Part shown: one piece after another, positions 1 to 64,000 of the stretch | How the letters are laid out: every line of letters starts with the position of its first letter | How positions within the stretch are numbered: position 1 is the first letter of the stretch | Made by a program: the position numbers and the translations under genes | Notes under the pieces: model-generated | The model's database searches: none | What the model was told of the DNA's origin: nothing | Seen by the model: the letters and a program-made list of their open reading frames with translations, nothing else | Assembly (NCBI RefSeq): GCF_009192735.1 | Contig: NZ_VTFU01000007.1 | Span: 1 to 64,000, forward strand | DNA length: 64,000 bases | Direction of reading: 5' to 3' | From: Arthrobacter gandavensis | GTDB taxonomy: Bacteria; Actinomycetota; Actinomycetes; Actinomycetales; Micrococcaceae

Positions 1-128
1 CAGCAACCAGGAACGCACAGCAGCACTTGCACCATGGCTCGAGCACTACAACAATGAACGACACCACAGCGCACTCGGAGGCAAACCACCCATCAGCCGA
101 CTGCTACCAACCTGACGGCCGGGTACAC

Positions 129-800
129 CTAGGCGGTAGCGGCAGGATCTGGTTGCCCTGGCTGCCCTGGCTGCCCTGGCGGCCCGAGCGGGCGGACCGG
201 CTGCCGGAGCACCGTCCGCAGTTTTTCGGTGGCGGTCCGCCGCGGGTCGCTGAGATACACCTCGTGGTGGTCGCCGTTGAACCCCAGCCCATGGGCGGGC
301 ATCCACTGGTGGTGCATCCGGTCCAGGACCGGACCTTCGGCGTCATAGGCTCCAATGTGCAGAATCTGCACGGAGGAACCTTCCTCGAGGGCCAGCAGTC
401 GAAGCCGGTCCAGCCCGGACAGTCCCTTTTTCTTCCGCACTGCGCTGACCGCCGCGTGCACCATGTCCTCCGTGATCCAGTCCGGCTGGGCCACCAGCAT
501 GGTCCAGTCCCAGGAATCCTTCTCGCCTCGGATGAAGGCATCCATGTCGGCGGCCCGCCACAGCCCCTCGAGCGGGCCAACGGTGAAATCCCGGCCCAGA
601 TCATTTTTGGAGGCAAACTTCAGGGTGTACGCCGTGGGATACAGGCAGTCCAGGGCATGGGCGTATTCGGCTGAGGTGTTGGGATCCCCATGGCCGTCAT
701 AGGCCAGATATTGCAGGCGGGGCACCTGAACCACGGAGAAATCACCGGGCCTTGGCGCGTACAGCTCCGGATAGGCCTTCCTGAACTCGAACTTTTCCAT
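129..800 (-). CDS. GyrI-like small-molecule-binding domain protein
   Basis: This 223-aa protein resembles the GyrI-like (SOUL/BacR effector-binding fold) family, typically stand-alone cytoplasmic small-molecule-binding proteins. The body (about residues 1-200) has the family's pattern of aromatic and acidic blocks: YLAYDGHGDP near residue 32, a central KNDLGRDFTVGPLEGLW stretch, and an HHEVYLSDPRRT segment near residue 180. The start is supported by a GGAAAGG ribosome site upstream. The C-terminus is odd: after the family domain it carries a short collagen-like Gly-X-Y run (GPP GQP GQP GQP) encoded by a 9-bp tandem repeat. The ligand cannot be told from sequence. It is transcribed divergently from the NUDIX gene. 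Confidence 0.75.
   Translation of the reverse strand: MEKFEFRKAYPELYAPRPGDFSVVQVPRLQYLAYDGHGDPNTSAEYAHALDCLYPTAYTLKFASKNDLGRDFTVGPLEGLWRAADMDAFIRGEKDSWDWTMLVAQPDWITEDMVHAAVSAVRKKKGLSGLDRLRLLALEEGSSVQILHIGAYDAEGPVLDRMHHQWMPAHGLGFNGDHHEVYLSDPRRTATEKLRTVLRQPVRPLGPPGQPGQPGQPDPAATA
153..179. repeat. 9-bp tandem repeat (three copies)
   Basis: Three copies of a 9-bp unit (YTGCCCTGG) lie head to tail inside the 3' end of the GyrI-like gene. On the minus strand they encode the Gly-Gln-Pro repeat of its collagen-like tail. The copies are nearly identical, so copy number may vary between strains. Confidence 0.8.
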
Positions 801-943
801 CGTCGCGCGCCGCCTTTCCGCTGCCGTATCAGGGTAGGTCCGCAGACATGGCGGCTGCTACCGCCGGTCGGTAAAACAGCTACCATCCACTAAGGGCCGG
901 ACAGGTCCACGGAGCCCGGTTTCCCGAACCCCCGAACGAACGG

Positions 944-1648
944 ATGCCCATGCTGCACGGTACGGCCGCCACAGTGGTGCTGCTGCGGGACGCCCCCGGC
1001 GGTTTGCAGGTGCTGCTGCTAGAACGTCCGGGACACCGCGGCGCCTTTGCCGGGGCGTGGGTGTTTCCCGGCGGTGTGGTGGACCCGCAGGATGCCGCGG
1101 AATCAACAGCCGACGACGACGCCGGGCTGGCGGCCGCCCGCCGTGCCGGCGTCCGGGAAACGGCCGAGGAAACCGGATTGGTGCTGGACCCGCGGGAGCT
1201 GGTGCACTTGTCCTGCTGGGTTCCGCCGCCCGAAGCGCCGCGCCGCTGGAAAACGGAGTTCTTCGTAACTGCGGCTCCAGCGGGCACCGTCGTGTTGAGC
1301 CCGGAGGAGCATGTCGACGCCGTGTGGCTGACCCCGCAGGACGCCCTGCGCCGGGGACACGAGGGAACGATGGACCTGGTGCCGCCCACCTGGGTGACCC
1401 TGCACGGACTGCTGGAGCACCGGACCGTTGACGAGGCGCTGGCGGCCGCGGCGGCAGCCGTCCCCGAAACCTATGCCACCCGCCGGCTGCCCGGGCGGGA
1501 ACCTCCCGTCATGGTGTGGCAGGGCGACCCCGAGTACCCCAAGGATCCCGACGGCGTCGGATTCGCCGGCGGCCCGGCCGGCAACCCGTCCCGCCGGCAC
1601 CGGCTGGTGCGGGACGGATCAGGCTGGATTTACCAGCGGACCACGTAG
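944..1648 (+). CDS. NUDIX hydrolase
   Basis: This 234-aa protein starts with an N-terminal beta strand (AATVVLLRDAPGG) followed by LLLERPGH and a GAWVFPGG turn, the usual entry to a NUDIX fold. The NUDIX box is visible as ARRAGVRETAEETGLVL near residues 65-82, with the REtxEEtG core that binds the catalytic metal. Family members hydrolyse nucleoside diphosphates linked to another group. The length, and the tail of about 90 residues after the box, match the RNUDT7/CoA-pyrophosphatase-like actinobacterial group, but the substrate is not determinable. A TANNNT box (TACCAT, about 880-885) could serve as -10. The next gene begins 51 bp downstream with its own -10 box. Confidence 0.85.
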   Translation: MPMLHGTAATVVLLRDAPGGLQVLLLERPGHRGAFAGAWVFPGGVVDPQDAAESTADDDAGLAAARRAGVRETAEETGLVLDPRELVHLSCWVPPPEAPRRWKTEFFVTAAPAGTVVLSPEEHVDAVWLTPQDALRRGHEGTMDLVPPTWVTLHGLLEHRTVDEALAAAAAAVPETYATRRLPGREPPVMVWQGDPEYPKDPDGVGFAGGPAGNPSRRHRLVRDGSGWIYQRTT

Positions 1649-1687
1649 CCGGTCAGCCGGGACCGCCTGCAGTCCCACCTGCGCCCC

Positions 1688-1693
1688 TAGACT
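1688..1693 (+). promoter_or_regulatory. -10 box of a probably leaderless transcript
   Basis: TAGACT lies 6 nt before the ATG at 1700, and there is no Shine-Dalgarno sequence between them. Transcription would begin at or next to the start codon. Confidence 0.5.
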
Positions 1694-1699
1694 GGGCGC

Positions 1700-2140
1700 A
1701 TGAACAGTCCCTATCTGATTTCCCGCGACCAGCTCGTGTCCGCATCGCCGGACGCCGTCTTTGACCTGCTGGCCCGCCCCGCCATGCACAGCGTGATCGA
1801 CGGCTCCGGCACCGTGCGCGAGGCCCAGCCCGACGGCCCGGCGAGGCTTTCGCCGGGAGCCCGTTTTGGCATGGACATGAAGATGGGCATTCCCTACAAA
1901 ATCAGCAACACCGTGACCGAGTTCGAGGAGGGCCGCCGCATTGCGTGGCGGCACTCCGGCGGACACGTGTGGCGATACCTCCTGGAACCTGTCGACAGCG
2001 GCACCCTGGTGACGGAGCAGTGGGATGCACGGAAGGTGCGCCACCGCGTGATGTACCGGGTCATCGGCATTACCCGCAGCCACCCGGCCAGCATTGAGCA
2101 GACGCTCGGGAAGCTGGCCGCGCATTTCACGGCGAAGTAG
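1700..2140 (+). CDS. SRPBCC family (polyketide cyclase-like) protein
   Basis: This 146-aa protein has the START/SRPBCC layout: an N-terminal segment with SPDAVFDLLARPAMHSVIDGSG, a central strand rich in charged residues (FEEGRRIAWRHSGG), and a C-terminal helix of about 30 residues (RVIGITRSHPASIEQTLGKLAAHF). Such proteins bind hydrophobic ligands in a helix-grip cavity. The ligand is unknown. The gene stands alone and appears to be translated from a leaderless mRNA, because a TAGACT -10 box is 6 nt before the ATG. The length is normal for the family. Confidence 0.8.
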   Translation: MNSPYLISRDQLVSASPDAVFDLLARPAMHSVIDGSGTVREAQPDGPARLSPGARFGMDMKMGIPYKISNTVTEFEEGRRIAWRHSGGHVWRYLLEPVDSGTLVTEQWDARKVRHRVMYRVIGITRSHPASIEQTLGKLAAHFTAK

Positions 2141-2211
2141 CAGCGCGAGGTAAATCAGCGGCAGACAGGCAACCAGCGGTGAGACGGGCCGCCGCTCGAA
2201 TCCCGCGCCGA

Positions 2212-2217
2212 TAGAAT
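2212..2217 (+). promoter_or_regulatory. -10 box for the TRIC-family gene
   Basis: TAGAAT lies 43 nt before the ATG at 2261. It would give a short 5' UTR containing a GGGAGC ribosome site. No clear -35 is visible. Confidence 0.45.
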
Positions 2218-2260
2218 GGATGCCTGAAACACGGGCAGGCAAACTAACACCGGGAGCGGC

Positions 2261-3019
2261 ATGGCGAATTTTGATCCGGAGGCCGTCTTCAACGTCGTGG
2301 ACCTTGCCGGCGTGCTGGCCAACGGCGTGCTCGGCGGCGCCGTGGCCCGGCAGCTGCGCATGGACCCGGTCGGCTTCCTCGTCCTGGCGCTGACCTCAGC
2401 CCTGGGCGGCGGTGTCCTGCGCGACACCCTGCTGCAGGATGGGACGCCGGTGGCCCTGACCAACCCCGCATACCTAATGGCCGCCATTGCCGGAGCGTTC
2501 ATCGCGTACCTGATCGAGCTCAAGGGCAAATGGGCCAACCGTTTCCTGATCATCATCGATGCTCTGGCCCTGGGCTGCTGGGCCGCCACCGGAACATCCA
2601 AGGCTTTGACCGTGGGCCTGGAATGGCTCCCGGCCATCCTGATCGGTGTCGCCACCGCAGTGGGCGGCGGCATGATCCGGGACATCGTGGTGGGCCGGGT
2701 GCCGGCCATTTTTGGCGGCAACACCCTATACGCCACGGGTGCGATGGTCGCCGCCGTCGAGATGGCCATCCTGTACCGGCTGGGCCTGCCCAACGTGGGC
2801 ATGGCTGCCGCCATCGTGACCGCTGCTGTCCTTTGTACTGTGGCCCGCCGCCGGGGGTGGCGCCTGCCGGCGCCGGGGGAATGGAGTGTGCGGATGAGCC
2901 GCCGCCCGCGCCCGGCAGGGTCCTCGGCTGCCGGCCGCCGGAACGGTCCCAAACGCGAGCAGCAGGGCTGGCCCCGTCCACGCTTTGGCCGCATCCCGGG
3001 GCTGCGGCGGAAAACTTGA
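2261..3019 (+). CDS. TRIC-type (UPF0126) cation channel family membrane protein
   Basis: This 252-aa protein has seven hydrophobic segments in about the first 205 residues, in two similar halves. Each half has a glycine-rich GGGxxRD turn: ALGGGVLRDTLLQ near residue 48 and AVGGGMIRDIVVG near residue 135. These paired motifs are diagnostic of bacterial homologues of trimeric intracellular cation channels (YadS/YvgT/UPF0126). The last 45 residues are a basic, Arg/Pro-rich cytoplasmic tail beyond the family core. The probable role is monovalent cation flux across the inner membrane, inferred from the family. A GGGAG site sits just before the ATG. Confidence 0.85.
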   Translation: MANFDPEAVFNVVDLAGVLANGVLGGAVARQLRMDPVGFLVLALTSALGGGVLRDTLLQDGTPVALTNPAYLMAAIAGAFIAYLIELKGKWANRFLIIIDALALGCWAATGTSKALTVGLEWLPAILIGVATAVGGGMIRDIVVGRVPAIFGGNTLYATGAMVAAVEMAILYRLGLPNVGMAAAIVTAAVLCTVARRRGWRLPAPGEWSVRMSRRPRPAGSSAAGRRNGPKREQQGWPRPRFGRIPGLRRKT

Positions 3020-3061
3020 GCCGGCAGCGAACCGGCTTGTCGCCCGGCCCACGTCCGGCGG

Positions 3062-3067
3062 TAGCGT
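3062..3067 (+). promoter_or_regulatory. -10 box of a probably leaderless gabD1 transcript
   Basis: TAGCGT lies 7 nt before the ATG at 3075, and no ribosome site separates them. This supports 3075 as the start in preference to the longer open frame that begins inside the preceding gene. Confidence 0.5.
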
Positions 3068-3074
3068 GGCGCAC

Positions 3075-4448
3075 ATGACTGCTTACAAAACCGTGAACCC
3101 CGCAACCGGTGAGACACTTCAGGAATTCGCAGAAGCAACCGACCAAGAGATCAGCGAAGCAATCAGCGCAGCGCACGGAGCGTTTGCGCAATGGCGCAGC
3201 ACACCGGTGGAAGCCCGCAGCAAGATCATCGGGCGGGTGGCCGAGCTCTACCGCGAACGCAGTGACGAACTGGCGGCACTCATCGCCACCGAAATGGGCA
3301 AACCCCTGCGCGAAGCAAAGGGCGAAGTCGCCCTGTCCGCCAACATCTATGACTACTACGCCGCCGAAGGCCCCGGTTTTATGGCCGACGAGGAACTGAC
3401 CGTCAAGGGCGGCGGTGGAGCCACCGTGCGCACGGAACCGATCGGCGCCATCCTGGGCATCATGCCGTGGAACTACCCGTACTACCAGGTGGCCCGTTTC
3501 GCCGGTCCCAACCTGATGCTGGGCAACACCATCCTGCTCAAGCACGCCAACAACTGCCCGCAGTCCGCGCTCGCGATGGAACAGATCTTCCGCGACGCCG
3601 GACTGCCCCATGCCGCATACATCAACGTCTTCGCCACCAATGACCAGGCCGCCGACATCATCGCCGACCCGCGCATCCAGGGGGTCTCCCTGACCGGGTC
3701 TGAGCGCGCCGGTTCCGCCGTGGCCGAGGTCGCCGGCCGGAACCTGAAGAAGTACGTGCTGGAACTGGGCGGCAGTGATCCGTTCATCGTCCTTGATTCC
3801 GCGGACCTGGACGCTACCGTCAAGGCAGCCGTTGCCGGACGCATGGGCAACGCAGGGCAGGCCTGCAACGCCGCCAAGCGGTTCATCGTCATGGAAGACC
3901 TCTACGAAGACTTTGTGGAAAAGTTCACCGCCAAGATGGAGGAGATCCAGCCCGGCGATCCGCTGGACGAGGGAACCCGCTTTGGCCCGTTGTCATCGCA
4001 GGCCGCCGCCGACGGACTCATCGAACAGATCAGGGACGCAGTGGAGAAGGGTGCCACCCTGCACACCGGCGGCAGCCTGGTGGACGGCCCCGGCGCTTAC
4101 GTGCAGCCCACCGTCCTGACAGGGGTCACCAAGGACATGCGTGCCTTCTCCGAGGAACTCTTTGGTCCCGCAGCCGTGATCTACAAGGTTGCCAGCACGG
4201 ATGAAGCCGTCGAACTGGCCAACAGCTCGCCCTACGGACTGGGCGGCGCCGTCTTCAGCACTGACGAAGACAAGGCCCTGGACGTGGCGGACCGTCTGGA
4301 ATCCGGCATGGTCTGGATCAACGGTGTCTCCGGAACCCAGGAGGACCTGCCGTTCGGCGGCGTTAAGCGCTCCGGCGTCGGCCGCGAGCTGGGCCGCTTC
4401 GGCATGGACGAGTTCGTCAATAAGAAGCTCATCCGCACTCCGAAGTAA
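3075..4448 (+). CDS. gabD1: succinate-semialdehyde dehydrogenase (NADP+), GabD1 type
   Basis: This 457-aa aldehyde dehydrogenase oxidises succinate semialdehyde to succinate in the GABA shunt or an alternative TCA route. The substrate is inferred from closeness to the GabD1 subfamily, which has this exact length. The sequence shows [16 protein letters not shown] (cofactor-site region), [16 protein letters not shown] (nucleotide turn), the [10 protein letters not shown] general-base motif and the catalytic cysteine at residue 264 in [12 protein letters not shown]. The start at 3075 is chosen because the upstream extension overlaps the TRIC gene and does not match the family, and because a -10 box sits 7 nt before the ATG. 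It converges with the GtrA-family gene across a shared hairpin. Confidence 0.9.
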
Positions 4449-4453
4449 CGCGG

Positions 4454-4513
4454 GGAAAAGACGCCGCCCGGAAGGGACCCGAACCTACGCGGGTTCCTTC
4501 TGCGGCGTTTTCC
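4454..4513. terminator. bidirectional hairpin between gabD1 and the GtrA-family gene
   Basis: A long imperfect inverted repeat has outer arms GGAAAAGACGCCGC and GCGGCGTTTTCC (one bulged G) and a second inner pair around 4470-4500. It spans the end of the convergent GtrA-family gene. A-rich and T-rich flanks on the two sides make it usable from both strands. Confidence 0.6.
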
Positions 4514-4970
4514 GCTGCCCGGCCCGGGCGGCCCGCTCTTCCGCTGTGGTGAACACGATGTACCGGTAAGCGAAATACCGGAAGATGTTGCCGGCAATCA
4601 CGCCCACCACGTTTCCGGAGATGTTGTCCGCCAGCTGGCTGTCGAAACCCAGCAGGTAATGGGAGACATACAGGCACCCCGTGGCGATCAGCAGGCCAAC
4701 AAAATTGGTGAGGGCAAACAGCAGGGTTTCGCTGCGGATGCTCCGGCCCCGGGTCCGGCGGAAGGTCAGGTAACGGCTGCCGAGCCAGGAAACGGTGGTG
4801 GCCACGGCAACTGAGGCCACCTTGGCTGCGATGGGGCTGTCGTCAAGGACCGTCGAGGCCAGTACGTTGTACAGCGAGATGTCCACCAAGAAGGCCACAG
4901 TGCCAACGAGAGAGAACGACCCCAGCCTGCGCACCACCTTGCGCACCGGCGAGGTTTTGCTGTTGGTCAT
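4485..4970 (-). CDS. GtrA-family membrane protein
   Basis: This 161-aa protein has four predicted membrane helices: FSLVGTVAFLVDISLYNVLA, the region around VASVAVATTVSWLGS, LFALTNFVGLLIATGCLYV, and NVVGVIAGNIFRYFAYRYIVF. The final NxxRYFAYRYIVF is the GtrA hallmark. GtrA-like proteins are thought to flip polyprenyl-linked sugars or to assist cell-wall glycosylation. That function is inferred from the family. I place the start at 4970 (MTNSKTSP), preceded by CAGGGGAAC, because the longer frame from 5033 overlaps the upstream kinase stop. It lies 59 bp after the kinase gene on the same strand and may be co-transcribed. Confidence 0.8.
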   Translation of the reverse strand: MTNSKTSPVRKVVRRLGSFSLVGTVAFLVDISLYNVLASTVLDDSPIAAKVASVAVATTVSWLGSRYLTFRRTRGRSIRSETLLFALTNFVGLLIATGCLYVSHYLLGFDSQLADNISGNVVGVIAGNIFRYFAYRYIVFTTAEERAARAGQRKTPQKEPA

Positions 4971-5029
4971 CGACCCGTTCCCCTGCTCACTTTGTCCCGG
5001 ATCATCCGGGACTCCCTTTTGGGATATTT

Positions 5030-6625
5030 TCACAAGCTGCCGGGGGCCACAAAATCGGCCGGAGCAGGGGCCAGGGGGAGTGTGACAGTGAAGACAGTTC
5101 CCTTGCCCGGTTCGCTGCGCAGGGCGATGGTGCCCTGGTGTTCCTCGATGATCTTGCGGCTGATCACCAGCCCCAGCCCGACGCCGGGAATGGCGGCCTT
5201 GCGGGCACTGGCGGAACGGAAGAACTTCGTGAAGACCTCGCCCTGTTCCGCCTCGGTCATGCCGATGCCCGGATCGGCCACCTCGATGCTGGTCAGCTCC
5301 CCAGTCCGCCGGGCACGGACAGTGACGGTTCCGCCGTTCGGCGAATACTTAACGGCGTTGGACAACAGGTTGTCCAGCACCTGCCCAATGCGCTGGGGAT
5401 CAACCGTATCCGGAAGGGCATCCGGCAGATCCGTGACAAACTGCACGCCGCTGATGCCGGCCCGGGGCGCCGCCGACGCCACGGCGGATTGGATGAGCTC
5501 GGTCAGGTCAACGTCCTCCCGGGCCAGGGTGCTTCCGCCCGTGGCTGCCGTGAGCAGGTCCGAGACCAGCGCCAGCAGCTTCTCGGAGTTGCGCATCGCC
5601 ACCTTCAACGACGTCGTCACATGGGCCGGCAGATCATCCGCGTCTTCCAGCAGCAGATCCAGGTAACCCATGATCGATGTCAGCGGCGTGCGCAGCTCGT
5701 GCGAAACGTTGGCTACGAAGTCATCCTTGGCGCGCACCGCGTCCACCAGGCCCGTGACATCGTTGAAGACGATCACTGAACCCCGGAAGGCGCCCTGGCC
5801 ACGCACCGAGCGGGCCGAAACGCTCAGCCCCTGCTGCCCGTCACCGGTGCCAAACCACACAAGCTGGTCCGAATATGAGCCGCTGAGCATGGCGCGCCGG
5901 AGCGGCCGCTCATCAGCAGGCAACTGGGTTACCCGGTCCGGGCCGAACATCAGGAGTTCACACTCATCGGCGTCCCGGACGCCGGGCGGGACCGCCCGCT
6001 GGCGGTTATGCATCTGCCGGCTGTTCGTCAGGATGTTGTTGCCCGCTTCATCGATCACCACCACGCCCACCTCAACGGTGTTCAGGATGGTCTCCAGCAG
6101 CGTTCCCTTCCGGCGGCTCTCGGCCAGGCTCTCCTGCAGGACGAGGTCCTTTTGCCGCAGGGCCTCCTGCTGGGCGAAAACCGATGCTTCCGCGCTGGCC
6201 CGGGCCGCCTCCGCTTCTTCCGTCTTGCGCAGCGTGTTGACCAGCTCCTGCTCGTACAGCCGGCGCTCGTGCGCATTAAAGACAATGATCCGGTCCATGG
6301 CCGGACGGCCGGCCCCGGCCGGGATCCGGCTCGCTGAGAGCAGTGCCGGCATCCTGTCCCCGTCGGCTTTGAGCATGTCGACGGCGAGTTCGGCAAAGGC
6401 TCCCGCGACGCCCATCTGGGGTGCGGCGTGGGTTGCATAGAGAATGCGGTCGCCGATCGGCAGCAGCTTGAGGAAGCTGGTTCCCACCAGCTGCCCGCGG
6501 GTCATCCCCAGCCATGCCAGCAGCGTGCGGTTGGCCTCGAGGATGGTCCCATCAGCGCCGCTGATGAGGTAGCCGGCCGGGGCGTCGTGAAACAGGGCCT
6601 CGAAGTCCAGGGGGACAGCCTCCAC
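5030..6625 (-). CDS. PAS-domain sensor histidine kinase paired with an RsbQ-like hydrolase
   Basis: This 531-aa soluble kinase has no membrane segments. Residues 1-125 form a PAS domain (DAPAGYLISGADGTILEANRT) of the type found in RsbP. Residues 120-180 are a coiled coil, and 185-295 form a second PAS-like domain (ILNTVEVGVVVIDEAG). HisKA follows with phospho-acceptor His309 in NVSHELRTPL. The ATPase domain has an N box at 418-430 (DNLLSNAVKYSPN), G1 at 451-456 and G2 GVGLGL at 481-486, all intact. It begins 8 bp after the RsbQ-like gene. Pairing a PAS domain with RsbQ recalls Bacillus RsbQ-RsbP, but the output here is a histidine kinase. No response regulator is adjacent, so its partner is unknown. 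Confidence 0.88.
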   Translation of the reverse strand: MEAVPLDFEALFHDAPAGYLISGADGTILEANRTLLAWLGMTRGQLVGTSFLKLLPIGDRILYATHAAPQMGVAGAFAELAVDMLKADGDRMPALLSASRIPAGAGRPAMDRIIVFNAHERRLYEQELVNTLRKTEEAEAARASAEASVFAQQEALRQKDLVLQESLAESRRKGTLLETILNTVEVGVVVIDEAGNNILTNSRQMHNRQRAVPPGVRDADECELLMFGPDRVTQLPADERPLRRAMLSGSYSDQLVWFGTGDGQQGLSVSARSVRGQGAFRGSVIVFNDVTGLVDAVRAKDDFVANVSHELRTPLTSIMGYLDLLLEDADDLPAHVTTSLKVAMRNSEKLLALVSDLLTAATGGSTLAREDVDLTELIQSAVASAAPRAGISGVQFVTDLPDALPDTVDPQRIGQVLDNLLSNAVKYSPNGGTVTVRARRTGELTSIEVADPGIGMTEAEQGEVFTKFFRSASARKAAIPGVGLGLVISRKIIEEHQGTIALRSEPGKGTVFTVTLPLAPAPADFVAPGSL

Positions 6626-6633
6626 CAGAAGGG

Positions 6634-7449
6634 CTACGCCGCCTGGCGAAGGTAACCGAGGATGGTGTCGGCGGTTTCCTTCGGGGCGCTGACGTGAGGC
6701 AGGTGGCCGGTGGCCTTCATGACCGCCAGTGTCGCCTGGGGCAGATGCTCCTGCGTGTAGCTGCCAACGTGGACGGGCGCCAGCAGGTCATCGGAGCACT
6801 GCATGACAAGCGTGGGAACGCTGACCTGGGGAAGCAGGTGGCGGACGTCGGAAAGGAACGCAACCCGGGCAAACTCGCGGGCAATGGTCGGGTTGATGCG
6901 GCAGAAACTGCCCTCCAGCTCGCTGTGCAGCTGCGGGGAGTCCGGATTTCCCATGATGACCGGTGCCATGTTGGCGGCCCAGACCATGTAGTTGCTGTCC
7001 AGGGATTCCAGCAGCTCACGGATGTCGTGCTGCGATGTGCCGCCCACGTAATCATCCTCGGGGTAGTCCATGTAACTGGGAGAGGAGGCCAGGAACACCA
7101 GGGACTTGAACCGCGAGGGATCGGCGGCGGCCGCGGCCACCCCCATCATGCCCCCGACACTGTGGCCCACAAACGTGACGTCGTGCAGGTCAAGCTCTTC
7201 CATGATGTCCTGCACATCGGAGGTGTAACCGTCCAGCGATGAGTACCGTGCGGAAGAATAGGAGTCCGTATCGGAGTTGCCGGCACCCATATGGTCAAAC
7301 AGGACAATCTGGAAATCCTGCGAAAACCGGGGAACCAGGCGCTGCCACATGCCCTGGTCGCAGCCGAAGCCATGCGCGAACATGATGACCGGTCCCTCGG
7401 GATTCCCCAGGACCCTGACGTTGTTGCGGATGCGGATGTCTTTCCCCAT
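6634..7449 (-). CDS. rsbQ: RsbQ-like alpha/beta hydrolase
   Basis: This 271-aa alpha/beta hydrolase is colinear with RsbQ. Its apparent catalytic triad is Ser97 (GHSVGG), Asp220 (CSDD) and His249 (TGHLPH), almost at the RsbQ positions. N-terminal landmarks are FAHGFGCDQGMW and VLFDHMGAGNSD. In Bacillus subtilis RsbQ is needed with the PAS phosphatase RsbP for energy-stress signalling, probably by handling a hydrophobic ligand. The plant receptors D14 and KAI2 share this fold. Here the gene is 8 bp upstream of a PAS-histidine kinase, so I infer that it supplies the signal to that kinase. The ligand is unknown. Confidence 0.85.
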   Translation of the reverse strand: MGKDIRIRNNVRVLGNPEGPVIMFAHGFGCDQGMWQRLVPRFSQDFQIVLFDHMGAGNSDTDSYSSARYSSLDGYTSDVQDIMEELDLHDVTFVGHSVGGMMGVAAAAADPSRFKSLVFLASSPSYMDYPEDDYVGGTSQHDIRELLESLDSNYMVWAANMAPVIMGNPDSPQLHSELEGSFCRINPTIAREFARVAFLSDVRHLLPQVSVPTLVMQCSDDLLAPVHVGSYTQEHLPQATLAVMKATGHLPHVSAPKETADTILGYLRQAA

Positions 7450-7586
7450 GAATGATCTGCCACTTTCTGAGACTGGCGAGCTGGCGCTGGCATGCTGCGG
7501 CCGAACAGGTCAGGCAAACCCGCGGCGCACGAAGTCACACTCTATCGGAATCCGGCATGCGGAAGCGGACGGGCCGGCGGTGCCGG

Positions 7587-8126
7587 CTAGCTGAAGGAAA
7601 AGCGGAGCTCCGCGGCGCCGCCGTTGAACGACGTTGTGCCCGCCAGCCGCATCGGTGCGGTCGGTGCTGACACCGGGAGCAGGCGCCGCCCGGCACCGAG
7701 GGCCACGGGCATGTACGTGACCCACATTTCATCCAGGAGCCCGGCCTCGGCGAACTGGGCCGCGACGTCGCCGCCGCCCACCACCCAAACGTTGCGTCCG
7801 GCGGCGTCACGGACAGCGTCGGCACAAATCTGCCCAATGTCCCCGGACACAAAGCGCACCCCGGAGCCCGCGGGCGGGGCCTGAAGGGTTCTGCTGGTCA
7901 GCACCTGGCAGGGCAGGGCTCCGTAGGGCCAACTGTCAGGCTCCTGCCGGCCCATCCATTCATAGGTGGCCGAACCCATGACCAGGGAGCCGACGCCGGC
8001 GATGAACTTGTCATAGTGGTCCTGGAAAACTTCGAATCCGAAGGCCAGGAGCCAATCCAAATTGTGGTCCTCAGTGGCTATGAAGCCATCCAGTGATGAC
8101 GCGACGTAATAGAGGACCTTACCCAT
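7587..8126 (-). CDS. dihydrofolate reductase family protein (RibD C-terminal-like)
   Basis: This 179-aa protein has the DHFR/RibD C-terminal fold: KVLYYVASSLDGFIATEDHN at the N-terminus, MGSATYEWM near residue 70, a VWVVGGGDVAAQFAEAGLLDEM nucleotide-binding turn near 118-140, and a C-terminal LPVSAPTAPMRLAG strand. Such stand-alone proteins are often called YwjB- or YyaP-like reductases, and their substrate is usually unknown. I choose the start at 8126 (MGKVLYY) because it aligns with the family and because TATGCT (8134-8139 on this strand) lies 7 nt upstream, suggesting a leaderless start. An ATG at 8138 is possible but lies within that box. Confidence 0.8.
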   Translation of the reverse strand: MGKVLYYVASSLDGFIATEDHNLDWLLAFGFEVFQDHYDKFIAGVGSLVMGSATYEWMGRQEPDSWPYGALPCQVLTSRTLQAPPAGSGVRFVSGDIGQICADAVRDAAGRNVWVVGGGDVAAQFAEAGLLDEMWVTYMPVALGAGRRLLPVSAPTAPMRLAGTTSFNGGAAELRFSFS

Positions 8127-8133
8127 GGTGAAG

Positions 8134-8139
8134 AGCATA
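8134..8139 (-). promoter_or_regulatory. -10 box of a probably leaderless transcript
   Basis: On the minus strand TATGCT lies 7 nt before the ATG at 8126, with no ribosome-binding sequence between them. Confidence 0.45.
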
Positions 8140-8285
8140 TCGGCGGCCCGGCTCCCGCACACCAGCCCGGGTGCCGGCAGCGGTCGCAAGGAGGCAAAAC
8201 AGCCCCTCCCGCTCCCGCATCCCCGGTCGGAAGCGGGGTTAGAGTGGGATTACTCAGCACACTGATGATTTCGAGGAGGCAGTCG

Positions 8286-10109
8286 ATGGGCGATACAACT
8301 GACGGCTCGCAGCAGCAGGGGGAGCCGAAGCTGGTGGCGGATTTGCTGGTCTCCCGGCTCAAAGCCTGGGGCGTGGGACGGATTTTCGGTTACAGCGGAG
8401 ACGGCATCAACCCGGTGATGGGTGCCCTGCGGCGGGCGGGAGGGCCGGAGTTTATCCAGGCCCGGCATGAGGAAAACGCAGCCTTCATGGCCGTGGGCCA
8501 CGCCAAGTACACCGGGGAAGTGGGTGTGGTGGTCTCCACTCAGGGACCCGGCGCCATCCACCTGCTGAACGGCCTCTATGACGCCCGGATGGACTCAGTC
8601 CCGGTGGTGGCCCTGATCGGACAGCAGAGCCTGAGCGTCCTGGGATCCGCCTACATGCAGGAGGTGGACCTGATGCACCTTTTCCGCGACGTCGCTTCCG
8701 GTTTCCGGCAGCAGGTCAGCAGCCCGGAGCAGGCACCCCTGGTCATCGACCGGGCCTTCAAGGAAGCCCTGGCGACCCGCACACCGTCGGTGGTGATCCT
8801 GCCCCATGACGTGCAGCAGGCGCCGGCGCCGGAACTGGACCAGGAGCACGGTGTCCTCAGCACGTCCCCGGTGTGGCGCCCGGCGCTGACCCTGCCGCGG
8901 CCGGAGGACGTCCAGGCCGCCGCTGACGTGCTCAACAACGGCCAGAAAATTGCACTGCTCGTCGGCCAGGGGGCGCGCGGCGCCCGGGAGCAGGTGGTCG
9001 CCCTGGCGGAAAGGCTCGGCGCGGCAGTGACCACCAGCCTGCTCGGCAAGCCGTACGTGGATGAATCCCATCCCCTGGCCGCAGGCGTCATGGGGCATTT
9101 GGGCACGTCGGCCAGCGGTTTTGTACTGGCCAACTGCGACACCCTGCTGATTATCGGCTCCAACGATCCCTGGACGGAGTTCTATCCACCGCCGGGTGCC
9201 GCCCGCGCAGTGCAGATCGACATTGACCCGGCTGCGATCGGCAACCGGTATCCGGTCGAGGTGGCCCTGCCCGGTGATGCGGCGGCGACCCTTGATGCGC
9301 TGCTGCCACTGCTGACGGAGCGCGGCGAATCGGCCTGGCGAAGCGACGTCGAAGGGGCCGTGCGCGCCTGGCATGAGCTGTCCCTGGAGCGGGCCTTCAC
9401 TCCCGTCAACCCGGTGAACCCGGAGCGGGCGGTCCATGAACTGAGCATGCGCCTGCCGGAAAACGCACAGGTGGCCGTGGATGTGGGGAGCAGCGTCTAT
9501 TGGTATGCGCGCCAGCTGCGCCTGCCCCCGGGGGTGCCGGCGCACCTCTCCAGCACGCTGGCCAGCATGGGCTGCGCCGTGCCCTACGGGATTGCCGCCA
9601 AGCTGGCGCACCCGGACCGCCCGCTGATTGCCCTCGCCGGGGACGGGGCCATGCAGATGGCCGGACTCACCGAACTCATCACCGTGAGCCGGCTGTGGCA
9701 GTCCTGGGCGGATCCGACCTTCATCGTCTGCGTGCTGAACAACCGTGAACTGACGGAGGTCACCTGGGAGCAGCGCGAGATGGAGTCCGAACCGCGGTTC
9801 GAGGACAGCCAGGCCCTGCCCGAATTCAACTACGCAGGGTATGCGGAACTGCTGGGATTCGAGGGCATCCGAGTGGAGGATCCCGAACAGCTCGGCGCCG
9901 CATGGGACCGGGCGCTCGCCGCCGGCCGGCCGTGCATCATTGAAGTGGTTTCGGATCCGGACATCCCGCTCCTGCCGCCGTTCCCCGGCGGCCGGGCACA
10001 AGCGGCATCCATGATGGAGGCGATGGAGAAGGAGGGTCCGCAGACCCAGCATGCCCGCGACCTGCTGTCCGTGTACCTCCGGCAGGAGGAAACCCTTAAC
10101 GAAGGGTGA
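8286..10109 (+). CDS. thiamine-pyrophosphate enzyme (pyruvate oxidase/acetolactate synthase-like)
   Basis: This 607-aa protein has the three-domain layout of ThDP enzymes. The Pyr domain starts with LVADLLVSRLKAWGVGRIFGYSGDGINPVMGAL and carries the activating glutamate in ARHEENAAFMA. A central FAD/nucleotide-like domain covers about 200-340, and the PP domain has the metal/ThDP motif GDGAMQMAG...NN near residues 460-490. It most resembles pyruvate oxidase-type or acetolactate-type enzymes acting on pyruvate, but the true substrate is undecided. The start at 8286 follows a strong GAGGAGG site 6 nt upstream. It is monocistronic, with no regulatory subunit gene beside it, which argues against a biosynthetic acetolactate synthase. 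Confidence 0.8.
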   Translation: MGDTTDGSQQQGEPKLVADLLVSRLKAWGVGRIFGYSGDGINPVMGALRRAGGPEFIQARHEENAAFMAVGHAKYTGEVGVVVSTQGPGAIHLLNGLYDARMDSVPVVALIGQQSLSVLGSAYMQEVDLMHLFRDVASGFRQQVSSPEQAPLVIDRAFKEALATRTPSVVILPHDVQQAPAPELDQEHGVLSTSPVWRPALTLPRPEDVQAAADVLNNGQKIALLVGQGARGAREQVVALAERLGAAVTTSLLGKPYVDESHPLAAGVMGHLGTSASGFVLANCDTLLIIGSNDPWTEFYPPPGAARAVQIDIDPAAIGNRYPVEVALPGDAAATLDALLPLLTERGESAWRSDVEGAVRAWHELSLERAFTPVNPVNPERAVHELSMRLPENAQVAVDVGSSVYWYARQLRLPPGVPAHLSSTLASMGCAVPYGIAAKLAHPDRPLIALAGDGAMQMAGLTELITVSRLWQSWADPTFIVCVLNNRELTEVTWEQREMESEPRFEDSQALPEFNYAGYAELLGFEGIRVEDPEQLGAAWDRALAAGRPCIIEVVSDPDIPLLPPFPGGRAQAASMMEAMEKEGPQTQHARDLLSVYLRQEETLNEG

Positions 10110-10167
10110 GAGCGAAAGCAGGGGAGCGCCAATCGGAACCTAAGTAGTTTCATTTGGTCTTCGTTTA

Positions 10168-10196
10168 TTGACCCTTCGATAACGCGGGCATAGCTT
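10168..10196 (+). promoter_or_regulatory. sigma-70-type promoter of the ketose operon
   Basis: TTGACC (10168-10173) and TAGCTT (10191-10196) are separated by exactly 17 bp, giving a start near 10203 and a 5' UTR of about 49 nt before the deoR-type gene at 10252. Just upstream, two related T-rich elements (TTTCATTT at 10148-10155 and TTCGTTTA at 10160-10167) could be operator half-sites for the DeoR regulator. That part is a guess. Confidence 0.5.
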
Positions 10197-10251
10197 GAGC
10201 GATGTCGCCAATGGTGGTGGCTGCTTTCGCCAAGGCTGTCGGGGGTACTGC

Positions 10252-11058
10252 ATGAAACCGAACCGCGATGAAGCTGCCAGGGAACATGAAATCCTGGTGG
10301 AGCTCGACACCCGGGGTGCCGTGATCGTGCGCGATCTGGCCGTCCGGTTCGGAATCTCGGAGGTTACGGTCCGCAAGGACCTGGCCACCATGGAACGCCG
10401 GTCGCTGCTGCGCCGGGTCCGCGGCGGTGCCGTGCCGGTGGAACTGTCCGATGAAGGCGCGTTCAACATGCGGCTGCGGTGCCAGCGTGAAACCAAACGC
10501 CTGCTGGCCCGTGCAGTTGCTCCCCTCGTGGACCACGGCGACACCATCGCCATCGATTCCTCCACCACCTGCTTTTATCTCGCCCATGAGCTGGTGGACC
10601 GCCGCAACCTGCTGGTGGTCACCAACGGGCTCCGCATCGCCACACTGTTCATGGAACGCTCCAACGCCATGGTGGTCATGCCCGGCGGCACTGTGCGGCG
10701 CTCCTCGGCATCCCTGGTGGGCCCGGTGGAAGACGCGCTCTCCGGACGGGGCCGCATCGCCAAGGGCTTCTTCGGGGTCAAGAGCATCTCCTTGGAATAC
10801 GGCTTGGCGGAACTGGCCTTGGAGGAGGCCAACGCCAAGCGGCACTTGGCCAACGCCTGCACCTCCGTCTACGCACTTTTCAGCTCCGTGAAGGCCGGGC
10901 AGCTGGGCCTGCACCCCTTTGTGGCTCCGGACCGGGTCGCCGCCATGTACACGGATGACCGCATCAGCGGGACCTTCGTCAGTGAATGGCAGCGGCGCAA
11001 TGTCCCGGTTCACACCGTGAAGACCCAGCTGCGGCCGGGGCTGGAGGCTGCGGGATGA
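10252..11058 (+). CDS. DeoR-family transcriptional regulator of a sugar operon
   Basis: This 268-aa regulator has the DeoR N-terminal winged helix (ILVELDTRGAVIVRDLAVRFGISEVTVRKDLATMERRSLLRRVRGGAV), whose recognition helix is SEVTVRKDL. The C-terminal DeoRC sensor domain has the sugar-phosphate-binding patterns IDSSTTCFYLA, VVTNGLRIA and KGFFGVKSI. DeoR proteins usually repress catabolic operons until a phosphorylated intermediate binds. It is the first gene of the operon and its stop overlaps the kinase start (ATGA), so it probably autoregulates. The start at 10252 is preferred over the earlier TTG (10195), which falls inside the -10 element. Confidence 0.88.
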   Translation: MKPNRDEAAREHEILVELDTRGAVIVRDLAVRFGISEVTVRKDLATMERRSLLRRVRGGAVPVELSDEGAFNMRLRCQRETKRLLARAVAPLVDHGDTIAIDSSTTCFYLAHELVDRRNLLVVTNGLRIATLFMERSNAMVVMPGGTVRRSSASLVGPVEDALSGRGRIAKGFFGVKSISLEYGLAELALEEANAKRHLANACTSVYALFSSVKAGQLGLHPFVAPDRVAAMYTDDRISGTFVSEWQRRNVPVHTVKTQLRPGLEAAG

Positions 11059-12596
11059 CGGGCCGCACGGTGGCGGCGGTGGACCTTGGCGCGGAGAGCG
11101 CCCGCGTGGCCGCCGTGACGCTGACCGGCGGGCGGCTGGAATTCCGCTTGGCCAACCGGACCCCGAACGTACCGGGGATCCGCGACGGCCAGCTGGCCTG
11201 GAACATGGATGCCCTGTGGCAGGGGGTTTCCGCCGGACTTCAGCAGCTGGCCGCGGAGAGCCAACCCATCGCATCGGTGGGCGTGGACAGCTGGGGCGTG
11301 GACTACGGACTGCTCGATACCGACGGCGCGCCCATGGGGGAGCCGGTCTGCCACCGCGACGGGCGCAACGCGGCCCAGCTGGCCAGGGCATTGGCACGGG
11401 TGGGCGCCCGGAACCTCTACCTGGCCACCGGCTGCCAGATCCACGAAGTGAACAGCGTCTTTGGCTTGATGGATGATGCCGCCAACCATCCGCAGCGGCT
11501 GGAATCGGCACGGAAGATGCTGATGATGGCGGACCTCTTTGCGAACCGGCTCAGCGGCAGCACCGTTACGGAGTTTTCGCTGGCCTCCACCACGGGTTGT
11601 TTTGACATGGCCTCGCACTCCTGGGCCCTGGACCTGCTGGACAGCCTCGGCGTGCCAACCCACATGCTGCCCGACGTCGTCGCCCCCGGCACGGACGCCG
11701 GACCGCTGACCGGCGTGCCCCGCACCGGCGCCCTGCGCCGGGCCCGGGTCATCCTCCCCGCAGCCCATGACACCGCCAGCGCCGTGCTGGCCGTGCCGTC
11801 CGACGCCCCCGGCGAGGGCTACATTTCCTCCGGAACGTGGTCACTGGTGGGGGTCCTGGCCCCGGAGCCGGTCATCACGGAGGAGTCCTTCGCCGCGAAC
11901 CTGACCAATGAGGGCGGCTACCAGGGAACCATCCGGCTGCTGCGCAACATCGCCGGGCTGTGGATCCTCCAGGCCTGCCGCGCGCAGTGGGCCAGGGAAG
12001 GCTCCTCCCGGGACTACGCCCAACTGGCTGAAGCCGCTGCCCTCGAGGCACCCCTTCGCAGCATCATCAACCCGAATGCCGCAGAGTTCCTGGCCCCGGG
12101 GGACATGCCCGCCCGAATCCGCCGGTACTGCCGCAGGAACGGTGAACCGGTCCCGGAAACCATCGGCCAGACAGCGCGCTGCGTCGTGGACTCGCTGGCC
12201 CTGGCCTACCGGCTGACTTTCGAGGACATCGCCCGGGTCACCGGCCACGCCGTCAACGCCCTGAACGTGGTGGGCGGAGGAGTGCGCCACACCCTGCTGC
12301 AGCAGGTAACGGCCGACGCCGTGGGGGTTCCGGTCCGCTGCGGATCCCCCGAGGCGGCCGCCCTCGGCAACGCCGCGGCCCAGCTGGTCTGTCTCGGAGA
12401 CATCACGGCGGCGGATATTCCGGCGCTCATGCGGGCCGGCACCGGGGTGCGCACCTATGAACCGCGGGCCGGAGCCGATTGGGAAGCCGCGGCGGAACGC
12501 CTGCGTCTCCTCATCCGGCGGGACCACGCAGGCCGGGAGCACGGGGGCCCCGGCGCGCAGCATCAATTGCCAGAACCCATCAAGCAGTACCCCTAA
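11055..12596 (+). CDS. rhamnulokinase-like FGGY carbohydrate kinase
   Basis: This 513-aa FGGY kinase looks like RhaB: AAVDLGAESARVAAV (first ATP-site loop), VGVDSWGVDYGLLDTDG, ATGCQIHEVNSVFGL, SSGTWSLVG, and TNEGGYQGTIRLLRNIAGLWILQ. These follow RhaB rather than xylulokinase or glycerol kinase. RhaB phosphorylates L-rhamnulose at O1. The related substrate here may be another ketose, because no rhamnose isomerase is present and a 3-epimerase is. The gene overlaps deoR by 4 bp and is followed after 8 bp by the binding-protein gene, whose ribosome site touches its stop codon. Product flow is inferred: ketose-1-phosphate passes to the class II aldolase. Confidence 0.85.
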   Translation: MTGRTVAAVDLGAESARVAAVTLTGGRLEFRLANRTPNVPGIRDGQLAWNMDALWQGVSAGLQQLAAESQPIASVGVDSWGVDYGLLDTDGAPMGEPVCHRDGRNAAQLARALARVGARNLYLATGCQIHEVNSVFGLMDDAANHPQRLESARKMLMMADLFANRLSGSTVTEFSLASTTGCFDMASHSWALDLLDSLGVPTHMLPDVVAPGTDAGPLTGVPRTGALRRARVILPAAHDTASAVLAVPSDAPGEGYISSGTWSLVGVLAPEPVITEESFAANLTNEGGYQGTIRLLRNIAGLWILQACRAQWAREGSSRDYAQLAEAAALEAPLRSIINPNAAEFLAPGDMPARIRRYCRRNGEPVPETIGQTARCVVDSLALAYRLTFEDIARVTGHAVNALNVVGGGVRHTLLQQVTADAVGVPVRCGSPEAAALGNAAAQLVCLGDITAADIPALMRAGTGVRTYEPRAGADWEAAAERLRLLIRRDHAGREHGGPGAQHQLPEPIKQYP

Positions 12597-12604
12597 GGAG
12601 AAAA

Positions 12605-13639
12605 ATGCGACGTTTATCCAGAACCGGAGTCTTCTCGGCGGCGGCTGCCGCACTGCTGCTGGCCGCCACCGGCTGCACCAACAAGAACGATACCGGCGCC
12701 ACCGGGGGAGAGAGCGGAAGCGATGAAACCATTACCGTCGCCTTCGTTCCCAAGCTGTCCGGCATCCCCTACTTCGAGGCCATGAACACCGGCGGACAAA
12801 AGGCCGCTGAAGAACTGGGCAATGTTGAATGGCTGTACCAGGGCCCGACGACGGCGGATGCGGCCGCGCAGGCTGACATTGTCCGGTCCTTCATCCAGCA
12901 GGGCGTTGACGCCCTCATCGTGGCGCCCAACGATCCGGACTCCATGGGACCGCTGCTTCAGGAAGCGCAGGCCGCGGGCATCAAGGTGGCGACATCGGAC
13001 ACCGACGCTCCCGGTTCGGTCCGCGAGGTCTTCGTGAACCAGGCCAGCACCGAGGGTATCGGCCAGGCTCTCACGGACCAGATGATGGAGGCGATGGGCG
13101 GATCCGGAAAGTACGCCATTGTCTCCTGCGGCGAGACAGCGGAAAACTTGAACTCCTGGATCGAAGTCCAGCGGGAGTACACCGCCCAGGAATACCCGGA
13201 TGCCGAGATCGTCGACGTTGTCTACGCCGGTGAGGACCAGGCCAAGGCCACCGCAATGGCCACGGACCTGATGAACGCCCACCCCGACCTCACCGGGCTG
13301 GTGGGCGAATGCACCTCCTCGGCCCCCGGAGTGGCGCAGGCGGTCCGCGACGCCGGCCGGATCGGCGAAGTGTTCACCACCGGGCTGGGCACTCCGCAGT
13401 CGATGGCCCCGTACCTGGAGGACGGATCCTCCTCGGCGTCGGTCCTCTGGAACGTGGAGAACCTGGGTTACCTGACGGCCTGGACCGGCCAGCAGCTGGT
13501 TGAAGGAAACGAGCTGCAGGCCGAGAACAACGTGGGCGAAGGCATGGACGCGGTGACCTTCGACAACGGTTCCAAAGTGCTGCTGCTGGGCGATCCCCTG
13601 ATCATCACCTCCGAGAACGTTGGGGAATTCGACTACTAA
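12605..13639 (+). CDS. sugar ABC transporter substrate-binding lipoprotein (rhamnose/AI-2 type)
   Basis: This 344-aa protein has a lipoprotein signal (basic start, A/L-rich core, LAATGC with lipid Cys at residue 24) and a periplasmic-binding-protein-like fold (ITVAFVPKLSGIPYFEAMNTGGQKAAEELG). It resembles RhaS/LsrB-type binding proteins that deliver ligand to two-permease importers. The mature protein is tethered to the outer membrane face of the cell. The start at 12605 follows GGAG. The longer open frame from 12479 overlaps the kinase gene and lacks a signal peptide at its start. The cognate ATPase and permeases follow directly. Substrate is inferred to be the ketose handled by this operon. 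Confidence 0.88.
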   Translation: MRRLSRTGVFSAAAAALLLAATGCTNKNDTGATGGESGSDETITVAFVPKLSGIPYFEAMNTGGQKAAEELGNVEWLYQGPTTADAAAQADIVRSFIQQGVDALIVAPNDPDSMGPLLQEAQAAGIKVATSDTDAPGSVREVFVNQASTEGIGQALTDQMMEAMGGSGKYAIVSCGETAENLNSWIEVQREYTAQEYPDAEIVDVVYAGEDQAKATAMATDLMNAHPDLTGLVGECTSSAPGVAQAVRDAGRIGEVFTTGLGTPQSMAPYLEDGSSSASVLWNVENLGYLTAWTGQQLVEGNELQAENNVGEGMDAVTFDNGSKVLLLGDPLIITSENVGEFDY

Positions 13640-13681
13640 ACCGCCGTCGTCCGTCGTCCGGCAAAAGGTCAGGAGCAAAAC

Positions 13682-15220
13682 GTGGCTGATCCACCCACCA
13701 CCGCGGCGCCGCGCCTGGAACTGCAGGGAATTTCCAAGCGGTTTGGCGGCGTGCACGCCATCACCCGCGCCGACCTCTCAGTGCGGCCGGGCAGCGTGCA
13801 CGCGCTGATCGGGGAAAACGGCGCCGGCAAATCCACCCTGATCCGGATCATCTCCGGAGCCGAGGTCCCCGACACCGGCACCATTTTGTTCAACGGAGAA
13901 CCCGTGGCCGCGGGATCAACGGTGGGCGCGATGGACCTCGGGATCGAAACCGTTTACCAGGAGCCCCAGCTCTTCGATGAACTGACGGTGGTGGAAAACG
14001 TCTACATCGGCCGTGAGGTCACCACGGGCATCCGCATCGACTGGCGCAGGGCCACCGCTGAGGTTGCCGAACTCCTGGAGCTCATTGGGCTTCCGCAGAA
14101 ATACATCCGGGTGCCGGTGGGGGAGCTGTCCATCGCCGAGAAGCAGCAGGTCTCGATCGCCAAGGCCCTGGCCCGCGACGCCAGCGTGCTGATCCTCGAC
14201 GAGCCGTCGGCCATCCTGACCGATACCGAAATCGACCGGTTGTTCGGGGTCATCCGCAACCTGGTGCGCCAGGGAGTCAGCGTCATCTACATTTCCCACC
14301 GGCTGGATGAGCTGGCCCGCATTGCCGATGAAATAACGGTGATGCGGGACGGCCAAACCATTACCACCCGTCCCGCGGCCGACCTCACGGTCCGTGAGAT
14401 GGCGGAACTGATGGTGGGCGGAGCGCTGAACCAGGACCGGAGCCAGCGCACGCCGCCGGATCCGGAGCCCTTCCTGCGGCTCGAGGGGCTGTCCGCGGCC
14501 GGAAGGTTCGAGGACATCAGCTTCGACGTACGGCCCGGTGAGATCGTGGGGCTCTACGGGCTGGTCGGCTCGGGAGCCGGAGACATTGCCTCGGCGCTCT
14601 ACGGGGTTCTGGACACGTCCGGCGGCAGTATTTTCCTTGGCGGCCGCCGGGTGAACCCGCACTCTCCGGGCCATGCCCAGCGCCTGGGAGTTGGCCTGCT
14701 GCCGGCCAACCGGAAGGCGCAGGGGATGTTCTCCTTCCAGTCCATCGCCTTCAACATCTCAGTGGGCCATCTGCGGTCGTTCAGCCGCGGGCACCTGGTG
14801 ATGAACCGCCGCCGCGAGGCCGGCACCGCGAGGGACCTGATCCGCCGGCTGTCCATCCGGACGCCGGATGAGAAGACCCCCATCAGTGCCATGTCCGGCG
14901 GCAACGCCCAGAAGGTGGTGCTGGCCCGGCAGCTTGTCGGCCGCCCGCCGGTGCTGGTCCTGGTGGAACCCACGCAGGGTGTGGATGTGGGGGCCAAAGA
15001 GGAAATCCACCGGATTGTTGCCGAACTTGCCGATGCCAAAAGCGCGGTCCTGATTGTCACTTCGGACCTGACCGAGGTCCTGGGCCTGTGCGACCGGATC
15101 CTGGTGGTCCGGGCCGGAACGGTCACCGCCGAATTCGGCCCGGACGCCAGCCAGGTGAACGTCTTGGCCGCAGCCGCCGGAGACACCTCCCAGCCACCCC
15201 CGGAAGGAGCATATCCATGA
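13682..15220 (+). CDS. sugar ABC transporter ATPase with two nucleotide-binding domains
   Basis: This 512-aa ATPase has two fused ABC domains, as in RbsA or RhaT. The N-terminal half has Walker A GENGAGKSTL, a signature-like LSIAEKQQVSIAKAL, Walker B VLILDEPSAIL and H-loop YISHRLDE. The C-terminal half has a degenerate Walker A (GLVGSGAGDIASALYG), LSGGNAQKVVLARQL, and Walker B written VLVLVEPTQGVDVG, where the usual Asp is Val. Degenerate second sites are known in this group. It starts with GTG at 13682, preceded by AGGAG, and its stop overlaps the next start codon. It powers import through the two permeases that follow. Confidence 0.9.
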   Translation: MADPPTTAAPRLELQGISKRFGGVHAITRADLSVRPGSVHALIGENGAGKSTLIRIISGAEVPDTGTILFNGEPVAAGSTVGAMDLGIETVYQEPQLFDELTVVENVYIGREVTTGIRIDWRRATAEVAELLELIGLPQKYIRVPVGELSIAEKQQVSIAKALARDASVLILDEPSAILTDTEIDRLFGVIRNLVRQGVSVIYISHRLDELARIADEITVMRDGQTITTRPAADLTVREMAELMVGGALNQDRSQRTPPDPEPFLRLEGLSAAGRFEDISFDVRPGEIVGLYGLVGSGAGDIASALYGVLDTSGGSIFLGGRRVNPHSPGHAQRLGVGLLPANRKAQGMFSFQSIAFNISVGHLRSFSRGHLVMNRRREAGTARDLIRRLSIRTPDEKTPISAMSGGNAQKVVLARQLVGRPPVLVLVEPTQGVDVGAKEEIHRIVAELADAKSAVLIVTSDLTEVLGLCDRILVVRAGTVTAEFGPDASQVNVLAAAAGDTSQPPPEGAYP

Positions 15221-16251
15221 CCACCAGCACGCCGCGTCCGGCCCGTGTGGGAGCAGTCGCCGGCGCTGCGGCCCCCCGGACCCGCAGCCGGATCCTGCCC
15301 TTTCCCATCACCAGCCAGGAACTGGTCCTGATCGGGGTCACCGCCGCACTGTGGGTGACGCTCGGCTTCATGACCTCTTCCTTCCTCACCCCCGGATCCA
15401 TCCAGCCGCTGCTCACCTCGGTTGCGCCCATTGCCCTCATCGGCGTCGGCATGACGGTGGTGATCATCACCGGAGGCATCGACATCTCGGTGGCCGCAGC
15501 CCTCATGGTCACTTCAGTGGTCACGGCAAAGCTGCTGGTCGACGGCGGTTTCCCGCTGCTGCCGGCCATGCTCGTGTCGATGGCGCTGGGCGCCGCCCTT
15601 GGCTCCGTGAACGGACTGCTCATTGCCTTTGGCCGGGTGCACGCCATCATCATCACCTTCGGCACCGCAAACCTTTTCCTCTTCCTGGGCCTGCGCATCT
15701 TCGGCTCGGCGACGGTCAACGGGATTCCCGACACCTTTGCTTTCTTTGGCCGGGGCGAAGCCGGGCGCACCGCCGGGGTTCCGCACAGCTTCCTCATTAC
15801 CCTGCTGGTGGCCGGCGGCGCCTGGTGGTATCTGCGGCACACCCCCGGCGGCCGGCACTTCTACGCCATCGGCGGAGACATGGAAGCGGCCAGGCTGGCC
15901 GGCATCCGGGTGAAACGGCGGCTGATGATCGCCTATTCACTCACCGGCCTGCTGGTGGGACTGGCGGCATGCTTCACCATCGCCCTGGGCACGTCCACCC
16001 TGGACCAGAGCGTGGGCACGGGCCGGGAGCTGGCGGTGATCGCCGCCGTCGTGATTGGCGGAACATCCATCATGGGCGGCCGCGGGTCGGTGCTGGGCAC
16101 CGTGCTCGGCGCGCTGCTGGTGCAGACCGTGGCCTCCGGGGTCACGCAGCTGGGGTGGCCGTCCCAGCTGGGTGACCTGTTCGTGGGCCTGTTCATTGTG
16201 ATCGCCGTGGGGGCGGACATTCTCCGCGAGCGCGCCAGGAGGAAATTATGA
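15217..16251 (+). CDS. sugar ABC transporter permease 1
   Basis: This 344-aa inner-membrane permease of the BPD_transp_2 (RbsC/RhaP-type) family has a basic cytoplasmic N-terminus (about 25 residues) and 8-10 hydrophobic helices. The conserved IALIGVGMTVVIITGGIDISVAA and RLAGIRVKRRLMIAYSLTG segments mark the family. The latter is the coupling region for the ATPase. The start at 15217 overlaps the ATPase stop (ATGA) and has GGAAGGAG upstream. Together with the next gene it makes a heterodimeric channel, unlike the single-permease importer later in this operon. Confidence 0.9.
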   Translation: MTTSTPRPARVGAVAGAAAPRTRSRILPFPITSQELVLIGVTAALWVTLGFMTSSFLTPGSIQPLLTSVAPIALIGVGMTVVIITGGIDISVAAALMVTSVVTAKLLVDGGFPLLPAMLVSMALGAALGSVNGLLIAFGRVHAIIITFGTANLFLFLGLRIFGSATVNGIPDTFAFFGRGEAGRTAGVPHSFLITLLVAGGAWWYLRHTPGGRHFYAIGGDMEAARLAGIRVKRRLMIAYSLTGLLVGLAACFTIALGTSTLDQSVGTGRELAVIAAVVIGGTSIMGGRGSVLGTVLGALLVQTVASGVTQLGWPSQLGDLFVGLFIVIAVGADILRERARRKL

Positions 16252-17336
16252 GCACCATAGCTGCTGATCCAGCCGGCCCGGTTGCCCCGGGCCGGCCCGC
16301 GGGCCCCGGCTCCCGGCTGCTGAAGGCCCTGGCCACCCAGCGCACGGTGCTGCTGGCGGTGCTGCTCGTGCTCGTGGTGGCGGTCATGAGCATCCTCAGC
16401 GCGGCCGGATACATGTCCGGGGAATACAACCCGGACTACATGTCCGCCGCCCTGATCAATGCGGTTCCGCTGGCCATGCTGGCATTGGCCGAGTTGGTGG
16501 TGATCCTCTCCGGCCGCGGCGGCATTGACCTTTCGGTGGGTGCCATTGTGTCCCTGACCGGCATGATCTTCGGTTTCACCTACGGACTGTGGGGCTGGCC
16601 GCTGCCTGCGAGCATGCTCGCCGCGGTGCTCTTTGGGGCGCTGTGCGGGGCGGTGAACGGCGCCCTGGTCGCATATCTTGGCTTCCCGCCGCTGATCGCC
16701 ACGCTGGCCACGTTCTACGCGTACAAGTCCATCGCCATCGTCGTCAATGACCAGCGTCCCATCAGCACGCCGCCCATCCAGGAGTTCTACTCCACGGCCA
16801 AGGCCGTGGAGCTGCCGGTGATCGGCCACAATATCCCCAACATTCCCCTGGGGCTGTTCACGTTCCTGATTCCCACGGTGGTGGCGGTCTGGTTCCTGCT
16901 GGCCCGGACTCCGTTTGGCCGGCGGATCTTCGCCATTGGCACCAACAACACGGCGGCGCAGTGGGCCGGAATCGATACCCGGCGCACCCGTTTCACCGCC
17001 TACCTGATCTCCGGGCTCATCTCCGGCCTGGTTGCCGTGGTCACCGTGGCGCAGTTCGCCTCGGCCCGTCCGGACGCCGGGGTATCCGGCAACGGGATGG
17101 CGCTGCCGGCCATCACCATCGCCGTCCTGGGCGGGGTGGCCATCACCGGTGGCATCGGACGGGTGTCCGGCGTCGTGCTGGCCGCCCTGCTGGTGGTGTG
17201 GCTCAACGCCGGACTGCTGCTCCTTTTTGCCGGCAACGTGGGTGCGCAGGTCCAGCTCTTCGCGCTGGGCACCGTGCTCATCCTGGCCGCCCTGCTCAAC
17301 GGCATCGCCACCCGGCGGTACGGAGGCACCTCATGA
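16248..17336 (+). CDS. sugar ABC transporter permease 2
   Basis: This 362-aa BPD_transp_2 permease has a Pro/Gly-rich cytoplasmic leader of about 30 residues, then hydrophobic helices including LAMLALAELVVILSGRGGIDLSVGA, and the ATPase-coupling segment AAQWAGIDTRRTRFTAYLISG. It overlaps permease 1 by ATGA and is itself overlapped by the aldolase start, so translation is likely coupled along the chain. Its partner is permease 1. The pair matches RhaP/RhaQ-type or LsrC/LsrD-type organisation. Sugar specificity is set mostly by the binding protein and cannot be read here. Confidence 0.9.
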   Translation: MSTIAADPAGPVAPGRPAGPGSRLLKALATQRTVLLAVLLVLVVAVMSILSAAGYMSGEYNPDYMSAALINAVPLAMLALAELVVILSGRGGIDLSVGAIVSLTGMIFGFTYGLWGWPLPASMLAAVLFGALCGAVNGALVAYLGFPPLIATLATFYAYKSIAIVVNDQRPISTPPIQEFYSTAKAVELPVIGHNIPNIPLGLFTFLIPTVVAVWFLLARTPFGRRIFAIGTNNTAAQWAGIDTRRTRFTAYLISGLISGLVAVVTVAQFASARPDAGVSGNGMALPAITIAVLGGVAITGGIGRVSGVVLAALLVVWLNAGLLLLFAGNVGAQVQLFALGTVLILAALLNGIATRRYGGTS

Positions 17337-18136
17337 GCACGCAGTGGGACCCGTCCCGTGTCAGCGGCGAACTGGTGGAACTGACCAATGCGCTCGGTGC
17401 TCCGCAGCGCGACCTGGTGATCCTGGCGGAGGGCAACACCTCACAGCGCCTGCCGGACGGGAGCATCGCCGTCAAAGCCTCGGGAACATCCATGGCGTCT
17501 GCGGGAGCCGGGGATTTTGTGCTGGCCGACCCCCGGGAACTGGTCCGGATCCTGACCGACCCTGAGGCCACCCAGGCACGCCTCAGCACTGAGCTGGACG
17601 CCGGAATCCACGGCGGAATCCGCCGCCGGGCCTCCATTGAAGCGCCGCTGCACGCCGTGGTCCAGGTGCTCGGGGAAGCGGCCTTCATCGCACACACCCA
17701 TCCCACCGACGTCGTGTCCGTCCTGGCCAGCGTCCACGGCCCGCAGGCGTATGAATACTCGGTCTATTCCGACGAAGCCGTGGTCCTGGGCCGCCCGCTG
17801 TACGTTCCCTACGCGCAGCCGGGAATCGACCTCGGCCGGCTCTTCCACCACCGGCTGCGCGGGTACCTGGACTCGCACGGGGAACTTCCCGCACTGGTGC
17901 TGCTGGGAAACCACGGGATGGTCGCCATCGGCGCCACCCCGCAGGCGGTGGACGGAATAACGGCCATGGCCGTGAAAGGTGCCCGGATACGGGCCGGCGC
18001 CCTGGCCATGGGCGGGGTGGTCCCGGTGCCGGAGGAGTCCCTCACCGCTTTTTTTGACCGCAGCGACATCCTTGAACGCCGGCGCCTGCTGGCGGGCACT
18101 CAAGGAACGGGAGAGCGAACAAAGGAGAAAACATGA
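17333..18136 (+). CDS. class II aldolase/adducin-family sugar-phosphate aldolase
   Basis: This 267-aa enzyme has the class II aldolase/adducin fold with substrate loop LAEGNTSQRL, phosphate-binding KASGTSM, Glu103 and zinc ligands His121/His123 (HTHPTDVV) and His194 (GNHGMVAIG). Members cleave ketose-1-phosphates (rhamnulose-1-P, fuculose-1-P) to DHAP plus an aldehyde, or epimerise ribulose-5-P. It resembles the aldolase half of actinobacterial RhaD-type proteins. Next to a ketose kinase that phosphorylates at O1, cleavage is the likely reaction. It overlaps the neighbouring genes on both sides by ATGA, indicating coupled expression with the permease and the epimerase. Confidence 0.82.
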   Translation: MSTQWDPSRVSGELVELTNALGAPQRDLVILAEGNTSQRLPDGSIAVKASGTSMASAGAGDFVLADPRELVRILTDPEATQARLSTELDAGIHGGIRRRASIEAPLHAVVQVLGEAAFIAHTHPTDVVSVLASVHGPQAYEYSVYSDEAVVLGRPLYVPYAQPGIDLGRLFHHRLRGYLDSHGELPALVLLGNHGMVAIGATPQAVDGITAMAVKGARIRAGALAMGGVVPVPEESLTAFFDRSDILERRRLLAGTQGTGERTKEKT

Positions 18137-18987
18137 ACACGATCGGTATCCACGGCATGGTCTGGGTGGGAGGCTTCAGCAAACCGGAGGCGGAACTGGC
18201 CATCACCAACTCCGCGGCAACGGGCTATTCCCTGATCGAACTTCCACCGGTCGATCCGCGCACCATCGACGTCGACCACATCCGCGGGCTGCTTGCGGAC
18301 AACGGGCTGGCGGTTTCAGCCACCCTGGGGCTGGACGAAGCCACCGACGTCTCCAGCACCGACCCGGCCATCGTGCAGGCGGGCCGCGAACGGCTGCTGG
18401 GTGCCCTGAACATGGTCTCCGAGCTGGGCGGCAGCTTCCTGGGCGGAGTCATCTACTCCAAGCTGGGCCGCTATACGGAACCCGTCAGCGACGCCGGCCG
18501 CGCCAACTCGGTGGAAGCCATCACCATGCTGGCGGATGAGGCGGCGAAATCCGGCGTCACCATTGGCCTGGAAGTGGTGAACCGGTATGAAACCAACGTC
18601 ATGAACACGGTTCAGGAAGGGCTGGCGTTCATCAAGGACGTGGGCCGGGACAACGTCACCCTCCATCTGGACACCTACCACATGAACATTGAGGAGCGCA
18701 GCTTCCGCGACGCCATCCATGCCGCCCACGATGCCGGAAAGCTGGGGTACTTCCACGTGGGGGAGAGCCACCGGGGCCAGCTGGGAACCGGGTCCGTGCC
18801 ATGGGCCGAGACCTTCAGCTCCCTCACCGAAGTGGGGTACGACGGCGTCATCACGTTTGAATCCTTCTCCTCCAAGGTGGTCCACCCCACCCTGTCCTCC
18901 ACGCTGGCCATCTGGCGCAACACGTGGGAAGACAGCTACGAACTCGCAACCGGGGCCCGCGGGTTCCTCCGCAGCAACATCGCCTGA
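18133..18987 (+). CDS. ketose 3-epimerase (D-allulose/D-tagatose 3-epimerase family)
   Basis: This 284-aa TIM-barrel enzyme closely resembles, from memory, an Arthrobacter D-allulose 3-epimerase across long blocks (LGLDEATDVSS, GLEVVNRYETNVMNT, HLDTYHMNIEE, HVGESHRG, GTGSV, TFESFSS). Metal and catalytic ligands fall at Glu147, Asp180, His208 and Glu243, matching the family set, with Arg214 beside the sugar. The enzyme interconverts free ketoses at C3 (fructose/allulose, tagatose/sorbose, ribulose/xylulose). It overlaps the aldolase gene by 4 bp, so the free ketose would be epimerised before phosphorylation. The exact preferred ketose is not readable from sequence. Confidence 0.87.
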   Translation: MNTIGIHGMVWVGGFSKPEAELAITNSAATGYSLIELPPVDPRTIDVDHIRGLLADNGLAVSATLGLDEATDVSSTDPAIVQAGRERLLGALNMVSELGGSFLGGVIYSKLGRYTEPVSDAGRANSVEAITMLADEAAKSGVTIGLEVVNRYETNVMNTVQEGLAFIKDVGRDNVTLHLDTYHMNIEERSFRDAIHAAHDAGKLGYFHVGESHRGQLGTGSVPWAETFSSLTEVGYDGVITFESFSSKVVHPTLSSTLAIWRNTWEDSYELATGARGFLRSNIA

Positions 18988-19005
18988 CACTCAAAGGAGA
19001 GCACC

Positions 19006-19968
19006 ATGCGCATCACCAAAACCCTTATCCGCTGTGCAGCAGCGTCCAGCGCCGCGGCCCTGATGCTGACGGCCTGCACCACGGGGGACGAAACCGCCAC
19101 ACAGAGCGAAGAGCCGCGCGAAATCGAGACCATCGGACTGATGGTGCAGGACCTGAGCAACCCCTTCTTTTCCGCCATGCAGACCGGATTGGAAGCAAAG
19201 GCCGAGGAAATCGGGGCCACCGTCAATACTCAGGACGGCCGCCAGGACCTGGCCGCGCAGAATGACCAGATCGATGCCTTTATCCAGCAGCAGGTGGACG
19301 TGATTCTCCTCAACGCCGTGGATTCCGACGGCATCGCCTCAGCGGTGTCCCGCGCCAAGGCGGCAGGGATCATCGTGGTCGCCGTCGATGTCGGAGCCGA
19401 AGGTGCCGACGCAACCGTGACAACGGACAACGTGGCCGCGGGAAGCCAGGCCTGCCAGTACCTGGTTGATGCGCTGGGCGGAACCGGGAACATCCTCATC
19501 GTGGACGGCACCCCCATCACCTCGGTGCAGGACCGGGTGGCGGGCTGCGAGGAAGTTCTGGCGGACAATCCGGGGATCACCGTGGTGGGAAAACAGGCGG
19601 GTAAGAATGACAGGGCAACTTCCCTGACGTTGACCACCGACATGCTCACGGCCAACCCCGTGGTGGACGGCATCTTTGCCATCAACGATCCCACCGCCCT
19701 TGGATCCGCACTGGCCGCAGAGCAGTCCGGACGCACCGGCATCCAGATTGTCGGCGTGGACGGCTCGCCCGAGGCCGTTGCCGAACTCCAGAAAACCGAG
19801 TCGCCTTTCGTCGCCACCCCGGCCCAGGATCCTGCCGGGATTGTCGTGCGGGGACTGGAAATCGCCCAGGAGATCGCGTCCGGGGAAACGCCGGCGGAAA
19901 CGGAGGTGCTGATGCCCACCGAACTCATCACCCGGGAGAACCTGTCCACCTACAAGGGCTGGACCTAG
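19006..19968 (+). CDS. second sugar ABC transporter substrate-binding lipoprotein (ribose type)
   Basis: This 320-aa protein has a lipoprotein signal with lipid Cys at residue 24 (LMLTAC) and a ribose-binding-like fold: IGLMVQDLSNPFFSAMQTGLEAKAEE near residue 46, DAFIQQQVDVILLNAVDSDGI near 90, and a C-terminal IVGVDGSPEAVAEL. It is clearly different from the first binding protein of the operon and belongs with the RbsB/allose group. An AAAGGAG site lies 7-8 nt before the ATG, 18 bp after the epimerase gene. It supplies the RbsA/RbsC-type importer encoded next. Ligand is inferred to be a pentose or ketohexose. Confidence 0.88.
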   Translation: MRITKTLIRCAAASSAAALMLTACTTGDETATQSEEPREIETIGLMVQDLSNPFFSAMQTGLEAKAEEIGATVNTQDGRQDLAAQNDQIDAFIQQQVDVILLNAVDSDGIASAVSRAKAAGIIVVAVDVGAEGADATVTTDNVAAGSQACQYLVDALGGTGNILIVDGTPITSVQDRVAGCEEVLADNPGITVVGKQAGKNDRATSLTLTTDMLTANPVVDGIFAINDPTALGSALAAEQSGRTGIQIVGVDGSPEAVAELQKTESPFVATPAQDPAGIVVRGLEIAQEIASGETPAETEVLMPTELITRENLSTYKGWT

Positions 19969-19978
19969 GGGGGACGGC

Positions 19979-21493
19979 ATGAGCCAGGCCCCCCTGCTCA
20001 GCCTGAGCAACGTCAGCAAACGCTTCGGCGCAACGCTTGCCCTGGATGACGTGAGCTTTGACCTGATGGCCGGTGAGGTCCATGCCCTGATGGGAGAGAA
20101 CGGTGCCGGCAAATCCACGCTGATGAAGATCCTCGCCGGGGTGTATCCGCTGGATTCAGGTTCCATCACGCTGGAGGGGCAGCCCGTCACCATGGCCTCG
20201 CCCCGTGATGCCGCCGCCCACGGCATCGCGATCATCCATCAGGAACTGAACACCCTGCCGGCCATGACGGTTGCGGAAAACCTGGCCATCGGCAGGGAAC
20301 CCACCCGGTTAGGCGCGCTGAACCGGCGCCGCATGGTCGCCGATGCCCGGGACAAGCTCGCCCGCATCGGGTCCACCCTGGACCCGCGCAGGGAACTGGG
20401 ACAGCTGAGCGTTGGCATGCAGCAGATGGTGGAAATAGCCCGCGCCGTGAGCGAGGACGCCAGGATCCTGGTCCTGGATGAACCCACGGCGTCCCTGTCC
20501 CGCACTGAGTCCAAACGGCTCTTTGACCTGATCGCGGACATGAAGGCGCAGGGGATGGGCCTGGTCTACATCAGCCACCGGATGGAGGAGGTCTGGCAGC
20601 TGGCCGACCGGGTCACCGTTTTCCGTGACGGCGCACTGGTGGGCACCCGGGAGAAAGGCAACATCAGCCCCTCCGAGGTGGTGCGCATGATGGTGGGCCG
20701 CGACGTCGACGATCTGTACACGCGGGGAGGCCGCAGCGCCGCTGAGCCCGTCCTGCAGGTGGAGGACCTGAGCGACGGCAAGGGGATAGGGCCGGTCAGC
20801 CTGGAGGTGCGGGCCGGTGAGGTGGTGTGCCTCTCCGGGCTGATCGGGGCCGGACGCACTGAAACCGCACGGATGGTCTTCGGCGCTGACAAGTCCCGCA
20901 GCGGCACCGTCCGGGTCCGCGGCAAACGCATACCCCCCAACCAGCCCCGCGCGGCCATCCGCGCCGGGATGGGAATGGTGCCCGAAAGCCGGAAGGAACA
21001 GGCACTCTTCCTGGAATTGAGCGTCAAGGACAACATCGCGATCACGTCCCTGGCGGAGAACACGTGGGCCGGAATCGTCCGGGACGGGCGCGTGACCGCC
21101 GCGGTGCGGGGCCAGATGGAAAGGCTGCGGATCCGCTCCAATGCCCTGCGGCTGCTGGCGCGGAGCCTGTCCGGCGGCAACCAGCAGAAACTGGTCATTG
21201 CCCGGTGGCTGCTGATGGATCCGTCGGTGCTGGTCCTTGATGAACCCACGCGCGGTGTGGACATTGGCGCAAAAAGCGAGATCTACGCCCTGATCCAGGA
21301 GCTGACCGAGAAGGGAGTCGCCATCCTGGTGATTTCCTCCGACCTGCCCGAAGCGCTGGGCATCAGCGACCGGATCCTGGTGATGCGTGCCGGCCTGGTG
21401 GTGAAGGAACTGGACGCACGTTCGGCAACGGAGGAGGACGTCATGAAGCATGCAACGGGCATCACGGACCTGGTGGGAGCCGGAGATGAGTGA
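19979..21493 (+). CDS. second sugar ABC transporter ATPase (RbsA-like)
   Basis: This 504-aa ATPase has two ABC domains. The first has Walker A GENGAGKSTLMKIL, signature LSVGMQQMVEIARAV, Walker B LVLDEPTASLS and YISHRMEE. The second has a degenerate Walker A (GLIGAGRTETARMVFG), LSGGNQQKLVIARWL and VLVLDEPTRGVDIGAKSEIY. Unlike the first importer's ATPase, its second Walker B keeps the Asp. It begins 10 bp after the binding-protein gene and overlaps the permease gene by 8 bp. It energises the ribose-type importer. Confidence 0.9.
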   Translation: MSQAPLLSLSNVSKRFGATLALDDVSFDLMAGEVHALMGENGAGKSTLMKILAGVYPLDSGSITLEGQPVTMASPRDAAAHGIAIIHQELNTLPAMTVAENLAIGREPTRLGALNRRRMVADARDKLARIGSTLDPRRELGQLSVGMQQMVEIARAVSEDARILVLDEPTASLSRTESKRLFDLIADMKAQGMGLVYISHRMEEVWQLADRVTVFRDGALVGTREKGNISPSEVVRMMVGRDVDDLYTRGGRSAAEPVLQVEDLSDGKGIGPVSLEVRAGEVVCLSGLIGAGRTETARMVFGADKSRSGTVRVRGKRIPPNQPRAAIRAGMGMVPESRKEQALFLELSVKDNIAITSLAENTWAGIVRDGRVTAAVRGQMERLRIRSNALRLLARSLSGGNQQKLVIARWLLMDPSVLVLDEPTRGVDIGAKSEIYALIQELTEKGVAILVISSDLPEALGISDRILVMRAGLVVKELDARSATEEDVMKHATGITDLVGAGDE

Positions 21494-22508
21494 GCGGGTG
21501 AGCGCAACGCCGCAGCCGGCAAACGCCGACATCGTGACGGTTCAGCGCACGGCACCGCGCTCAGGAGTCAGCCTGGCCCTGTGGTGGGACCGGGTGGGAA
21601 TCTTCCTGGTCCTGCTGCTGCTGATTGCGCTGATGTGCGTTGTGGCGCCCAACTTCGCCACCGTGGACAACGCGCTGAATGTTGCCCGGGCGGTGTCGAT
21701 CAACGCCATTCTGGCCGCGGGCATGACCGTGGTGATTCTTACCGGGGGCATCGACCTCTCAGTGGGCTCCATAGTGGCGGTTTCCGGCGTGCTGTCGGTG
21801 CTGCTGTGGGTCAACGGTGTGCCGTCGATTATCGCCGTGCTGGTGGGAATTGTGGTGGGCGCCTTGGCTGGCCTGGTCAACGGGCTGCTGACCGCCTATC
21901 TGGCGCTTCCGGCGTTCATCGTGACGCTGGGAGCGATGACCTATCTGCGCGGCACCGCCTATTCGCTGACCGACGGGCAGCCGCTGGTGGCGAACGGCCT
22001 CGGGTTCCGCGGGCTGGGCAACGGCACCGTGGCCGGGCTGCCCACGCCCGTGGTGGTGATGGTCCTCGTCTATGTGGCGGTGTGGTTCCTGCTCGAACGC
22101 ACCCGGTACGGCCGCCACATCTACGCAGTGGGAGGCAACAAGGAGGCTGCCCGCCTGGCCGGAGTGCGGGTCCGCCCGCTGATCGCCAGCGTCTATCTGA
22201 TCTCCGGGGCAACGGCCGGCCTCGCGGGCGTCATCTTCTCCGCCCGCGTCCTGAGCGGCCAGCCGACGGCCGGCAGCGGCTACGAGCTGGACGCCATTGC
22301 CGCGGTGGTCCTCGGCGGCACCAGCCTGATGGGCGGGCGCGGACGGATCCTGGGAACCCTGGTGGGAGCGCTGATCATCGGAGTCCTGAGCAACGGACTG
22401 GTCCTGATGAACGTTCCCTTTTTCTATCAGCTGGTGGTCAAGGGCGTGGTCATTGTGGTGGCCGTTGGTTTAGACAGCCTCAAACGGCTCGGCCGGACCA
22501 CGGACTAG
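21486..22508 (+). CDS. second sugar ABC transporter permease (RbsC-like)
   Basis: This 340-aa membrane protein of the RbsC family has a cytoplasmic leader of about 35 residues and then 8-10 helices. The family segments are ILAAGMTVVILTGGIDLSVGSIVAVSG and AARLAGVRVRPLIASVYLISG, with IAAVVLGGTSLMGGRGRI near the C-terminus. It is the only permease of this importer, so it should act as a homodimer. The start at 21486 overlaps the ATPase gene. The gene closes the 12.3-kb operon and is followed within 10 bp by a strong hairpin. Confidence 0.9.
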   Translation: MSERVSATPQPANADIVTVQRTAPRSGVSLALWWDRVGIFLVLLLLIALMCVVAPNFATVDNALNVARAVSINAILAAGMTVVILTGGIDLSVGSIVAVSGVLSVLLWVNGVPSIIAVLVGIVVGALAGLVNGLLTAYLALPAFIVTLGAMTYLRGTAYSLTDGQPLVANGLGFRGLGNGTVAGLPTPVVVMVLVYVAVWFLLERTRYGRHIYAVGGNKEAARLAGVRVRPLIASVYLISGATAGLAGVIFSARVLSGQPTAGSGYELDAIAAVVLGGTSLMGGRGRILGTLVGALIIGVLSNGLVLMNVPFFYQLVVKGVVIVVAVGLDSLKRLGRTTD

Positions 22509-22510
22509 CC

Positions 22511-22536
22511 GGGGGCCCGGTTAAGGCCGGGCCCCC
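22511..22536. terminator. GC-rich hairpin ending the ketose operon and amt
   Basis: A perfect 10-bp stem GGGGGCCCGG / CCGGGCCCCC has a 6-nt loop. It sits directly after the last permease gene, and its right arm overlaps the last codons of the convergent amt gene. There is no T-run, so it may act as a factor-assisted or shared terminator. Confidence 0.6.
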
Positions 22537-23801
22537 AGCTCCACCGGGTCTTCATCATTGAGGTACGCGGATTCGGCATGGGCTGCAATGTCGATGCCCT
22601 GCAGTTCGCTTTCCTCCGGGATGCGCAGGCCGATGGTCAGCGCCAGCACCTTGGCAATCACCCAGGTGACCACGAAGGAGTAGACCAGGACAGCGGCCGC
22701 AGCCAGCGCCTGGATGCCCAGCAGGCCGAAGCCGCCGCCATAGAACAGTCCGCTGACACCGTTGGGCGCCGCGTCGGTGGCGAACAACCCGATCAGCAGG
22801 GTCCCCAGCAGCCCGCCCACCGCGTGGACCCCGACGACGTCGAGCGAGTCGTCATACCCGAGCCGGAACTTCCATTCGATGGCCAGCGAGCACACGAGAC
22901 CCGCCAGCAGGCCAATCGCCAGGGCTCCCAGCGGGCTGACCGCGCCGCAGGCCGGGGTGATCGCCACCAGCGCGGAAATCAGGCCCGACGCCGCTCCCAG
23001 CGAGGACGACGTTCCCAGCCGCAGCCGGTCCATCAGCATCCAGCCGAGCAGTCCCGCCGCCGCGGCCACCGCGGTGTTCAGGAAAACGACGGCGGCGGAG
23101 TGGCCGGCGCTCAGGGCCGAACCGGCGTTGAACCCGTACCAGCCCACCCACAACAGGCCCGCCCCCAGCAGCACCAGGGGGCGGCTGTGCGGCTTGCCGT
23201 GCGCGTTGGGCCAGCCCTTGCTGCGGCCCAGCACCAGGGCCAGGGCCAGCGCGGCGACGCCGGCGTTCAGGTGCACGGCGGTTCCGCCGGCGAAGTCGAT
23301 GGCGCCGAGCTGGTTGGCGATCCACCCGCCGGTGACGGATCCATCCTCACTGCTGAAGGCGAACACCCAGTGCGCCACGGGAAAGTACACGAGGCTGGCC
23401 CACAGCCCGGCGAACAGCATCCAGGCGCCGAATTTCATGCGCCCGGCGGCCGCGCCGGCCACCAGCGCGGTGGTGACACAGGCGAACATCAGTTGGAAGG
23501 CGGCAAAGAGCGCCAGCGGCAGCGAGCTGTCCGGGTCTTCCACCAGCAGGTCGGAGAGCCCGAAGAATTCGGCGGGGTTTCCCAGCAGGCCAGCCCCCGT
23601 CACCGAGTTGCCGAAGGAGGCGGAATAGCCGTAGAGCACCCACAGCACGGCGACGAGGCTCGCCCCGCCGAAGCACATCAGCATCATGTTCAGGATTCGG
23701 CGGGACCCCACCATGCCTCCGTAGAAGAAGGCGATGCCGGGAATCATGAGGCAGACCAATGCGGAACTGGCCAGCAGCCAAGCGGTGTTTCCAGAATCCA
23801 T
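22521..23801 (-). CDS. amt: ammonium transporter
   Basis: This 426-aa Amt/MEP/Rh channel has 11 hydrophobic helices and no signal peptide. Landmarks include MIPGIAFFYGGMVGSR in helix 1-2 and the two pore histidines in VHLNAGVAALAL and GVHAVGGLLGTLLIG. The C-terminal tail (about 40 residues, beginning EESELQGIDIAAHAESAYL) matches the regulatory tail that contacts PII proteins. No glnK or glnD gene is adjacent, as is usual when amt stands alone. A GGAGTG ribosome site precedes the ATG. Its last codons lie within the shared terminator hairpin. Confidence 0.93.
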   Translation of the reverse strand: MDSGNTAWLLASSALVCLMIPGIAFFYGGMVGSRRILNMMLMCFGGASLVAVLWVLYGYSASFGNSVTGAGLLGNPAEFFGLSDLLVEDPDSSLPLALFAAFQLMFACVTTALVAGAAAGRMKFGAWMLFAGLWASLVYFPVAHWVFAFSSEDGSVTGGWIANQLGAIDFAGGTAVHLNAGVAALALALVLGRSKGWPNAHGKPHSRPLVLLGAGLLWVGWYGFNAGSALSAGHSAAVVFLNTAVAAAAGLLGWMLMDRLRLGTSSSLGAASGLISALVAITPACGAVSPLGALAIGLLAGLVCSLAIEWKFRLGYDDSLDVVGVHAVGGLLGTLLIGLFATDAAPNGVSGLFYGGGFGLLGIQALAAAAVLVYSFVVTWVIAKVLALTIGLRIPEESELQGIDIAAHAESAYLNDEDPVELGARP

Positions 23802-23963
23802 GGAGTCACTCCATTTCGGGGATTGCCGGCCACGCTTGGGGCCGGAGCGCGGGGATGGAAACCGTGCTTCTCCCAGAGTGGGCGCCTCGTATTACGGGCA
23901 GGTTTCCCGGCGCGTTAGCGCTGTGTAAACAGCTGCTGGACGGTTGCTGGACGCCACCCGGAC

Positions 23964-23985
23964 ACTCTCAGGACGTTCTCAGGAC
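23964..23985. repeat. two tandem 11-bp repeats upstream of amt
   Basis: On the minus strand GTCCTGAGAAC (23985-23975) is followed at once by GTCCTGAGAGT (23974-23964), a direct repeat with a period of one helical turn, ending 163 bp before the amt start and overlapping the last codons of the upstream gene. Such repeats are typical of tandem regulator sites. No regulator is identified. Confidence 0.4.
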
Positions 23986-24569
23986 AGTGGGATGCCGCGG
24001 CCAAAGGCGAAGGCCCGGACCACTTCCACGATGCCCAAAACCACCAGGAAGATCCCGCCAAACACCACCAGGGCGGCAAGGGATCCCACCGGAAGGAACA
24101 GCACCACGACTCCGGCGATGATGCTGATGACTCCGTAGGTGATGGCATACCACCGTGATCCGCCGCTTTCGCTTTCGGTCAGGGCCATGATGCCCTCGAC
24201 AATCCAGGCGATTCCGATGACCATCCCAAGGACGGCAAGGGATGCGAGCGGATTGCGGATCGCCACCACTCCAACAATGAAGATCAGCACTCCGGTGAGG
24301 ATGTTCAGCACCCGCAGGCCGCCGGACAGGGGCGTGATGATTCCCGTGACCACGCGCACCGCGCCGGAGATCAGGAAATACAGTCCAAACAGGACGGCGA
24401 CCACGTCCAGGGTCGCGCCGGGCCAAAAGAGAACCAAGGCGCCCAGGATGATCGAAAGGACTCCGGTGAGGGCGAGCCCGCCGCGGATATTCCGGACTGC
24501 CTTGCGGGTGAGTTCGCTGATGTCCAGGTTCAACCCGCCGAGCCCAAAAACGCTTCCTGACATGGACAT
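23979..24569 (-). CDS. HdeD-family (DUF308) membrane protein
   Basis: This 196-aa protein has six hydrophobic helices arranged in the HdeD/DUF308 repeat: each pair is a helix, a short loop and a second helix, such as GGLALTGVLSIILGALVLFWPGATL, AVLFGLYFLISGAVRVVTG and YGVISIIAGVVVLFLP. In enterobacteria HdeD is linked to acid resistance. Here its role is not known. A strong GGGAGG site precedes the ATG. The stop codon lies in a pair of 11-bp repeats that precede amt on the same strand, so some read-through into amt is possible. Confidence 0.82.
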   Translation of the reverse strand: MSMSGSVFGLGGLNLDISELTRKAVRNIRGGLALTGVLSIILGALVLFWPGATLDVVAVLFGLYFLISGAVRVVTGIITPLSGGLRVLNILTGVLIFIVGVVAIRNPLASLAVLGMVIGIAWIVEGIMALTESESGGSRWYAITYGVISIIAGVVVLFLPVGSLAALVVFGGIFLVVLGIVEVVRAFAFGRGIPLS

Positions 24570-24689
24570 GTGGAACCTCCCGGAGATTCGGAAAAGCGGG
24601 TCGCCTGCTCACTGGAATTATCCGCTGCCGGGATTGGCGGCGGTAGGGTGGGGTCCGTTCCGGGCCGTCGGAAGGCTGGACTGGTGGGC

Positions 24690-25517
24690 TTACGCTCCGA
24701 GGTGGATGCGGATCATCCGGGCCACGGCCTCATGTCCGGCCTGATTGGGGTGGAACGGCAGCGGTCCGCCGTCGGTTGGCAGGAAGGCTCCCACCGTCCA
24801 CGGGTCCTCAGAGCCGGCATAGTGGTCCGCACTGGCCTTCGCGGTCCGGACCACTGAACATCCGGTGGCGGAGGCACCGGCTTCCGTGGCCAGCGCGAGA
24901 TGGACGGCCAGCCGGCGGCATGCGGCAGCCTGGGCCGGTTTCATGCCCGGCACCCTGATGTGCGGATCCAGCGGCAACACGGTCAGGTACTCCACAAACA
25001 GTACGACGGCGTGGGGCGAGCGGCGCCGGATCAGCTGGCCCACGGAGGCCATGTCCGCCGGCAGCAGGCCGATGTTGCGGTTCAGCACGGCCGGTGCGAG
25101 GGCCTTGAAGAACTCCAGGGACGGGCGGTGGCGCAGATAGGCCGCGGGGGACAACCCGGCCATCATCATTGATGCCGCATAGCCAATGTCATTGCCTCCG
25201 ACAGTGACCGTCACCAGATCCGTGTCGGGGGTCAGCGCGTCAGCCTGGGGTGCCTGCCCGTACTGGGAGCGCCACAGGATATCGGCGGTTGTTGCCCCGG
25301 AGCTGGTGGCATCCGTGAGTGAAAGCTGCAGGGCTCCGGCAAGGACATGGGCATAGTTGGCGTCGGTGCGGCCGGCCTCGGGAGGGCTTCCGGGAACCGG
25401 ATGCCCCAGCCCCGGAGCGGAAGCGAAGGAGCTTCCCAGTGCCACGTAGCGGGCTCCGGCCCAGCTGCGCGTGCCGCCGCCGTTTTCAGCTGTGTGATTG
25501 TCAGGCGCTGCGTTCAT
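24690..25517 (-). CDS. SGNH/GDSL-type hydrolase
   Basis: This 275-aa esterase-like protein has the SGNH blocks: block I YVALGSSFASAPG (nucleophile Ser near residue 33 in a GSS variant), block III VTVGGNDIGY, and block V with PFHPNQAGHEAVA, where the catalytic His sits in NQAGHEAV. It lacks an obvious signal peptide, so it probably works in the cytoplasm, or the start is further downstream. Substrates of such enzymes are acyl or acetyl esters. The gene is preceded by GGAGGCAGGACC. It lies 45 bp downstream of the phosphoribosyltransferase gene on the same strand. Confidence 0.8.
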   Translation of the reverse strand: MNAAPDNHTAENGGGTRSWAGARYVALGSSFASAPGLGHPVPGSPPEAGRTDANYAHVLAGALQLSLTDATSSGATTADILWRSQYGQAPQADALTPDTDLVTVTVGGNDIGYAASMMMAGLSPAAYLRHRPSLEFFKALAPAVLNRNIGLLPADMASVGQLIRRRSPHAVVLFVEYLTVLPLDPHIRVPGMKPAQAAACRRLAVHLALATEAGASATGCSVVRTAKASADHYAGSEDPWTVGAFLPTDGGPLPFHPNQAGHEAVARMIRIHLGA

Positions 25518-25562
25518 TGGTCCTGCCTCCGATGGTGGGTGGTCCGGGGGAGCCCGGAGGGG

Positions 25563-26264
25563 TTAGGGAATGTCCAGGAGCTGCCGGATCTCGGCGTCGG
25601 TGGTCTGGTCAAAGTGCTCGTAGGCCTGGCCCACGGCGGTCAGCGCGCCGCTTTGCCAGGGGATGACGACGTCGTCGGCCAGCGCCGTCAGCCACCCCGG
25701 ATCGCCGCAGCTGGCAGGAGCGGCGGCAACCAGGCGGGCCGGATCCTGCCGGCGCAGCGCCAGCAGGGCGGCCCGCATGGTGCTTCCGGTGGCCAGCCCG
25801 TCGTCCACCACTATGACGGTCCGGCCGCCAACGTCCAGGGGTGCCCGGCCCATCCGATACAGCTTGTCCCGGCGGATCAGCTCGAGCTGCTCGACTGCGG
25901 CTGCCGCGTCGAAAGCCTCGTCGGCATCCAGGTGGGCGTCCGGCGAGGAATCGCCACTGTGGCGCAGGGGCGCCAGCGAGCGCTGCCACTCCAGCAGCAC
26001 CGGCTCGTTGCGCACCGTGGTGATGGTTCCCGCCAGCCACGCCAGTGCACCGGCGGCAAGCTCGGGTTGGGGCGGAAGCCCCACTTTGCGGACGGCAACG
26101 GCGTCCAGCGGAGCACGGAGCAGCCGCGCCACCGCGGCGGCAACCGGAACCCCGCCGCGCGGCAGTCCGATCACCAACAGCCCGGGCGTGCCAAAATACG
26201 GGGCGAGTTCCAGGCCCAGCGTCCGGCCGGCGTCCTGCCTGTCGCGGTACCGCCGTGATGCCAT
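25563..26264 (-). CDS. phosphoribosyltransferase family protein
   Basis: This 233-aa protein has the type I PRTase fold with the PRPP-binding motif TVIVVDDGLATGSTMRAAL near residues 147-166 and an early VIGLPRGGVPVAAAVAR loop, the pyrophosphate-binding glycine turn. The subgroup is the stand-alone actinobacterial phosphoribosyltransferase, often next to dienelactone hydrolase or stress genes. The base it accepts is unknown. The start at 26264 follows GAGGAGGAG. It is divergent from the SDR gene at 26402. Confidence 0.85.
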   Translation of the reverse strand: MASRRYRDRQDAGRTLGLELAPYFGTPGLLVIGLPRGGVPVAAAVARLLRAPLDAVAVRKVGLPPQPELAAGALAWLAGTITTVRNEPVLLEWQRSLAPLRHSGDSSPDAHLDADEAFDAAAAVEQLELIRRDKLYRMGRAPLDVGGRTVIVVDDGLATGSTMRAALLALRRQDPARLVAAAPASCGDPGWLTALADDVVIPWQSGALTAVGQAYEHFDQTTDAEIRQLLDIP

Positions 26265-26401
26265 GGCTCCTCCTCGACGGGCACGGCTTTCCTGCCACGG
26301 TATGGCCGCCCGGAGCCGGTTGCAAGGACGCGGTGACGCGCGGGCGTCCGCATTGCCAAAGCATGCGGGGCATAGCAGGGTAGGCGTGGAAAGGTGGACC
26401 C

Positions 26402-27163
26402 ATGACTCCCACAGCTTTGATTACCGGCGCCACCTCGGGCATCGGCGCCGAATTTGCCCGCCAGCTGGCCCACCGCGGCTACAACCTGGTCCTCACCGCC
26501 CGCAATGAACAGCGGCTGAAGGATTCCGCTGCATCGCTGGCCCGGGAATACGCCGTGCAGACGGAGTACATAACGGCGGACCTTTCCGACGCCGACGGCG
26601 TGGAGCTGGTCAGCAGGCGGCTGGAAAAACCGGACATCACCATGCTCGTCAACAACGCCGGCTACGGCTTGAAGAACAACTTTGAACGCAATGACCTGTC
26701 GGCGGAGCTGGACCACCTGAACGTTCTGGTGGCGGCGCCGCTGCAGCTGAGCCACACCGCGCTGAACACCATGCTGTCCCGGCTCGAGGGGCCGGACGGA
26801 CACATTATCAACGTCGCTTCGGTGGCCGGATTCATTCCCCGCGGCACCTACAGTGCGGCCAAGTCCTGGGTCATCACGTTCAGCCGGTGGGCCAACCTCG
26901 CGTACGGCGGCCGCGGCGTGCACGTGACCGCCCTGTGCCCCGGGTTTGTCCACACGGAGTTCCATCAGCGCATGGACATGGACAAAACCGTGTACCCGAA
27001 CTGGATGTGGCTCGACGCCGAACGGGTGGTCCGCGAGGGGCTCGCCGATGCCTTTGCCGGCAAGGGAGTGTCCATCCCGTCCAAACGGTACAAGGCGCTC
27101 GCATGGTTCGGCGCCCGCGGACCGCAGGCGCTGGTGGCGCGGATCGCCGGCCGCGGCCGTTAG
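26402..27163 (+). CDS. short-chain dehydrogenase/reductase
   Basis: This 253-aa SDR has the Rossmann motif ITGATSGIGAEFARQLAHRG (NADP-binding type, with Arg following in LTARNEQR), NNAGYG near residue 85, and the catalytic Tyr/Lys in TYSAAKSW, preceded by Ser in VASVAGF. It belongs to the DltE/YqjQ-like group of broad-specificity reductases and is not assignable to a pathway. An AAAGGTGG site lies 5 nt before the ATG. Confidence 0.85.
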   Translation: MTPTALITGATSGIGAEFARQLAHRGYNLVLTARNEQRLKDSAASLAREYAVQTEYITADLSDADGVELVSRRLEKPDITMLVNNAGYGLKNNFERNDLSAELDHLNVLVAAPLQLSHTALNTMLSRLEGPDGHIINVASVAGFIPRGTYSAAKSWVITFSRWANLAYGGRGVHVTALCPGFVHTEFHQRMDMDKTVYPNWMWLDAERVVREGLADAFAGKGVSIPSKRYKALAWFGARGPQALVARIAGRGR

Positions 27164-27236
27164 CATGCCGGCGCCGGTGCAGCGGCTTCCCGCAACACGG
27201 TGCGTCACGTAACTGGCTCAGGCCCCACCCGGGACT

Positions 27237-27242
27237 TAGTGT
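27237..27242 (+). promoter_or_regulatory. -10 box of a probably leaderless transcript
   Basis: TAGTGT lies 8 nt before the ATG at 27251. It supports this ATG over the in-frame GTG at 27245, which falls too close to the box. Confidence 0.45.
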
Positions 27243-27250
27243 GAGTGGCC

Positions 27251-28579
27251 ATGACCCGCATCACGACACCCAGTACTGCGTATCTGAACCATCTAGACAC
27301 GGAAACCGCACGGCGCATGCAGACGGCACAGGCTGCGGAATCGCCCTTTGCGGGAGCTTCGGCCGACATGGCCGCCGCGGTGGAAGCGCGGGTGGATGCC
27401 CTCGCCGCGGACCTTGCCGAGGTTGTCCACACGCTGCACAAGGATCCTGAAACCGCCTATGAGGAGCACCGCAGCGCAGCCTTCCTCGCGGATGTGCTGA
27501 ACCGGCACGGCATCAAGGCCGAGCTTGGTGCCCATGGGGTTTCCACCGCGCTGCGGGCCGAGATCGGTTCCAGCGCCGGACCGGCAGTGGCCATCCTCAG
27601 CGAATATGACGCCCTGCCCGAAGTGGGCCACGCCTGCGGCCACAACGTCATTGCCGCCACCGGCGTCGGCGCCTTCATCGCCCTCGCCAAAACCCTGGAA
27701 GAAGATCCGGAAGCCTTTCCCGGCCGGGTCGTGTTCCTGGGCACCCCGGCGGAGGAAGGGCACTCGGGCAAGGAGATCATGGCCCGCAACGGTGCTTTCG
27801 ACGGCATCGACGCGGCCATCATGGTCCACCCCTACGCCATGGACCTCGCCGAGCAGGTCTGGCTCGGCCGGCGGCTGCTCACCGTCACGTTCTCCGGCAT
27901 GGCGGCGCATGCCTCCGCCCAGCCCTTCATGGGCCGCAACGCACTGGACGCCGCATCGCTGGCGTACACCGGCATTGGGCTGCTCCGCCAGCAGCTGCCA
28001 CCGGCGGACCGCGTGCACGCCATCATCACGGAGGGCGGGCAGCGTCCAAGCGTCATCCCGGAAAAGGCCGTCCTGAAGCTCTATGCGCGGTCCAAGTACC
28101 CCGACACCCTCAAGGACCTCAGCGGCCGGCTCGAAGATATTGCCACCGGAGCCGCGCTCATGACGGGCACGGCGGTGGACATCAGCTGGGATGAGCATCC
28201 TCCGTCGCTGCCGGTTCGCACCAACTCTGCCCTGACCGGCCGATGGGTTGCAGCACAGGAGCGCCGGGGACGCAGCCCGCTGCCCGGCGGCGTCGTGTCC
28301 GAGACGATTGCGGCGTCCACCGACTTCGGCAATGTCAGCTACCGGATCCCCGGCATCCACCCCCTGATCGGCATCGCGCCGGCGGACGTGGCACTGCATA
28401 CCCGTGCTTTCGCGGATGCGGCCGGTTCCCCCGCTGCCGAATCAGGAGCGGTCGACGGCGCCGCGGGACTCGCACTGACCGCCCTGGATTACCTCTGCGA
28501 TTCCGAACTGCGCGAGGCGGTGGCCCGGGAGTTCGCCGACGCCGGCGGGCCCGTGGACGTCCCCTCCTATTTCGACTGA
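27251..28579 (+). CDS. M20-family amidohydrolase (AbgB-like)
   Basis: This 442-aa metallo-amidohydrolase of peptidase family M20 has metal-site segments LSEYDALPEVGHACGHNVIAATG near residues 117-138 and GTPAEEGHSGKEIM near 160, and a dimerisation domain with HASAQPF near 217. The closest relatives are AbgB-type p-aminobenzoyl-glutamate hydrolases and indole-acetyl-amino-acid hydrolases. It is followed by an abgT gene 42 bp away, which fits AbgB. There is no second hydrolase subunit like AbgA. The N-terminal 35 residues before the domain are not conserved in the family as I recall it. Confidence 0.82.
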   Translation: MTRITTPSTAYLNHLDTETARRMQTAQAAESPFAGASADMAAAVEARVDALAADLAEVVHTLHKDPETAYEEHRSAAFLADVLNRHGIKAELGAHGVSTALRAEIGSSAGPAVAILSEYDALPEVGHACGHNVIAATGVGAFIALAKTLEEDPEAFPGRVVFLGTPAEEGHSGKEIMARNGAFDGIDAAIMVHPYAMDLAEQVWLGRRLLTVTFSGMAAHASAQPFMGRNALDAASLAYTGIGLLRQQLPPADRVHAIITEGGQRPSVIPEKAVLKLYARSKYPDTLKDLSGRLEDIATGAALMTGTAVDISWDEHPPSLPVRTNSALTGRWVAAQERRGRSPLPGGVVSETIAASTDFGNVSYRIPGIHPLIGIAPADVALHTRAFADAAGSPAAESGAVDGAAGLALTALDYLCDSELREAVAREFADAGGPVDVPSYFD

Positions 28580-28621
28580 TCCGGTAAGCCCAACATTCCC
28601 AGAGCAGGAAAGAGGACTGGA

Positions 28622-30235
28622 ATGAGAACTCAGCATCAAGCCCTGCGTGCCGGCCGCAGCAGCCTTCCCGACCGTCTCCTGGGCGGTGTGGAGAGAATCG
28701 GCAACAAGTTGCCGGACCCGTTCATGCTTTTCCTGTTCCTCTTCCTGGCGGTGGCCGTGGTGTCCACCGCCATGGCCTGGGCCAACGTTGTGGTCACCGT
28801 GCCCGGCGCCGCGGAGGAAACCGTCATCAAGGGCTTCTTCACCGCTGAGGGGATGAGCTGGTTCACCACCACCCTTGGCGCAAACTACCTGGGCTTTCCG
28901 CCGCTGGCCACCGTGCTTCCGATCCTGCTGGCCGTGGGCGTGGCGGAGAAATCCGGGCTGCTTTCGGCGTTGATCCGAAAGGCCTTCGGCTCCGCTCCCC
29001 GATGGGCGCTGCCGTACGCCGTCGGCTTGGTGGGGGTCACCGGATCCATCATGTCCGACGCCGCCTTTGTGGTTATTCCGCCGCTGGCGGCACTGGTTTT
29101 CAAGGCCGCGGGCCGGCATCCGGTCGCCGGCCTGCTGGGTGGTTTTGCCGCGGCCGGCGCGGGCTACTCCACGTCCATGCTGGTCACGAGCCTGGATGCG
29201 CTGTTCGCCGGAATCACCACCGCCGTGACTGAAACCCTGCCGAATCCCGGTGCGGCGGTAAACCCGCTGTCCAACTACTTCTTCAACTTTGCCTCCTCGC
29301 TGGTGCTGATCCTGCTGGCCGGGTTCATCATCGACAAAATCCTGGAACCCCGCCTGACCCGGCAGGGAGTTCCCACCGAGGAAACGGCGGCAGACGACGA
29401 CGGCGACACCGACGGCGGAGCATCATCCGGCGCCCCGGCGGCCGCACCCGCTCTTTCCTCGGTGCTGAGCCCGGTGGAACGCCGCGGTGTCCTGTGGGCC
29501 GTTATTGTGGGAGCCGCCGTCGCACTCCTGATCCTGGTGGGTGCGCTGCTGCCTGACTCGCCGTGGCGCAACGAGGATGGCGGGTTCCTGCCCAAGTCCC
29601 CGCTGCTGAGCTCGATCGTCTTCATCGTGTTTGTCCTGTTCACCGTCCCGGGACTCGTTTACGGCAAGATCACCGGAACCATCGCCTCCGGCAAAGACGT
29701 TCCGCGGGTCATGGGTGCCTCGATCAAGGACATGAGCGGATTCCTGGTGCTCGCGTTCATCCTGGGGCAGTTCATTGCCCTGTTCAACTGGTCCGGAATC
29801 GGCAACTGGATTGCGGTGGCCGGAGCATCCGGGCTGGAGTCCATCGGCCTGACCGGCTATCCGGCGATTGTCGGCTTCATCCTGCTGGCCTCGGTGCTGA
29901 ACCTGTTCATCATTTCCGGCTCGGCCATGTGGACCCTGATGGCATCGGTCTTTGTGCCCATGTTTGCCCTGCTCGGATTCGAGCCGGCCTTCATCCAGGG
30001 CGCGTTCCGGGCGGGGGACTCCGCAACGCAGATCCTCACCCCGCTGAACCCGTACATGATCGTGCTGCTGACCATGCTGCGCAAGTACGAGCCCCAGGCA
30101 GGCCTTGGCACCGTCATTGCCCGGATGCTTCCCTTCACCATCCTCTTCTGGCTGGCCTGGGTTGCCGTGCTGACGGTCTTCTTCATCTTCGACCTGCCCA
30201 TGGGACCGGGCAACGGAATATACATCGGCGGCTAG
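28622..30235 (+). CDS. abgT: AbgT-family transporter (p-aminobenzoyl-glutamate type)
   Basis: This 537-aa membrane protein of the AbgT family has a short cytoplasmic start, about 10-12 helices, and a hydrophilic loop of about 40 residues near 260-290 (rich in Asp/Glu and Ala). Family marks are RLLGGVERIGNKLPDPFMLF at the N-terminus and GAGYSTSMLVTSLDALFAGIT and SGSAMWTLMASVFVPMFALLG later. E. coli AbgT imports p-aminobenzoyl-glutamate. Other members have been reported to export sulfonamides, so direction is open. AGAGGA precedes the ATG. It sits between an M20 amidohydrolase gene and an ATP-grasp gene, all in one direction. Confidence 0.88.
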   Translation: MRTQHQALRAGRSSLPDRLLGGVERIGNKLPDPFMLFLFLFLAVAVVSTAMAWANVVVTVPGAAEETVIKGFFTAEGMSWFTTTLGANYLGFPPLATVLPILLAVGVAEKSGLLSALIRKAFGSAPRWALPYAVGLVGVTGSIMSDAAFVVIPPLAALVFKAAGRHPVAGLLGGFAAAGAGYSTSMLVTSLDALFAGITTAVTETLPNPGAAVNPLSNYFFNFASSLVLILLAGFIIDKILEPRLTRQGVPTEETAADDDGDTDGGASSGAPAAAPALSSVLSPVERRGVLWAVIVGAAVALLILVGALLPDSPWRNEDGGFLPKSPLLSSIVFIVFVLFTVPGLVYGKITGTIASGKDVPRVMGASIKDMSGFLVLAFILGQFIALFNWSGIGNWIAVAGASGLESIGLTGYPAIVGFILLASVLNLFIISGSAMWTLMASVFVPMFALLGFEPAFIQGAFRAGDSATQILTPLNPYMIVLLTMLRKYEPQAGLGTVIARMLPFTILFWLAWVAVLTVFFIFDLPMGPGNGIYIGG

Positions 30236-30305
30236 GCGCTGCATGACATCAACAACGCAGAAACACCCCAGAGCCAACAGCGGCCCGAGGAAAGGCACTT
30301 TGACC

Positions 30306-31268
30306 ATGAGCTCCACCAGCCCCAAGATCTACGCCCTGCACGAGAATCCCGAGTGGTTCCCTCCGTTTGCCCGCGCCTTCGAAGCCGAGGGCCTGGAGGT
30401 GGAGGAATGGCTGCTCACCGACGGCGTCCTCGACCTGGACTCGGTACCGCCGGAAGGCATCTTCTGGTCGCGGATCAGCGCCTCCTCGCATACGCGCGAC
30501 CACGGGCTGTCCAAGGACTACGCGCGGGCGGTGCTGTCCTGGCTCGAAGCCCACGGCCGGCGCACGGTTAACGGACGGCGGATCCTGGAACTGGAAATGA
30601 GCAAAGTGGACCAGCTCACCGCACTCCGCGCCGCCGGGATCGACACCCCGCGCACCGTTGCCGCCGTTGGCCGGGAGCAGATCCTGGCTGCCGCCAAGGA
30701 ATTTGCCGCGCCGTTCATCACCAAGCACAACCAGGGCGGCAAGGGCCTGGGGGTGCGCAAATTCGAATCCCACGGTGAGCTCGCCGACTACGTGGCCGGT
30801 CCGGACTTCGAGGAGCCGGCCGACGGCATCACCCTGATCCAGGAGTTCATTGTTGCCGCCGAACCCTTCATCACCCGGGTGGAAATCGTCGGCGGGGAAT
30901 TCATCTATGCCATCAAGGCGGACACGGCCCGCGGCGGATTCCAGCTGTGCCCCGCCGATGCCTGCGCGATCGACCCCTCCACCGGCAAACCGATCATGCC
31001 GCCGGGGGCCACCATCGCACCGGACGAGGACACGCAGCTCTTCAGCATCCGGGAAGGCTTTGACCATCCGATCATTGGCAAGTACCTCGACTTCGCCAAG
31101 CGCACCGGGCTGGAGGTGTGCGGCATCGAGTTCATGGAAACCGCCGACGGCCGCATCCTCACCTATGACGTGAACACCAACACCAACTACAACGCGGCGG
31201 TTGAGGCGGCGGCTCCTCGCTCGGCTCCCCGGGCGCTGGCGCAGTACCTCAAGGGCCTCCCGGCCTGA
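30306..31268 (+). CDS. ATP-grasp (RimK-type) ligase
   Basis: This 320-aa protein has the ATP-grasp fold. The adenine-binding and lid region is seen in AAPFITKHNQGGKGLGVRKFES near residues 135-155. A metal-binding acidic strand and asparagines appear in IEFMETADGRILTYDVNTNTNYN near the C-terminus. It resembles RimK/alpha-L-glutamate-ligase relatives, which join an acyl phosphate to an amine. Substrates are unknown. The start at 30306 follows GAGGAAAGG. The open frame from 30243 lacks a ribosome site. It is 70 bp after abgT. An amide-forming enzyme beside an amide hydrolase and a transporter is an unusual mix. Confidence 0.78.
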   Translation: MSSTSPKIYALHENPEWFPPFARAFEAEGLEVEEWLLTDGVLDLDSVPPEGIFWSRISASSHTRDHGLSKDYARAVLSWLEAHGRRTVNGRRILELEMSKVDQLTALRAAGIDTPRTVAAVGREQILAAAKEFAAPFITKHNQGGKGLGVRKFESHGELADYVAGPDFEEPADGITLIQEFIVAAEPFITRVEIVGGEFIYAIKADTARGGFQLCPADACAIDPSTGKPIMPPGATIAPDEDTQLFSIREGFDHPIIGKYLDFAKRTGLEVCGIEFMETADGRILTYDVNTNTNYNAAVEAAAPRSAPRALAQYLKGLPA

Positions 31269-31322
31269 CCGCGGAGGCTGCTGCGGGCCGGAATGTCGTG
31301 CAGTGGTTTCGGACAACTTTTT

Positions 31323-31359
31323 TAATCCCCGGCCCGTCCCGTCGCTATAGTCGGGATTA
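31323..31359. promoter_or_regulatory. inverted repeat upstream of the acyl-CoA ligase gene
   Basis: TAATCCC at 31323-31329 and GGGATTA at 31353-31359 form a 7-bp inverted repeat around a TATAGT sequence (31346-31351) that could be the -10 box of the ligase gene. It may be an operator, for example for a fatty-acid-responsive repressor. That is speculative. Confidence 0.35.
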
Positions 31360-31382
31360 ACCGAACTGAAGGAGCTTCGTCA

Positions 31383-33071
31383 ATGACTGCTGCCCAGGAA
31401 CCGCTGTGGGTCAAGAACTACCAGCCCGGAGTTCCGGCAACCATTGAGCTGCCCACCGAGTCCCTGACAGCCATGGTTGAGGACGCCGTCGCCCGCTTTG
31501 GGCCCAAGGTGGCACTGGAATTTTTCGGTGCCGAAACCACGTACACGCAATTGGGCGAGAAGATCGACCGCGCCGCGGAAGGCCTGCGGAGGCTCGGAGT
31601 GGGCCGGGGACACCGGGTGGCCATCGTGCTGCCGAACTGCCCCCAGTACCTCATCGCGTTCTACGCGGTGCTGCGCCTGGGCGCCGTCGTCGTCGGCCAC
31701 AACCCGCTGTACACGGAGCGCGAACTGCGCCACCAGTTTGAAAACCACGGTGCGCAGGTGGCCATCGTTTGGGACAAGGCCGTGGAGAAGATCCAGGGTT
31801 TCCCGGACGACATCGCGGTGAAGACGATTATTGCCGTGGACATCACCAAGGCCATGCCGCGGATGAAGCGGATGGCCCTGAGCCTGCCGCTGCCGAAGCT
31901 GCGCCGCACCCGTGCCGGGCTGACAACCAAGACCGAAAACACGATGTCCTGGGAGAAACTGCTCAGCGCGCCGCGGATCGACAGCGCCCACCCGCGCCCC
32001 TCGGTGAATGACCTGGCGGCGCTGCAGTACACCTCGGGCACCACCGGCATTCCCAAGGGCGTCATGCTGACCCACTACAACCTGCGCTCCAACGCGCTGC
32101 AGGGGCAGGCCTGGATGCACGGCGCGGAAGAGGGCAAGGAAGTCATCTTCGGAGTGCTGCCAATGTTCCATGCCTTCGGCCTGACGCTGTACCTGACCTT
32201 CGCAATGCTGACCGGTTCCCGTCTGGTGCTGTTCCCCAAGTTCGACGTGGACCTGGTCCTGACAGCGGCCAAGAAGTCCCCGCCCACCGTGTTCTGCGCC
32301 GTGCCGCCCATCTACGAAAAAACGGCGCTGGAGTCCAAGAAGCGCGGCATTGACCTCTCGACCATCCGCTTTGCCATTTCCGGGGCCATGACGCTTCCGG
32401 CCGCAACCGTGAAGCTGTGGGAAGAAGTGTCCGGCGGGCTGCTGGTGGAGGGTTACGGCCTCACCGAGTCCTCGCCGGTGGCGCTGGGCAACCCGTTCGC
32501 CGAGTCGCGGCGCAACGGCACCATCGGCGTTCCGTTCCCCAGCACCGAAATGCGGGTGGCGGACCCCGAGCACCCGGAGAACGACGTTCCCGCCGGCGAA
32601 CGCGGCGAGCTGCTGATCCGCGGGCCGCAGGTCTTTGCCGGTTACTGGAACAACGCCGAGGACACCGAACAGGTCCTGCTCGACGGAGGCTGGCTGCGGA
32701 CCGGCGACATCGTCACCGTTGACGCGGACGGTTTCGTGAAAGTGGTGGACCGCCGCAAGGAACTGATCATCACCGGCGGCTTCAACGTGTCGCCCAGCGA
32801 GGTGGAAGAGGTGCTGCGCAGCAACCAGGACATTGCCGACGTGGCCGTGGTGGGCCTTCCCCGGGCCGACGGCGGCGAGCAGGTGGTGGCCGCCGTCGTG
32901 CTGCAGCCGGGAACGGAACTGGACGAAGGGGGCCTGCGTGCCTGGTGCCGCGAGCGCCTGACGCCCTACAAGGTTCCGCGCCGGATTTTCGCCGTGGACG
33001 AGCTGCCCAAATCGATGCTGGGCAAGGTTCTCCGCCGCGAGGTGCGGGCACTTTTGACCGACTCGAAGTAG
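31383..33071 (+). CDS. fadD: long-chain acyl-CoA synthetase
   Basis: This 562-aa ANL-superfamily adenylating enzyme has the AMP/phosphate loop YTSGTTGIPKGVMLTHYN near residue 218, LVEGYGLTESSPVA (adenine/acyl pocket), the hinge TGDIVTVDADGFVKVVDRRKELI, and the C-terminal catalytic lysine in PKSMLGKVLRR. It activates long-chain fatty acids to acyl-CoA for degradation or lipid synthesis at the cytoplasmic membrane face. Chain length is not readable. GAAGGAGC precedes the ATG at 31383. Upstream lies an inverted repeat that could be an operator. Confidence 0.88.
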   Translation: MTAAQEPLWVKNYQPGVPATIELPTESLTAMVEDAVARFGPKVALEFFGAETTYTQLGEKIDRAAEGLRRLGVGRGHRVAIVLPNCPQYLIAFYAVLRLGAVVVGHNPLYTERELRHQFENHGAQVAIVWDKAVEKIQGFPDDIAVKTIIAVDITKAMPRMKRMALSLPLPKLRRTRAGLTTKTENTMSWEKLLSAPRIDSAHPRPSVNDLAALQYTSGTTGIPKGVMLTHYNLRSNALQGQAWMHGAEEGKEVIFGVLPMFHAFGLTLYLTFAMLTGSRLVLFPKFDVDLVLTAAKKSPPTVFCAVPPIYEKTALESKKRGIDLSTIRFAISGAMTLPAATVKLWEEVSGGLLVEGYGLTESSPVALGNPFAESRRNGTIGVPFPSTEMRVADPEHPENDVPAGERGELLIRGPQVFAGYWNNAEDTEQVLLDGGWLRTGDIVTVDADGFVKVVDRRKELIITGGFNVSPSEVEEVLRSNQDIADVAVVGLPRADGGEQVVAAVVLQPGTELDEGGLRAWCRERLTPYKVPRRIFAVDELPKSMLGKVLRREVRALLTDSK

Positions 33072-33091
33072 GGCTGGCCAAGCACTACCTA

Positions 33092-33120
33092 TTGACGCTC
33101 TGAAGCTGTTGCGTTGGAAT
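33092..33120 (+). promoter_or_regulatory. possible promoter of the PRC-barrel/DUF2382 gene
   Basis: TTGACG (33092-33097) and TGGAAT (33115-33120) are 17 bp apart. If used, it gives a 5' leader of about 190 nt before the gene at 33320. The rest of the gap holds nothing else I can identify. Confidence 0.35.
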
Positions 33121-33319
33121 GATAAGCAGGCTTGGGATTCCAGGCTGAGTCGCCAAAAGGGCCTCCACAAGGCTCACACCGGGGTTTGGCGTGCGCCCGC
33201 CAAAGGCCGTTCGGCTCCGCATTCCTCCGCCGTTCGTCCTTCGAAGCAACCGGCATGCTCCGGTCCAACGTGAATAAACACCGGACAACGGTGATGGTTC
33301 GCAGCTGAAGGAGAACAAC

Positions 33320-34357
33320 ATGATCAGCAATCAGCAAGTCGAAGGCCTTATGGCCGGTTCGGGTAATGTGCTGGGACCCAATGGAGACAAGATTGGCTCC
33401 GTGGGGACGTTCTACCTGGACGACCAGACCAACGAACCCGCATGGGTGACCGTGAACACTGGCCTGTTTGGCACCAACGAGTCTTTCGTCCCGCTCAGCG
33501 AGGCAACCGTCGAGGGCGTGGACGTGCTGGTGCCCTACTCCAAGGACGAGGTGAAGAATTCTCCGCAGGTCGAGTCGGACGGATCCATTTCCCCGGAAGA
33601 GGAAGTGACCCTCTACCGCTACTACGGATTCACGTACGACGACGGCTCCGCTGACACCGGCACCATGGACGCCGGCCTGGGAACCAGCACCATGGAACCC
33701 GGTACGGGCACCATGACCGACCGTGACTCCATGACCGGCAGCGGCACCGGTACCGACAGCAGCACGGGGGTGGACCGCGGTTTCGGTGACGACAGCGACA
33801 TCACCCGCTCCGGCGCCGGCACTTCCTCCGGCATTGGAACATCCTCGGGAACCGTGGGGCACGATACGTCGGGGCCCACCACCGACGACGCGATGACCCG
33901 GTCGGAAGAGCAGCTTGACGTGGGAACCGAGACCCGGCAGACCGGCAAGGCGCGCCTGCGCAAGTATGTCGTCACCGAAACTGTCACCACGCAGGTCCCG
34001 GTCAGTCACGAGGAAGTCCGGGTGGAGCGGGAGCCGATTACCGACGCCAACGTCGATTCCGCCATGTCCGGTCCCGAGCTCAGCGAAGAAGAGCACGAGG
34101 TGACTCTTCACGCCGAGGAACCGGTGGTCGATAAGAAGACCGTTCCGGTGGAGCGGGTCCGGCTCGACACCGAGACCGTCACCGACACCGAGAGCGTGAC
34201 CGAGGAAGTGAGCAAGGAGCAGATCGAGACGGATGTGGACGGCTCCGCACGCCGTTCCAGTCATGAGGGCTCGGGACAACACAGTTCGGGACACGACAGC
34301 TCAGGACACGGCGGTTCCGGACATGACAGTTCAGGCGGTTCCAGTTCCGGACGGTAA
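33320..34357 (+). CDS. PRC-barrel and DUF2382 domain stress-type protein
   Basis: This 345-aa protein starts with a PRC-barrel domain (about residues 1-100; SGNVLGPNGDKIGSVGTFYLDD, FVPLSEATVEG). A long linker of about 90 residues follows, made almost only of Gly, Ser, Thr and Asp. The DUF2382 domain runs about 200-310 (RLRKYVVTETVTTQVPVSHEE, VRVEREPI, and VVDKKTVPVERVRL). The last 30 residues are a His/Ser/Gly repeat tail (GHDSSG units). Such proteins are found in actinobacteria and Deinococcus and are associated with general stress. Biochemical function is unknown. GAAGGAGA lies before the ATG. Confidence 0.85.
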   Translation: MISNQQVEGLMAGSGNVLGPNGDKIGSVGTFYLDDQTNEPAWVTVNTGLFGTNESFVPLSEATVEGVDVLVPYSKDEVKNSPQVESDGSISPEEEVTLYRYYGFTYDDGSADTGTMDAGLGTSTMEPGTGTMTDRDSMTGSGTGTDSSTGVDRGFGDDSDITRSGAGTSSGIGTSSGTVGHDTSGPTTDDAMTRSEEQLDVGTETRQTGKARLRKYVVTETVTTQVPVSHEEVRVEREPITDANVDSAMSGPELSEEEHEVTLHAEEPVVDKKTVPVERVRLDTETVTDTESVTEEVSKEQIETDVDGSARRSSHEGSGQHSSGHDSSGHGGSGHDSSGGSSSGR

Positions 34358-34417
34358 TCCCGCCGCTTCTGGCCGAATACCGGCATAGATACTGCACCAT
34401 AAACACCGCACCAGACA

Positions 34418-34447
34418 CTGCAGCCCCGGCACCGGCCGGGGCTGCAG
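34418..34447. terminator. convergent hairpin terminator
   Basis: A perfect 12-bp stem (CTGCAGCCCCGG / CCGGGGCTGCAG) with a 6-nt loop is followed by CGTTT. It lies between the DUF2382 gene and the convergent LysR-type gene and can serve both. Confidence 0.8.
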
Positions 34448-34462
34448 CGTTTAAACGGGCTC

Positions 34463-35377
34463 TTATTCAGCAGGCGGCGGCTGCGAGGCCACCGTCCGCG
34501 CCGTCCGCTCCAGCACCTCGCGGCAGGCCAGCACCGCGGGCCGGCGGCTGCCGGCCCGGCGCACCGAGGTAAAGATGCTGCGCCGGGGCTTGCCGTTCAG
34601 TTCGAGCAGCCGGACGCTTGGCTCGCGTCCGGTCCAGACCAGATCCGGCATCAGCGCCACGGCATTGCCTGACTCGATCAGGCGGATTTGCGCCTGCAGG
34701 TCCGCCGTTTCGTAGCGCACGTCCGGCTCGAAGCCCGCGCGCCGGCAGGCCTGTTCCGCCCAGTGGCGGGAAGCGGCTCCCCGCGGCTCCATAACCCACG
34801 GCAGGTCCGCCGTGTCTGCCAGCGACTGCACCGGCTGCAGCCCCTCATGGGGTACGGCCAGCCGGATGGCGTCGGAGGTCAAATGCACGCGGTCCAGTTC
34901 GGGGTGCCGCACGGCGGCGTGGCCCGGGTACTGCTCCGCAATCACCACATCGAAGTCGCGCGCCCAGGTTTCGTACAGCGCTGTTTCGGGTTCCCGCTGC
35001 ACCATTTCCACCCGGAGGTCGGGATGCTCCCGGCGCAGCAGGGACAGTGCGCCGGGCATCAGGGCCAGGGCAGCCGATTGAAACACCGCCACCCTGATCC
35101 TTCCGGTGACTGTGGTCAGTGAGGAGGCCAGATCCGCTTCGGCCCGTTCCAGCGATTCCAGGATGTCGGATGTATGCGCCACCAGGATTTCCGCCTGCGG
35201 GGTCAGCTGCACTCCGCGGCCGGTTTTCCGCAGCAATTCAACCCCAACGTCCTTCTCCAGCAGGGCCAGCTGCTGGGATACGGCGGAGGGACTGAGCCCC
35301 AGGGCCTCGGCAACCGCCGCCAGGGTTCCGCGCACCTTCACCTCGCGCAAAAGGTTCATTCTGCGTACGTCCAGCAA
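34463..35377 (-). CDS. LysR-family transcriptional regulator divergent from putA
   Basis: This 304-aa regulator has an N-terminal LysR helix-turn-helix (AAVAEALGLSPSAVSQQLALLEKDVGVELLRKTGRGVQLT) and a periplasmic-binding-like effector domain from about residue 90. The start is the TTG at 35377, because the family typically begins LDVRRL and GGAGGAAG lies 5 nt upstream. The ATG at 35359 has no such site. It is divergent from putA across 146 bp that contains two palindromes, so it probably controls putA in response to proline or a related metabolite, and may repress itself. The effector is not shown by the sequence. Confidence 0.86.
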   Translation of the reverse strand: MLDVRRMNLLREVKVRGTLAAVAEALGLSPSAVSQQLALLEKDVGVELLRKTGRGVQLTPQAEILVAHTSDILESLERAEADLASSLTTVTGRIRVAVFQSAALALMPGALSLLRREHPDLRVEMVQREPETALYETWARDFDVVIAEQYPGHAAVRHPELDRVHLTSDAIRLAVPHEGLQPVQSLADTADLPWVMEPRGAASRHWAEQACRRAGFEPDVRYETADLQAQIRLIESGNAVALMPDLVWTGREPSVRLLELNGKPRRSIFTSVRRAGSRRPAVLACREVLERTARTVASQPPPAE

Positions 35378-35413
35378 GGGCTTCCTCCGGTGTTTTTCCT
35401 GCCCACAAATTCA

Positions 35414-35479
35414 TTAGTAAAACTAACCTATATGCGTAAGAAAACCGACCTTTGCCTTACGTGACTTTGCGCGGATACT
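35414..35479 (+). promoter_or_regulatory. LysR-putA intergenic control region
   Basis: It holds a perfect palindrome TTAGT-AAA-ACTAA (35414-35426), a 6-bp inverted repeat CGTAAG / CTTACG (35435-35440 and 35456-35461), and a likely putA promoter with TTGCCT (35452-35457), a 16-bp spacer and GATACT (35474-35479). The inverted repeats are the kind of site LysR regulators bind. The second one overlaps the -35 box. Confidence 0.5.
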
Positions 35480-35523
35480 TAGAGAAAGCATCAATCAGTC
35501 GCACGTCGAAAAGAGCTGGCCGC

Positions 35524-38500
35524 ATGAGCAACACCGTCATCGAACCAACCGCGGGACCGGGCCTGCCCCAGGACTTGTCCGGCGAAGCAGTGGCGCTCGT
35601 GCGCCGCTGGTTGGCCGAAGCCGCATCAGTACCCGTGGACGCCTCCGCGGCCCAGCTCGCAGGCGTCCTGAAGGACCCCTCCGGGCTCGACTTCACCGTC
35701 GGATTCGTCGACGGCGTCATCCGTCCCGAGGACCTGCGCGTTGCCGGCCGGAACCTCGCGGCACTGGCTCCGCAGGTTCCCGGTTTCCTGCCCTGGTACA
35801 TGCGCTCGGCCGTCCGGCTCGGCGGCGTCATGGCTCCGGTGCTTCCCCAGGTGGTCATTCCCGTGGCCCGAAAAGTGCTGCGCCGGATGGTGGGCCACCT
35901 GATCGTCGACGCCACGGACGCCCGGCTGGGCAAGGCCATCAGCAGCATCCGCAAGGATGACGTCCGCCTGAACATGAACCTCCTCGGTGAGGCAGTGCTG
36001 GGCGAGCGTGAAGCCAACCGCCGCCTGCAGGGCACCCATGATCTCCTGGCCCGGGACGACGTTGAATACGTGTCCATCAAGGTCTCCTCCACCGTGTCGC
36101 CGCACTCCCACTGGGCCTTCGACGAAGCCGTCGAGCACGTGGTGGAGAAGCTGGCCCCGCTGTACCGGCAGGCGTCATCCTTCAGCCCCAAGAAGTTCAT
36201 CAACCTGGACATGGAGGAGTACAAGGACCTGGAGATGACCATGGCGGTCTTCACCAAGCTCCTCTCCATGCCGGAGTTCAAGGACCTGGAAGCCGGCATC
36301 GTCCTGCAGGCCTACCTCCCAGATGCCCTGTCCGCCATGATGCGCCTGCAGGAATTTGCCGCCGCACGCCGCGCCGACGGCGGTGCGCCCATCAAGGTGC
36401 GCGTCGTCAAGGGCGCCAACCTGCCGATGGAGCAGGTGGAAGCATCGCTGCACGGCTGGCCCCTGGCCACCTGCGGCACCAAGGCGGAAACTGACACCAA
36501 CTACAAGCGAGTGATCAACTACGCCCTGCGCCCCGAGCACGTGGCCAACGTGCGCATTGGCGTGGCTGGCCACAACCTCTTCGACGTTGCCTTCGCCTGG
36601 CTGCTGGCCAAGCAGCGCGGCGTTACCGACGGCATCGAGTTTGAGATGCTGCTGGGCATGGCCACCGGCCAAGCCGAAGTGGTCAAGCGCGACGTCGGTT
36701 CGCTGCTGCTGTACACCCCGGTGGTGCACCCGGCGGAGTTCGACGTCGCCATCGCCTACCTGATCCGGCGCCTCGAAGAAGGGGCGAGCTCCGAAAACTT
36801 CATGTCCGCCGTCTTCGAGCTGAGCGAAAACGAGACGCTGTTCGAGCGCGAGAAGCTGCGCTTCCTCACCTCGCTGGCGGATCTCGATGACGCCGTTCCC
36901 GCGTCCAACCGGGTCCAGGACCGCAGCCAGCCCCGCCCCGCGGATACCGCCGGAGCCGACGCCGCCAACCAGGGCTTCGAAAACACGCCGGACACCGATC
37001 CGTCCCTGCCCGCCAACCAGGCCTGGGGCCGGTCCATCCTGACGCGCGTCGAGGAGTCCGTCCTCGGCGTCGCCGCCGTCAACGAAGCACAGATCACCGA
37101 TGAAGCTGCCCTGGACGCAGTCATCCGCACCGGTGTGGACTCAGCCAAGGGCTGGGCGTCGCTCAGCGCAGCCGAGCGCGCCGACGTCCTGCACCGCGCC
37201 GGCGTCGTGCTGCAGCAGAAGCGTGCGGACCTGATGGAGGTCATGGCTTCCGAAACCGGCAAGACGCTGGACCAGTCGGATCCCGAGGTGTCCGAGGCCG
37301 TCGACTTCGCCCACTACTATGCAGAGCGTGCCAAGGACCTGGAAACTGTCGACGGCGCCCGGTTTGTGCCGGCCCGCCTCACCGTCGTCACTCCGCCGTG
37401 GAACTTCCCGGTTGCCATCCCGGCAGGTTCAACCCTGGCGGCCCTGGCCGCCGGATCATCGGTGATCATCAAGCCCGCCCGCCAGTCCGCACGCAGCGGC
37501 GCCGTCATGGTTGAGGCCCTCTGGGAAGCCGGCGTTCCCCGCGACGTGCTGCAGATGGTGCAACTGGGCGAGAAGGAGCTGGGCCGCCAGCTGGTGGCGC
37601 ATCCGTCCGTGGACCGCGTCATCCTCACCGGCGGGTACGAGACCGCCGAACTGTTCCGTTCCTTCCGCTCCGACCTTCCGCTGCTGGCCGAGACCTCCGG
37701 CAAGAACGCCATCATCGTCACGCCCAGCGCCGACTTTGACCTGGCTGCCCGCGACGTCGTTGCGTCCGCCTTCGGCCACGCCGGCCAGAAGTGCTCCGCA
37801 GCCTCCCTGGTGATCCTCGTGGGCTCGGTGGCCAAGTCACCGCGCTTCCGCAATCAGCTGGTTGACGCTGTGCAGTCCCTCAAGGTCGGCTATCCGGTGG
37901 ACGCCGTGACCCAGATGGGTCCGGTCATTGAACCGGCCGCCGGCAAGCTGCTGCGCGGACTCACGGTCCTGGGCGAGGGCGAGTCCTGGCTGATTGAACC
38001 CAAGCAGCTCGATGACAGCGGCCGGCTGTGGAGCCCGGGCGTCCGCACCGGTGTCCGCCTCGGGTCCGAGTTCCACCTCACCGAGTACTTCGGCCCGATC
38101 CTCGGCGTGATGACCGCGGACACGCTTGAGGAAGCCATCGCCCTGCAGAACCAGATCGATTACGGGCTGACCTCAGGCCTGCATTCCCTGGACCCCGCGG
38201 AAATGGATGTGTGGCTGGAGAACATCTCCGCCGGCAACCTCTACATCAACCGCGGCATCACCGGAGCCATCGTCCAGCGCCAGCCCTTCGGCGGCTGGAA
38301 GAAGTCGGCAGTCGGCGCAGGAACCAAGGCCGGCGGCCCGAACTACCTGATGGGCCTGGGCGAGTGGGAGCCGGCGGTTTCCACCGGCGCCGGAGCGCCC
38401 GTGACCCACCAGGGCGCAGCGAAAATCCTGGCCTCGGCATCGGCCGGCAGCTATGCCGCCGACACTGAGTTCCTGCACCGGGCACTGAGCAGCGACGCCG

Positions 38501-39000
38501 CGGCCTGGGCTGAGGAATTCGGCACCGTCAAGGATGTTTCGGCACTGTCCGCCGAGCGCAACGTCTTCCGGTACCGGCCGCTGCCGGTCACCATCCGGTT
38601 GGCCGAGAAGCAGTCACTGACCGCCATGCTCCGCGTTGTGGCTGCCGGCCTGCTGGCCGGATCCGCACTGCGGGTCTCCACCGGCGTCGAACTGCCGGTG
38701 GCGCTGCTGGCGCTGCTGACCGAACACGGGATCCCCGTCACCCAGGAGAACGACGCCGAATGGCTGGCGTCCGCTTCCAGCTACGATCCCGCAGTCCACG
38801 GTCCGCGGATCCGCCTCATCGGAACTGACGCATCGGCGCTGGCCGAAGCACTGGGCGGCCGCCCGGACATTGCCGTCTACGCCAACCCGGTTACCGAAGC
38901 CGGACGAGTGGAACTGCTGCCGTTCCTGCACGAACAGGCCGTCAGCATCACTGCCCACCGATTCGGAACGCCGAATCACCTCTCCGACGCCCTGATCTAG
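35524..39000 (+). CDS. putA: bifunctional proline dehydrogenase / delta-1-pyrroline-5-carboxylate dehydrogenase
   Basis: This 1158-aa protein joins an FAD-dependent proline dehydrogenase barrel (about residues 60-480; LQAYLPDALSAMMRL, RVVKGANLPMEQ, GVAGHNLFDVAF) to an aldehyde dehydrogenase (about 530-1000) with catalytic Cys757 (GHAGQKCSAASL) and a terminal ALDH-like region. It oxidises proline to glutamate, passing P5C between the two active sites. Without an N-terminal ribbon-helix-helix domain it is not a trifunctional repressor, so regulation must come from elsewhere, most likely the divergent LysR protein. The start at 35524 is chosen because the first 24 residues of the longer frame overlap the promoter elements. 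Confidence 0.94.
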   Translation: MSNTVIEPTAGPGLPQDLSGEAVALVRRWLAEAASVPVDASAAQLAGVLKDPSGLDFTVGFVDGVIRPEDLRVAGRNLAALAPQVPGFLPWYMRSAVRLGGVMAPVLPQVVIPVARKVLRRMVGHLIVDATDARLGKAISSIRKDDVRLNMNLLGEAVLGEREANRRLQGTHDLLARDDVEYVSIKVSSTVSPHSHWAFDEAVEHVVEKLAPLYRQASSFSPKKFINLDMEEYKDLEMTMAVFTKLLSMPEFKDLEAGIVLQAYLPDALSAMMRLQEFAAARRADGGAPIKVRVVKGANLPMEQVEASLHGWPLATCGTKAETDTNYKRVINYALRPEHVANVRIGVAGHNLFDVAFAWLLAKQRGVTDGIEFEMLLGMATGQAEVVKRDVGSLLLYTPVVHPAEFDVAIAYLIRRLEEGASSENFMSAVFELSENETLFEREKLRFLTSLADLDDAVPASNRVQDRSQPRPADTAGADAANQGFENTPDTDPSLPANQAWGRSILTRVEESVLGVAAVNEAQITDEAALDAVIRTGVDSAKGWASLSAAERADVLHRAGVVLQQKRADLMEVMASETGKTLDQSDPEVSEAVDFAHYYAERAKDLETVDGARFVPARLTVVTPPWNFPVAIPAGSTLAALAAGSSVIIKPARQSARSGAVMVEALWEAGVPRDVLQMVQLGEKELGRQLVAHPSVDRVILTGGYETAELFRSFRSDLPLLAETSGKNAIIVTPSADFDLAARDVVASAFGHAGQKCSAASLVILVGSVAKSPRFRNQLVDAVQSLKVGYPVDAVTQMGPVIEPAAGKLLRGLTVLGEGESWLIEPKQLDDSGRLWSPGVRTGVRLGSEFHLTEYFGPILGVMTADTLEEAIALQNQIDYGLTSGLHSLDPAEMDVWLENISAGNLYINRGITGAIVQRQPFGGWKKSAVGAGTKAGGPNYLMGLGEWEPAVSTGAGAPVTHQGAAKILASASAGSYAADTEFLHRALSSDAAAWAEEFGTVKDVSALSAERNVFRYRPLPVTIRLAEKQSLTAMLRVVAAGLLAGSALRVSTGVELPVALLALLTEHGIPVTQENDAEWLASASSYDPAVHGPRIRLIGTDASALAEALGGRPDIAVYANPVTEAGRVELLPFLHEQAVSITAHRFGTPNHLSDALI

Positions 39001-39057
39001 GCAGGCCGGGCCCTATCGGGCCAAGCTTTCCCGGCAGGACAGGGATTGGTTAAAACG

Positions 39058-39094
39058 AAAGGACGGCACCGGGGTCTTCCCGGTGCCGTCCTTT
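39058..39094 (+). terminator. intrinsic terminator after putA
   Basis: A perfect 15-bp stem (arms 39058-39072 and 39080-39094, AAAGGACGGCACCGG and its complement) with a 7-nt loop ends in CTTTGTTGTT. It is 57 bp after the putA stop, and is the clearest intrinsic terminator in the window. Confidence 0.92.
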
Positions 39095-39098
39095 GTTG

Positions 39099-39460
39099 TT
39101 ACGGTGTCCGCATGGAACTCATTTACGAGTAGGGCCGTGCCCTGACCGGGCTCCGTGGATCTGCCTCCCTGAGGGACTCTGCCTCCTTTAGGGACTCTGC
39201 CTCCATTATCGGCGCCGCTGATCCCTCCCGGTCGCACGCACCCTCTTTTTCGCAGACAGTATTCACCCACCGCCGGGTGAGCTTGTCGATGGTGCGTGTT
39301 GCTGGCCGTGCTCCAATCCCGAACGACGACCCAACTGGCCTCTCTGCTCTTCCACGCACGACGGAATGGCAGGAGGAACTGCAGCTGGACGTTCCGGGAG
39401 CCGTGTCCGCACCATTCCCAGCGAAGCTCCCGGCCCGCAGCTGAAAGTCCGGAGATCACC
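39099..39460. other. intergenic stretch with no supported gene
   Basis: 362 bp lie between the putA terminator and the small gene at 39461. I see no convincing gene or RNA. Near 39160-39205 there are three short direct repeats of GGGACTCTGCCTCC type, the only structure present. Open frames on the minus strand here look like chance high-GC frames with no ribosome sites. Confidence 0.5.
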
Positions 39461-39739
39461 ATGACGCATAACAAGAAAAACCACGCCAAACCCCTGTCCC
39501 AAAATTCCCCGCTGTCTTCCCTGTTGTCTTCCCCAGTGCCGGCCCCGCGGCTGCCGGAGGCAACGGTGAATCTCGCTCCCGCCGCAGCCGCCAAGCTGAG
39601 CGCGGAAGCGCAGGAAAAGACGATGGCGGCGATGGCCGCGGAAAACGCGCTGCCGGGCTGGCAAAGCATGGGCAAGGACCACAAGCCCACGCACGCCTAC
39701 GGCAAGCAGGGAAGGCGGGAGAAAAAGGTGCGCTGGTAA
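39461..39739 (+). CDS. small hypothetical protein
   Basis: This 92-aa protein is not recognised as a known family. It is hydrophilic, with no membrane segment or signal peptide. The N-terminus (MTHNKKNHAKPLSQNSPLSS) is basic and Ser/Pro-rich. The middle is an alanine-rich helix (AAAAKLSAEAQEKTMAAMAAENALPGW), and the C-terminus is basic (THAYGKQGRREKKVRW), suggesting nucleic-acid binding, though that is only an inference from charge. A GGAG site is 6 nt upstream of the ATG. The gene stands alone between a hypothetical gap and the SDR gene. Confidence 0.55.
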   Translation: MTHNKKNHAKPLSQNSPLSSLLSSPVPAPRLPEATVNLAPAAAAKLSAEAQEKTMAAMAAENALPGWQSMGKDHKPTHAYGKQGRREKKVRW

Positions 39740-39874
39740 CGATAAAACCTGCGCAGGATCTGCCCTGCACAGGGGCCGGACAGTTGCCCGGCCCCTGTGC
39801 ACGGCAGTGCGGCAGTGCCATCATTGTCAGGCACAGCCACGAACGCATACCCACAGCGGATCTAAGAGGCGCAC

Positions 39875-40633
39875 ATGCTGCTTAACGGAAAAACCGCCGT
39901 CATCTACGGCGGGGGAGGATCAATCGGGGGAGCGGTGGCCCGGGCCTTCGCCCGCGAAGGCGCCCGGGTGTTTCTGGCCGGCCGCAGTCCGGAAAACCTT
40001 GAAGCCGTGGCCAGGGATATTCGCGCCGCTGGAGGACTTGCCGAGACGGCGCTGCTGGATGCCACCAACGAACAGGCCGTCAACGAGCACGCTGATGATG
40101 TCGCCGCTGCCGCAGGAAGCCTGGACATCTCGCTGAACGTCATCCAGCACGGTGACATCCAGGGCTCTCCCATGGTGGATATGGAGGTGGAGGACTACCT
40201 TCGCCCGGTTTCGACCGCCGTGCAGAGCTTTTTCCTGACCTCCCGGGCTGCGGCCAGGCAAATGATGCGGCAGGGGTCGGGGGTCATCCTGGTGTTTGGG
40301 GGATCCGGGGATCCAAGTCCCGGGAATTACTACGGCGGACTTATCACCGCGTTTGAAGCCATGGAGGCCATGCGGCGTCAGCTGGCGGTTGAACTCGGCC
40401 GTCACGGCATCCGCGTTGTCACCCTGCGCAGCGGCGGCATCCCCGAATCCCTGCCGGCAGGGATGGACGGACGCGAGGATATCGCCAACAGCATTGTTGA
40501 TGCCACGCTGCCGAAACGGGCTGCAACCCTGGAGGACGTGGGAAATGCTGCGGCCTTCGCAGCGTCGGACAAGGCGGCGACCATGACGGCTGCCACGCTG
40601 AATATCAGTGCCGGGTCCCTGATGGACCGGTAA
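39875..40633 (+). CDS. short-chain dehydrogenase/reductase family protein lacking the catalytic Lys
   Basis: This 252-aa protein is an SDR by its Rossmann start (AVIYGGGGSIGGAVARAFAREGARVFLAGR) and its C-terminal LTAATLNISAGSLMDR. At the active-site position, where Y-x-x-x-K is expected, the sequence reads NYYGGLITAFEAME, with no lysine in place. The upstream serine-type strand is GSGDPSPG. It may therefore be catalytically altered or a binding protein. AGAGG is 5 nt before the ATG. It stands alone between small genes, with no pathway context. Confidence 0.75.
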   Translation: MLLNGKTAVIYGGGGSIGGAVARAFAREGARVFLAGRSPENLEAVARDIRAAGGLAETALLDATNEQAVNEHADDVAAAAGSLDISLNVIQHGDIQGSPMVDMEVEDYLRPVSTAVQSFFLTSRAAARQMMRQGSGVILVFGGSGDPSPGNYYGGLITAFEAMEAMRRQLAVELGRHGIRVVTLRSGGIPESLPAGMDGREDIANSIVDATLPKRAATLEDVGNAAAFAASDKAATMTAATLNISAGSLMDR

Positions 40634-40657
40634 TGCTCCGGCCGGGAAGGAACCGGG

Positions 40658-40903
40658 CTAGGCCGGGACCTTCCAGATGGTGAAGTCCTCGACGCTGACG
40701 GCAATGCGGAGTCCGTCTTCACCCCGGAGCCAGATCGTGCCCAAACCCGGCGCGCTGTCGCGTACTTCTCCGCGGTAGTGGACCTCATTTCCGCTTCGGA
40801 CTTCAATGTGGTCTCCGCGGCGGATGGAACGGATATTTCGGATTCGCTTGGCGCGGCTCGTCTTCGAACGGATGGGCGTACTGGGCATGCTTGGGGCTGG
40901 CAC
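40658..40903 (-). CDS. small hypothetical protein (SH3/KOW-like)
   Basis: This 81-aa protein has a basic N-terminus (about 30 residues rich in Arg/Lys/Ser) followed by a short beta-rich region (GDHIEVRSGNEVHYRGEVRDSAPGLGTIWLRGEDGLRIAVSVED). That region resembles an SH3- or KOW-like barrel. I know no function. The GTG start at 40903 has a purine-rich stretch (AAAGAGAG) upstream. An internal ATG at 40888 has none. It is a small single gene, next to the DUF6221 gene but on the other strand. Confidence 0.5.
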   Translation of the reverse strand: MPAPSMPSTPIRSKTSRAKRIRNIRSIRRGDHIEVRSGNEVHYRGEVRDSAPGLGTIWLRGEDGLRIAVSVEDFTIWKVPA

Positions 40904-41013
40904 AGACTCTCTTTCTCTTGACTAGTTATGTCAACCAACCGGGGTTGAAAGTTATTCCCGTGCTCAGCGTGCAGTTTTGCGCTGGTGTCCCTGACGCCCG
41001 GGGGCGCCCGGCG

Positions 41014-41019
41014 TACGAT
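41014..41019 (+). promoter_or_regulatory. -10 box of a probably leaderless transcript
   Basis: TACGAT lies 7 nt before the ATG at 41027. A GGGAG sequence lies inside the gap and is too close for a normal ribosome site, so leaderless translation is plausible. Confidence 0.4.
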
Positions 41020-41026
41020 CGGGAGC

Positions 41027-41356
41027 ATGGATATCGTGGACTTCCTGTTGACCCGCTTCCAGGACGATGCCGCGGAGTCCCGCAAGCTCCTGACGGCCCG
41101 GGGCGTTTCCCCTTCCGACCGGTGGTATGAGGAACGGCTGCTTCGTGAATGCGAATCCAAGCTGATGCTCATCGAAATCATCGGCGGCGCCAGGCGGAAC
41201 GCACTGGCGCGGATGGTGATGGATCCGGACGGCGAGGGCAAGCAGTCCGCTGATGAGTTGGAGTGGACCACTCTGGCGCTGGCAGCCATGGCCGCTGCCT
41301 ATGAGGATCATCCGGATTACCAGGATGTGTGGCGGCTGACGGAAAAGCGCAGCTAG
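41027..41356 (+). CDS. DUF6221-like hypothetical protein
   Basis: This 109-aa protein begins MDIVDFLLTRFQDDAAES, the start typical of the actinobacterial DUF6221 group as I recall it, followed by a WYEERLLRECESKLMLIEII helix. It ends in a WTTLALAAMAAAYEDHPDYQDVW segment, also typical of the group, which is common in phages and chromosomes. It is hydrophilic and mostly helical. Function is unknown. The -10 box TACGAT is 7 nt upstream. Confidence 0.72.
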   Translation: MDIVDFLLTRFQDDAAESRKLLTARGVSPSDRWYEERLLRECESKLMLIEIIGGARRNALARMVMDPDGEGKQSADELEWTTLALAAMAAAYEDHPDYQDVWRLTEKRS

Positions 41357-41398
41357 GCCTGCGGACACCGGGGCTGGGCGACGGGGCTCGGCAACCCT

Positions 41399-41404
41399 TA
41401 GATT
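41399..41404 (+). promoter_or_regulatory. -10 box of a probably leaderless malQ transcript
   Basis: TAGATT lies 7 nt before the ATG at 41412, with no ribosome site between them. Confidence 0.5.
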
Positions 41405-41411
41405 AGCTGTC

Positions 41412-43565
41412 ATGACTGTAGCGAATTCTCCTGGCCAGGCGACGGACAGCAGCACCCTTTTGCGCGAGCTCGCCGCACACCACCACGTAGTCACCACCTT
41501 CAAGGGCTGGGACGGCACACCCCGCGAAGTATCGGATGAAACGCTGCGCCGCGTCCTCTCCGCGCTGGGAGTCGCGGTGGACACCGAAGATGAAATGGCC
41601 GCATCCCTGGCTGAAGGGCGCCTCTCCGAGTGGCGGCGGACTCTGCCCGGTGCCGTCGTCGTCCGCGAAGGCGGCAGCCATTCAGTCGCCGTCCACACCC
41701 CGGTGGGGGAGGACGCCACAGTGTTCATCACGCTGGAGGACGGCGGTCAACGCGGGCTCGACTGGCCGCGGGTTCCCGCCGAAGAGCTGGACCTTGACGG
41801 GACGCTGACCGCCCGCACCCTCGTGCGGCTTCCCCTGGACCTGCCGCTGGGATGGCACCGCCTCGAGGTCAAGTGCGGCGGAAAGCAGGCGGATACCGTC
41901 CTGGTGGTCACTCCGGCACGGCTCACGACGGCGGCGCAACTGGCCCAACGCCGCGCCTGGGGACTGATGGCGCAGCTGTATTCGGTGCGGTCCTCCCGTT
42001 CCTGGGGCATTGGCGACCTGAACGACTTGGCGGACCTGGCGGCTCTTTCCGGCGCTGACCACGGGGCCGGGTTCATTCTGATCAATCCCCTTCACGCTGC
42101 CGAACCGGTTCCGCCGCTGGAGCCATCCCCGTACCTGCCCACCACCCGGCGCTTCTTCAATCCGCTCTACATCCGGGTCGAGGACGTCCCGGAGTATGCG
42201 TACCTTCCCGCAGCAGCCACGGCGCAGGTCGAGGAATCGGCACGGGCGCTCAGCGCAGCCAACCGCTCCACCGATCTGCTGGACCGCGATGCAACCTATG
42301 CGGCCAAGCTTGCCGCGCTGGAGCAGGTTTTCTCGGTCCCGCGGAGCATCGCGAGGGAACAGCAGTTTCAGCGGTTCTGCGACTTGGAAGGGCCCGGCTT
42401 GGAGAGCTTTGCCCTGTGGAGCGCGCTGGCTGAGAAACTTCCCGCCGGAGCACCCGAGTGGGAGCAGATTACGGGGCCTGACAGCTCCTACGTGCGCCGG
42501 AACGAGCAGGACCTCGCCCCGCGCGTGCAGTTCTTCAAGTGGCTGCAGTGGATCTGCGACCAGCAGCTGGAAAACGTCCAGACCGCGGCCCGGAGCGCCG
42601 GGATGTCCATCGGCGTGGTCCATGACCTGGCCGTGGGCGTACATCCGGCGGGCGCGGACGCGTGGATGCTGCGGCCGGTGCTTGCTCCCGGCGTTTCAGT
42701 GGGGGCGCCGCCGGACATGTTCAACCAGCAGGGCCAGGACTGGAGCCAGCCGCCCTGGCACCCGCAGCGGCTGGCCGACGCCGGCTACCTGCCGTACCGG
42801 GACATGCTGCGGACCGTGCTGCGGCATGCCGGCGGCATCCGGGTCGATCACATTCTGGGCCTGTTCCGGCAGTGGTGGATTCCGGCCGGATCAGCTCCGG
42901 GCGAGGGGGCCTATGTGCACTTCGACCATGAGGCGCTGATTGGGATTCTGGCGCTGGAGGCAGAGCGCACCGGCGCGGTCGTCGTCGGCGAAGACCTGGG
43001 AGTGTTTGAGCCCTGGGTGCAGGAGTACCTCGGAGAGCGGGGCGTGCTTGGCACGTCCATCCTGTGGTTCGAAGAGGCCGAAACCGGCCCGCGGCTGCCC
43101 GAGGAATACCGTCAGGGCGCCCTGACCACCGTCAACACCCACGACCTGCCGCCCGCGGCCGGATACCTCGCCGGCGAACATGTGGACCTTCGTGCGTCCC
43201 TGGGCCTGCTGAGCCGCCCGGTGGAGGAAGAGCGGGAAGCCGACGCCGCCGCCAGGGAAGCCGTCCTGTCGCTGGTCCGCAGCCGCGGACTGCTGCCCGA
43301 ATCCGGCACCGGCAGCGATTCGGTCCAGCAGACCGTTGAGGCGCTGCATTCCTTCATCCTGCAGACACCATCGGTGCTCCTCGGGGTGTCACTGACTGAT
43401 GCGGTGGGGGAGCGGCAGACCCAAAACCAGCCGGGCACCGGAGACGAATATCCCAACTGGCGGATTCCCCTGAGCGGGCCGGACGGGCAGGCCATCCTGA
43501 TCGATGACCTGCCCTCCAACCACCGCTTCAACTCCCTGGCCAACCTGATGCGGGACTCGATCTAG
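41412..43565 (+). CDS. malQ: 4-alpha-glucanotransferase (amylomaltase)
   Basis: This 717-aa glycoside hydrolase family 77 enzyme moves alpha-1,4-glucan chains between maltodextrins and glucose. The C-terminal 500 residues hold the barrel: AWGLMAQLYSVRSSRSWGIGDLNDL, SPYLPTTRRFFNPLYI, the nucleophile strand IRVDHILGLFRQWWIP, the acid/base VVGEDLGVFEPWV, and TTVNTHDLPPAAGYLAG. The N-terminal 170 residues are the actinobacterial extra domain that makes these proteins longer than E. coli MalQ. It is monocistronic and converges with the ABC-2 permease gene with a 12-bp gap. No glycogen or maltose genes are near. Confidence 0.92.
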   Translation: MTVANSPGQATDSSTLLRELAAHHHVVTTFKGWDGTPREVSDETLRRVLSALGVAVDTEDEMAASLAEGRLSEWRRTLPGAVVVREGGSHSVAVHTPVGEDATVFITLEDGGQRGLDWPRVPAEELDLDGTLTARTLVRLPLDLPLGWHRLEVKCGGKQADTVLVVTPARLTTAAQLAQRRAWGLMAQLYSVRSSRSWGIGDLNDLADLAALSGADHGAGFILINPLHAAEPVPPLEPSPYLPTTRRFFNPLYIRVEDVPEYAYLPAAATAQVEESARALSAANRSTDLLDRDATYAAKLAALEQVFSVPRSIAREQQFQRFCDLEGPGLESFALWSALAEKLPAGAPEWEQITGPDSSYVRRNEQDLAPRVQFFKWLQWICDQQLENVQTAARSAGMSIGVVHDLAVGVHPAGADAWMLRPVLAPGVSVGAPPDMFNQQGQDWSQPPWHPQRLADAGYLPYRDMLRTVLRHAGGIRVDHILGLFRQWWIPAGSAPGEGAYVHFDHEALIGILALEAERTGAVVVGEDLGVFEPWVQEYLGERGVLGTSILWFEEAETGPRLPEEYRQGALTTVNTHDLPPAAGYLAGEHVDLRASLGLLSRPVEEEREADAAAREAVLSLVRSRGLLPESGTGSDSVQQTVEALHSFILQTPSVLLGVSLTDAVGERQTQNQPGTGDEYPNWRIPLSGPDGQAILIDDLPSNHRFNSLANLMRDSI

Positions 43566-43577
43566 GATCCCAGTTTC

Positions 43578-44810
43578 CTAGGACTCCAGCTTCATGGCCT
43601 TGCGGAGGGTCAGCGCGCCTCCGCTCTGCATGACCGCGCGGCGGTAGATGTTTTCGCTGAAGCGCAGCAGAGCGTAGGCCGCGGCCAGGGCGATAGCCAG
43701 GGACAGGAATGTTTCCCAGAGCGGAACATCGGTATTGAGCATCCGGATGGGCATTGCCACCGAGGACACCACCGGGATGTAGGACGCGATCACCAGCAGC
43801 TGTCCCTTGGCGAACAGGCCGGCAAACAGTGCGGCGAAGACAACGGCGAGCACCGGGGTGGAGCTGTTGCTCAGGTCCTCGTTGCGGCTGGCCATGGCGC
43901 CGAGCATGGCCCAGGCCGAGGCCAGGATCAGGAACCCGGCGAGGAAGAACACCAGGAACCAGCCGGAGGCCGGAATGATCATTCCCACCATGTCCGCCGT
44001 GTCCGTCATGTTCAGCGCCAGCAAGGCCGCACCGCCGTACAGGGCCAGCTGGATCATTGCCAGGACGGTGTTGCCGGCCACCTTGCCGTAGAGCAGCTGC
44101 CGGATGGGAATCGCCGTGGCCAGGATTTCCACCACCCGGTTCTGCTTCTCCTCCAGCACCGAGGTGGCGATGGCCATGCCGAAGATGATGGCGGACATGT
44201 AGAACAGGAAGCTGAAGGCAAAACCCACCACGGTGGCCAGCAGGGCGTTTTCGGCATTACCCTCGAGCAGCTCTTCCTGCAGCTCGCTGCCGGCCAACAG
44301 CTCCGTGCCGGTGGTTCCGGCCGCTTCGGCGTTGTCATTAAGGACGGTCAGCCGCAGCGCTTCAGTAAGCGCGGAGCGCAGCCCGCCGTCAACTTCCTCG
44401 TTCCCCACCAGGGTCCAGACGCCGTCGGAATCCTGCAGCAGGGCGGCATCGGCGTCACCGTTGCGGACCAGTTCCCGTGCTGCGTCGGGGGAGTCGGCGT
44501 TAACCGCTTCGAAGGTGGTGTTGTCATCGGTGCCGGCAGTCTCGCCGGCGGTTTCCACCACGGCCGCACCGGAGGTCCCCGTCACGGCCACGGCGTAGTC
44601 GTCGCCGCGGTTGGCCATATAGGCGTTGAACACCACGGCGCCGACAATCAGCACCAGGGTAACCAGAGTGGAGATCAGGTAACTGCGGTCGCGGGCTTTC
44701 ACCATGACCTCGCGCAGGGTGACGATGGCCCACGGCGGAGTGTTGTTGGCCGCCGGTTCCGGGCGCTGCTGCACGGAGGAATCAGGGCGGCGGGTCTCGG
44801 TGGTGCTCAT
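43578..44810 (-). CDS. ABC-2-type transporter permease
   Basis: This 410-aa permease has an N-terminal cytoplasmic stretch of about 45 residues, one membrane helix (YLISTLVTLVLIVGAVVF), and an extracytoplasmic segment of about 150 residues (NRGDDYAVAVTG through EGNAENALLA). A C-terminal bundle of five hydrophobic helices follows, including VVGFAFSFLFYMSAIIFGMAIA. This is the NatB/YhaP-type layout of sodium or antibiotic exporters. The start at 44810 overlaps the ATPase stop (ATGA), which excludes the longer frame. It is the membrane part of the exporter fed by the ATPase and may be controlled by the two-component genes just upstream. Confidence 0.85.
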   Translation of the reverse strand: MSTTETRRPDSSVQQRPEPAANNTPPWAIVTLREVMVKARDRSYLISTLVTLVLIVGAVVFNAYMANRGDDYAVAVTGTSGAAVVETAGETAGTDDNTTFEAVNADSPDAARELVRNGDADAALLQDSDGVWTLVGNEEVDGGLRSALTEALRLTVLNDNAEAAGTTGTELLAGSELQEELLEGNAENALLATVVGFAFSFLFYMSAIIFGMAIATSVLEEKQNRVVEILATAIPIRQLLYGKVAGNTVLAMIQLALYGGAALLALNMTDTADMVGMIIPASGWFLVFFLAGFLILASAWAMLGAMASRNEDLSNSSTPVLAVVFAALFAGLFAKGQLLVIASYIPVVSSVAMPIRMLNTDVPLWETFLSLAIALAAAYALLRFSENIYRRAVMQSGGALTLRKAMKLES

Positions 44811-45688
44811 GCTGATACCTCCCGGTAGATTTCGCTGAGGGACGGCCTCAGGGGCGTAAATTCTTCGACGGTGCCGCGGGCCATGGCGGTGCCGAGGATG
44901 CGCTGGGCGGTGGTTTCGCCGTCGAACTCCAGCACTGCCGTGGGTCCTGCCACATCGATGACCTGCAGCCCGGGCTCGTCGCGGAGCCAGCCGGCGTCCG
45001 GTGAAACGGTGAGGCGGTGGCGGCGGGGCGCGCTGGCGCGGAGCTGGTCGCTGGACCCGGCGGCCATGACCTTGCCGGCCTTGAGCACCACCAAGTTGTC
45101 GCAAAGCCGGTCCACAAGGTCCAGCTGGTGGCTGGAGAAGAGGACCGGCACCCCTTCGCGGGTGCGCTCGCGCAGCAGTTCAACCATGGAATCGACGGCG
45201 GCGGGGTCAAGCCCGGAGAACGGCTCGTCCAGGATCAACACGTTGGGCCGGTGCAGCAGCGAGGCGGCAATCTGCACCCGCTGCTGGTTGCCCAGGGACA
45301 GCGATTCCAGTTTGTCCTTGAACCGGTCGGCCAGCGTGAAGCGCTCCAGGAGATCCACGGCCTCGCGCCGGGCGTCCGCCGCACTCATCCGGTGCAGCTG
45401 GCCCAAATACACCAGCTGGTCCAGGATTGGCTGCTTCGGGTAGAGGCCGCGTTCCTCCGGCATGTACCCAAACTGGGCCCGGGCGGCTGCGGTTACCGGT
45501 GACCCGTCGAGAAGCACTTCACCGGCCGTGGCCGTCAGTACGCCCATGATCATGCGCATGGTGGTGGTCTTGCCGGCGCCGTTGCCGCCGACAAATCCGG
45601 TCATCTGGCCGGCGGGGACATCGAAGGTGACGTTGTCCACCGCCGTTTTGTCCCCGAATTTTCGGGTGAGGTTGGAGACCTGCAGCAT
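44807..45688 (-). CDS. ABC transporter ATPase (NatA-like)
   Basis: This 293-aa ABC ATPase has Walker A FVGGNGAGKTTTM (residues 33-45), signature LSLGNQQRVQIA, Walker B VLILDEPFSGLDP and H-loop switch FSSHQLD. The C-terminal 80 residues are the extra region common in the DrrA/NatA group (multidrug, bacteriocin or sodium export). It pairs with the ABC-2 permease, overlapping it by ATGA. The gene is 112 bp downstream of the response-regulator start, on the same strand. Substrate is not shown. Confidence 0.88.
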   Translation of the reverse strand: MLQVSNLTRKFGDKTAVDNVTFDVPAGQMTGFVGGNGAGKTTTMRMIMGVLTATAGEVLLDGSPVTAAARAQFGYMPEERGLYPKQPILDQLVYLGQLHRMSAADARREAVDLLERFTLADRFKDKLESLSLGNQQRVQIAASLLHRPNVLILDEPFSGLDPAAVDSMVELLRERTREGVPVLFSSHQLDLVDRLCDNLVVLKAGKVMAAGSSDQLRASAPRRHRLTVSPDAGWLRDEPGLQVIDVAGPTAVLEFDGETTAQRILGTAMARGTVEEFTPLRPSLSEIYREVSA

Positions 45689-45800
45689 GGTGGCTGCTCC
45701 TTTCCCGGAGTGCCGGGTGTTGTCAGGGGAAAATCTTCTCCCTCGACTTTACGGGCGGCTGCCCGAAAGGAGATCGGCCGGGCGGGTGAATCCTCCCGGC

Positions 45801-46583
45801 TCAGGAACGCCGGTCGCCGGAAGCCTCGGCGGCGCTCTCCCCCGGAAGGATGAGTCCGGATTCGTAGGCGAACACCACGGCCTGGACCCGGTCCCGGACC
45901 TGGATCTTGGCGAGCAGATTGGACACGTGTGTTTTGACCGTTGCTTCGGCCACGAACATGCGGGCGGCGATTTCGGAGTTGCTGCAGCCGGCCGCCACGT
46001 TCACCAGGACTTCCCGTTCCCGGGACGTCAGGGAAGCCAGCAGTTTCTGCTGTTCCGGTGACACGGGCCGGGTCGCGGCCTGGCCGGCCTGGCCGGCGGG
46101 GGCGGCTCCGTCGCCGGACGGGTTGGTGCCGGACGCATCCTGCGCGGATTCAGCGCCAAGCTGGCGTGCGAAGCGCTCGATGACGCGGACAGTGACTTCC
46201 GGTGCGAGCAGGGCATGGCCGCCGGCCACGGCGTGCACAGCGGTCACCAGGTCATCCGGGTCGGCATTCTTGAGCAGGAAGCCACTGGCGCCGGAGCGAA
46301 TCGCATCAAAAAGGTAGTCGTCGCGCTCAAAGGTGGTCAGGATAATCACCTTGGCCGTGCCCGCCTGCACTACGGCCTCGGTGGCCCTGATGCCGTCCAG
46401 CACCGGCATCTGCACATCCATCAGGATGACATCCACCGGATTCGCGGCGGCGAAGTCCACGGCCTCCTTGCCGTTGGCCACCTGGCCCACAACCGTGATC
46501 TCGTCCTCCACGGAGAGCATCATGGCGAAGCCGGCCCGGACCAGTGCCTGGTCATCGGCCAACAGGACCCGGATCGGTTCCAT
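45801..46583 (-). CDS. LuxR/NarL-family response regulator
   Basis: This 260-aa protein has a receiver domain (VLLADDQALVRAGFAMML, phospho-acceptor Asp56 in DVILMDVQMP, and Thr/Lys positions in IILTTFERDDYLF and LLKNADP). A linker rich in Gly/Ala of about 45 residues follows, then the LuxR helix-turn-helix (LTSREREVLVNVAAGCSNSEIAARMFVAEATVKTHVSNLLAK). The linker is longer than usual. It works with the kinase encoded upstream (99 bp away), and the ABC-2 exporter genes downstream are likely targets, as in LiaRS-type or DesKR-type systems. Confidence 0.9.
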   Translation of the reverse strand: MEPIRVLLADDQALVRAGFAMMLSVEDEITVVGQVANGKEAVDFAAANPVDVILMDVQMPVLDGIRATEAVVQAGTAKVIILTTFERDDYLFDAIRSGASGFLLKNADPDDLVTAVHAVAGGHALLAPEVTVRVIERFARQLGAESAQDASGTNPSGDGAAPAGQAGQAATRPVSPEQQKLLASLTSREREVLVNVAAGCSNSEIAARMFVAEATVKTHVSNLLAKIQVRDRVQAVVFAYESGLILPGESAAEASGDRRS

Positions 46584-46682
46584 CGCGTGTGTTCACACCC
46601 TTTCGCGCAAGGAGAGCCCCTCGGCACCGGCGGGGCCGGCGGCCCCGGAAATAACGTACCGGCAAAACCGCCGAATCGGAGA

Positions 46683-48083
46683 TCAGCGCACCGGGAAGCG
46701 GACGCGGACCCGCCATCCGCCGCCCGACCGTGGACCGATTTCGGCATTTCCGCCGTGCAGCGCCGCCCGTTCCCGGATGCCCTGCAGGCCATATCCCGAG
46801 CCGGCGGTGCTGCCCGACCGCGGCCGGCCGTCGTCGACCGTCTCCGCCTCCACCCAGTCGCCGTCCTCAGACCGGCCGGTCCGCAGCGCCACCACTGCGG
46901 ACCCTGCCGTGGAGTGCCGCCGCACATTGGCCAGTGATTCCTGGACTGTCCGGTAAATGGACAGGCCAAGTGGAGCAGGGATGCGGTTCAGAACCGACCC
47001 GGGATCGGAGGCCTGATGAAAGGACACGCGAAGCCCCATGGCGTCATGTTCGGTAATCAGCGCTGGCAGGTCAGACAGCCCGGGTTCCGGATGCCGCTGC
47101 GCGGCGCCGTCGGAGTCGGGAGCCGGTTCCTGCCCGCCGCGAAGCACGCCCAGCAGTGACCGCATCTGGCCCACAGCCTCCCGGGACGATGACTCAATGG
47201 TCTGCAGGGCGCCGGCAGTGGCGGCGGGCTTTTTCTCCAGCACCCGCCGGGCGGCTCCCGCCTGGATGCCGATCACCGCAATGTGGTGGGCGACGACGTC
47301 GTGCAGCTCGCGGGCGATCCGCAGGCGCTCGTCGATCACGGCCTGCCGGGCCAGCTCGGTGGCCTGTGCCTCCAGCTGGGCCGATTGCCGGGCGAGCTGC
47401 TCCCGCTGGTGTGCGCTGCGCCAGGAGGTGATGCCAAAGAGGATCGCTCCGCCGAAGTAGGCGGCGTTAATGAGGAACGTGTAGATGGCGTAGGAAGCCA
47501 GCGGCGGCAGGAAGCTGCGGGAGGGGCCTTCCTGTTCCTCCACCTGCTCCAGAAATGACTCGTACGCGTTGCTGACGGTGAAGGACAGCAGCAGCCACAG
47601 AGCCATGGCCGCTATCACCAGCACCAGGGCCAGGCGCAGCATTCGGCGGTTCGGGGCCCAGGCCACCGCGGAATAGATGGCGGCAAAATACGCGCCCTGG
47701 AAAGCGATCTGCATCGAGAGGATGGGCATGTACATGCCCAGGACCAGGAAGAGCACCGACGATACGAGCAGGACGGTGACCGGAAAGCGGCGCCGCACCG
47801 CCAGCGGGAGCACCATCAACGCCATCACCAGGTGCTGAAGCCAGAACGGCTTGTCTTCCCCGCCCATGGTCCCGAAGCCGCGGACGCTCTCAAGGGCGAC
47901 GGCGCTGAGCAGCAGCACGATGCAGGTGCCGATCACGTCCCGGCGCAGCTGCTCCGGCGTTGGTCCGGGGCGCTCCCAGTCGTCGCCGATTTGCCACGGC
48001 CTCGCGGGGAACCAGCGCTGGAGCAGCCGGCGGCGGGGCCCGGCGTCCCGGGTGTCGGCGTCGGGTGCGGGCGTATCGATCAT
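46683..48083 (-). CDS. NarL-type sensor histidine kinase
   Basis: This 466-aa kinase has five or six N-terminal hydrophobic helices (about residues 45-235), with no large extracellular domain. HisKA_3 holds the phospho-acceptor His in RELHDVVAHHIAVIGIQAG near residue 260. A C-terminal ATPase domain has GLSIYRTVQESLANVRRHS and a G-box GSGYGLQGIRERAALHGG. The short, membrane-embedded sensor is typical of kinases detecting membrane stress or antibiotics. The response-regulator gene follows, and then the ABC-2 exporter genes. The promoter must lie between 48084 and the divergent M20 gene. Confidence 0.9.
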   Translation of the reverse strand: MIDTPAPDADTRDAGPRRRLLQRWFPARPWQIGDDWERPGPTPEQLRRDVIGTCIVLLLSAVALESVRGFGTMGGEDKPFWLQHLVMALMVLPLAVRRRFPVTVLLVSSVLFLVLGMYMPILSMQIAFQGAYFAAIYSAVAWAPNRRMLRLALVLVIAAMALWLLLSFTVSNAYESFLEQVEEQEGPSRSFLPPLASYAIYTFLINAAYFGGAILFGITSWRSAHQREQLARQSAQLEAQATELARQAVIDERLRIARELHDVVAHHIAVIGIQAGAARRVLEKKPAATAGALQTIESSSREAVGQMRSLLGVLRGGQEPAPDSDGAAQRHPEPGLSDLPALITEHDAMGLRVSFHQASDPGSVLNRIPAPLGLSIYRTVQESLANVRRHSTAGSAVVALRTGRSEDGDWVEAETVDDGRPRSGSTAGSGYGLQGIRERAALHGGNAEIGPRSGGGWRVRVRFPVR

Positions 48084-48221
48084 GCAGCCCAGTCTAAAAG
48101 CCGGCGCACGGCATCGGCTCCGCCGGAGGGATGATCGTGCGGGAGGGGAAGGAGTGATTTACTTCAAGGTACTGATACGGCAGCCTGGCGGCGGCCGACC
48201 GCGTTGACGACAGGACTTTGC

Positions 48222-49397
48222 ATGTTTGTAGAAGAGGCCCAGACCATCCTGCCGGAACTGGTGGCGCTGCGGCGTGCGCTGCATGCCGATCCGGAGACCG
48301 GCAACAACCTGCCGCGGACCCAGGAGAGAATCCTTGCAGCGCTGGAGGGGCTGGACCTGGAGATCACGCTGGGGGTGAAATCGACGTCGGTGGTTGCCGT
48401 GCTGCGCGGTGCCGAGCCCGGGCCGGCCGTGCTGCTGCGCGGCGACATGGACGCCCTGCCCGTCTTCGAAATGACGGACCTGGACTACGCCTCCACGAAC
48501 GGCAACATGCATGCCTGCGGACATGACCTGCACGTGGCGGGCCTGGTGGGTGCGGCCAAACTGCTCTGCGCCCAGCAGGAGGACCTCTCGGGCAGCGTCA
48601 TCTTCATGTTCCAGCCCGGAGAAGAGGGGCACGACGGCGCCAGCCTCATGCTCGATGAAGGCGTGCTCGACGCCGCGGGGGAGCGTCCCGTCGCCGCCTA
48701 CGGGATCCATGTTCGCCCCGGACCACTGGGAGTCTTCCGGACAAAACCGGGCACGCTGATGGCCGGCGCGAATGAACTCCGAATCACTGTCAAAGGATCC
48801 GGCGGCCACAGCTCACAGCCCCAAACCGCCGTCGACCCCGTTCCCGCGCTCACTGAAATCGCCACGGCACTGCAGACGATGGCCACGCGCCGCTTCTCAG
48901 CCTTCGATCCGATTGTGCTGACCGTGACACAGCTCAGCGCGGGCGAAGCCATCAACGTCATCCCTGACACCGCCAGCCTGGGCGCCTCTGTCCGCACCCT
49001 TTCCGAGGATTCCCTGGACCGGGCAGTCGTGGAAACCAAAACGCTTGCCGAGGGCATAGCCGCCGCCCACGGCTGCAGTGTGGAAGTGGACTTCACCGTG
49101 CGTTATCCGGTGACTAGCAACGACGCCGGGCGCACGCAGGAGGCCATCACCGGGCTGCGGGAAATCTTCGGCGAGGACCGGGTGCTGGAATCCCGCGATC
49201 CGCTCATGGGATCGGAAGACTTCTCCCTCGTCCTCAACGAGGTTCCGGGCACTTTCATCTTCCTGGGGGCGACGCCGCCGGCGCTGGATCCGGACACCGT
49301 AGCGTGGAACCACTCTCCGCGGGTGGTTTTTGACGATTCGGTCCTGGGTGACCAGGCGGCCGCCCTTGCCCACCTCGCGTACAACCGGCTGACGTAG
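48222..49397 (+). CDS. M20-family amidohydrolase (hippurate hydrolase-like)
   Basis: This 391-aa M20D peptidase-like enzyme has ALRRALHADPETGNNLPRTQ at the start, metal-site DMDALPVFE, HACGHDLHVAG, QPGEEGHDGASLML, and the dimerisation segment GSGGHSSQPQTAVDP. It probably cleaves N-acyl amino acids, as hippurate and IAA-amino acid hydrolases do. The ATG at 48222 follows an AGGA sequence 6 nt upstream. The earlier TTG at 48204 lacks a site. It is divergent from the histidine kinase gene, and its stop overlaps the -10 box of the next gene. Confidence 0.87.
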   Translation: MFVEEAQTILPELVALRRALHADPETGNNLPRTQERILAALEGLDLEITLGVKSTSVVAVLRGAEPGPAVLLRGDMDALPVFEMTDLDYASTNGNMHACGHDLHVAGLVGAAKLLCAQQEDLSGSVIFMFQPGEEGHDGASLMLDEGVLDAAGERPVAAYGIHVRPGPLGVFRTKPGTLMAGANELRITVKGSGGHSSQPQTAVDPVPALTEIATALQTMATRRFSAFDPIVLTVTQLSAGEAINVIPDTASLGASVRTLSEDSLDRAVVETKTLAEGIAAAHGCSVEVDFTVRYPVTSNDAGRTQEAITGLREIFGEDRVLESRDPLMGSEDFSLVLNEVPGTFIFLGATPPALDPDTVAWNHSPRVVFDDSVLGDQAAALAHLAYNRLT

Positions 49398-49400
49398 TCT
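49395..49400 (+). promoter_or_regulatory. -10 box built on the preceding stop codon
   Basis: TAGTCT begins with the TAG stop codon of the M20 gene and lies 6 nt before the ATG at 49407. It suggests a leaderless transcript initiated inside the preceding gene's end. Confidence 0.45.
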
Positions 49401-49406
49401 GTGCCC

Positions 49407-49862
49407 ATGCCTTTCTCGAACCTGATCACCGCAGCTTCCCGGCCCGCTCCGCCCACCTCGAAACGCCGGCGGCTTGGCGCCATTGCCCTGGGCTCATTCC
49501 TGGCCTTTGCGGGAACCTCCCATCTGACCTTTGCCCGCACTGAGTTCCAGGCCCAGGTGCCGGAGTGGGTGCCGGTGGACGACGACGTCGTGGTGCTGCT
49601 GTCCGGCGTCGCCGAGCTGAGCCTCGGTGCGGCGCTGATCCTGCTGCGCAAGCGCCGGGTCCCGGTGGGATTGGCTGCAGCGGCATTTTTTGTCGCCATA
49701 TTTCCCGGCAACATTTCCCAATACGTCACCCACACTGACGCTTTCGGGCTCGATACTGACCGTGCCCGTCTGGTGCGGCTGTTTTTTCAGCCGCTGCTGG
49801 TGATCTGGGCGCTGTGGTCCACCGGTTCGTGGAAAGCGGTGCGGGCCGGGGCGAAGAAGTAG
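49407..49862 (+). CDS. DoxX-like membrane protein
   Basis: This 151-aa protein has a short basic start and four hydrophobic helices (LGAIALGSFLAFAGTSHLTF, VVVLLSGVAELSLGAALILL, VGLAAAAFFVAIFPGNISQYV, LVRLFFQPLLVIWALW), matching small DoxX/DoxD-like inner-membrane proteins. A GTSHLTF segment after helix 1 is a family feature. Function in this group is not well known; relatives are tied to redox or thiosulfate metabolism. A -10 box (TAGTCT) is 6 nt before the ATG, so the mRNA may be leaderless. The in-frame GTG at 49401 falls too close to it. Confidence 0.75.
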   Translation: MPFSNLITAASRPAPPTSKRRRLGAIALGSFLAFAGTSHLTFARTEFQAQVPEWVPVDDDVVVLLSGVAELSLGAALILLRKRRVPVGLAAAAFFVAIFPGNISQYVTHTDAFGLDTDRARLVRLFFQPLLVIWALWSTGSWKAVRAGAKK

Positions 49863-49899
49863 GGCTGCCGGCCCATCAATCAGATCCCACCTCCTCGCT

Positions 49900-49942
49900 G
49901 AACTCCCAAATAGCTCCCAAGCGCATTGGGAGTTGGGAGTTC
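49900..49942. repeat. nested inverted repeat
   Basis: Outer arms GAACTCCCAA (49900-49909) and TTGGGAGTTC (49933-49942) are perfect 10-bp complements. Inside, CTCCCAA (49914-49920) and TTGGGAG (49926-49932) form a perfect 7-bp stem with the 5-nt loop GCGCA. The two stems share the same CTCCCAA/TTGGGAG word, so they may refold. No T-run follows. Confidence 0.85.
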
Positions 49943-50093
49943 GCCGCGCATGGGTTTCCACCCTTTGTTGTCTCCTGTGGCTGCTGTGACTCCAGTAGCA
50001 ACAGCAGCAACACAGGCTGGGAACCTGTGCGGCGGAGTGGGCTGAAGAGACGATCTGTGCCGGTGGTCCAGAGATTCGCCCGGCCAGAGTCTG

Positions 50094-50099
50094 TAGTAT
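50094..50099 (+). promoter_or_regulatory. -10 box for the DUF6308 gene
   Basis: TAGTAT lies 49 nt before the GTG start at 50149. The resulting leader contains a strong GGGGGGAGCAGGA ribosome site just before the GTG. Confidence 0.45.
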
Positions 50100-50148
50100 C
50101 ACGGGCCATGGGGCGACCGCCGCCCTGCCAACAAGGGGGGAGCAGGAC

Positions 50149-50820
50149 GTGCAGATTCCGGAAATACTCACTGACCAGCAGATTGGGAAGGCCGCACACC
50201 TACTCAAGGACTACTACACGCGGCCCGTTTCCAAGGGCCGGGTTCGCACGGGGGCGCACTTCGATGCGTGGGCGGGCGGCGGTGCAGCCCCCGGCGTCGC
50301 CAACACCATCACAGCAGACGACATGCTGGCTGCGTCCTTTCTTTCCGTACCGTTTGAGCCTGCCGCGGTGATTGGCCTGCTTGCCGAGCGCCAACTCGAT
50401 ATCACGGCACTTTTGATGCAGATTCCGGCGAATCGCCACCTAGCTGGGGTGTCCCACGAGGAATTCAAAGACCTGCTGGGCGAGGAAAGCCCCGCGTGGA
50501 AGCTCTGGAACATTCTCCGCGGCAAGGAAGACGGCGGATGGGGGATTGGGCCCACTCGAGCCAGCAAGCTTATGGCACGCAAGCGTCCGCGCCTGATCCC
50601 CATCTGGGATTCCGTGGTCGGGGCAGAAGCCAAGATAGCGAGCTCTCTGACCCAGTGGAGCGATTGGCACGAGATGCTCACTCAGGAAGGTGGAGCATTG
50701 GCCGGCCGCTTGGACAGGATCCAGGACCGGGCCGAACTGCAGTTTCGGGTGTCGCAGCTGCGCGTGATGGACGTGGTGCTCTGGATGCACGGACAGCGGT
50801 ACCGAGATGCCGCCAAGTGA
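50149..50820 (+). CDS. DUF6308-family protein with a helix-hairpin-helix-like segment
   Basis: This 223-aa protein of the actinobacterial DUF6308 group is mostly helical. A segment near residues 130-155 (WGIGPTRASKLMARKRPRLIPIWDSVV) looks like the helix-hairpin-helix plus Asp loop of HhH-GPD DNA glycosylases (G-x-G-x-x-x-A, then a conserved D followed by SVV). A DNA-binding or DNA-repair role is therefore an inference, and no enzyme activity is proven. The start is GTG at 50149 with an excellent ribosome site. It converges with hsdR across a hairpin, so it sits at the edge of the restriction-modification island and could be an accessory of it. Confidence 0.72.
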   Translation: MQIPEILTDQQIGKAAHLLKDYYTRPVSKGRVRTGAHFDAWAGGGAAPGVANTITADDMLAASFLSVPFEPAAVIGLLAERQLDITALLMQIPANRHLAGVSHEEFKDLLGEESPAWKLWNILRGKEDGGWGIGPTRASKLMARKRPRLIPIWDSVVGAEAKIASSLTQWSDWHEMLTQEGGALAGRLDRIQDRAELQFRVSQLRVMDVVLWMHGQRYRDAAK

Positions 50821-50863
50821 AGACGGAGCGGCGTAACCCCGCCAAAGAGCAGGACAAACTTGC

Positions 50864-50886
50864 GGCCCGGCACAAACGGCCGGGCC
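50864..50886. terminator. convergent hairpin between the DUF6308 gene and hsdR
   Basis: An 8-bp stem GGCCCGGC / GCCGGGCC with a 7-nt loop lies in the 90-bp gap. A second 5-bp stem GCGGG / CCCGC (50903-50907, 50915-50919) overlaps the hsdR stop codon. Neither has a T-run. Confidence 0.45.
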
Positions 50887-50910
50887 ACAAGGTGAATCAA
50901 GAGCGGGTTG

Positions 50911-53900
50911 CTATCCCGCCCGAGCCTCCGCGAAGCGCGGCGCCATGGACTCCATCTGCTCCATGACGAGCTTGATCGCGGCAGGCTGCTTGTCCGGCGG
51001 ATAGCCGTTCTTGACGAGCAGTCGTTTGATGGAGGAGCGCAGCTTGGCCCGGACATCATCACGCACCGTCCAGTCGGTGCGGACATCGCGCCTCATCACG
51101 GCGACCAGATCACGGGCAATATTCGCGAGAACTCCCTCGCCCTGAACATCCACGGCTGAAGCGTTCTGGGACACGGCATCGTAAAAAGCCAGCTCATCCT
51201 GGTTCAGCTCCGGGTTAAACTGCTTGCCGCGGTTCTTCTCCTGCGAGACTTCCTTGGCCAGTTCCACCAGGGCCGCAATGACCTCCGCCGAGGTCAGCTG
51301 CTGGTTGGTGTACTTGTTCATCAGCTCCGTGATCCGCTCCGAGAACGCACGCTCTCGGATGGCGTTGTTCCGCGTCGTCCGCAGGGCCTCCTCGGAGATG
51401 AGTTTCCGCAGCGCCTCAATGGCGAGCTGCGGGTTCCGCGCCTGCTGCGTCTTCGCCATGAACTCGGGAGTGAGGTCTTCGAGGGAAGGCTTGGGCATGC
51501 CGGCAGCCTCGTAGATGTCCATCACCTCGCCCGAGACTGTTGACGTGGCAATCAGCTGGCCAAGCAGGCGCTGGATGTCCTCCGGTACGGGGATCCCGCG
51601 GGACTGGCGGTCTTCGGCGTCCCACTTCGCCATCCACACCCGGATCTCTTCGTACACCTTGATCTCGGGCAGCAGGTGCGCCAGATGCGCCGACCCTGAA
51701 CAGAGTGCCCAGGCCCGGGCCAGCTGTCCCGAATACCGGCGGTACTGGGAGGCCAGCGTCTCACTGTCCGGGGCGGGTTCGTTCCCCGGCGTCAGCGGGT
51801 CACGGAGGTAGTTGACGGCACCGGTGACAGCGTGGAGGAAAGCCTTGGGCCCGCCTTTGTTCAGTGTGGCCTTCCAGTTGTGCCCGGCCAGCAGTTCGCG
51901 GAGCTTCTCGACCAGTGTTTCGGTGAGCGCAATCGCCTCGTCCAGGTTCTTACCCACCGGCTGATGCGCCGCCCCGTCCTGGCGGCTGTATTCCTTCAGC
52001 GCCGCCGCCAGGTTCTCCGCCAGCGGGGCGTACGCCACCAGCAGGCCGTCTTCCTTTCCCCGGTACGTGCGGTTTACCCGCGCCAGGGTCTGCATCAGCA
52101 GTGCGCCCTTCAGCGGCCGGTCCAGGTACAGGGTGTGCAGGGGCGGGGAGTCGTAGCCCGTGAGCATCATGTCCTTGACGATCACCAGCTCCAGCTCATC
52201 GTCCGCATCCTTGAGCCGCTGCTTGATGGTGGCGTTCTGCGAATCGCGGCGCACATGGTCGGAGACCGGGGGAGTGTCCGAGGCAGTCCCGGAATAGACA
52301 ACCTTGATCTTTCCCCGTTCCAGATCATCGGAATGCCAGTCCGGGCGCAGCTGAACGATCGCCGAATAGAGATTCGCGCAGATCTCCCGGGTGCCGCCCA
52401 CGATCATGGCCTTGCCCGGCGCGTCGATGAACTTCCGCATCTGGTCCCGCCGGTTCTCCCAGTGCGCCACCAGATCTTCGGCCAGCTTGGCAATGCGTTC
52501 CGGCGCGCCGTATACGGCATTGACGACGGCGACGCTCTTCTCGATGCGCGCCCGTTCCGTGTCATCGAGGCCTGCGGTGACTTCATCGGCGGCCTGGTCC
52601 AGGGACTCCTCGCTGACTCCTTCGGCCAGGCCCACCTTGATCAGGCGGGGCTCGAAGTAGACGGGGACGGTGGCGCCGTCGTCCACTGCCCGGTTCAGGT
52701 CATAGATGTCGATGTAGTCGCCGAACACGTCACGGGTGTTGCGGTCCTCGAAGGAAATCGGCGTACCGGTGAACGCGATCAGCGTGGCATGCGGCAGGGC
52801 ATCGCGCAGGTGCCGGGCATACCCGTCCAGGTCGTCATAGTGGCTTCGGTGGGCCTCGTCGACGACGACGATGATGTTGCGCCGGTCAGAGAGCAGCGGG
52901 TGCTCCGCACCGGCATCGCGTTCTGCCTTGCTGCGCCCGAACTTCTGCAGCGTCGTGAAGTAGATGCCACCTGTGGTGCGGCTGCTGAGTTCCTCCCGCA
53001 GCTCGGAGCGTTTGCGGATTTGCCGTGCCGTTTCGGGCAGCAGCTGGCTGCGGACGAAGGTCTCGTAGAGCTGGCCGTCCAGTTCGTTGCGGTCGGTGAT
53101 GACGACGACGGTCGGGTTGCGCAGCTTCGGGTGCCGGATCACCAGGTTGGTGTAGAGCTCCATTTCCATGGATTTGCCTGAGCCCTGGGTATGCCAGACG
53201 ACGCCGGCCTTGCCGTTGCTGCCGACCGCCTGCACGGTGCTTCCCACGGCTTTGGTGACGGCGAAGTACTGGTGCGGTTTAGCAATGCGTTTGATCAGCC
53301 CGGATGCGCCTTCGTCGAACGCGGTGTAGCTGTTCATCAGCTGCAGGAAGCGTTCCTGGTTGTAGAGCCCCAGCAGCGCAGTGTCCAAACCGGTGACGGG
53401 TTCGCCGTCGAGCAGTGCACCGGGAGGCACCGGCTTGCCGTCGTCGTCTACATTCCAGGGCGAGAAGTGGTTCAGGGGGGTGAAAGGGGTGCCGTAGCGG
53501 GCGAACAGGCCGTCGGAGGCGAGCGTGAAGACGCAGAACCGGAACGCCATGGGGAATTCGCGGACGTAGGTGGCCAGCTGGTTATGGGCTGCAGCTACGT
53601 CGGCAGACTTGCTGCCGGCCTTCTTGAGTTCGATGATGCTTACCGGCATGCCGTTGCAGTAGAGCACCAGGTCGAAGCGGCGTTTGTAGTCGCCGTGCTG
53701 GATGGTGACCTGGTTGACGGCGAGCCAGTCGTTGTCGTCGGGGGAGTGGCTGACCAGGCGCAGTGTGGGGCTAACTTCCGTGCCGTCGGCGTCGATGTAG
53801 GTGAGGCGGAAGCCGTTGGTGAGGTAGTCGTGGATGCGCTGGTTTTCGGTGATCGCGTCCACGGATTTGGGGGAGCCGATTTCGGCCAGCGCCTGCTTGA

Positions 53901-54111
53901 GGTACTGGACGGGGACTTCGGGGTTGAACTTTTGCAGGGCGGCCAGCAGCCGGGGCCGGATGAGCAGTTCATCCCAGGAATCGCGCTCGCCTGTGCCGGG
54001 TGCAATGTCGTGTCCGGTTTTCGGACGCCAGCCGAGCGGTTCGGCGAGCATTTCCAATGCGTCACCTTCCCAGTCGGCTTCGGAATACCCCAGCTGCTGT
54101 GCCTGTGCCAT
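50911..54111 (-). CDS. hsdR: type I restriction endonuclease subunit R
   Basis: This 1066-aa HsdR has the N-terminal nuclease motif Asp147 - Glu161-Leu-Lys163 (RRFDLVLY... IIELKKAG), followed by a superfamily 2 helicase core: Walker A QGSGKS at 309-314, VITDRNELDG, and DEAH at 418-421 (VVVDEAHRSHYDD). Later helicase motifs are VYSGTASDTP and TGYDSPPLHTLYLDRP. The C-terminal 250 residues form the helical region that contacts the methylase. It translocates DNA using ATP and cuts unmodified DNA. It follows hsdS with no gap, the last gene of the operon. All core motifs are intact. Confidence 0.95.
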   Translation of the reverse strand: MAQAQQLGYSEADWEGDALEMLAEPLGWRPKTGHDIAPGTGERDSWDELLIRPRLLAALQKFNPEVPVQYLKQALAEIGSPKSVDAITENQRIHDYLTNGFRLTYIDADGTEVSPTLRLVSHSPDDNDWLAVNQVTIQHGDYKRRFDLVLYCNGMPVSIIELKKAGSKSADVAAAHNQLATYVREFPMAFRFCVFTLASDGLFARYGTPFTPLNHFSPWNVDDDGKPVPPGALLDGEPVTGLDTALLGLYNQERFLQLMNSYTAFDEGASGLIKRIAKPHQYFAVTKAVGSTVQAVGSNGKAGVVWHTQGSGKSMEMELYTNLVIRHPKLRNPTVVVITDRNELDGQLYETFVRSQLLPETARQIRKRSELREELSSRTTGGIYFTTLQKFGRSKAERDAGAEHPLLSDRRNIIVVVDEAHRSHYDDLDGYARHLRDALPHATLIAFTGTPISFEDRNTRDVFGDYIDIYDLNRAVDDGATVPVYFEPRLIKVGLAEGVSEESLDQAADEVTAGLDDTERARIEKSVAVVNAVYGAPERIAKLAEDLVAHWENRRDQMRKFIDAPGKAMIVGGTREICANLYSAIVQLRPDWHSDDLERGKIKVVYSGTASDTPPVSDHVRRDSQNATIKQRLKDADDELELVIVKDMMLTGYDSPPLHTLYLDRPLKGALLMQTLARVNRTYRGKEDGLLVAYAPLAENLAAALKEYSRQDGAAHQPVGKNLDEAIALTETLVEKLRELLAGHNWKATLNKGGPKAFLHAVTGAVNYLRDPLTPGNEPAPDSETLASQYRRYSGQLARAWALCSGSAHLAHLLPEIKVYEEIRVWMAKWDAEDRQSRGIPVPEDIQRLLGQLIATSTVSGEVMDIYEAAGMPKPSLEDLTPEFMAKTQQARNPQLAIEALRKLISEEALRTTRNNAIRERAFSERITELMNKYTNQQLTSAEVIAALVELAKEVSQEKNRGKQFNPELNQDELAFYDAVSQNASAVDVQGEGVLANIARDLVAVMRRDVRTDWTVRDDVRAKLRSSIKRLLVKNGYPPDKQPAAIKLVMEQMESMAPRFAEARAG

Positions 54112-55275
54112 TTAGACCATTTCCCCCATGGTGTTTTCAATATCTCGAACTCGCAGTTTCCCGGACATCAGCTGCGGCAGCAGTGCGTCGCGGGTGACGG
54201 CGAGGATATCTGATTCTTGCCCAGCCGCCTGCATCTTTTTGAAGATTTCGACTGAGAGATCATTGAAGCTTTGAAGCCGGTGATCGTCCGGCAGCCGGAT
54301 CTCTTTGTCATTGAAGTAGTTGGTTAGAGCCAGGTTTTTGATACCTGTTGTACCGTTCTCATACTGAAAGAACTCGCCTCTTTCCCAACTATTTCTAAGG
54401 TGTCCATAAACCAAGAAGGCGTTCTTCGAATCCTTCATACGCAAAGCTTTGCAAAAGTTCGAGCTACTAAGGGGCACGTCGAAGCGGGATAGCAATGAGT
54501 CTGTAATCAAGGCAGCCCTACCCGTGGACTGAGTCGGACTACCGCCAGAAGCCTCCATGACTATGTCGCCAACGTGAAGTTCCCGCCGCTTTAGGCTGGT
54601 AGGTTTCAGGAACCTGATAGGCATTTTGCCGCTGCCGGAAGTCTGCAGGGAAGGTAAATCGGCGCCCCGTATGCAGAGCACCTCCTCAGGGTGGGTTGCC
54701 GTCTTCTCGCTGGAGCCCCAATCGCCCGCGAAGATGTCTGCCACTAGAGAGTTCAAACGGCACTGAGTCCCGGACTCGGGTTGGCTAAGTGCTTGCCAAT
54801 GCGCACTAAAGAGTTCATCTAAACCGTGCACGAGCTTGGTGTTGGCAGCGATCTTGTCGTCGAGGGCCCCCAGCACCTCCGCGATCGCCATTCGTTCTTG
54901 TTTCTCTGGTGCACCAAACGGAATCGAACCGAGAACACCCTGGTTAAGGAGTGGTTGGCCAGACCCTGAACTTCTGCCATTCAAGTCGAGTGTCTGAAGT
55001 GCGTAGTACCAGTAGCGGGCGTCGGTACTACCGATAGGAGTGCAGACGATCGCGTTATCCGTAACCCACGCGTCCTCGCCAGAATAGTACAGACTTCCGC
55101 AGTATGAGCCCACGCGCCCAATTACTATGAGGGGTCCGGAAGCGTTGCTCTCCTCTGCATAACCAATCTGCCCGTTGGACCCGTAGACCGGGAACGTTCC
55201 TTGATTTGATCGCGCGGGCGAAGTTTTACCGTTCCTAAAACTGAGGTAGTCCTTCAGGCACGTCTGATCAGTCAC
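54112..55275 (-). CDS. hsdS: type I restriction-modification specificity subunit
   Basis: This 387-aa HsdS has two target-recognition halves. The first runs about residues 1-130 (FRNGKTSPARSNQGTFPVYGSNGQIGYAEES), followed by the conserved helix EKQERMAIAEVLGALDDKIAANTKLVHGLDELF. The second TRD is about 175-340, and the final helix ends with LSVEIFKKMQAAGQE. It dictates the DNA target of the complex. Base composition is clearly lower in GC than in hsdM and hsdR, as expected of fast-evolving or exchanged specificity genes. The start is GTG at 55275, overlapping the hsdM stop (GTGA). Both conserved helices are present, so the gene looks complete. Confidence 0.92.
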   Translation of the reverse strand: MTDQTCLKDYLSFRNGKTSPARSNQGTFPVYGSNGQIGYAEESNASGPLIVIGRVGSYCGSLYYSGEDAWVTDNAIVCTPIGSTDARYWYYALQTLDLNGRSSGSGQPLLNQGVLGSIPFGAPEKQERMAIAEVLGALDDKIAANTKLVHGLDELFSAHWQALSQPESGTQCRLNSLVADIFAGDWGSSEKTATHPEEVLCIRGADLPSLQTSGSGKMPIRFLKPTSLKRRELHVGDIVMEASGGSPTQSTGRAALITDSLLSRFDVPLSSSNFCKALRMKDSKNAFLVYGHLRNSWERGEFFQYENGTTGIKNLALTNYFNDKEIRLPDDHRLQSFNDLSVEIFKKMQAAGQESDILAVTRDALLPQLMSGKLRVRDIENTMGEMV

Positions 55276-56888
55276 GAGATCCGTCCCAACTGTTCGCGCA
55301 CAACCTTGGCCATCCGGTCGGACTCCTCGAACTGCTCGAACAGTTCCTTCTTCAACCGCGCAATCTTCTCTTCGATCGGCTCGCCGTCATCCTCAATCGC
55401 GGCAGCACCCACGTACCGGCCCGGCGTCAGGGCGTAGTCGGCAGCCTTGATCTCCTCCAAAGTGGCTGAATAGCAGAAGCCGGGCTCATCGTCGTACTCG
55501 AGACCGCCCTCAACAGCGGACGACTTGCCGCGCCAGGCGCGGAAAGTGTTGGCGATCTTGTTGATGTCGTCGTCGGACAGGGCGCGCTCGGCACGGTCCA
55601 CCATGTAGCCCAGGTTGCGGGCGTCAATGAACAGCACCTGGCCGGAGCGGTCGATGGAACCGTTAGGGCCTGCAGTCTTGTCCTTGGCGAAGAACCACGT
55701 GCAGACCGGAATGCCGGTGCTGCGGAACAGCTGGGTGGGCAGGGCGATCATGCAGGAGACCAAGTCCGCCTCCACCAGCTGGGCACGGATCTGGCCCTCG
55801 CCGCCGGAGTTGGAGGACATGGAACCATTAGCCATGACCACACCGGCCTTGCCGCCCGGAGCGAGCTTGGAAATGATGTGCTGGATCCAGGCGTAGTTGG
55901 CATTGTTGGCCGGCGGGACACCGTACTTCCAGCGCGGATCAGACTCGGAGCGCGCCCAGTCTTTGATGTTGAACGGCGGGTTGGCCAGCACATAGTCGGC
56001 TTCCATCTCCGGGTGCTGGTCCCGCGCAAAAGTGTCGCCCCAGCGGGAGGCAAGGTTGCCGTTGAGCCCGTGGATGGCCAGGTTCATCTTGGCCATCCGC
56101 CAGGTGCGCTCGTTCAATTCCTGCCCGTACACCGAGATGTCTGAGCCCTCCTTGTTGTGGGCTTCGAGGAACTTCTCGGTCTGCACAAACATGCCGCCGG
56201 AGCCGCAGCACGGGTCGTAAACGCGGCCGTGGTCCGGTTCGAGGACCTCCACCAGCACGCGGACAACGCCGGCGGGAGTGTAGAACTCCCCGCCCCGCTT
56301 GCCTTCGGCGCGGGCGAATTTCTCCAGGAAGTATTCATAGACTTCGCCGAGCAGGTCGCGGGCCTTCTTGGCGCCGTCGCCGGTGAAGCGGGCGGAGTTC
56401 AGCAGATCCAGCAATTCCCCGAGGCGGCGCTGGTCCACGTTGTCCCGGTTGTAAATCGTGGGCAGCGTGGCGGCCAGGGTGTGGTTGGCACCCATGATGA
56501 GCGTCATTGCGTCATCGATCAGTTCGCCGATGGACTTCGCCGGGGCATCTGCGGAGGCCTGCGTTCCCTTGGCATTTTCGGCCAGGTACTGCCAGCGGGC
56601 GCGGGCCGGAACCCAGAAGACGCCGCGGCCGGTGTACTCGTCCACGTCGTCGATGAACTGGGCAATCTGGTCCTCGTTCATGCCGTCCGCTTCCAGCTCG
56701 GCATGAATCTGGGCCCGGCGCTCGTCGAACGCGTCGGAGACGTACTTCAGGAACACCAGTCCCAGGATCACGTCCTTGTACTGGGACGCGTCCATGGATC
56801 CGCGCAGTTTGTCAGCGGCCTTCCAGAGCGTGTCCTTGAGTTCCTTCATGGTTGACGGCGCGGCCGCCACCTTTGTCTTCGGGGGCAC
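55272..56888 (-). CDS. hsdM: type I DNA N6-adenine methyltransferase subunit M
   Basis: This 538-aa HsdM has an N-terminal helical domain (about residues 14-160, LKDTLWKAADKLRGSMDASQYKDVILGLVFLKYVSD). The catalytic domain has SAM motif VYDPCCGSGGMF (223-234) and catalytic NPPF (303-306 in YVLANPPFNIKDW). Both motifs are intact. It methylates adenine at the sequence selected by HsdS. The GTG start at 56888 shares one base with the stop of the preceding gene, so translation is probably coupled. It is the true active methylase of this cluster, in contrast to the methylase-like protein encoded upstream. Confidence 0.95.
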   Translation of the reverse strand: MPPKTKVAAAPSTMKELKDTLWKAADKLRGSMDASQYKDVILGLVFLKYVSDAFDERRAQIHAELEADGMNEDQIAQFIDDVDEYTGRGVFWVPARARWQYLAENAKGTQASADAPAKSIGELIDDAMTLIMGANHTLAATLPTIYNRDNVDQRRLGELLDLLNSARFTGDGAKKARDLLGEVYEYFLEKFARAEGKRGGEFYTPAGVVRVLVEVLEPDHGRVYDPCCGSGGMFVQTEKFLEAHNKEGSDISVYGQELNERTWRMAKMNLAIHGLNGNLASRWGDTFARDQHPEMEADYVLANPPFNIKDWARSESDPRWKYGVPPANNANYAWIQHIISKLAPGGKAGVVMANGSMSSNSGGEGQIRAQLVEADLVSCMIALPTQLFRSTGIPVCTWFFAKDKTAGPNGSIDRSGQVLFIDARNLGYMVDRAERALSDDDINKIANTFRAWRGKSSAVEGGLEYDDEPGFCYSATLEEIKAADYALTPGRYVGAAAIEDDGEPIEEKIARLKKELFEQFEESDRMAKVVREQLGRIS

Positions 56889-58960
56889 TAGCTGTTTCCT
56901 TCCATTGCGGCGTAAGTGTTTGTCACGGTGAGGGTTCCTCCGGCTACGCCGTCCAAGACCAGCGTAGTGAGTTCCTCGAGCTGTTGGAGCCGTTTGCGGG
57001 CGGCGTCACGCTGTTGCGCCAGCTCGGTCAGGACCGCGGTGAGCATCTCCTGCCCCTGGTCCATCCGGCGCACGGGCCACCGCTTCCAGCTGCCGTCCCC
57101 GGAGGGCACGGCATTGATATCCGCTGCCAGGACGTGCGGATGCAGCCCGCCGTCGTTGGTCCGGTCAATGCGTAGGACGCGCGCCGGGTAGAGCACGACG
57201 GCGGATCCCTCCGTATCGACGACGGCGGCAGGCCGGGGGCTGGTACAGAACACCACGTCCCCGGGTTCGGTGACGCGTGCAGCCGGATAGGCATCCGCCA
57301 GCACGAGGAGGTCGATGCTCCGGGATCCCATGGTCAGGGTGCCGAAGACTTCCTCCGGACCGATCACCCTGACGCCCCGGTCCCGGGCCAAATGCTCCGG
57401 ATCCAGCCGGTGTCCCTGCCGGTACATCAGCCGTTTGGAAGCCAGCAGGTCCTGGATCGGTGATGACTTTCCCGCCGTGGCTCCCGTCAGGGGAGCGACA
57501 GCCCGGTGGTCCGACACAGACTCGACCGAATAGCGGTCGAGGAGGTCGGGCGCGGTCGGAGTGTTCAGTTGGGCTAGCAGGTCATCTGCCCGCAGCGCTG
57601 CTTCGGGGCCAGCAAGTTTTTTGCGGCCACTTGAGGCCATTGCTGCCCCGACGAGCGAACCCCGCGAGGCGAGCAGAACACGGGTAAGGGACAGATGTGC
57701 AAAGCGGAACGAGTGAGCCCGGATCTGCGCCAGCGTTCCCATCGCGGCCGAAATATCGCCCACCAGATCCTGCACTACATCCTGTGAAAGATGGGCGCTG
57801 CCCAGATCAGCGACCATAGTCCACTTCGCCGTGTCTTCAACGGAGCGGTGGGCAGGACCCAGTACCCACAGTGCCAGCGCCTGCCGGGATTTGCTGAGGA
57901 GCAATCCCTGGGGCAGTTTCACCACGGCGCGGAGCCTTCCGGAGCGCAGGAGATCGGAGCGGACGTTTTCGGCCTCGCCCCGCAGCGGCTCAGTCAGGGC
58001 GACGGCCGGCGCGATGATGACGGCACGTTGATCTTCACCCATCTGCAGTTGAATGTGCTCCACCGCTGACAGCATCTGCAGCGCGTCCATCACCGGAGTG
58101 CCGGGAGCCGGGTACTGGGCCACGAGGACGGCTGGGCAGGAGAGCGAAAACTCGCCGTTCGCGTCGACATCCAGCTGTCCTCGGCCGACTCCGTGTACAC
58201 AGAGCCGACGGCGTGCCAGCCGGGCGTCGCCGTCGTCGTTCGATCCGGTCATGAGGACAACATCCTCAGCATCGCCCATCCGTCGAGCCACCGCCATCAG
58301 GAGATCGCTGCCGCCGTTGGTAGGGTCGGCGAAGACCGGTGTTTCCGGCAGGCCGGCGGCCAGTTCAGCGGCGATGGCTGCGACCATCTCCGTTGCTTGA
58401 TCGGCCAGCGCGATACCGGCGTGCTGCCGCAGCCCGGCCCGGAACCGGTCGGTCATGAGCTTCTCGAACGCCGCCGCCGGGTGATAGGCGCCGTCCACCA
58501 GCAGATCAGCGTAGCGGGCCAGTGCCCCGAGATCAGGCTTGACGTGTTCGAGTTCGCTGTAGAGGAGTACGTTATCCGGATCCTGATCGTCCGCTGCGTC
58601 CAGCAGATCTGCACTGTCCAAGCCGGTGAGCTGAGTGCCGGAGAGGACCCGGAGGGCGAGTAGCGCGGTGAGTGCATTGAACAGGTCCTCGCCCTGGGCC
58701 GCTACGCCTGTCACTGCGGTGAAGGAGGCGACGTCGTCGAGCGCCTGGCGGTTATTTCCATGACCGGTGTCAACAAGCCACCGGGCCACCTCAAAGGCAT
58801 CGAAGAGGTCCTGTCCCCGAGCGTTTTGCTGGGGCTGGGGAAACGGGTGCGGGGATTCCTTGGTGCGGGATCTCCACATGCTCACGACTGGGCGTCTAAC
58901 CCTGGCGAGAAGCGCTATATCCGGCAAAGAGATCAGCAATTGGTCGTCTGGACGAATCAT
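56888..58960 (-). CDS. methyltransferase-like protein without SAM or catalytic motifs, with HTH-like and specificity-like ends
   Basis: This 690-aa protein is the first gene of the type I RM operon. Residues 11-35 (SLPDIALLARVRRPVVSMWRSR) resemble a helix-turn-helix, with a DLFDAFEVARWLVDTG segment after it. Residues 85-370 follow the plan of an N6-adenine methylase, but the SAM motif is replaced by VFADPTNGGSDL (209-220), against DPxCGSGG in HsdM. The NPPF position reads VLVAQYPAPG (278-287), so the expected catalytic motif is absent. Residues 500-620 resemble a specificity domain, and a coiled coil (636-672) resembles the HsdS spacer helix. An AAAGGAG site precedes the ATG. I infer an accessory or regulatory DNA-binding subunit. 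Its actual role is unknown. Confidence 0.78.
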   Translation of the reverse strand: MIRPDDQLLISLPDIALLARVRRPVVSMWRSRTKESPHPFPQPQQNARGQDLFDAFEVARWLVDTGHGNNRQALDDVASFTAVTGVAAQGEDLFNALTALLALRVLSGTQLTGLDSADLLDAADDQDPDNVLLYSELEHVKPDLGALARYADLLVDGAYHPAAAFEKLMTDRFRAGLRQHAGIALADQATEMVAAIAAELAAGLPETPVFADPTNGGSDLLMAVARRMGDAEDVVLMTGSNDDGDARLARRRLCVHGVGRGQLDVDANGEFSLSCPAVLVAQYPAPGTPVMDALQMLSAVEHIQLQMGEDQRAVIIAPAVALTEPLRGEAENVRSDLLRSGRLRAVVKLPQGLLLSKSRQALALWVLGPAHRSVEDTAKWTMVADLGSAHLSQDVVQDLVGDISAAMGTLAQIRAHSFRFAHLSLTRVLLASRGSLVGAAMASSGRKKLAGPEAALRADDLLAQLNTPTAPDLLDRYSVESVSDHRAVAPLTGATAGKSSPIQDLLASKRLMYRQGHRLDPEHLARDRGVRVIGPEEVFGTLTMGSRSIDLLVLADAYPAARVTEPGDVVFCTSPRPAAVVDTEGSAVVLYPARVLRIDRTNDGGLHPHVLAADINAVPSGDGSWKRWPVRRMDQGQEMLTAVLTELAQQRDAARKRLQQLEELTTLVLDGVAGGTLTVTNTYAAMEGNS

Positions 58961-59220
58961 CGCTGCTCCTTTCCCGGAAATACATATGTGCTCTCGATCT
59001 CATCAGCGTAGTTCATACGGTGATTTTTGGGCGGCTGACCCTGATAAGGGGGGTTATCACGATTCCTTGCCGCAATCTCAACCAAGCCAGCCTAGGTTCA
59101 TAGGGCAGGACAAACGCCAGGCGTTGGTTCTGCTGGAGCGGAAGCCGTTGCACGTTAGTGGGGGGAACGGCTTCCGCTTCGCATCCAACGCTTATTTGTT
59201 GTCCATCAGGAGAAGAAGTC
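58961..59220. other. divergent control region of the RM operon and the envelope-protein operon
   Basis: The 260-bp gap serves leftward transcription of the RM operon and rightward transcription of the operon at 59221. It holds a TAGGTT box (59093-59098), a 13-nt palindrome (59113-59125) and a 12-bp inverted repeat (59138-59177), all on the side of the rightward operon. Confidence 0.55.
59113..59177 (+). promoter_or_regulatory. palindrome and long inverted repeat in an operon leader
   Basis: The sequence AACGCC-A-GGCGTT (59113-59125) is a perfect 6+6 palindrome lying just downstream of the TAGGTT box. GCGGAAGCCGTT (59138-59149) and AACGGCTTCCGC (59166-59177) form a perfect 12-bp inverted repeat with a 16-nt loop, 43 bp before the ATG at 59221. 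The first may be an operator. The second could form an mRNA hairpin in the 5' leader. Confidence 0.6.
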
Positions 59221-59865
59221 ATGTCCCAGCATCGAGAAGCCGGCGAAATACCGCTGAATACAGCCAAGCCCCAGGGCGGCCAGTCATCGCCCGCGTCAGG
59301 GTCACCGGGTATCTGGCCTCCGGTGACACCTGAAGCCAAAACAGCGGGATCGATGAGCACAACACCGTCCGAAGGCCGCCGGCAGAATGTTCCGCCGGCA
59401 CCTCCTGCTCCACCCGTTGGCCAGGATGTGGCTGCCTCCAACAGCGGACCGGAGACAACTCCGACGCGCTCCAGCCGCAGGCACCTGGTATTCGGGGCCG
59501 CAGGTCTCGGCATCGGTGTGCTTGTGGGAATTGGACTGGGACAAATCAACCTTCCCTTCACGTCCAATGCCATTGAAGCCGCAGCTGAGGCGTGCAGTGT
59601 TCTGGAGACCTTCGGCATTGACCTCGGCGACAACGGGCAATCGATCTCCATGAGCAGCGAAGGTGAGGACTCGGCCGGCGCTGAATACGCAGATATCTCC
59701 TGCGTGCTTGCTGAGCTGGAGGTTCCCGACAGCGTGGAAACCCGGATCGGGACAACCCGGGCCCTGGACGGACGGCAGAGTGCGGACTGGGACAAGTTCA
59801 CTGCTTCCTGGGGCTACCACCCCGACAGCGGTCTCAACATAGTCATTGAAATTGCGGACAACTAG
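59221..59865 (+). CDS. membrane-anchored hypothetical protein
   Basis: This 214-aa protein has a cytoplasmic N-terminus of about 85 residues rich in Pro/Ser/Gly (IPLNTAKPQGGQ), a basic cluster (SSRRH), then one membrane helix (LVFGAAGLGIGVLVGIGLG). A C-terminal outer domain of about 100 residues has few cysteines (two, in ACSVLE and ISCVLAE). I do not recognise the outer domain. An AGGAGAAGAAG site precedes the ATG at 59221. It is the first of three similarly arranged genes, with a 10-bp gap to the next. It may function at the cell surface. Confidence 0.6.
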   Translation: MSQHREAGEIPLNTAKPQGGQSSPASGSPGIWPPVTPEAKTAGSMSTTPSEGRRQNVPPAPPAPPVGQDVAASNSGPETTPTRSSRRHLVFGAAGLGIGVLVGIGLGQINLPFTSNAIEAAAEACSVLETFGIDLGDNGQSISMSSEGEDSAGAEYADISCVLAELEVPDSVETRIGTTRALDGRQSADWDKFTASWGYHPDSGLNIVIEIADN

Positions 59866-59875
59866 GAGCAGCGCC

Positions 59876-60589
59876 ATGACCGATAAGCCAGAGGTGGGTC
59901 GAGACACGGACGCGATTGGTGTCGTCGAAGGACCATATTCAGCAGCACCGCCCGCGCCGCCGGAGAATGCGGAGCCGGCAGGGGCGGAGTCCGCCCTTAG
60001 CGGCCGATCCACAAAGAAGCGCAAAGGCAAGGCCTGGGCGTTGGCCTTGACCGGCGTCGTGCTCCTTTCCGGGGGTGCCGTGGCCGGAGCTGCCCTGGTG
60101 GACCCAACCGGCAGCGAAGAGTACGCAGCAGTTGAAGCCTCAAAGACGGCAGCCGAATCGGAACTGACAGAGCTCACGTCGGACTACGAAGCGCTTCAAA
60201 AAGACTATGACGTTATGGCGGGCGGCATCCGTAAACGGGAAACCGACGTCGAGAAGCGGGAAGCTGCCGCCGCCACCGCGGAGGAGAAGGTCAAAGCAGC
60301 GGAACAAGCAGTCAAAGTCCGAGAAGAAGCGGTAACCGGAGCTGAAAAGACCAAGGCTGCCAACACCGTGGGCGACGGGACCTGGGTGGTGGGACCTGAT
60401 ATTGCGCCCGGCACATACCGCACGTCACAGCCCGTCGGGTCCAACTGTTACTGGGGGATTTACCGCAGCGGCTCCAACGGTGCGGACATCCTCGAAAACG
60501 ACATTCCCGGCGGCGGCCACCCCGTAGTCACGTTGGCCGATGGCCAGGACTTCAAATCAGCCCGCTGCGGTACATGGGAGAAGCAGTAA
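59876..60589 (+). CDS. membrane-anchored coiled-coil protein with a C-terminal extracytoplasmic domain
   Basis: This 237-aa protein has a cytoplasmic N-terminus of about 55 residues, a basic patch (STKKRKGK), and one membrane helix (AWALALTGVVLLSGGAVAGAAL). A long Ala/Glu/Lys coiled coil (about residues 85-165, KTAAESELTELTSDYEALQKDY then EKREAAAATAEEKVKAAEQAV) follows. The C-terminal domain (about 165-237) carries a GDGTWVVGPDIAPGTYRTSQPVGSNCYWGIYRSG pattern seen in many actinobacterial surface proteins. Two cysteines (in SNCYW and ARCGT) may form a disulfide. It lies 10 bp after the first gene. The role is not known. Confidence 0.65.
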   Translation: MTDKPEVGRDTDAIGVVEGPYSAAPPAPPENAEPAGAESALSGRSTKKRKGKAWALALTGVVLLSGGAVAGAALVDPTGSEEYAAVEASKTAAESELTELTSDYEALQKDYDVMAGGIRKRETDVEKREAAAATAEEKVKAAEQAVKVREEAVTGAEKTKAANTVGDGTWVVGPDIAPGTYRTSQPVGSNCYWGIYRSGSNGADILENDIPGGGHPVVTLADGQDFKSARCGTWEKQ

Positions 60590-60640
60590 GCGTCTGCCCC
60601 AGATCCTTCGAATAATTCATCTCTTCTGAAAGGAAATCCA

Positions 60641-61255
60641 ATGAGCAAGAAATTGTCCAACCCCGAAAATGAGGCCCGTATGCCCCGCACCCCCATCTTC
60701 AAGAAGAAGCGGTTTGTCGTTCCGGCCGCTGTGCTGGTCCTCGGAATCACTCTTGGGTCCTGTGGGTCAGACAGCTCGACGGGGGATGCCAACCAGGATG
60801 TCGTGACTACCCCCAGCGCCGGAGCAAGTGAGGCACCGGTTGCCGAAGCAACATCGGCGCCTGCGGGCCCGGCCGTCGGCGTTCCATTCACCGCCGACAT
60901 GGGTGGTGGAAATACCGCTAGGATCACGGTTGTTTCTGCGGAGTTCACGGACACCGTCAGCGCTGAGTCCTTCGCTCCCGCTGCACAGAATGGCGGGTTC
61001 CTGCTGCTGGATGTTCTGTGGGAAACCGAAAAAGGTGTTACCTCCGCTAATCCGTTGTACTTCAACGCTAAGGACGCCGATGGCAGGGCCGGCGAAATGT
61101 ACCTGTTTGCCGACGGTCAGCTGGGTTCCGGCGAGGTCCTGCCGGGCGACAAGTCCCGCGGCTACGTCGCCTTCGATATGGCCCCTGGGGTTGCCACAGT
61201 GACGGTGACCAACCCACTGCTGCAGGAAGCAGCGCGGATTCAGGTTGGCCAGTAG
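60641..61255 (+). CDS. DUF4352-like lipoprotein
   Basis: This 204-aa protein has a basic N-terminus and a hydrophobic stretch ending in the lipobox-like LGSC near residue 41, so it is probably a lipoprotein, although the leader of about 40 residues is long. A Ser/Ala/Pro-rich linker follows, then an immunoglobulin-like domain (about residues 85-204; GNTARITVVSAEFTD, FLLLDVLWETEKGV, YVAFDMAPGVATVTVTNP) matching the DUF4352 group. Such domains occur outside the membrane. GAAAGGAAA lies upstream of the ATG. It is 51 bp after the coiled-coil gene and ends in a strong hairpin. Confidence 0.72.
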   Translation: MSKKLSNPENEARMPRTPIFKKKRFVVPAAVLVLGITLGSCGSDSSTGDANQDVVTTPSAGASEAPVAEATSAPAGPAVGVPFTADMGGGNTARITVVSAEFTDTVSAESFAPAAQNGGFLLLDVLWETEKGVTSANPLYFNAKDADGRAGEMYLFADGQLGSGEVLPGDKSRGYVAFDMAPGVATVTVTNPLLQEAARIQVGQ

Positions 61256-61271
61256 AACTGCACTGGCCAGA

Positions 61272-61316
61272 AGCCGGCAACGCCCGAATGCCCCAGGCGG
61301 ACTGGCGTTGCCGGCT
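61272..61316 (+). terminator. hairpin after the three-gene envelope operon
   Basis: Perfect 13-bp arms (AGCCGGCAACGCC at 61272-61284 and its complement at 61304-61316) with a 19-nt loop lie 16 bp after the DUF4352 gene. A T-run is not obvious, so it is probably a terminator but not certainly an intrinsic one. Confidence 0.65.
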
Positions 61317-61427
61317 ATTGGCAGCGAGCTCCTCGAGTGCGCACGGCAGCCATTACGCGAGTAATTACTAAGAGAAGTCCGGTAGGCACTTTTGCCCATG
61401 ACCGGCCATCTGGTGGGCTGAATCACA

Positions 61428-61433
61428 TAAAAT
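61428..61433 (+). promoter_or_regulatory. -10 box of a probably leaderless transcript
   Basis: TAAAAT lies 7 nt before the ATG at 61441, with no ribosome site between them. Confidence 0.5.
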
Positions 61434-61440
61434 AGAACAC

Positions 61441-62937
61441 ATGTACGGGGTCAAGAAGGACAGCACGGAGCACAACCCGGAGGGCGCCAAGGCCTCCGGA
61501 CTCGCCCCTGCCGGCTGTTCCGGGAAGCCCGTTGCGGCAGAAGCTGCGCTGCTGGCCGGGTTGATTGATTCCATTCGGGCGTTGGAGGAACTCAAGGCAG
61601 CCGCCTCGGCAGCCCAGGCCCGGGCAACGGCAATCTTCGACGCAATGACCCGGCGCTCCCAAGCGGCAGCCGGAGTGAAAGCCGACCAGCTCGGCAAAGG
61701 TGTCGGAGCCCAAATCGGGTTCGCCCGCCGCGAGTCCCCGCACCGCGGAACCCGGCTGCTGGGTCTGGCACGGATCCTGACCCGAGAAATGCCCCACACC
61801 CTGCACGCCTTGACCCTCGGAGTGATCAGCGAATGGCGGGCCACCCTGTTGGTCCGGGAGACCGCGTGCCTGTCCCTGACGGACCGGCAGAAGGTTGACG
61901 AAGTCATTGCCGGGAACCTGGATGAGCTCGAGCAGCTCGGGGACCGGGCGCTGATCGCCAAAATCAAGACCCTGTCCTACGCCATGGATCCGCACGCCGT
62001 GGTCAACCGTGCCGCGCATGCCGTCTCGGAGCGGTTTGTGTCCTGCCGTCCAGCACCGGACACCATGACCTATCTGACCGCACTGCTGCCCGTGGGCCAG
62101 GGCGTGGGAGTGTATGCGGCGCTGACCCGGGAAGCGGACCGGCTCCGCGCTGCCGGGGACCCGCGGACCAAGGGCCAGATCATGGCCGACACCCTGGTGG
62201 AACGCACCACCGGACAAGTCAGGGCCGAGGATGTGCGGATCGAGGTGCAGCTGATCATGACGGACCGGGCCCTGCTGGCCGGAACCGCGGAACCGGCCGT
62301 GCTGCCCGGCTACGGGATGCTGCCCGCACAAACGGCACGGGACCTGATCCGCCGGAACTCAACCGCCAGCGGCGCAGCTTCCCGGAACACAGCCTTGGGG
62401 ATGCCCGCGGACCCGGTTAAACCTTCGGGAAAGCCGGCCGACCCGGACAAATCAGCACGCATCTGGTTGCGGCGGCTTTACACGGCACCATCCACCGGAC
62501 AGCTGGTGGGCGTGGATTCCCGTGCCCGGCTGGTGCCCGAGGGCTTGGCCCGGTTCATCGCGGCCAGAGACCAGGTATGCCGGATGCCGTGGTGCGGTGC
62601 TCCGATCCGGCACTTTGACCACATCCGCCCGGTCCGGGCCGGCGGAACCACCAGTGCAGAGAACATCCAGGGCTTATGCGAGGCCTGCAACCAGGCCAAG
62701 GAAGCACCGGGTTGGACCACACGCACCCTTGACGGACCACCAACACCGCCCATTGAGTCTCCGGCTCCGAAGGCTGTTGTTCCGAACGGTCCTCCGGCCA
62801 TCCATACGCCTCCGGTCATCCATACGGTGGAAACACTCACGCCCACCGGACATGTCTACCGATCCACCGCACCGCCCTTGCCCGGATCCAGGCCGGCCCC
62901 TCCGTGTTGTCCGGGCAACAGAGCCAGGTCAGGATAG
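61441..62937 (+). CDS. DUF222 and HNH endonuclease domain protein
   Basis: This 498-aa protein has the DUF222 region (about residues 20-270; LAGLIDSIRALEELKAAASAAQARATAIFDAM and VISEWRATLLVRETACL). An HNH nuclease domain follows near 375-420 (DQVCRMPWCGAPIRHFDHIRPVRAGGTTSAENIQGLCEACNQAK), with the metal-binding Cys pairs and His-Asp-His triad in RHFDHI. The last 75 residues are Pro-rich. Such genes are abundant in actinobacteria. They are proposed to be mobile or selfish nucleases, though no target is known here. Its 3' end overlaps the next gene, on the other strand, by 9 bp. Confidence 0.86.
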   Translation: MYGVKKDSTEHNPEGAKASGLAPAGCSGKPVAAEAALLAGLIDSIRALEELKAAASAAQARATAIFDAMTRRSQAAAGVKADQLGKGVGAQIGFARRESPHRGTRLLGLARILTREMPHTLHALTLGVISEWRATLLVRETACLSLTDRQKVDEVIAGNLDELEQLGDRALIAKIKTLSYAMDPHAVVNRAAHAVSERFVSCRPAPDTMTYLTALLPVGQGVGVYAALTREADRLRAAGDPRTKGQIMADTLVERTTGQVRAEDVRIEVQLIMTDRALLAGTAEPAVLPGYGMLPAQTARDLIRRNSTASGAASRNTALGMPADPVKPSGKPADPDKSARIWLRRLYTAPSTGQLVGVDSRARLVPEGLARFIAARDQVCRMPWCGAPIRHFDHIRPVRAGGTTSAENIQGLCEACNQAKEAPGWTTRTLDGPPTPPIESPAPKAVVPNGPPAIHTPPVIHTVETLTPTGHVYRSTAPPLPGSRPAPPCCPGNRARSG

Positions 62938-63243
62938 GGAATCGTCCGGATCTTCCGGATGGATGCCCACTTTGCTCATCGCATTGAACCACTCCATATC
63001 TTCCAGATAATTGCGGAAGAACAGTCGGCCGGACGCCTTATCGACGAGCGTTACACCCCGGCCGACGGGCTCAAATCCGGATTCCGCATCAATAAGCGAT
63101 TCCCGTGCTCCATCGATAAGAACCCACACGTCCTCGTTCTCAAACCCGTAAGCCGCCACCATATAGGTACCCCGGTAATCTCCGGCCCATTTCTTGGCCA
63201 AAGACCTATAGGCAATGTGCCGGGCCTCTTCAAAGCTGATCAT
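62929..63243 (-). CDS. small hypothetical protein, faintly YrhB/Imm35-like
   Basis: This 104-aa acidic protein has an N-terminal helix (FEEARHIAYRSLAKKW), an aromatic sheet-like middle (TYMVAAYGFENEDVWVLIDG), a GVTLVDKASGRLFF strand and a C-terminal NYLEDMEWFNAMSKVG helix. This order resembles YrhB/Imm35-type small immunity proteins, but only weakly, and I cannot confirm it. An AGGAAAG site is 9 nt before the ATG. It converges with the DUF222/HNH gene and overlaps its last 9 bp, so the two may have a linked history. Confidence 0.5.
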   Translation of the reverse strand: MISFEEARHIAYRSLAKKWAGDYRGTYMVAAYGFENEDVWVLIDGARESLIDAESGFEPVGRGVTLVDKASGRLFFRNYLEDMEWFNAMSKVGIHPEDPDDSLS

Positions 63244-63340
63244 TGTTCACATCTTTCCTGGGCCCAATGGGAGCTATACCCTATCCCCACATCGCGCCCG
63301 CCACTGAGCACGGGAATTCTCAACGGAAAGAGGTCTCGCC

Positions 63341-64000
63341 ATGACGACCATGCAGCCGGGAACGGAACCTTCCCTGAAAAAAGTGCTGGGCAGGCTGGAT
63401 GTCCTGGCCATCGGTTTCGGTGCGATGATCGGCTTCGGCTGGGTGGTCCTGACCGGAGGTTGGCTGGAGTCAGCAGGAACCATGGGCGCGGCAGCCGCGA
63501 TGGTGGCCGGCGGGATCATCATGTCCGTCGTCGGCCTGACCTATGCGGAACTGTGCGCCGCCATGCCAAAGGCCGGCGGCGAACACAACTACATCATGAG
63601 CGCGATGGGACCACGGATTTCCTTCATCGGGTCCTGGGCCATCATCGGCGGATACGTCACCATCGTCGCCTTTGAAGCCGTGGCACTGCCGCGGACGGCG
63701 GAATACATTTTTCCCGACCTAAGCCAGATTCCGCTATGGGAAGTCGCCGGCTTTGAAGTGCACCTGACCTGGGCGCTGGTCGGCGCCATTGCTGCTGTCC
63801 TGATCACCTGGATCAATATCCGGGGCGTGAAGGAAGCCGGGATTGTGCAGACCTTCGTCGTCCTGTTCCTTCTGGCCATCGGAGTGGTCATGATTGCCGG
63901 CTCATTCACCGGCGGGTCCGTTGCCAACATGGAACCGTGGTTCAACGGCGGCATGAACGGGTTCTTCGCAGTACTCGTCGTCGTCCCGTTCCTCTTTATC
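63341..64000 (+). CDS. APC-family amino acid permease (cut by the window end)
   Basis: The first 220 codons of an APC-superfamily permease are visible, open to the window edge. After a short polar start come helix 1 (VLAIGFGAMIGFGWVVLTGGW, with the GxMIGxG turn used in substrate binding), helix 2, and the consensus loop YAELCAAMPKAGGEHNYIM. Further helices follow, including LVGAIAAVLITWINIRGVKEAG. It is a probable importer of amino acids or amines. The C-terminal half is missing from the window. GGAAAGAGG lies before the ATG. Confidence 0.85.
   Translation, partial: MTTMQPGTEPSLKKVLGRLDVLAIGFGAMIGFGWVVLTGGWLESAGTMGAAAAMVAGGIIMSVVGLTYAELCAAMPKAGGEHNYIMSAMGPRISFIGSWAIIGGYVTIVAFEAVALPRTAEYIFPDLSQIPLWEVAGFEVHLTWALVGAIAAVLITWINIRGVKEAGIVQTFVVLFLLAIGVVMIAGSFTGGSVANMEPWFNGGMNGFFAVLVVVPFLFI

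Follow-up and report, generated by a model that had tools for sequence, protein, structure and literature searches.

In a 64,000-nt stretch of DNA from Arthrobacter gandavensis (hereafter the window), the genes of a type I restriction-modification (RM) system are headed by a fourth gene, here called X, which on sequence grounds probably encodes an autoregulatory protein dedicated to controlling transcription of its own X-M-S-R operon. All four genes lie on the minus strand, and X comes first. The X reading frame opens with ATG, and base 56888 belongs both to its TAG stop and to the GTG start codon of hsdM, which confirms the one-base overlap at the head of hsdMSR given in a preliminary description of this DNA, and the HsdM downstream is intact, as was stated there. 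In the five public plasmid records found to carry the X gene, it is annotated 'hypothetical protein'. The features are as follows.

50911–54111, minus strand: hsdR, directly after hsdS (above the Pfam cut-off)
54112–55275, minus strand: hsdS, with a 4-nt overlap with the end of hsdM (above the Pfam cut-off)
55272–56888, minus strand: hsdM, intact, with DPCCGSGG and NPPF (above the Pfam cut-off)
56888–58960, minus strand: gene X, 690 aa, winged HTH, apparently dead HsdM-like body and TRD-like domain (reading frame and predicted structure)
56942–57046, minus strand: long C-terminal helix, X residues 639–673 (predicted structure)
57065–57460, minus strand: TRD-like domain, X residues 501–632 (whole-chain structural alignments)
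57635–58414, minus strand: methyltransferase-like core, X residues 183–442 (predicted structure and structural alignment)
58103–58126, minus strand: motif IV position, X residues 279–286, now LVAQYPAP with NPPF lost (strand order and conservation)
58304–58327, minus strand: degraded SAM motif I, DPTNGGSD, X residues 212–219 (sequence)
58436–58690, minus strand: helical domain occupying the position of the HsdM N-terminal domain, X residues 91–175 (predicted structure)
58745–58939, minus strand: MerR/Xis-like winged HTH, X residues 8–72 (predicted structure, weak fold scores)
58965–58970, minus strand: AGGAGC, likely ribosome-binding site of X (sequence)
59005–59010, minus strand: -10-like TACGCT, 32 nt after the operator core (sequence)
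59043–59058, no strand: candidate operator, the palindrome GATAA-N6-TTATC (sequence)

The anatomy of X is directly evident from its predicted structure (mean pLDDT 86.0, pTM 0.63). The HsdM fold is present over residues 72–442 (3lkd_A, Z 23.2, rmsd 4.5, 341 aligned), in agreement with the methylase-like core proposed before. The alignment with 7eew_A ('intact MTase') covers residues 82–675 with 517 positions aligned at an rmsd of 23.5; the domains are therefore placed differently. Alignments to 7eew_A and to other TRD-bearing methylases extend into the C-terminal part, and on the basis of these whole-chain alignments this part appears to resemble that of TRD-bearing methylases and is called TRD-like here; within it, TEPGDVVFC shows no variation across the 35 sequences aligned. 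In profile searches, X scored 12.9 bits against Pfam N6_Mtase, below the curated cut-off of 20.4, and 16.4 bits against the PADLOC type I methylase model (residues 297–361), while no NCBIfam model matched and no Pfam Methylase_S match was seen. The profile-profile comparison with HsdM (hhalign) was also weak (E 0.11). When the N-terminal 90 aa were predicted alone they folded into a winged HTH with its recognition helix at residues 23–32, so the HTH-like N-terminus read from the sequence holds, though the scores are low: the nearest neighbours, the RdfS excisionase, BldC and MerR proteins, reach a Z of 5.6 and a Foldseek E of 0.086 at best, the MerR-like matches are weak, with Z of about 4–5.5, and Foldseek gives no match at E 0.001. 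Of seven parts into which X was divided, the HTH is the best conserved, with a mean pairwise identity of 0.64.

The methylase motifs are lost to different degrees. As the reported decay of NPPF would have it, none of the 87 X proteins examined has [NDS]PP[FYW] at the place of motif IV, a count that keeps four genomes present in both of our samples; the X of G589 has SPPW some residues past this position. Motif I (DPxxG) is eroded to a varying degree, and the claim that the SAM motif had decayed stands for the X of the window but not for every homologue: because motif I is near-normal in G324b (DPAAGGG) and L046 (DPTGGGG), loss of SAM binding is unproven for X proteins as a whole. With a TRD-like part present and the catalytic motif absent, X is not an active type IIG enzyme or M-S fusion. 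The sequences support the view that X is a methylase-derived protein without catalysis whose DNA-binding parts are retained, that is, an M-plus-half-S-like protein, much as the preliminary description had it. Its source is likely to be the solo HTH-N6_Mtase proteins of actinobacteria (L067–L077), in which a methyltransferase domain follows the same N-terminal HTH. Unlike X, the three of these that were scanned all lie above the Pfam N6_Mtase cut-off, and motif I is intact by pattern in 7 of the 11.

The palindrome is fixed in front of X, tied to it and nearly unique in the genomes looked at. The exact GATAA-N6-TTATC precedes the X start by 51–112 nt in 41 of 44 loci (the window plus 43 loci with full-length X from the X-homologue sample of 46 loci) and carries one mismatch in the other 3; just three additional exact copies occur across those 44 loci. 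In the hsdM-based sample, 32 of the 43 X-bearing loci have the exact site near X, 6 have it with one mismatch and 5 have neither; the sites of G324b and G538, classed 'other' in this count, sit at -115 and -103. By comparison, at hsdM loci without X the site was found near hsdM in 0 of 29 (up to one mismatch), and an exact copy anywhere in the fetched stretch also in 0 of 29. The window genome (3.72 Mb) holds a single exact copy, the one at X, and exactly one is present in 32 of 41 other X genomes, with 2–5 in eight and none in one; this count leaves out L027, L028, L031, L043 and L045, and the reversed control pattern was found in 3 of the 41. At L027 and L031 the only site has one mismatch, and G450 has only a half site. 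The palindrome accompanies X across different families and on a plasmid (L199), and it is retained at the X of Mumia quercus, the one orphan among the 46 X-homologue loci and thus the exception to the expectation that homologues always stand beside RM genes. The two samples have four genomes in common (L002/G545, L024/G509, L035/G687 and L017/G195); they are kept in the palindrome counts and dropped from the site-type tree and the X/R tree. At the solo HTH-N6_Mtase loci, the exact palindrome was found in the fetched stretch in 0 of 11 and no common palindrome was seen.

A TAGGCT-like -10 element lies 32–35 nt after the palindrome core in 63 of 78 cases, in a window picked after the data had been seen (the first window, 28–31 nt, gave 2 of 78); 500 shuffles in which the fullest 4-nt window anywhere was taken gave a mean of 10.8 and a maximum of 18. 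The site thus lies upstream of the -10, and there is no obvious -35.

Four of the five site-less X-bearing loci have GTTAA-N6-TTAAC or GTTTA-N6-TAAAC in place of the usual site; these variants were chosen by a score favouring G[AT]T[AT]A arms and are also readable in the raw sequences. These four divergent X proteins have an altered recognition helix, and their HTH has S/T22 and A25, compared to mostly Q/R/K22 and V25 elsewhere. On the X tree, which leaves out G180 (start misplaced, exact site present), the joint switch of site and HTH needs three changes, at least two of them forced. Across the 10 rows of the clade in which the switches fall, 27 of 584 columns split the two site types, 6 in the HTH and 5 in the TRD-like part, so covariation does not single out the HTH, and either part could be the reader. 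The TRD-like part could read the site because it is conserved and because GATAA-N6-TTATC resembles a symmetric type I bipartite site.

X is also tied to hsdR. In the hsdM clade, 43 loci have both genes, 11 have neither, none has X only and one has hsdR only (Fisher p 1e-10 or 1.6e-10, kinship ignored). Two of the 43 are doubtful, leaving 41 without them: the hsdR match of G612 is interrupted by one in-frame stop and sits 17 kb past hsdM, and that of G538 is on another contig. The hsdR-only case, G654, has full-length hsdM, hsdS and hsdR reading frames without X or the palindrome, and therefore the system can exist without X. The table leaves out G371 (its contig lacks hsdR, and a 52% match lies elsewhere); G412, G023 and G058, which sit at contig edges (no X in the 6 kb upstream of hsdM in G023); G309 (49% identity, long branch, neither X nor hsdR); and the outgroup loci, in which X was not found and most have hsdR, G212 and G951 having little upstream sequence. 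On the tree, the 11 loci with neither gene need five joint losses, at least four of them forced, when G309 and the four duplicates are left out and L016 and L045 are unlabelled. These figures are preferred to those from a tree with G309 and with all X-homologue loci labelled as having both genes (six changes, at least five forced). X remnants occur in loci that lost hsdR. Where an X-homologue locus has no whole hsdR, one is found elsewhere in the genomes of L010, L012, L027, L031 and L038, and for L019 it was not found in the genome search. L016, with a full-length X and its genome's hsdR match in pieces, and the MAG L045, in which X, M and S are present and no hsdR was seen, may be exceptions to the tie. 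A site stands in front of an hsdR split from hsdS in only 2 of 18 cases; L012 has a second palindrome copy 90 nt before its separated hsdR, and L015 has a one-mismatch copy at -101. In one homologue search, scoring was limited to the top three first-look candidates of each genome, which makes its tallies lower bounds; most of its listed matches cover the HTH only. The names thyA and dfrA in G082 and G345 were assigned by eye.

Based on these patterns, we infer that X binds the palindrome. An HTH-bearing N6-adenine methyltransferase of the kind found in many actinobacteria would have lost catalysis and become X, whose winged HTH, the presumed reader, would bind GATAA-N6-TTATC as a dimer about 53 bp upstream of the predicted transcription start. 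Binding would set the level of restriction and possibly its timing, while the HsdM-like and TRD-like body would dimerise and probably sense something. The earlier suggestion of a DNA-binding repressor stands as to regulation, which the palindrome at the X promoter favours, but repression is not favoured over activation; by analogy with C-protein circuits we lean slightly to activation, because the site lies upstream of a -10 with no obvious -35. More tentatively, and with somewhat less than even confidence, the dead methyltransferase body may be a sensor that switches the winged HTH at the operator in response to unmodified target DNA, SAM level, free HsdM/HsdS or phage DNA-mimic proteins. If so, restriction would rise only under secure methylation or during phage attack on the methylase, and the body would be an effector domain of a class new to bacterial regulators.

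Other roles for X were weighed against the same data. The distances among X proteins follow those of M (Mantel r 0.90) and R (0.91) and hardly those of S (0.13); given that X does not track HsdS divergence, a subunit that changes HsdS specificity, as once suggested, is disfavoured. A subunit needed for methylation was rejected because 11 related loci, the majority with hsdS, have kept hsdM in the absence of X. That X is instead a working part of the restriction complex, binding HsdM, HsdS, HsdR or target DNA and licensing or restraining cleavage, with the palindrome a promoter site for this or another factor, would suit its HsdM-like body and TRD-like part, its evolution along with M and R, and its retention alongside hsdR but not where hsdR has been lost. 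We consider it unlikely, since G654 and related systems outside the clade carry hsdR without X, and the palindrome going where X goes, the Mumia orphan included, would be unexplained. X may act as a site decoy or a restraint on restriction, as the preliminary description also proposed, and these roles likewise leave the palindrome tied to the X promoter unexplained.

The same difficulty meets the idea that X is a decoy soaking up phage anti-restriction proteins (Ocr/ArdA-like DNA mimics) and thereby shielding the real enzyme. One of the closest structures, 7eew, is a methyltransferase bound to Ocr, X changes faster than M (mean identity 0.52 vs 0.85), and a decoy is useful only with hsdR present; purifying selection (dN/dS 0.18–0.28 in seven pairs) and the conserved HTH and C-terminal part make this very improbable. 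We give equally little credence to another regulator reading the palindrome and controlling the X gene, with X as a passenger or effector: the HTH is indeed not singled out by covariation, but the sole exact site is the X site in 32 of 41 genomes, and the site is absent from the 29 loci without X and goes with X in different families and on the plasmid L199. Finally, the degraded motifs I and IV, and the X remnants where hsdR was lost, could be read as signs of a decaying methyltransferase relic without function. Full-length reading frames in many families, 37 invariant columns in the alignment of 35 sequences and the low dN/dS leave that reading next to no credibility, and it was rejected on the grounds of selection and conservation. 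Autoregulatory control of the operon by X is the reading we prefer.

The transcriptional control of type I restriction is described as little known (PMC12707154), and no description of gene X and its operator was found in the open-licence papers searched. Here, a conserved fourth gene with an almost private operator occurs in a clade of actinobacterial type I systems, and its loss has accompanied that of HsdR in at least four lineages, most simply five. Judging by its locus, the HsdM of M. tuberculosis presumably belongs to the hsdM clade of the X systems. A drift of HsdM/HsdS pairs into orphan epigenetic methylases is reported for this HsdM (PMC7591249). The X clade is a concrete setting for how such pairs drift into that role, and X a ready case for whether a dead enzyme can serve as the sensory part of a regulator.

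Several known systems share features with X. In M.SsoII and M.Ecl18kI, the methyltransferase is fused to some 70 N-terminal aa, and this region is described as regulating transcription of the enzyme's own RM genes (PMC3978073, PMC6100179, PMC3695355). X similarly has an N-terminal HTH, though a weak match, on a methyltransferase fold and, by sequence, a conserved candidate site at its own RM promoter; in contrast, M.SsoII is an active type II cytosine-5 enzyme, whereas X is type I-like, lacks the active motifs and stands beside an intact HsdM. In PacII-type M1M2S systems, two different M-like proteins also occur in one type I system, but both M families are described as having a catalytic motif (NPPF, NPPY) and sharing one S (PMC9613975), while X has no such motif and brings a TRD-like part of its own. 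The C proteins of RM systems are characterised as lambda cI-like HTH regulators, and one of them, HsdC, is encoded ahead of hsdM, S and R in a Mycoplasma type I system and binds the direct repeats (GTGTTAN5)2 (PMC5282649, PMC12707154); dedicated autogenous control of an RM operon is what we propose for X as well. RptR, reported as a 9-kDa protein with one domain of four helices, which binds TAGCTA repeats across the -10 and represses its own promoter (PMC12255303), is like X the first gene of a type I RM island, with regulator and site conserved together. With both types X shares a conserved candidate operator in the RM promoter, but this palindrome differs in sequence from TAGCTA and (GTGTTAN5)2, and unlike a small single-domain C protein or RptR, X spans 690 aa and several domains, led by a MerR/Xis-like winged HTH.

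The 690-aa gene X heads the operon, and its stop codon overlaps hsdM by one base, which is the commonest arrangement among the X/hsdM junctions measured (26 of 44); hsdM, hsdS and hsdR follow X in this order without gaps. In the window, HsdM, HsdS and HsdR pass their Pfam cut-offs; X did not reach the Pfam N6_Mtase cut-off and matched none of the NCBIfam models.

56888-58960, minus strand: gene X, 690 aa
59043-59058: candidate operator, an exact GATAA-N6-TTATC palindrome upstream of X, unique in the window's genome
61441-62937, plus strand: open reading frame of 498 aa with a putative HNH-like C-terminus

The AlphaFold2 model of X, built with 35 sequences (mean pLDDT 86.0, pTM 0.63), resembles HsdM structures from residue 72 to residue 442 (3lkd_A: Z 23.2, rmsd 4.5, 341 residues aligned). 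Alignment of this predicted model with 7eew_A (Z 20.2, 517 aligned, rmsd 23.5) extends into the C-terminal part, as it does with other TRD-bearing methylases, and these alignments are our sole reason for calling that part TRD-like. The first 90 aa, predicted separately, form a winged helix-turn-helix (HTH) whose resemblance to excisionases, BldC and MerR regulators is weak (Z at most 5.6). In a survey of 87 X proteins (including 4 duplicates), none has [NDS]PP[FYW] at the position of catalytic motif IV (G589 has SPPW a few residues beyond it), and the decay of SAM motif I is graded, with D212 retained in 69 of 87 and DPxxGxG present by pattern in 2 of 87. Since motif IV is absent and motif I is degraded, methylation by X is very unlikely. 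The X proteins of G324b (DPAAGGG) and L046 (DPTGGGG) have a near-intact motif I and lack the catalytic motif, which may reflect either a transitional stage in their decay or a SAM-binding ability that was kept.

A scan of genome contigs gave 46 X loci, all with actinobacterial titles. hsdM lies directly 3′ of X in 44 of these, and its start is visible at the contig end in L038; the sole exception to this adjacency is an orphan X in Mumia quercus, which retains an exact palindrome at -51 and in whose genome an hsdR match was not found.

L019, 9001-11052: orphan X of Mumia quercus, hsdM not adjoining

When 394 genomes of the class were searched with a profile, the matches fell into two tiers, namely full-length relatives of X, nearly all likewise preceding hsdM, and many proteins matching X mainly through the HTH. 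Among 11 proteins of the HTH tier, motif I is intact by pattern in 7 and motif IV in 4, and all three that were scanned exceed the N6_Mtase cut-off, which suggests that X probably descended from an HTH-bearing solo methylase.

To relate X to restriction, we read the neighbourhoods of 72 loci sampled from hsdM rather than from X, and checked missing hsdR or X genome-wide. Within the hsdM clade that includes the window, X and hsdR are both present in 43 loci (41 if the doubtful G612 and G538 are set aside) and both absent in 11; X never occurs without hsdR, and hsdR occurs without X once, in G654. With the kinship of these related loci ignored, Fisher's exact test gives p = 1e-10 for this association (1.6e-10 without the doubtful two). 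The HsdM tree separates the X loci and their X-less relatives from an outgroup of 16 loci, in which hsdR is present and X was not found. The 11 loci lacking both genes require five changes on this tree, at least four of them forced by well-supported branches; these figures are from the tree without G309, the first tree, which included it, having given six changes with at least five forced. If the changes are read as losses, X and hsdR were lost jointly each time. Next to hsdM, G082 retains an X remnant (E 8e-7), as G291 perhaps does (E 9e-4); hsdR remnants were found in G345 and G291.

L108/L129 and L111, read along hsdM: short pieces of the C-terminal end of X just upstream of hsdM (clear in G082, weak in G291), with hsdR also lost

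Since X and hsdR are present or lost together while hsdM persists, X is dispensable for methylation, and it matters where restriction is present. Two loci from outside the hsdM-based sample may be exceptions to this tie: L016, with a full-length X and a fragmented hsdR match, and L045, a MAG in which X was seen without hsdR. In G082 and G345, the locus reads by eye as thyA-dfrA-hsdS-hsdM, resembling the one in M. tuberculosis. PMC7591249 describes the M. tuberculosis HsdM as an orphan methylase without a functional HsdR. G654 (L160) has full-length hsdM, hsdS and hsdR, with M and R 80-85% identical to those of the window, and lacks both X and the palindrome, making it a natural X-less control.

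Among 28 complete loci, mean pairwise identity is 0.52 for X, 0.85 for M, 0.79 for R and 0.30 for S, and the distances of X follow those of M (correlation 0.90) and R (0.91), with almost no correlation to those of S (0.13). The dN/dS of X is 0.18-0.28 in seven pairs. Taken together, these results show that X is under constraint and is part of the M-R core, and that it does not track specificity.

Of 44 loci (the window and 43 from the contig scan), 41 have an exact palindrome 51-112 nt upstream of the start of X and the other 3 have a copy with one mismatch; only three further exact copies occur in these loci. In the hsdM-based sample, the 43 loci with X have an exact site in 32 cases, one mismatch in 6 and no site in 5, and the palindrome was found near hsdM in none of the 29 loci without X (16 of them the outgroup). 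With up to one mismatch allowed, the association of site and X gives a Fisher p of 2.4e-15, kinship again ignored. Exactly one copy is present in 32 of 41 other X genomes (a set that leaves out the genomes of five loci), two to five in 8 and none in 1, and a reversed control pattern is present in 3 of the 41. An X-M-S-R plasmid (L199) keeps the exact palindrome; an exact copy was not found in the Streptomyces plasmid L200. An X-M-S-R set, its X matched over the C-terminal part, is present together with the exact palindrome on the contig L201 (MT835479.1); this contig is labelled 'UNVERIFIED: Bacteriophage sp.' and may be bacterial DNA. Two Nocardia loci, L042 (~8484) and L044 (~8486), have a second exact palindrome ~425 nt further upstream of X.

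A TAGGCT-like -10 element lies 32-35 nt past the palindrome core in 63 of 78 loci, compared to at most 18 in any 4-nt window of the shuffled control, which places the palindrome centre at about -53 relative to the predicted transcription start. No -35 element stands out before X. In the 78 loci, the sequence is also conserved 36-40 nt upstream of the palindrome, with A at -40 and -39 and T at -36; this second spot may be either another site or a promoter element. In many relatives, such as L014, L025, L159 and L174, hsdS and hsdR are separated by ~2.5-9 kb of other sequence. A second exact palindrome (~19347) lies 90 nt before such a separated hsdR in L012, and a one-mismatch copy lies 101 nt before it in L015; in the remaining 16 of 18 separated hsdR genes, the palindrome is absent even with up to two mismatches.

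Four of the five site-less loci with X have a variant palindrome at the same place (GTTAA-N6-TTAAC in G226, G200 and G709; GTTTA-N6-TAAAC in G737), and the fifth, G450, has one good half-site. Where the recognition helix begins, the four variant-site X proteins carry S or T (residue 22) and A (residue 25); in 78 other X proteins, each of these two positions shows the same residue just once. Three switches of site type are needed on the X tree, at least two of them forced. Judging from these sequences, the HTH is the likelier reader of the palindrome, ranked above the TRD-like part. The latter is conserved and could read such a bipartite site too; columns 391 and 405 also separate variant-site from other X proteins, and of the 584 columns compared in the local clade, 27 separate the site types, six in the HTH domain and five in the TRD-like part.

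We infer that X, as it accumulates, would bind the palindrome and control transcription of X-M-S-R, in a circuit that looks private to its own operon. By analogy with C proteins, the position of the site suggests activation, and repression by X is nearly as likely. The dead methylase body would probably dimerise and may sense the state of the methylation system.

Little is known about type I transcription, as the review PMC12707154 stresses. According to PMC3978073, PMC6100179 and PMC3695355, the N-terminal region of the methylases M.SsoII and M.Ecl18kI regulates their own RM systems; both are type II, however, and M.SsoII is an active cytosine-5 methylase, whereas X is dead and type I-like. 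C proteins, HsdC of Mycoplasma (PMC5282649) and RptR (PMC12255303) are small regulators or have sites other than that of X. Since these systems all differ, a dead type I-like methylase as an RM controller appears to be a new form of a familiar type of regulator, as far as the literature searched shows.
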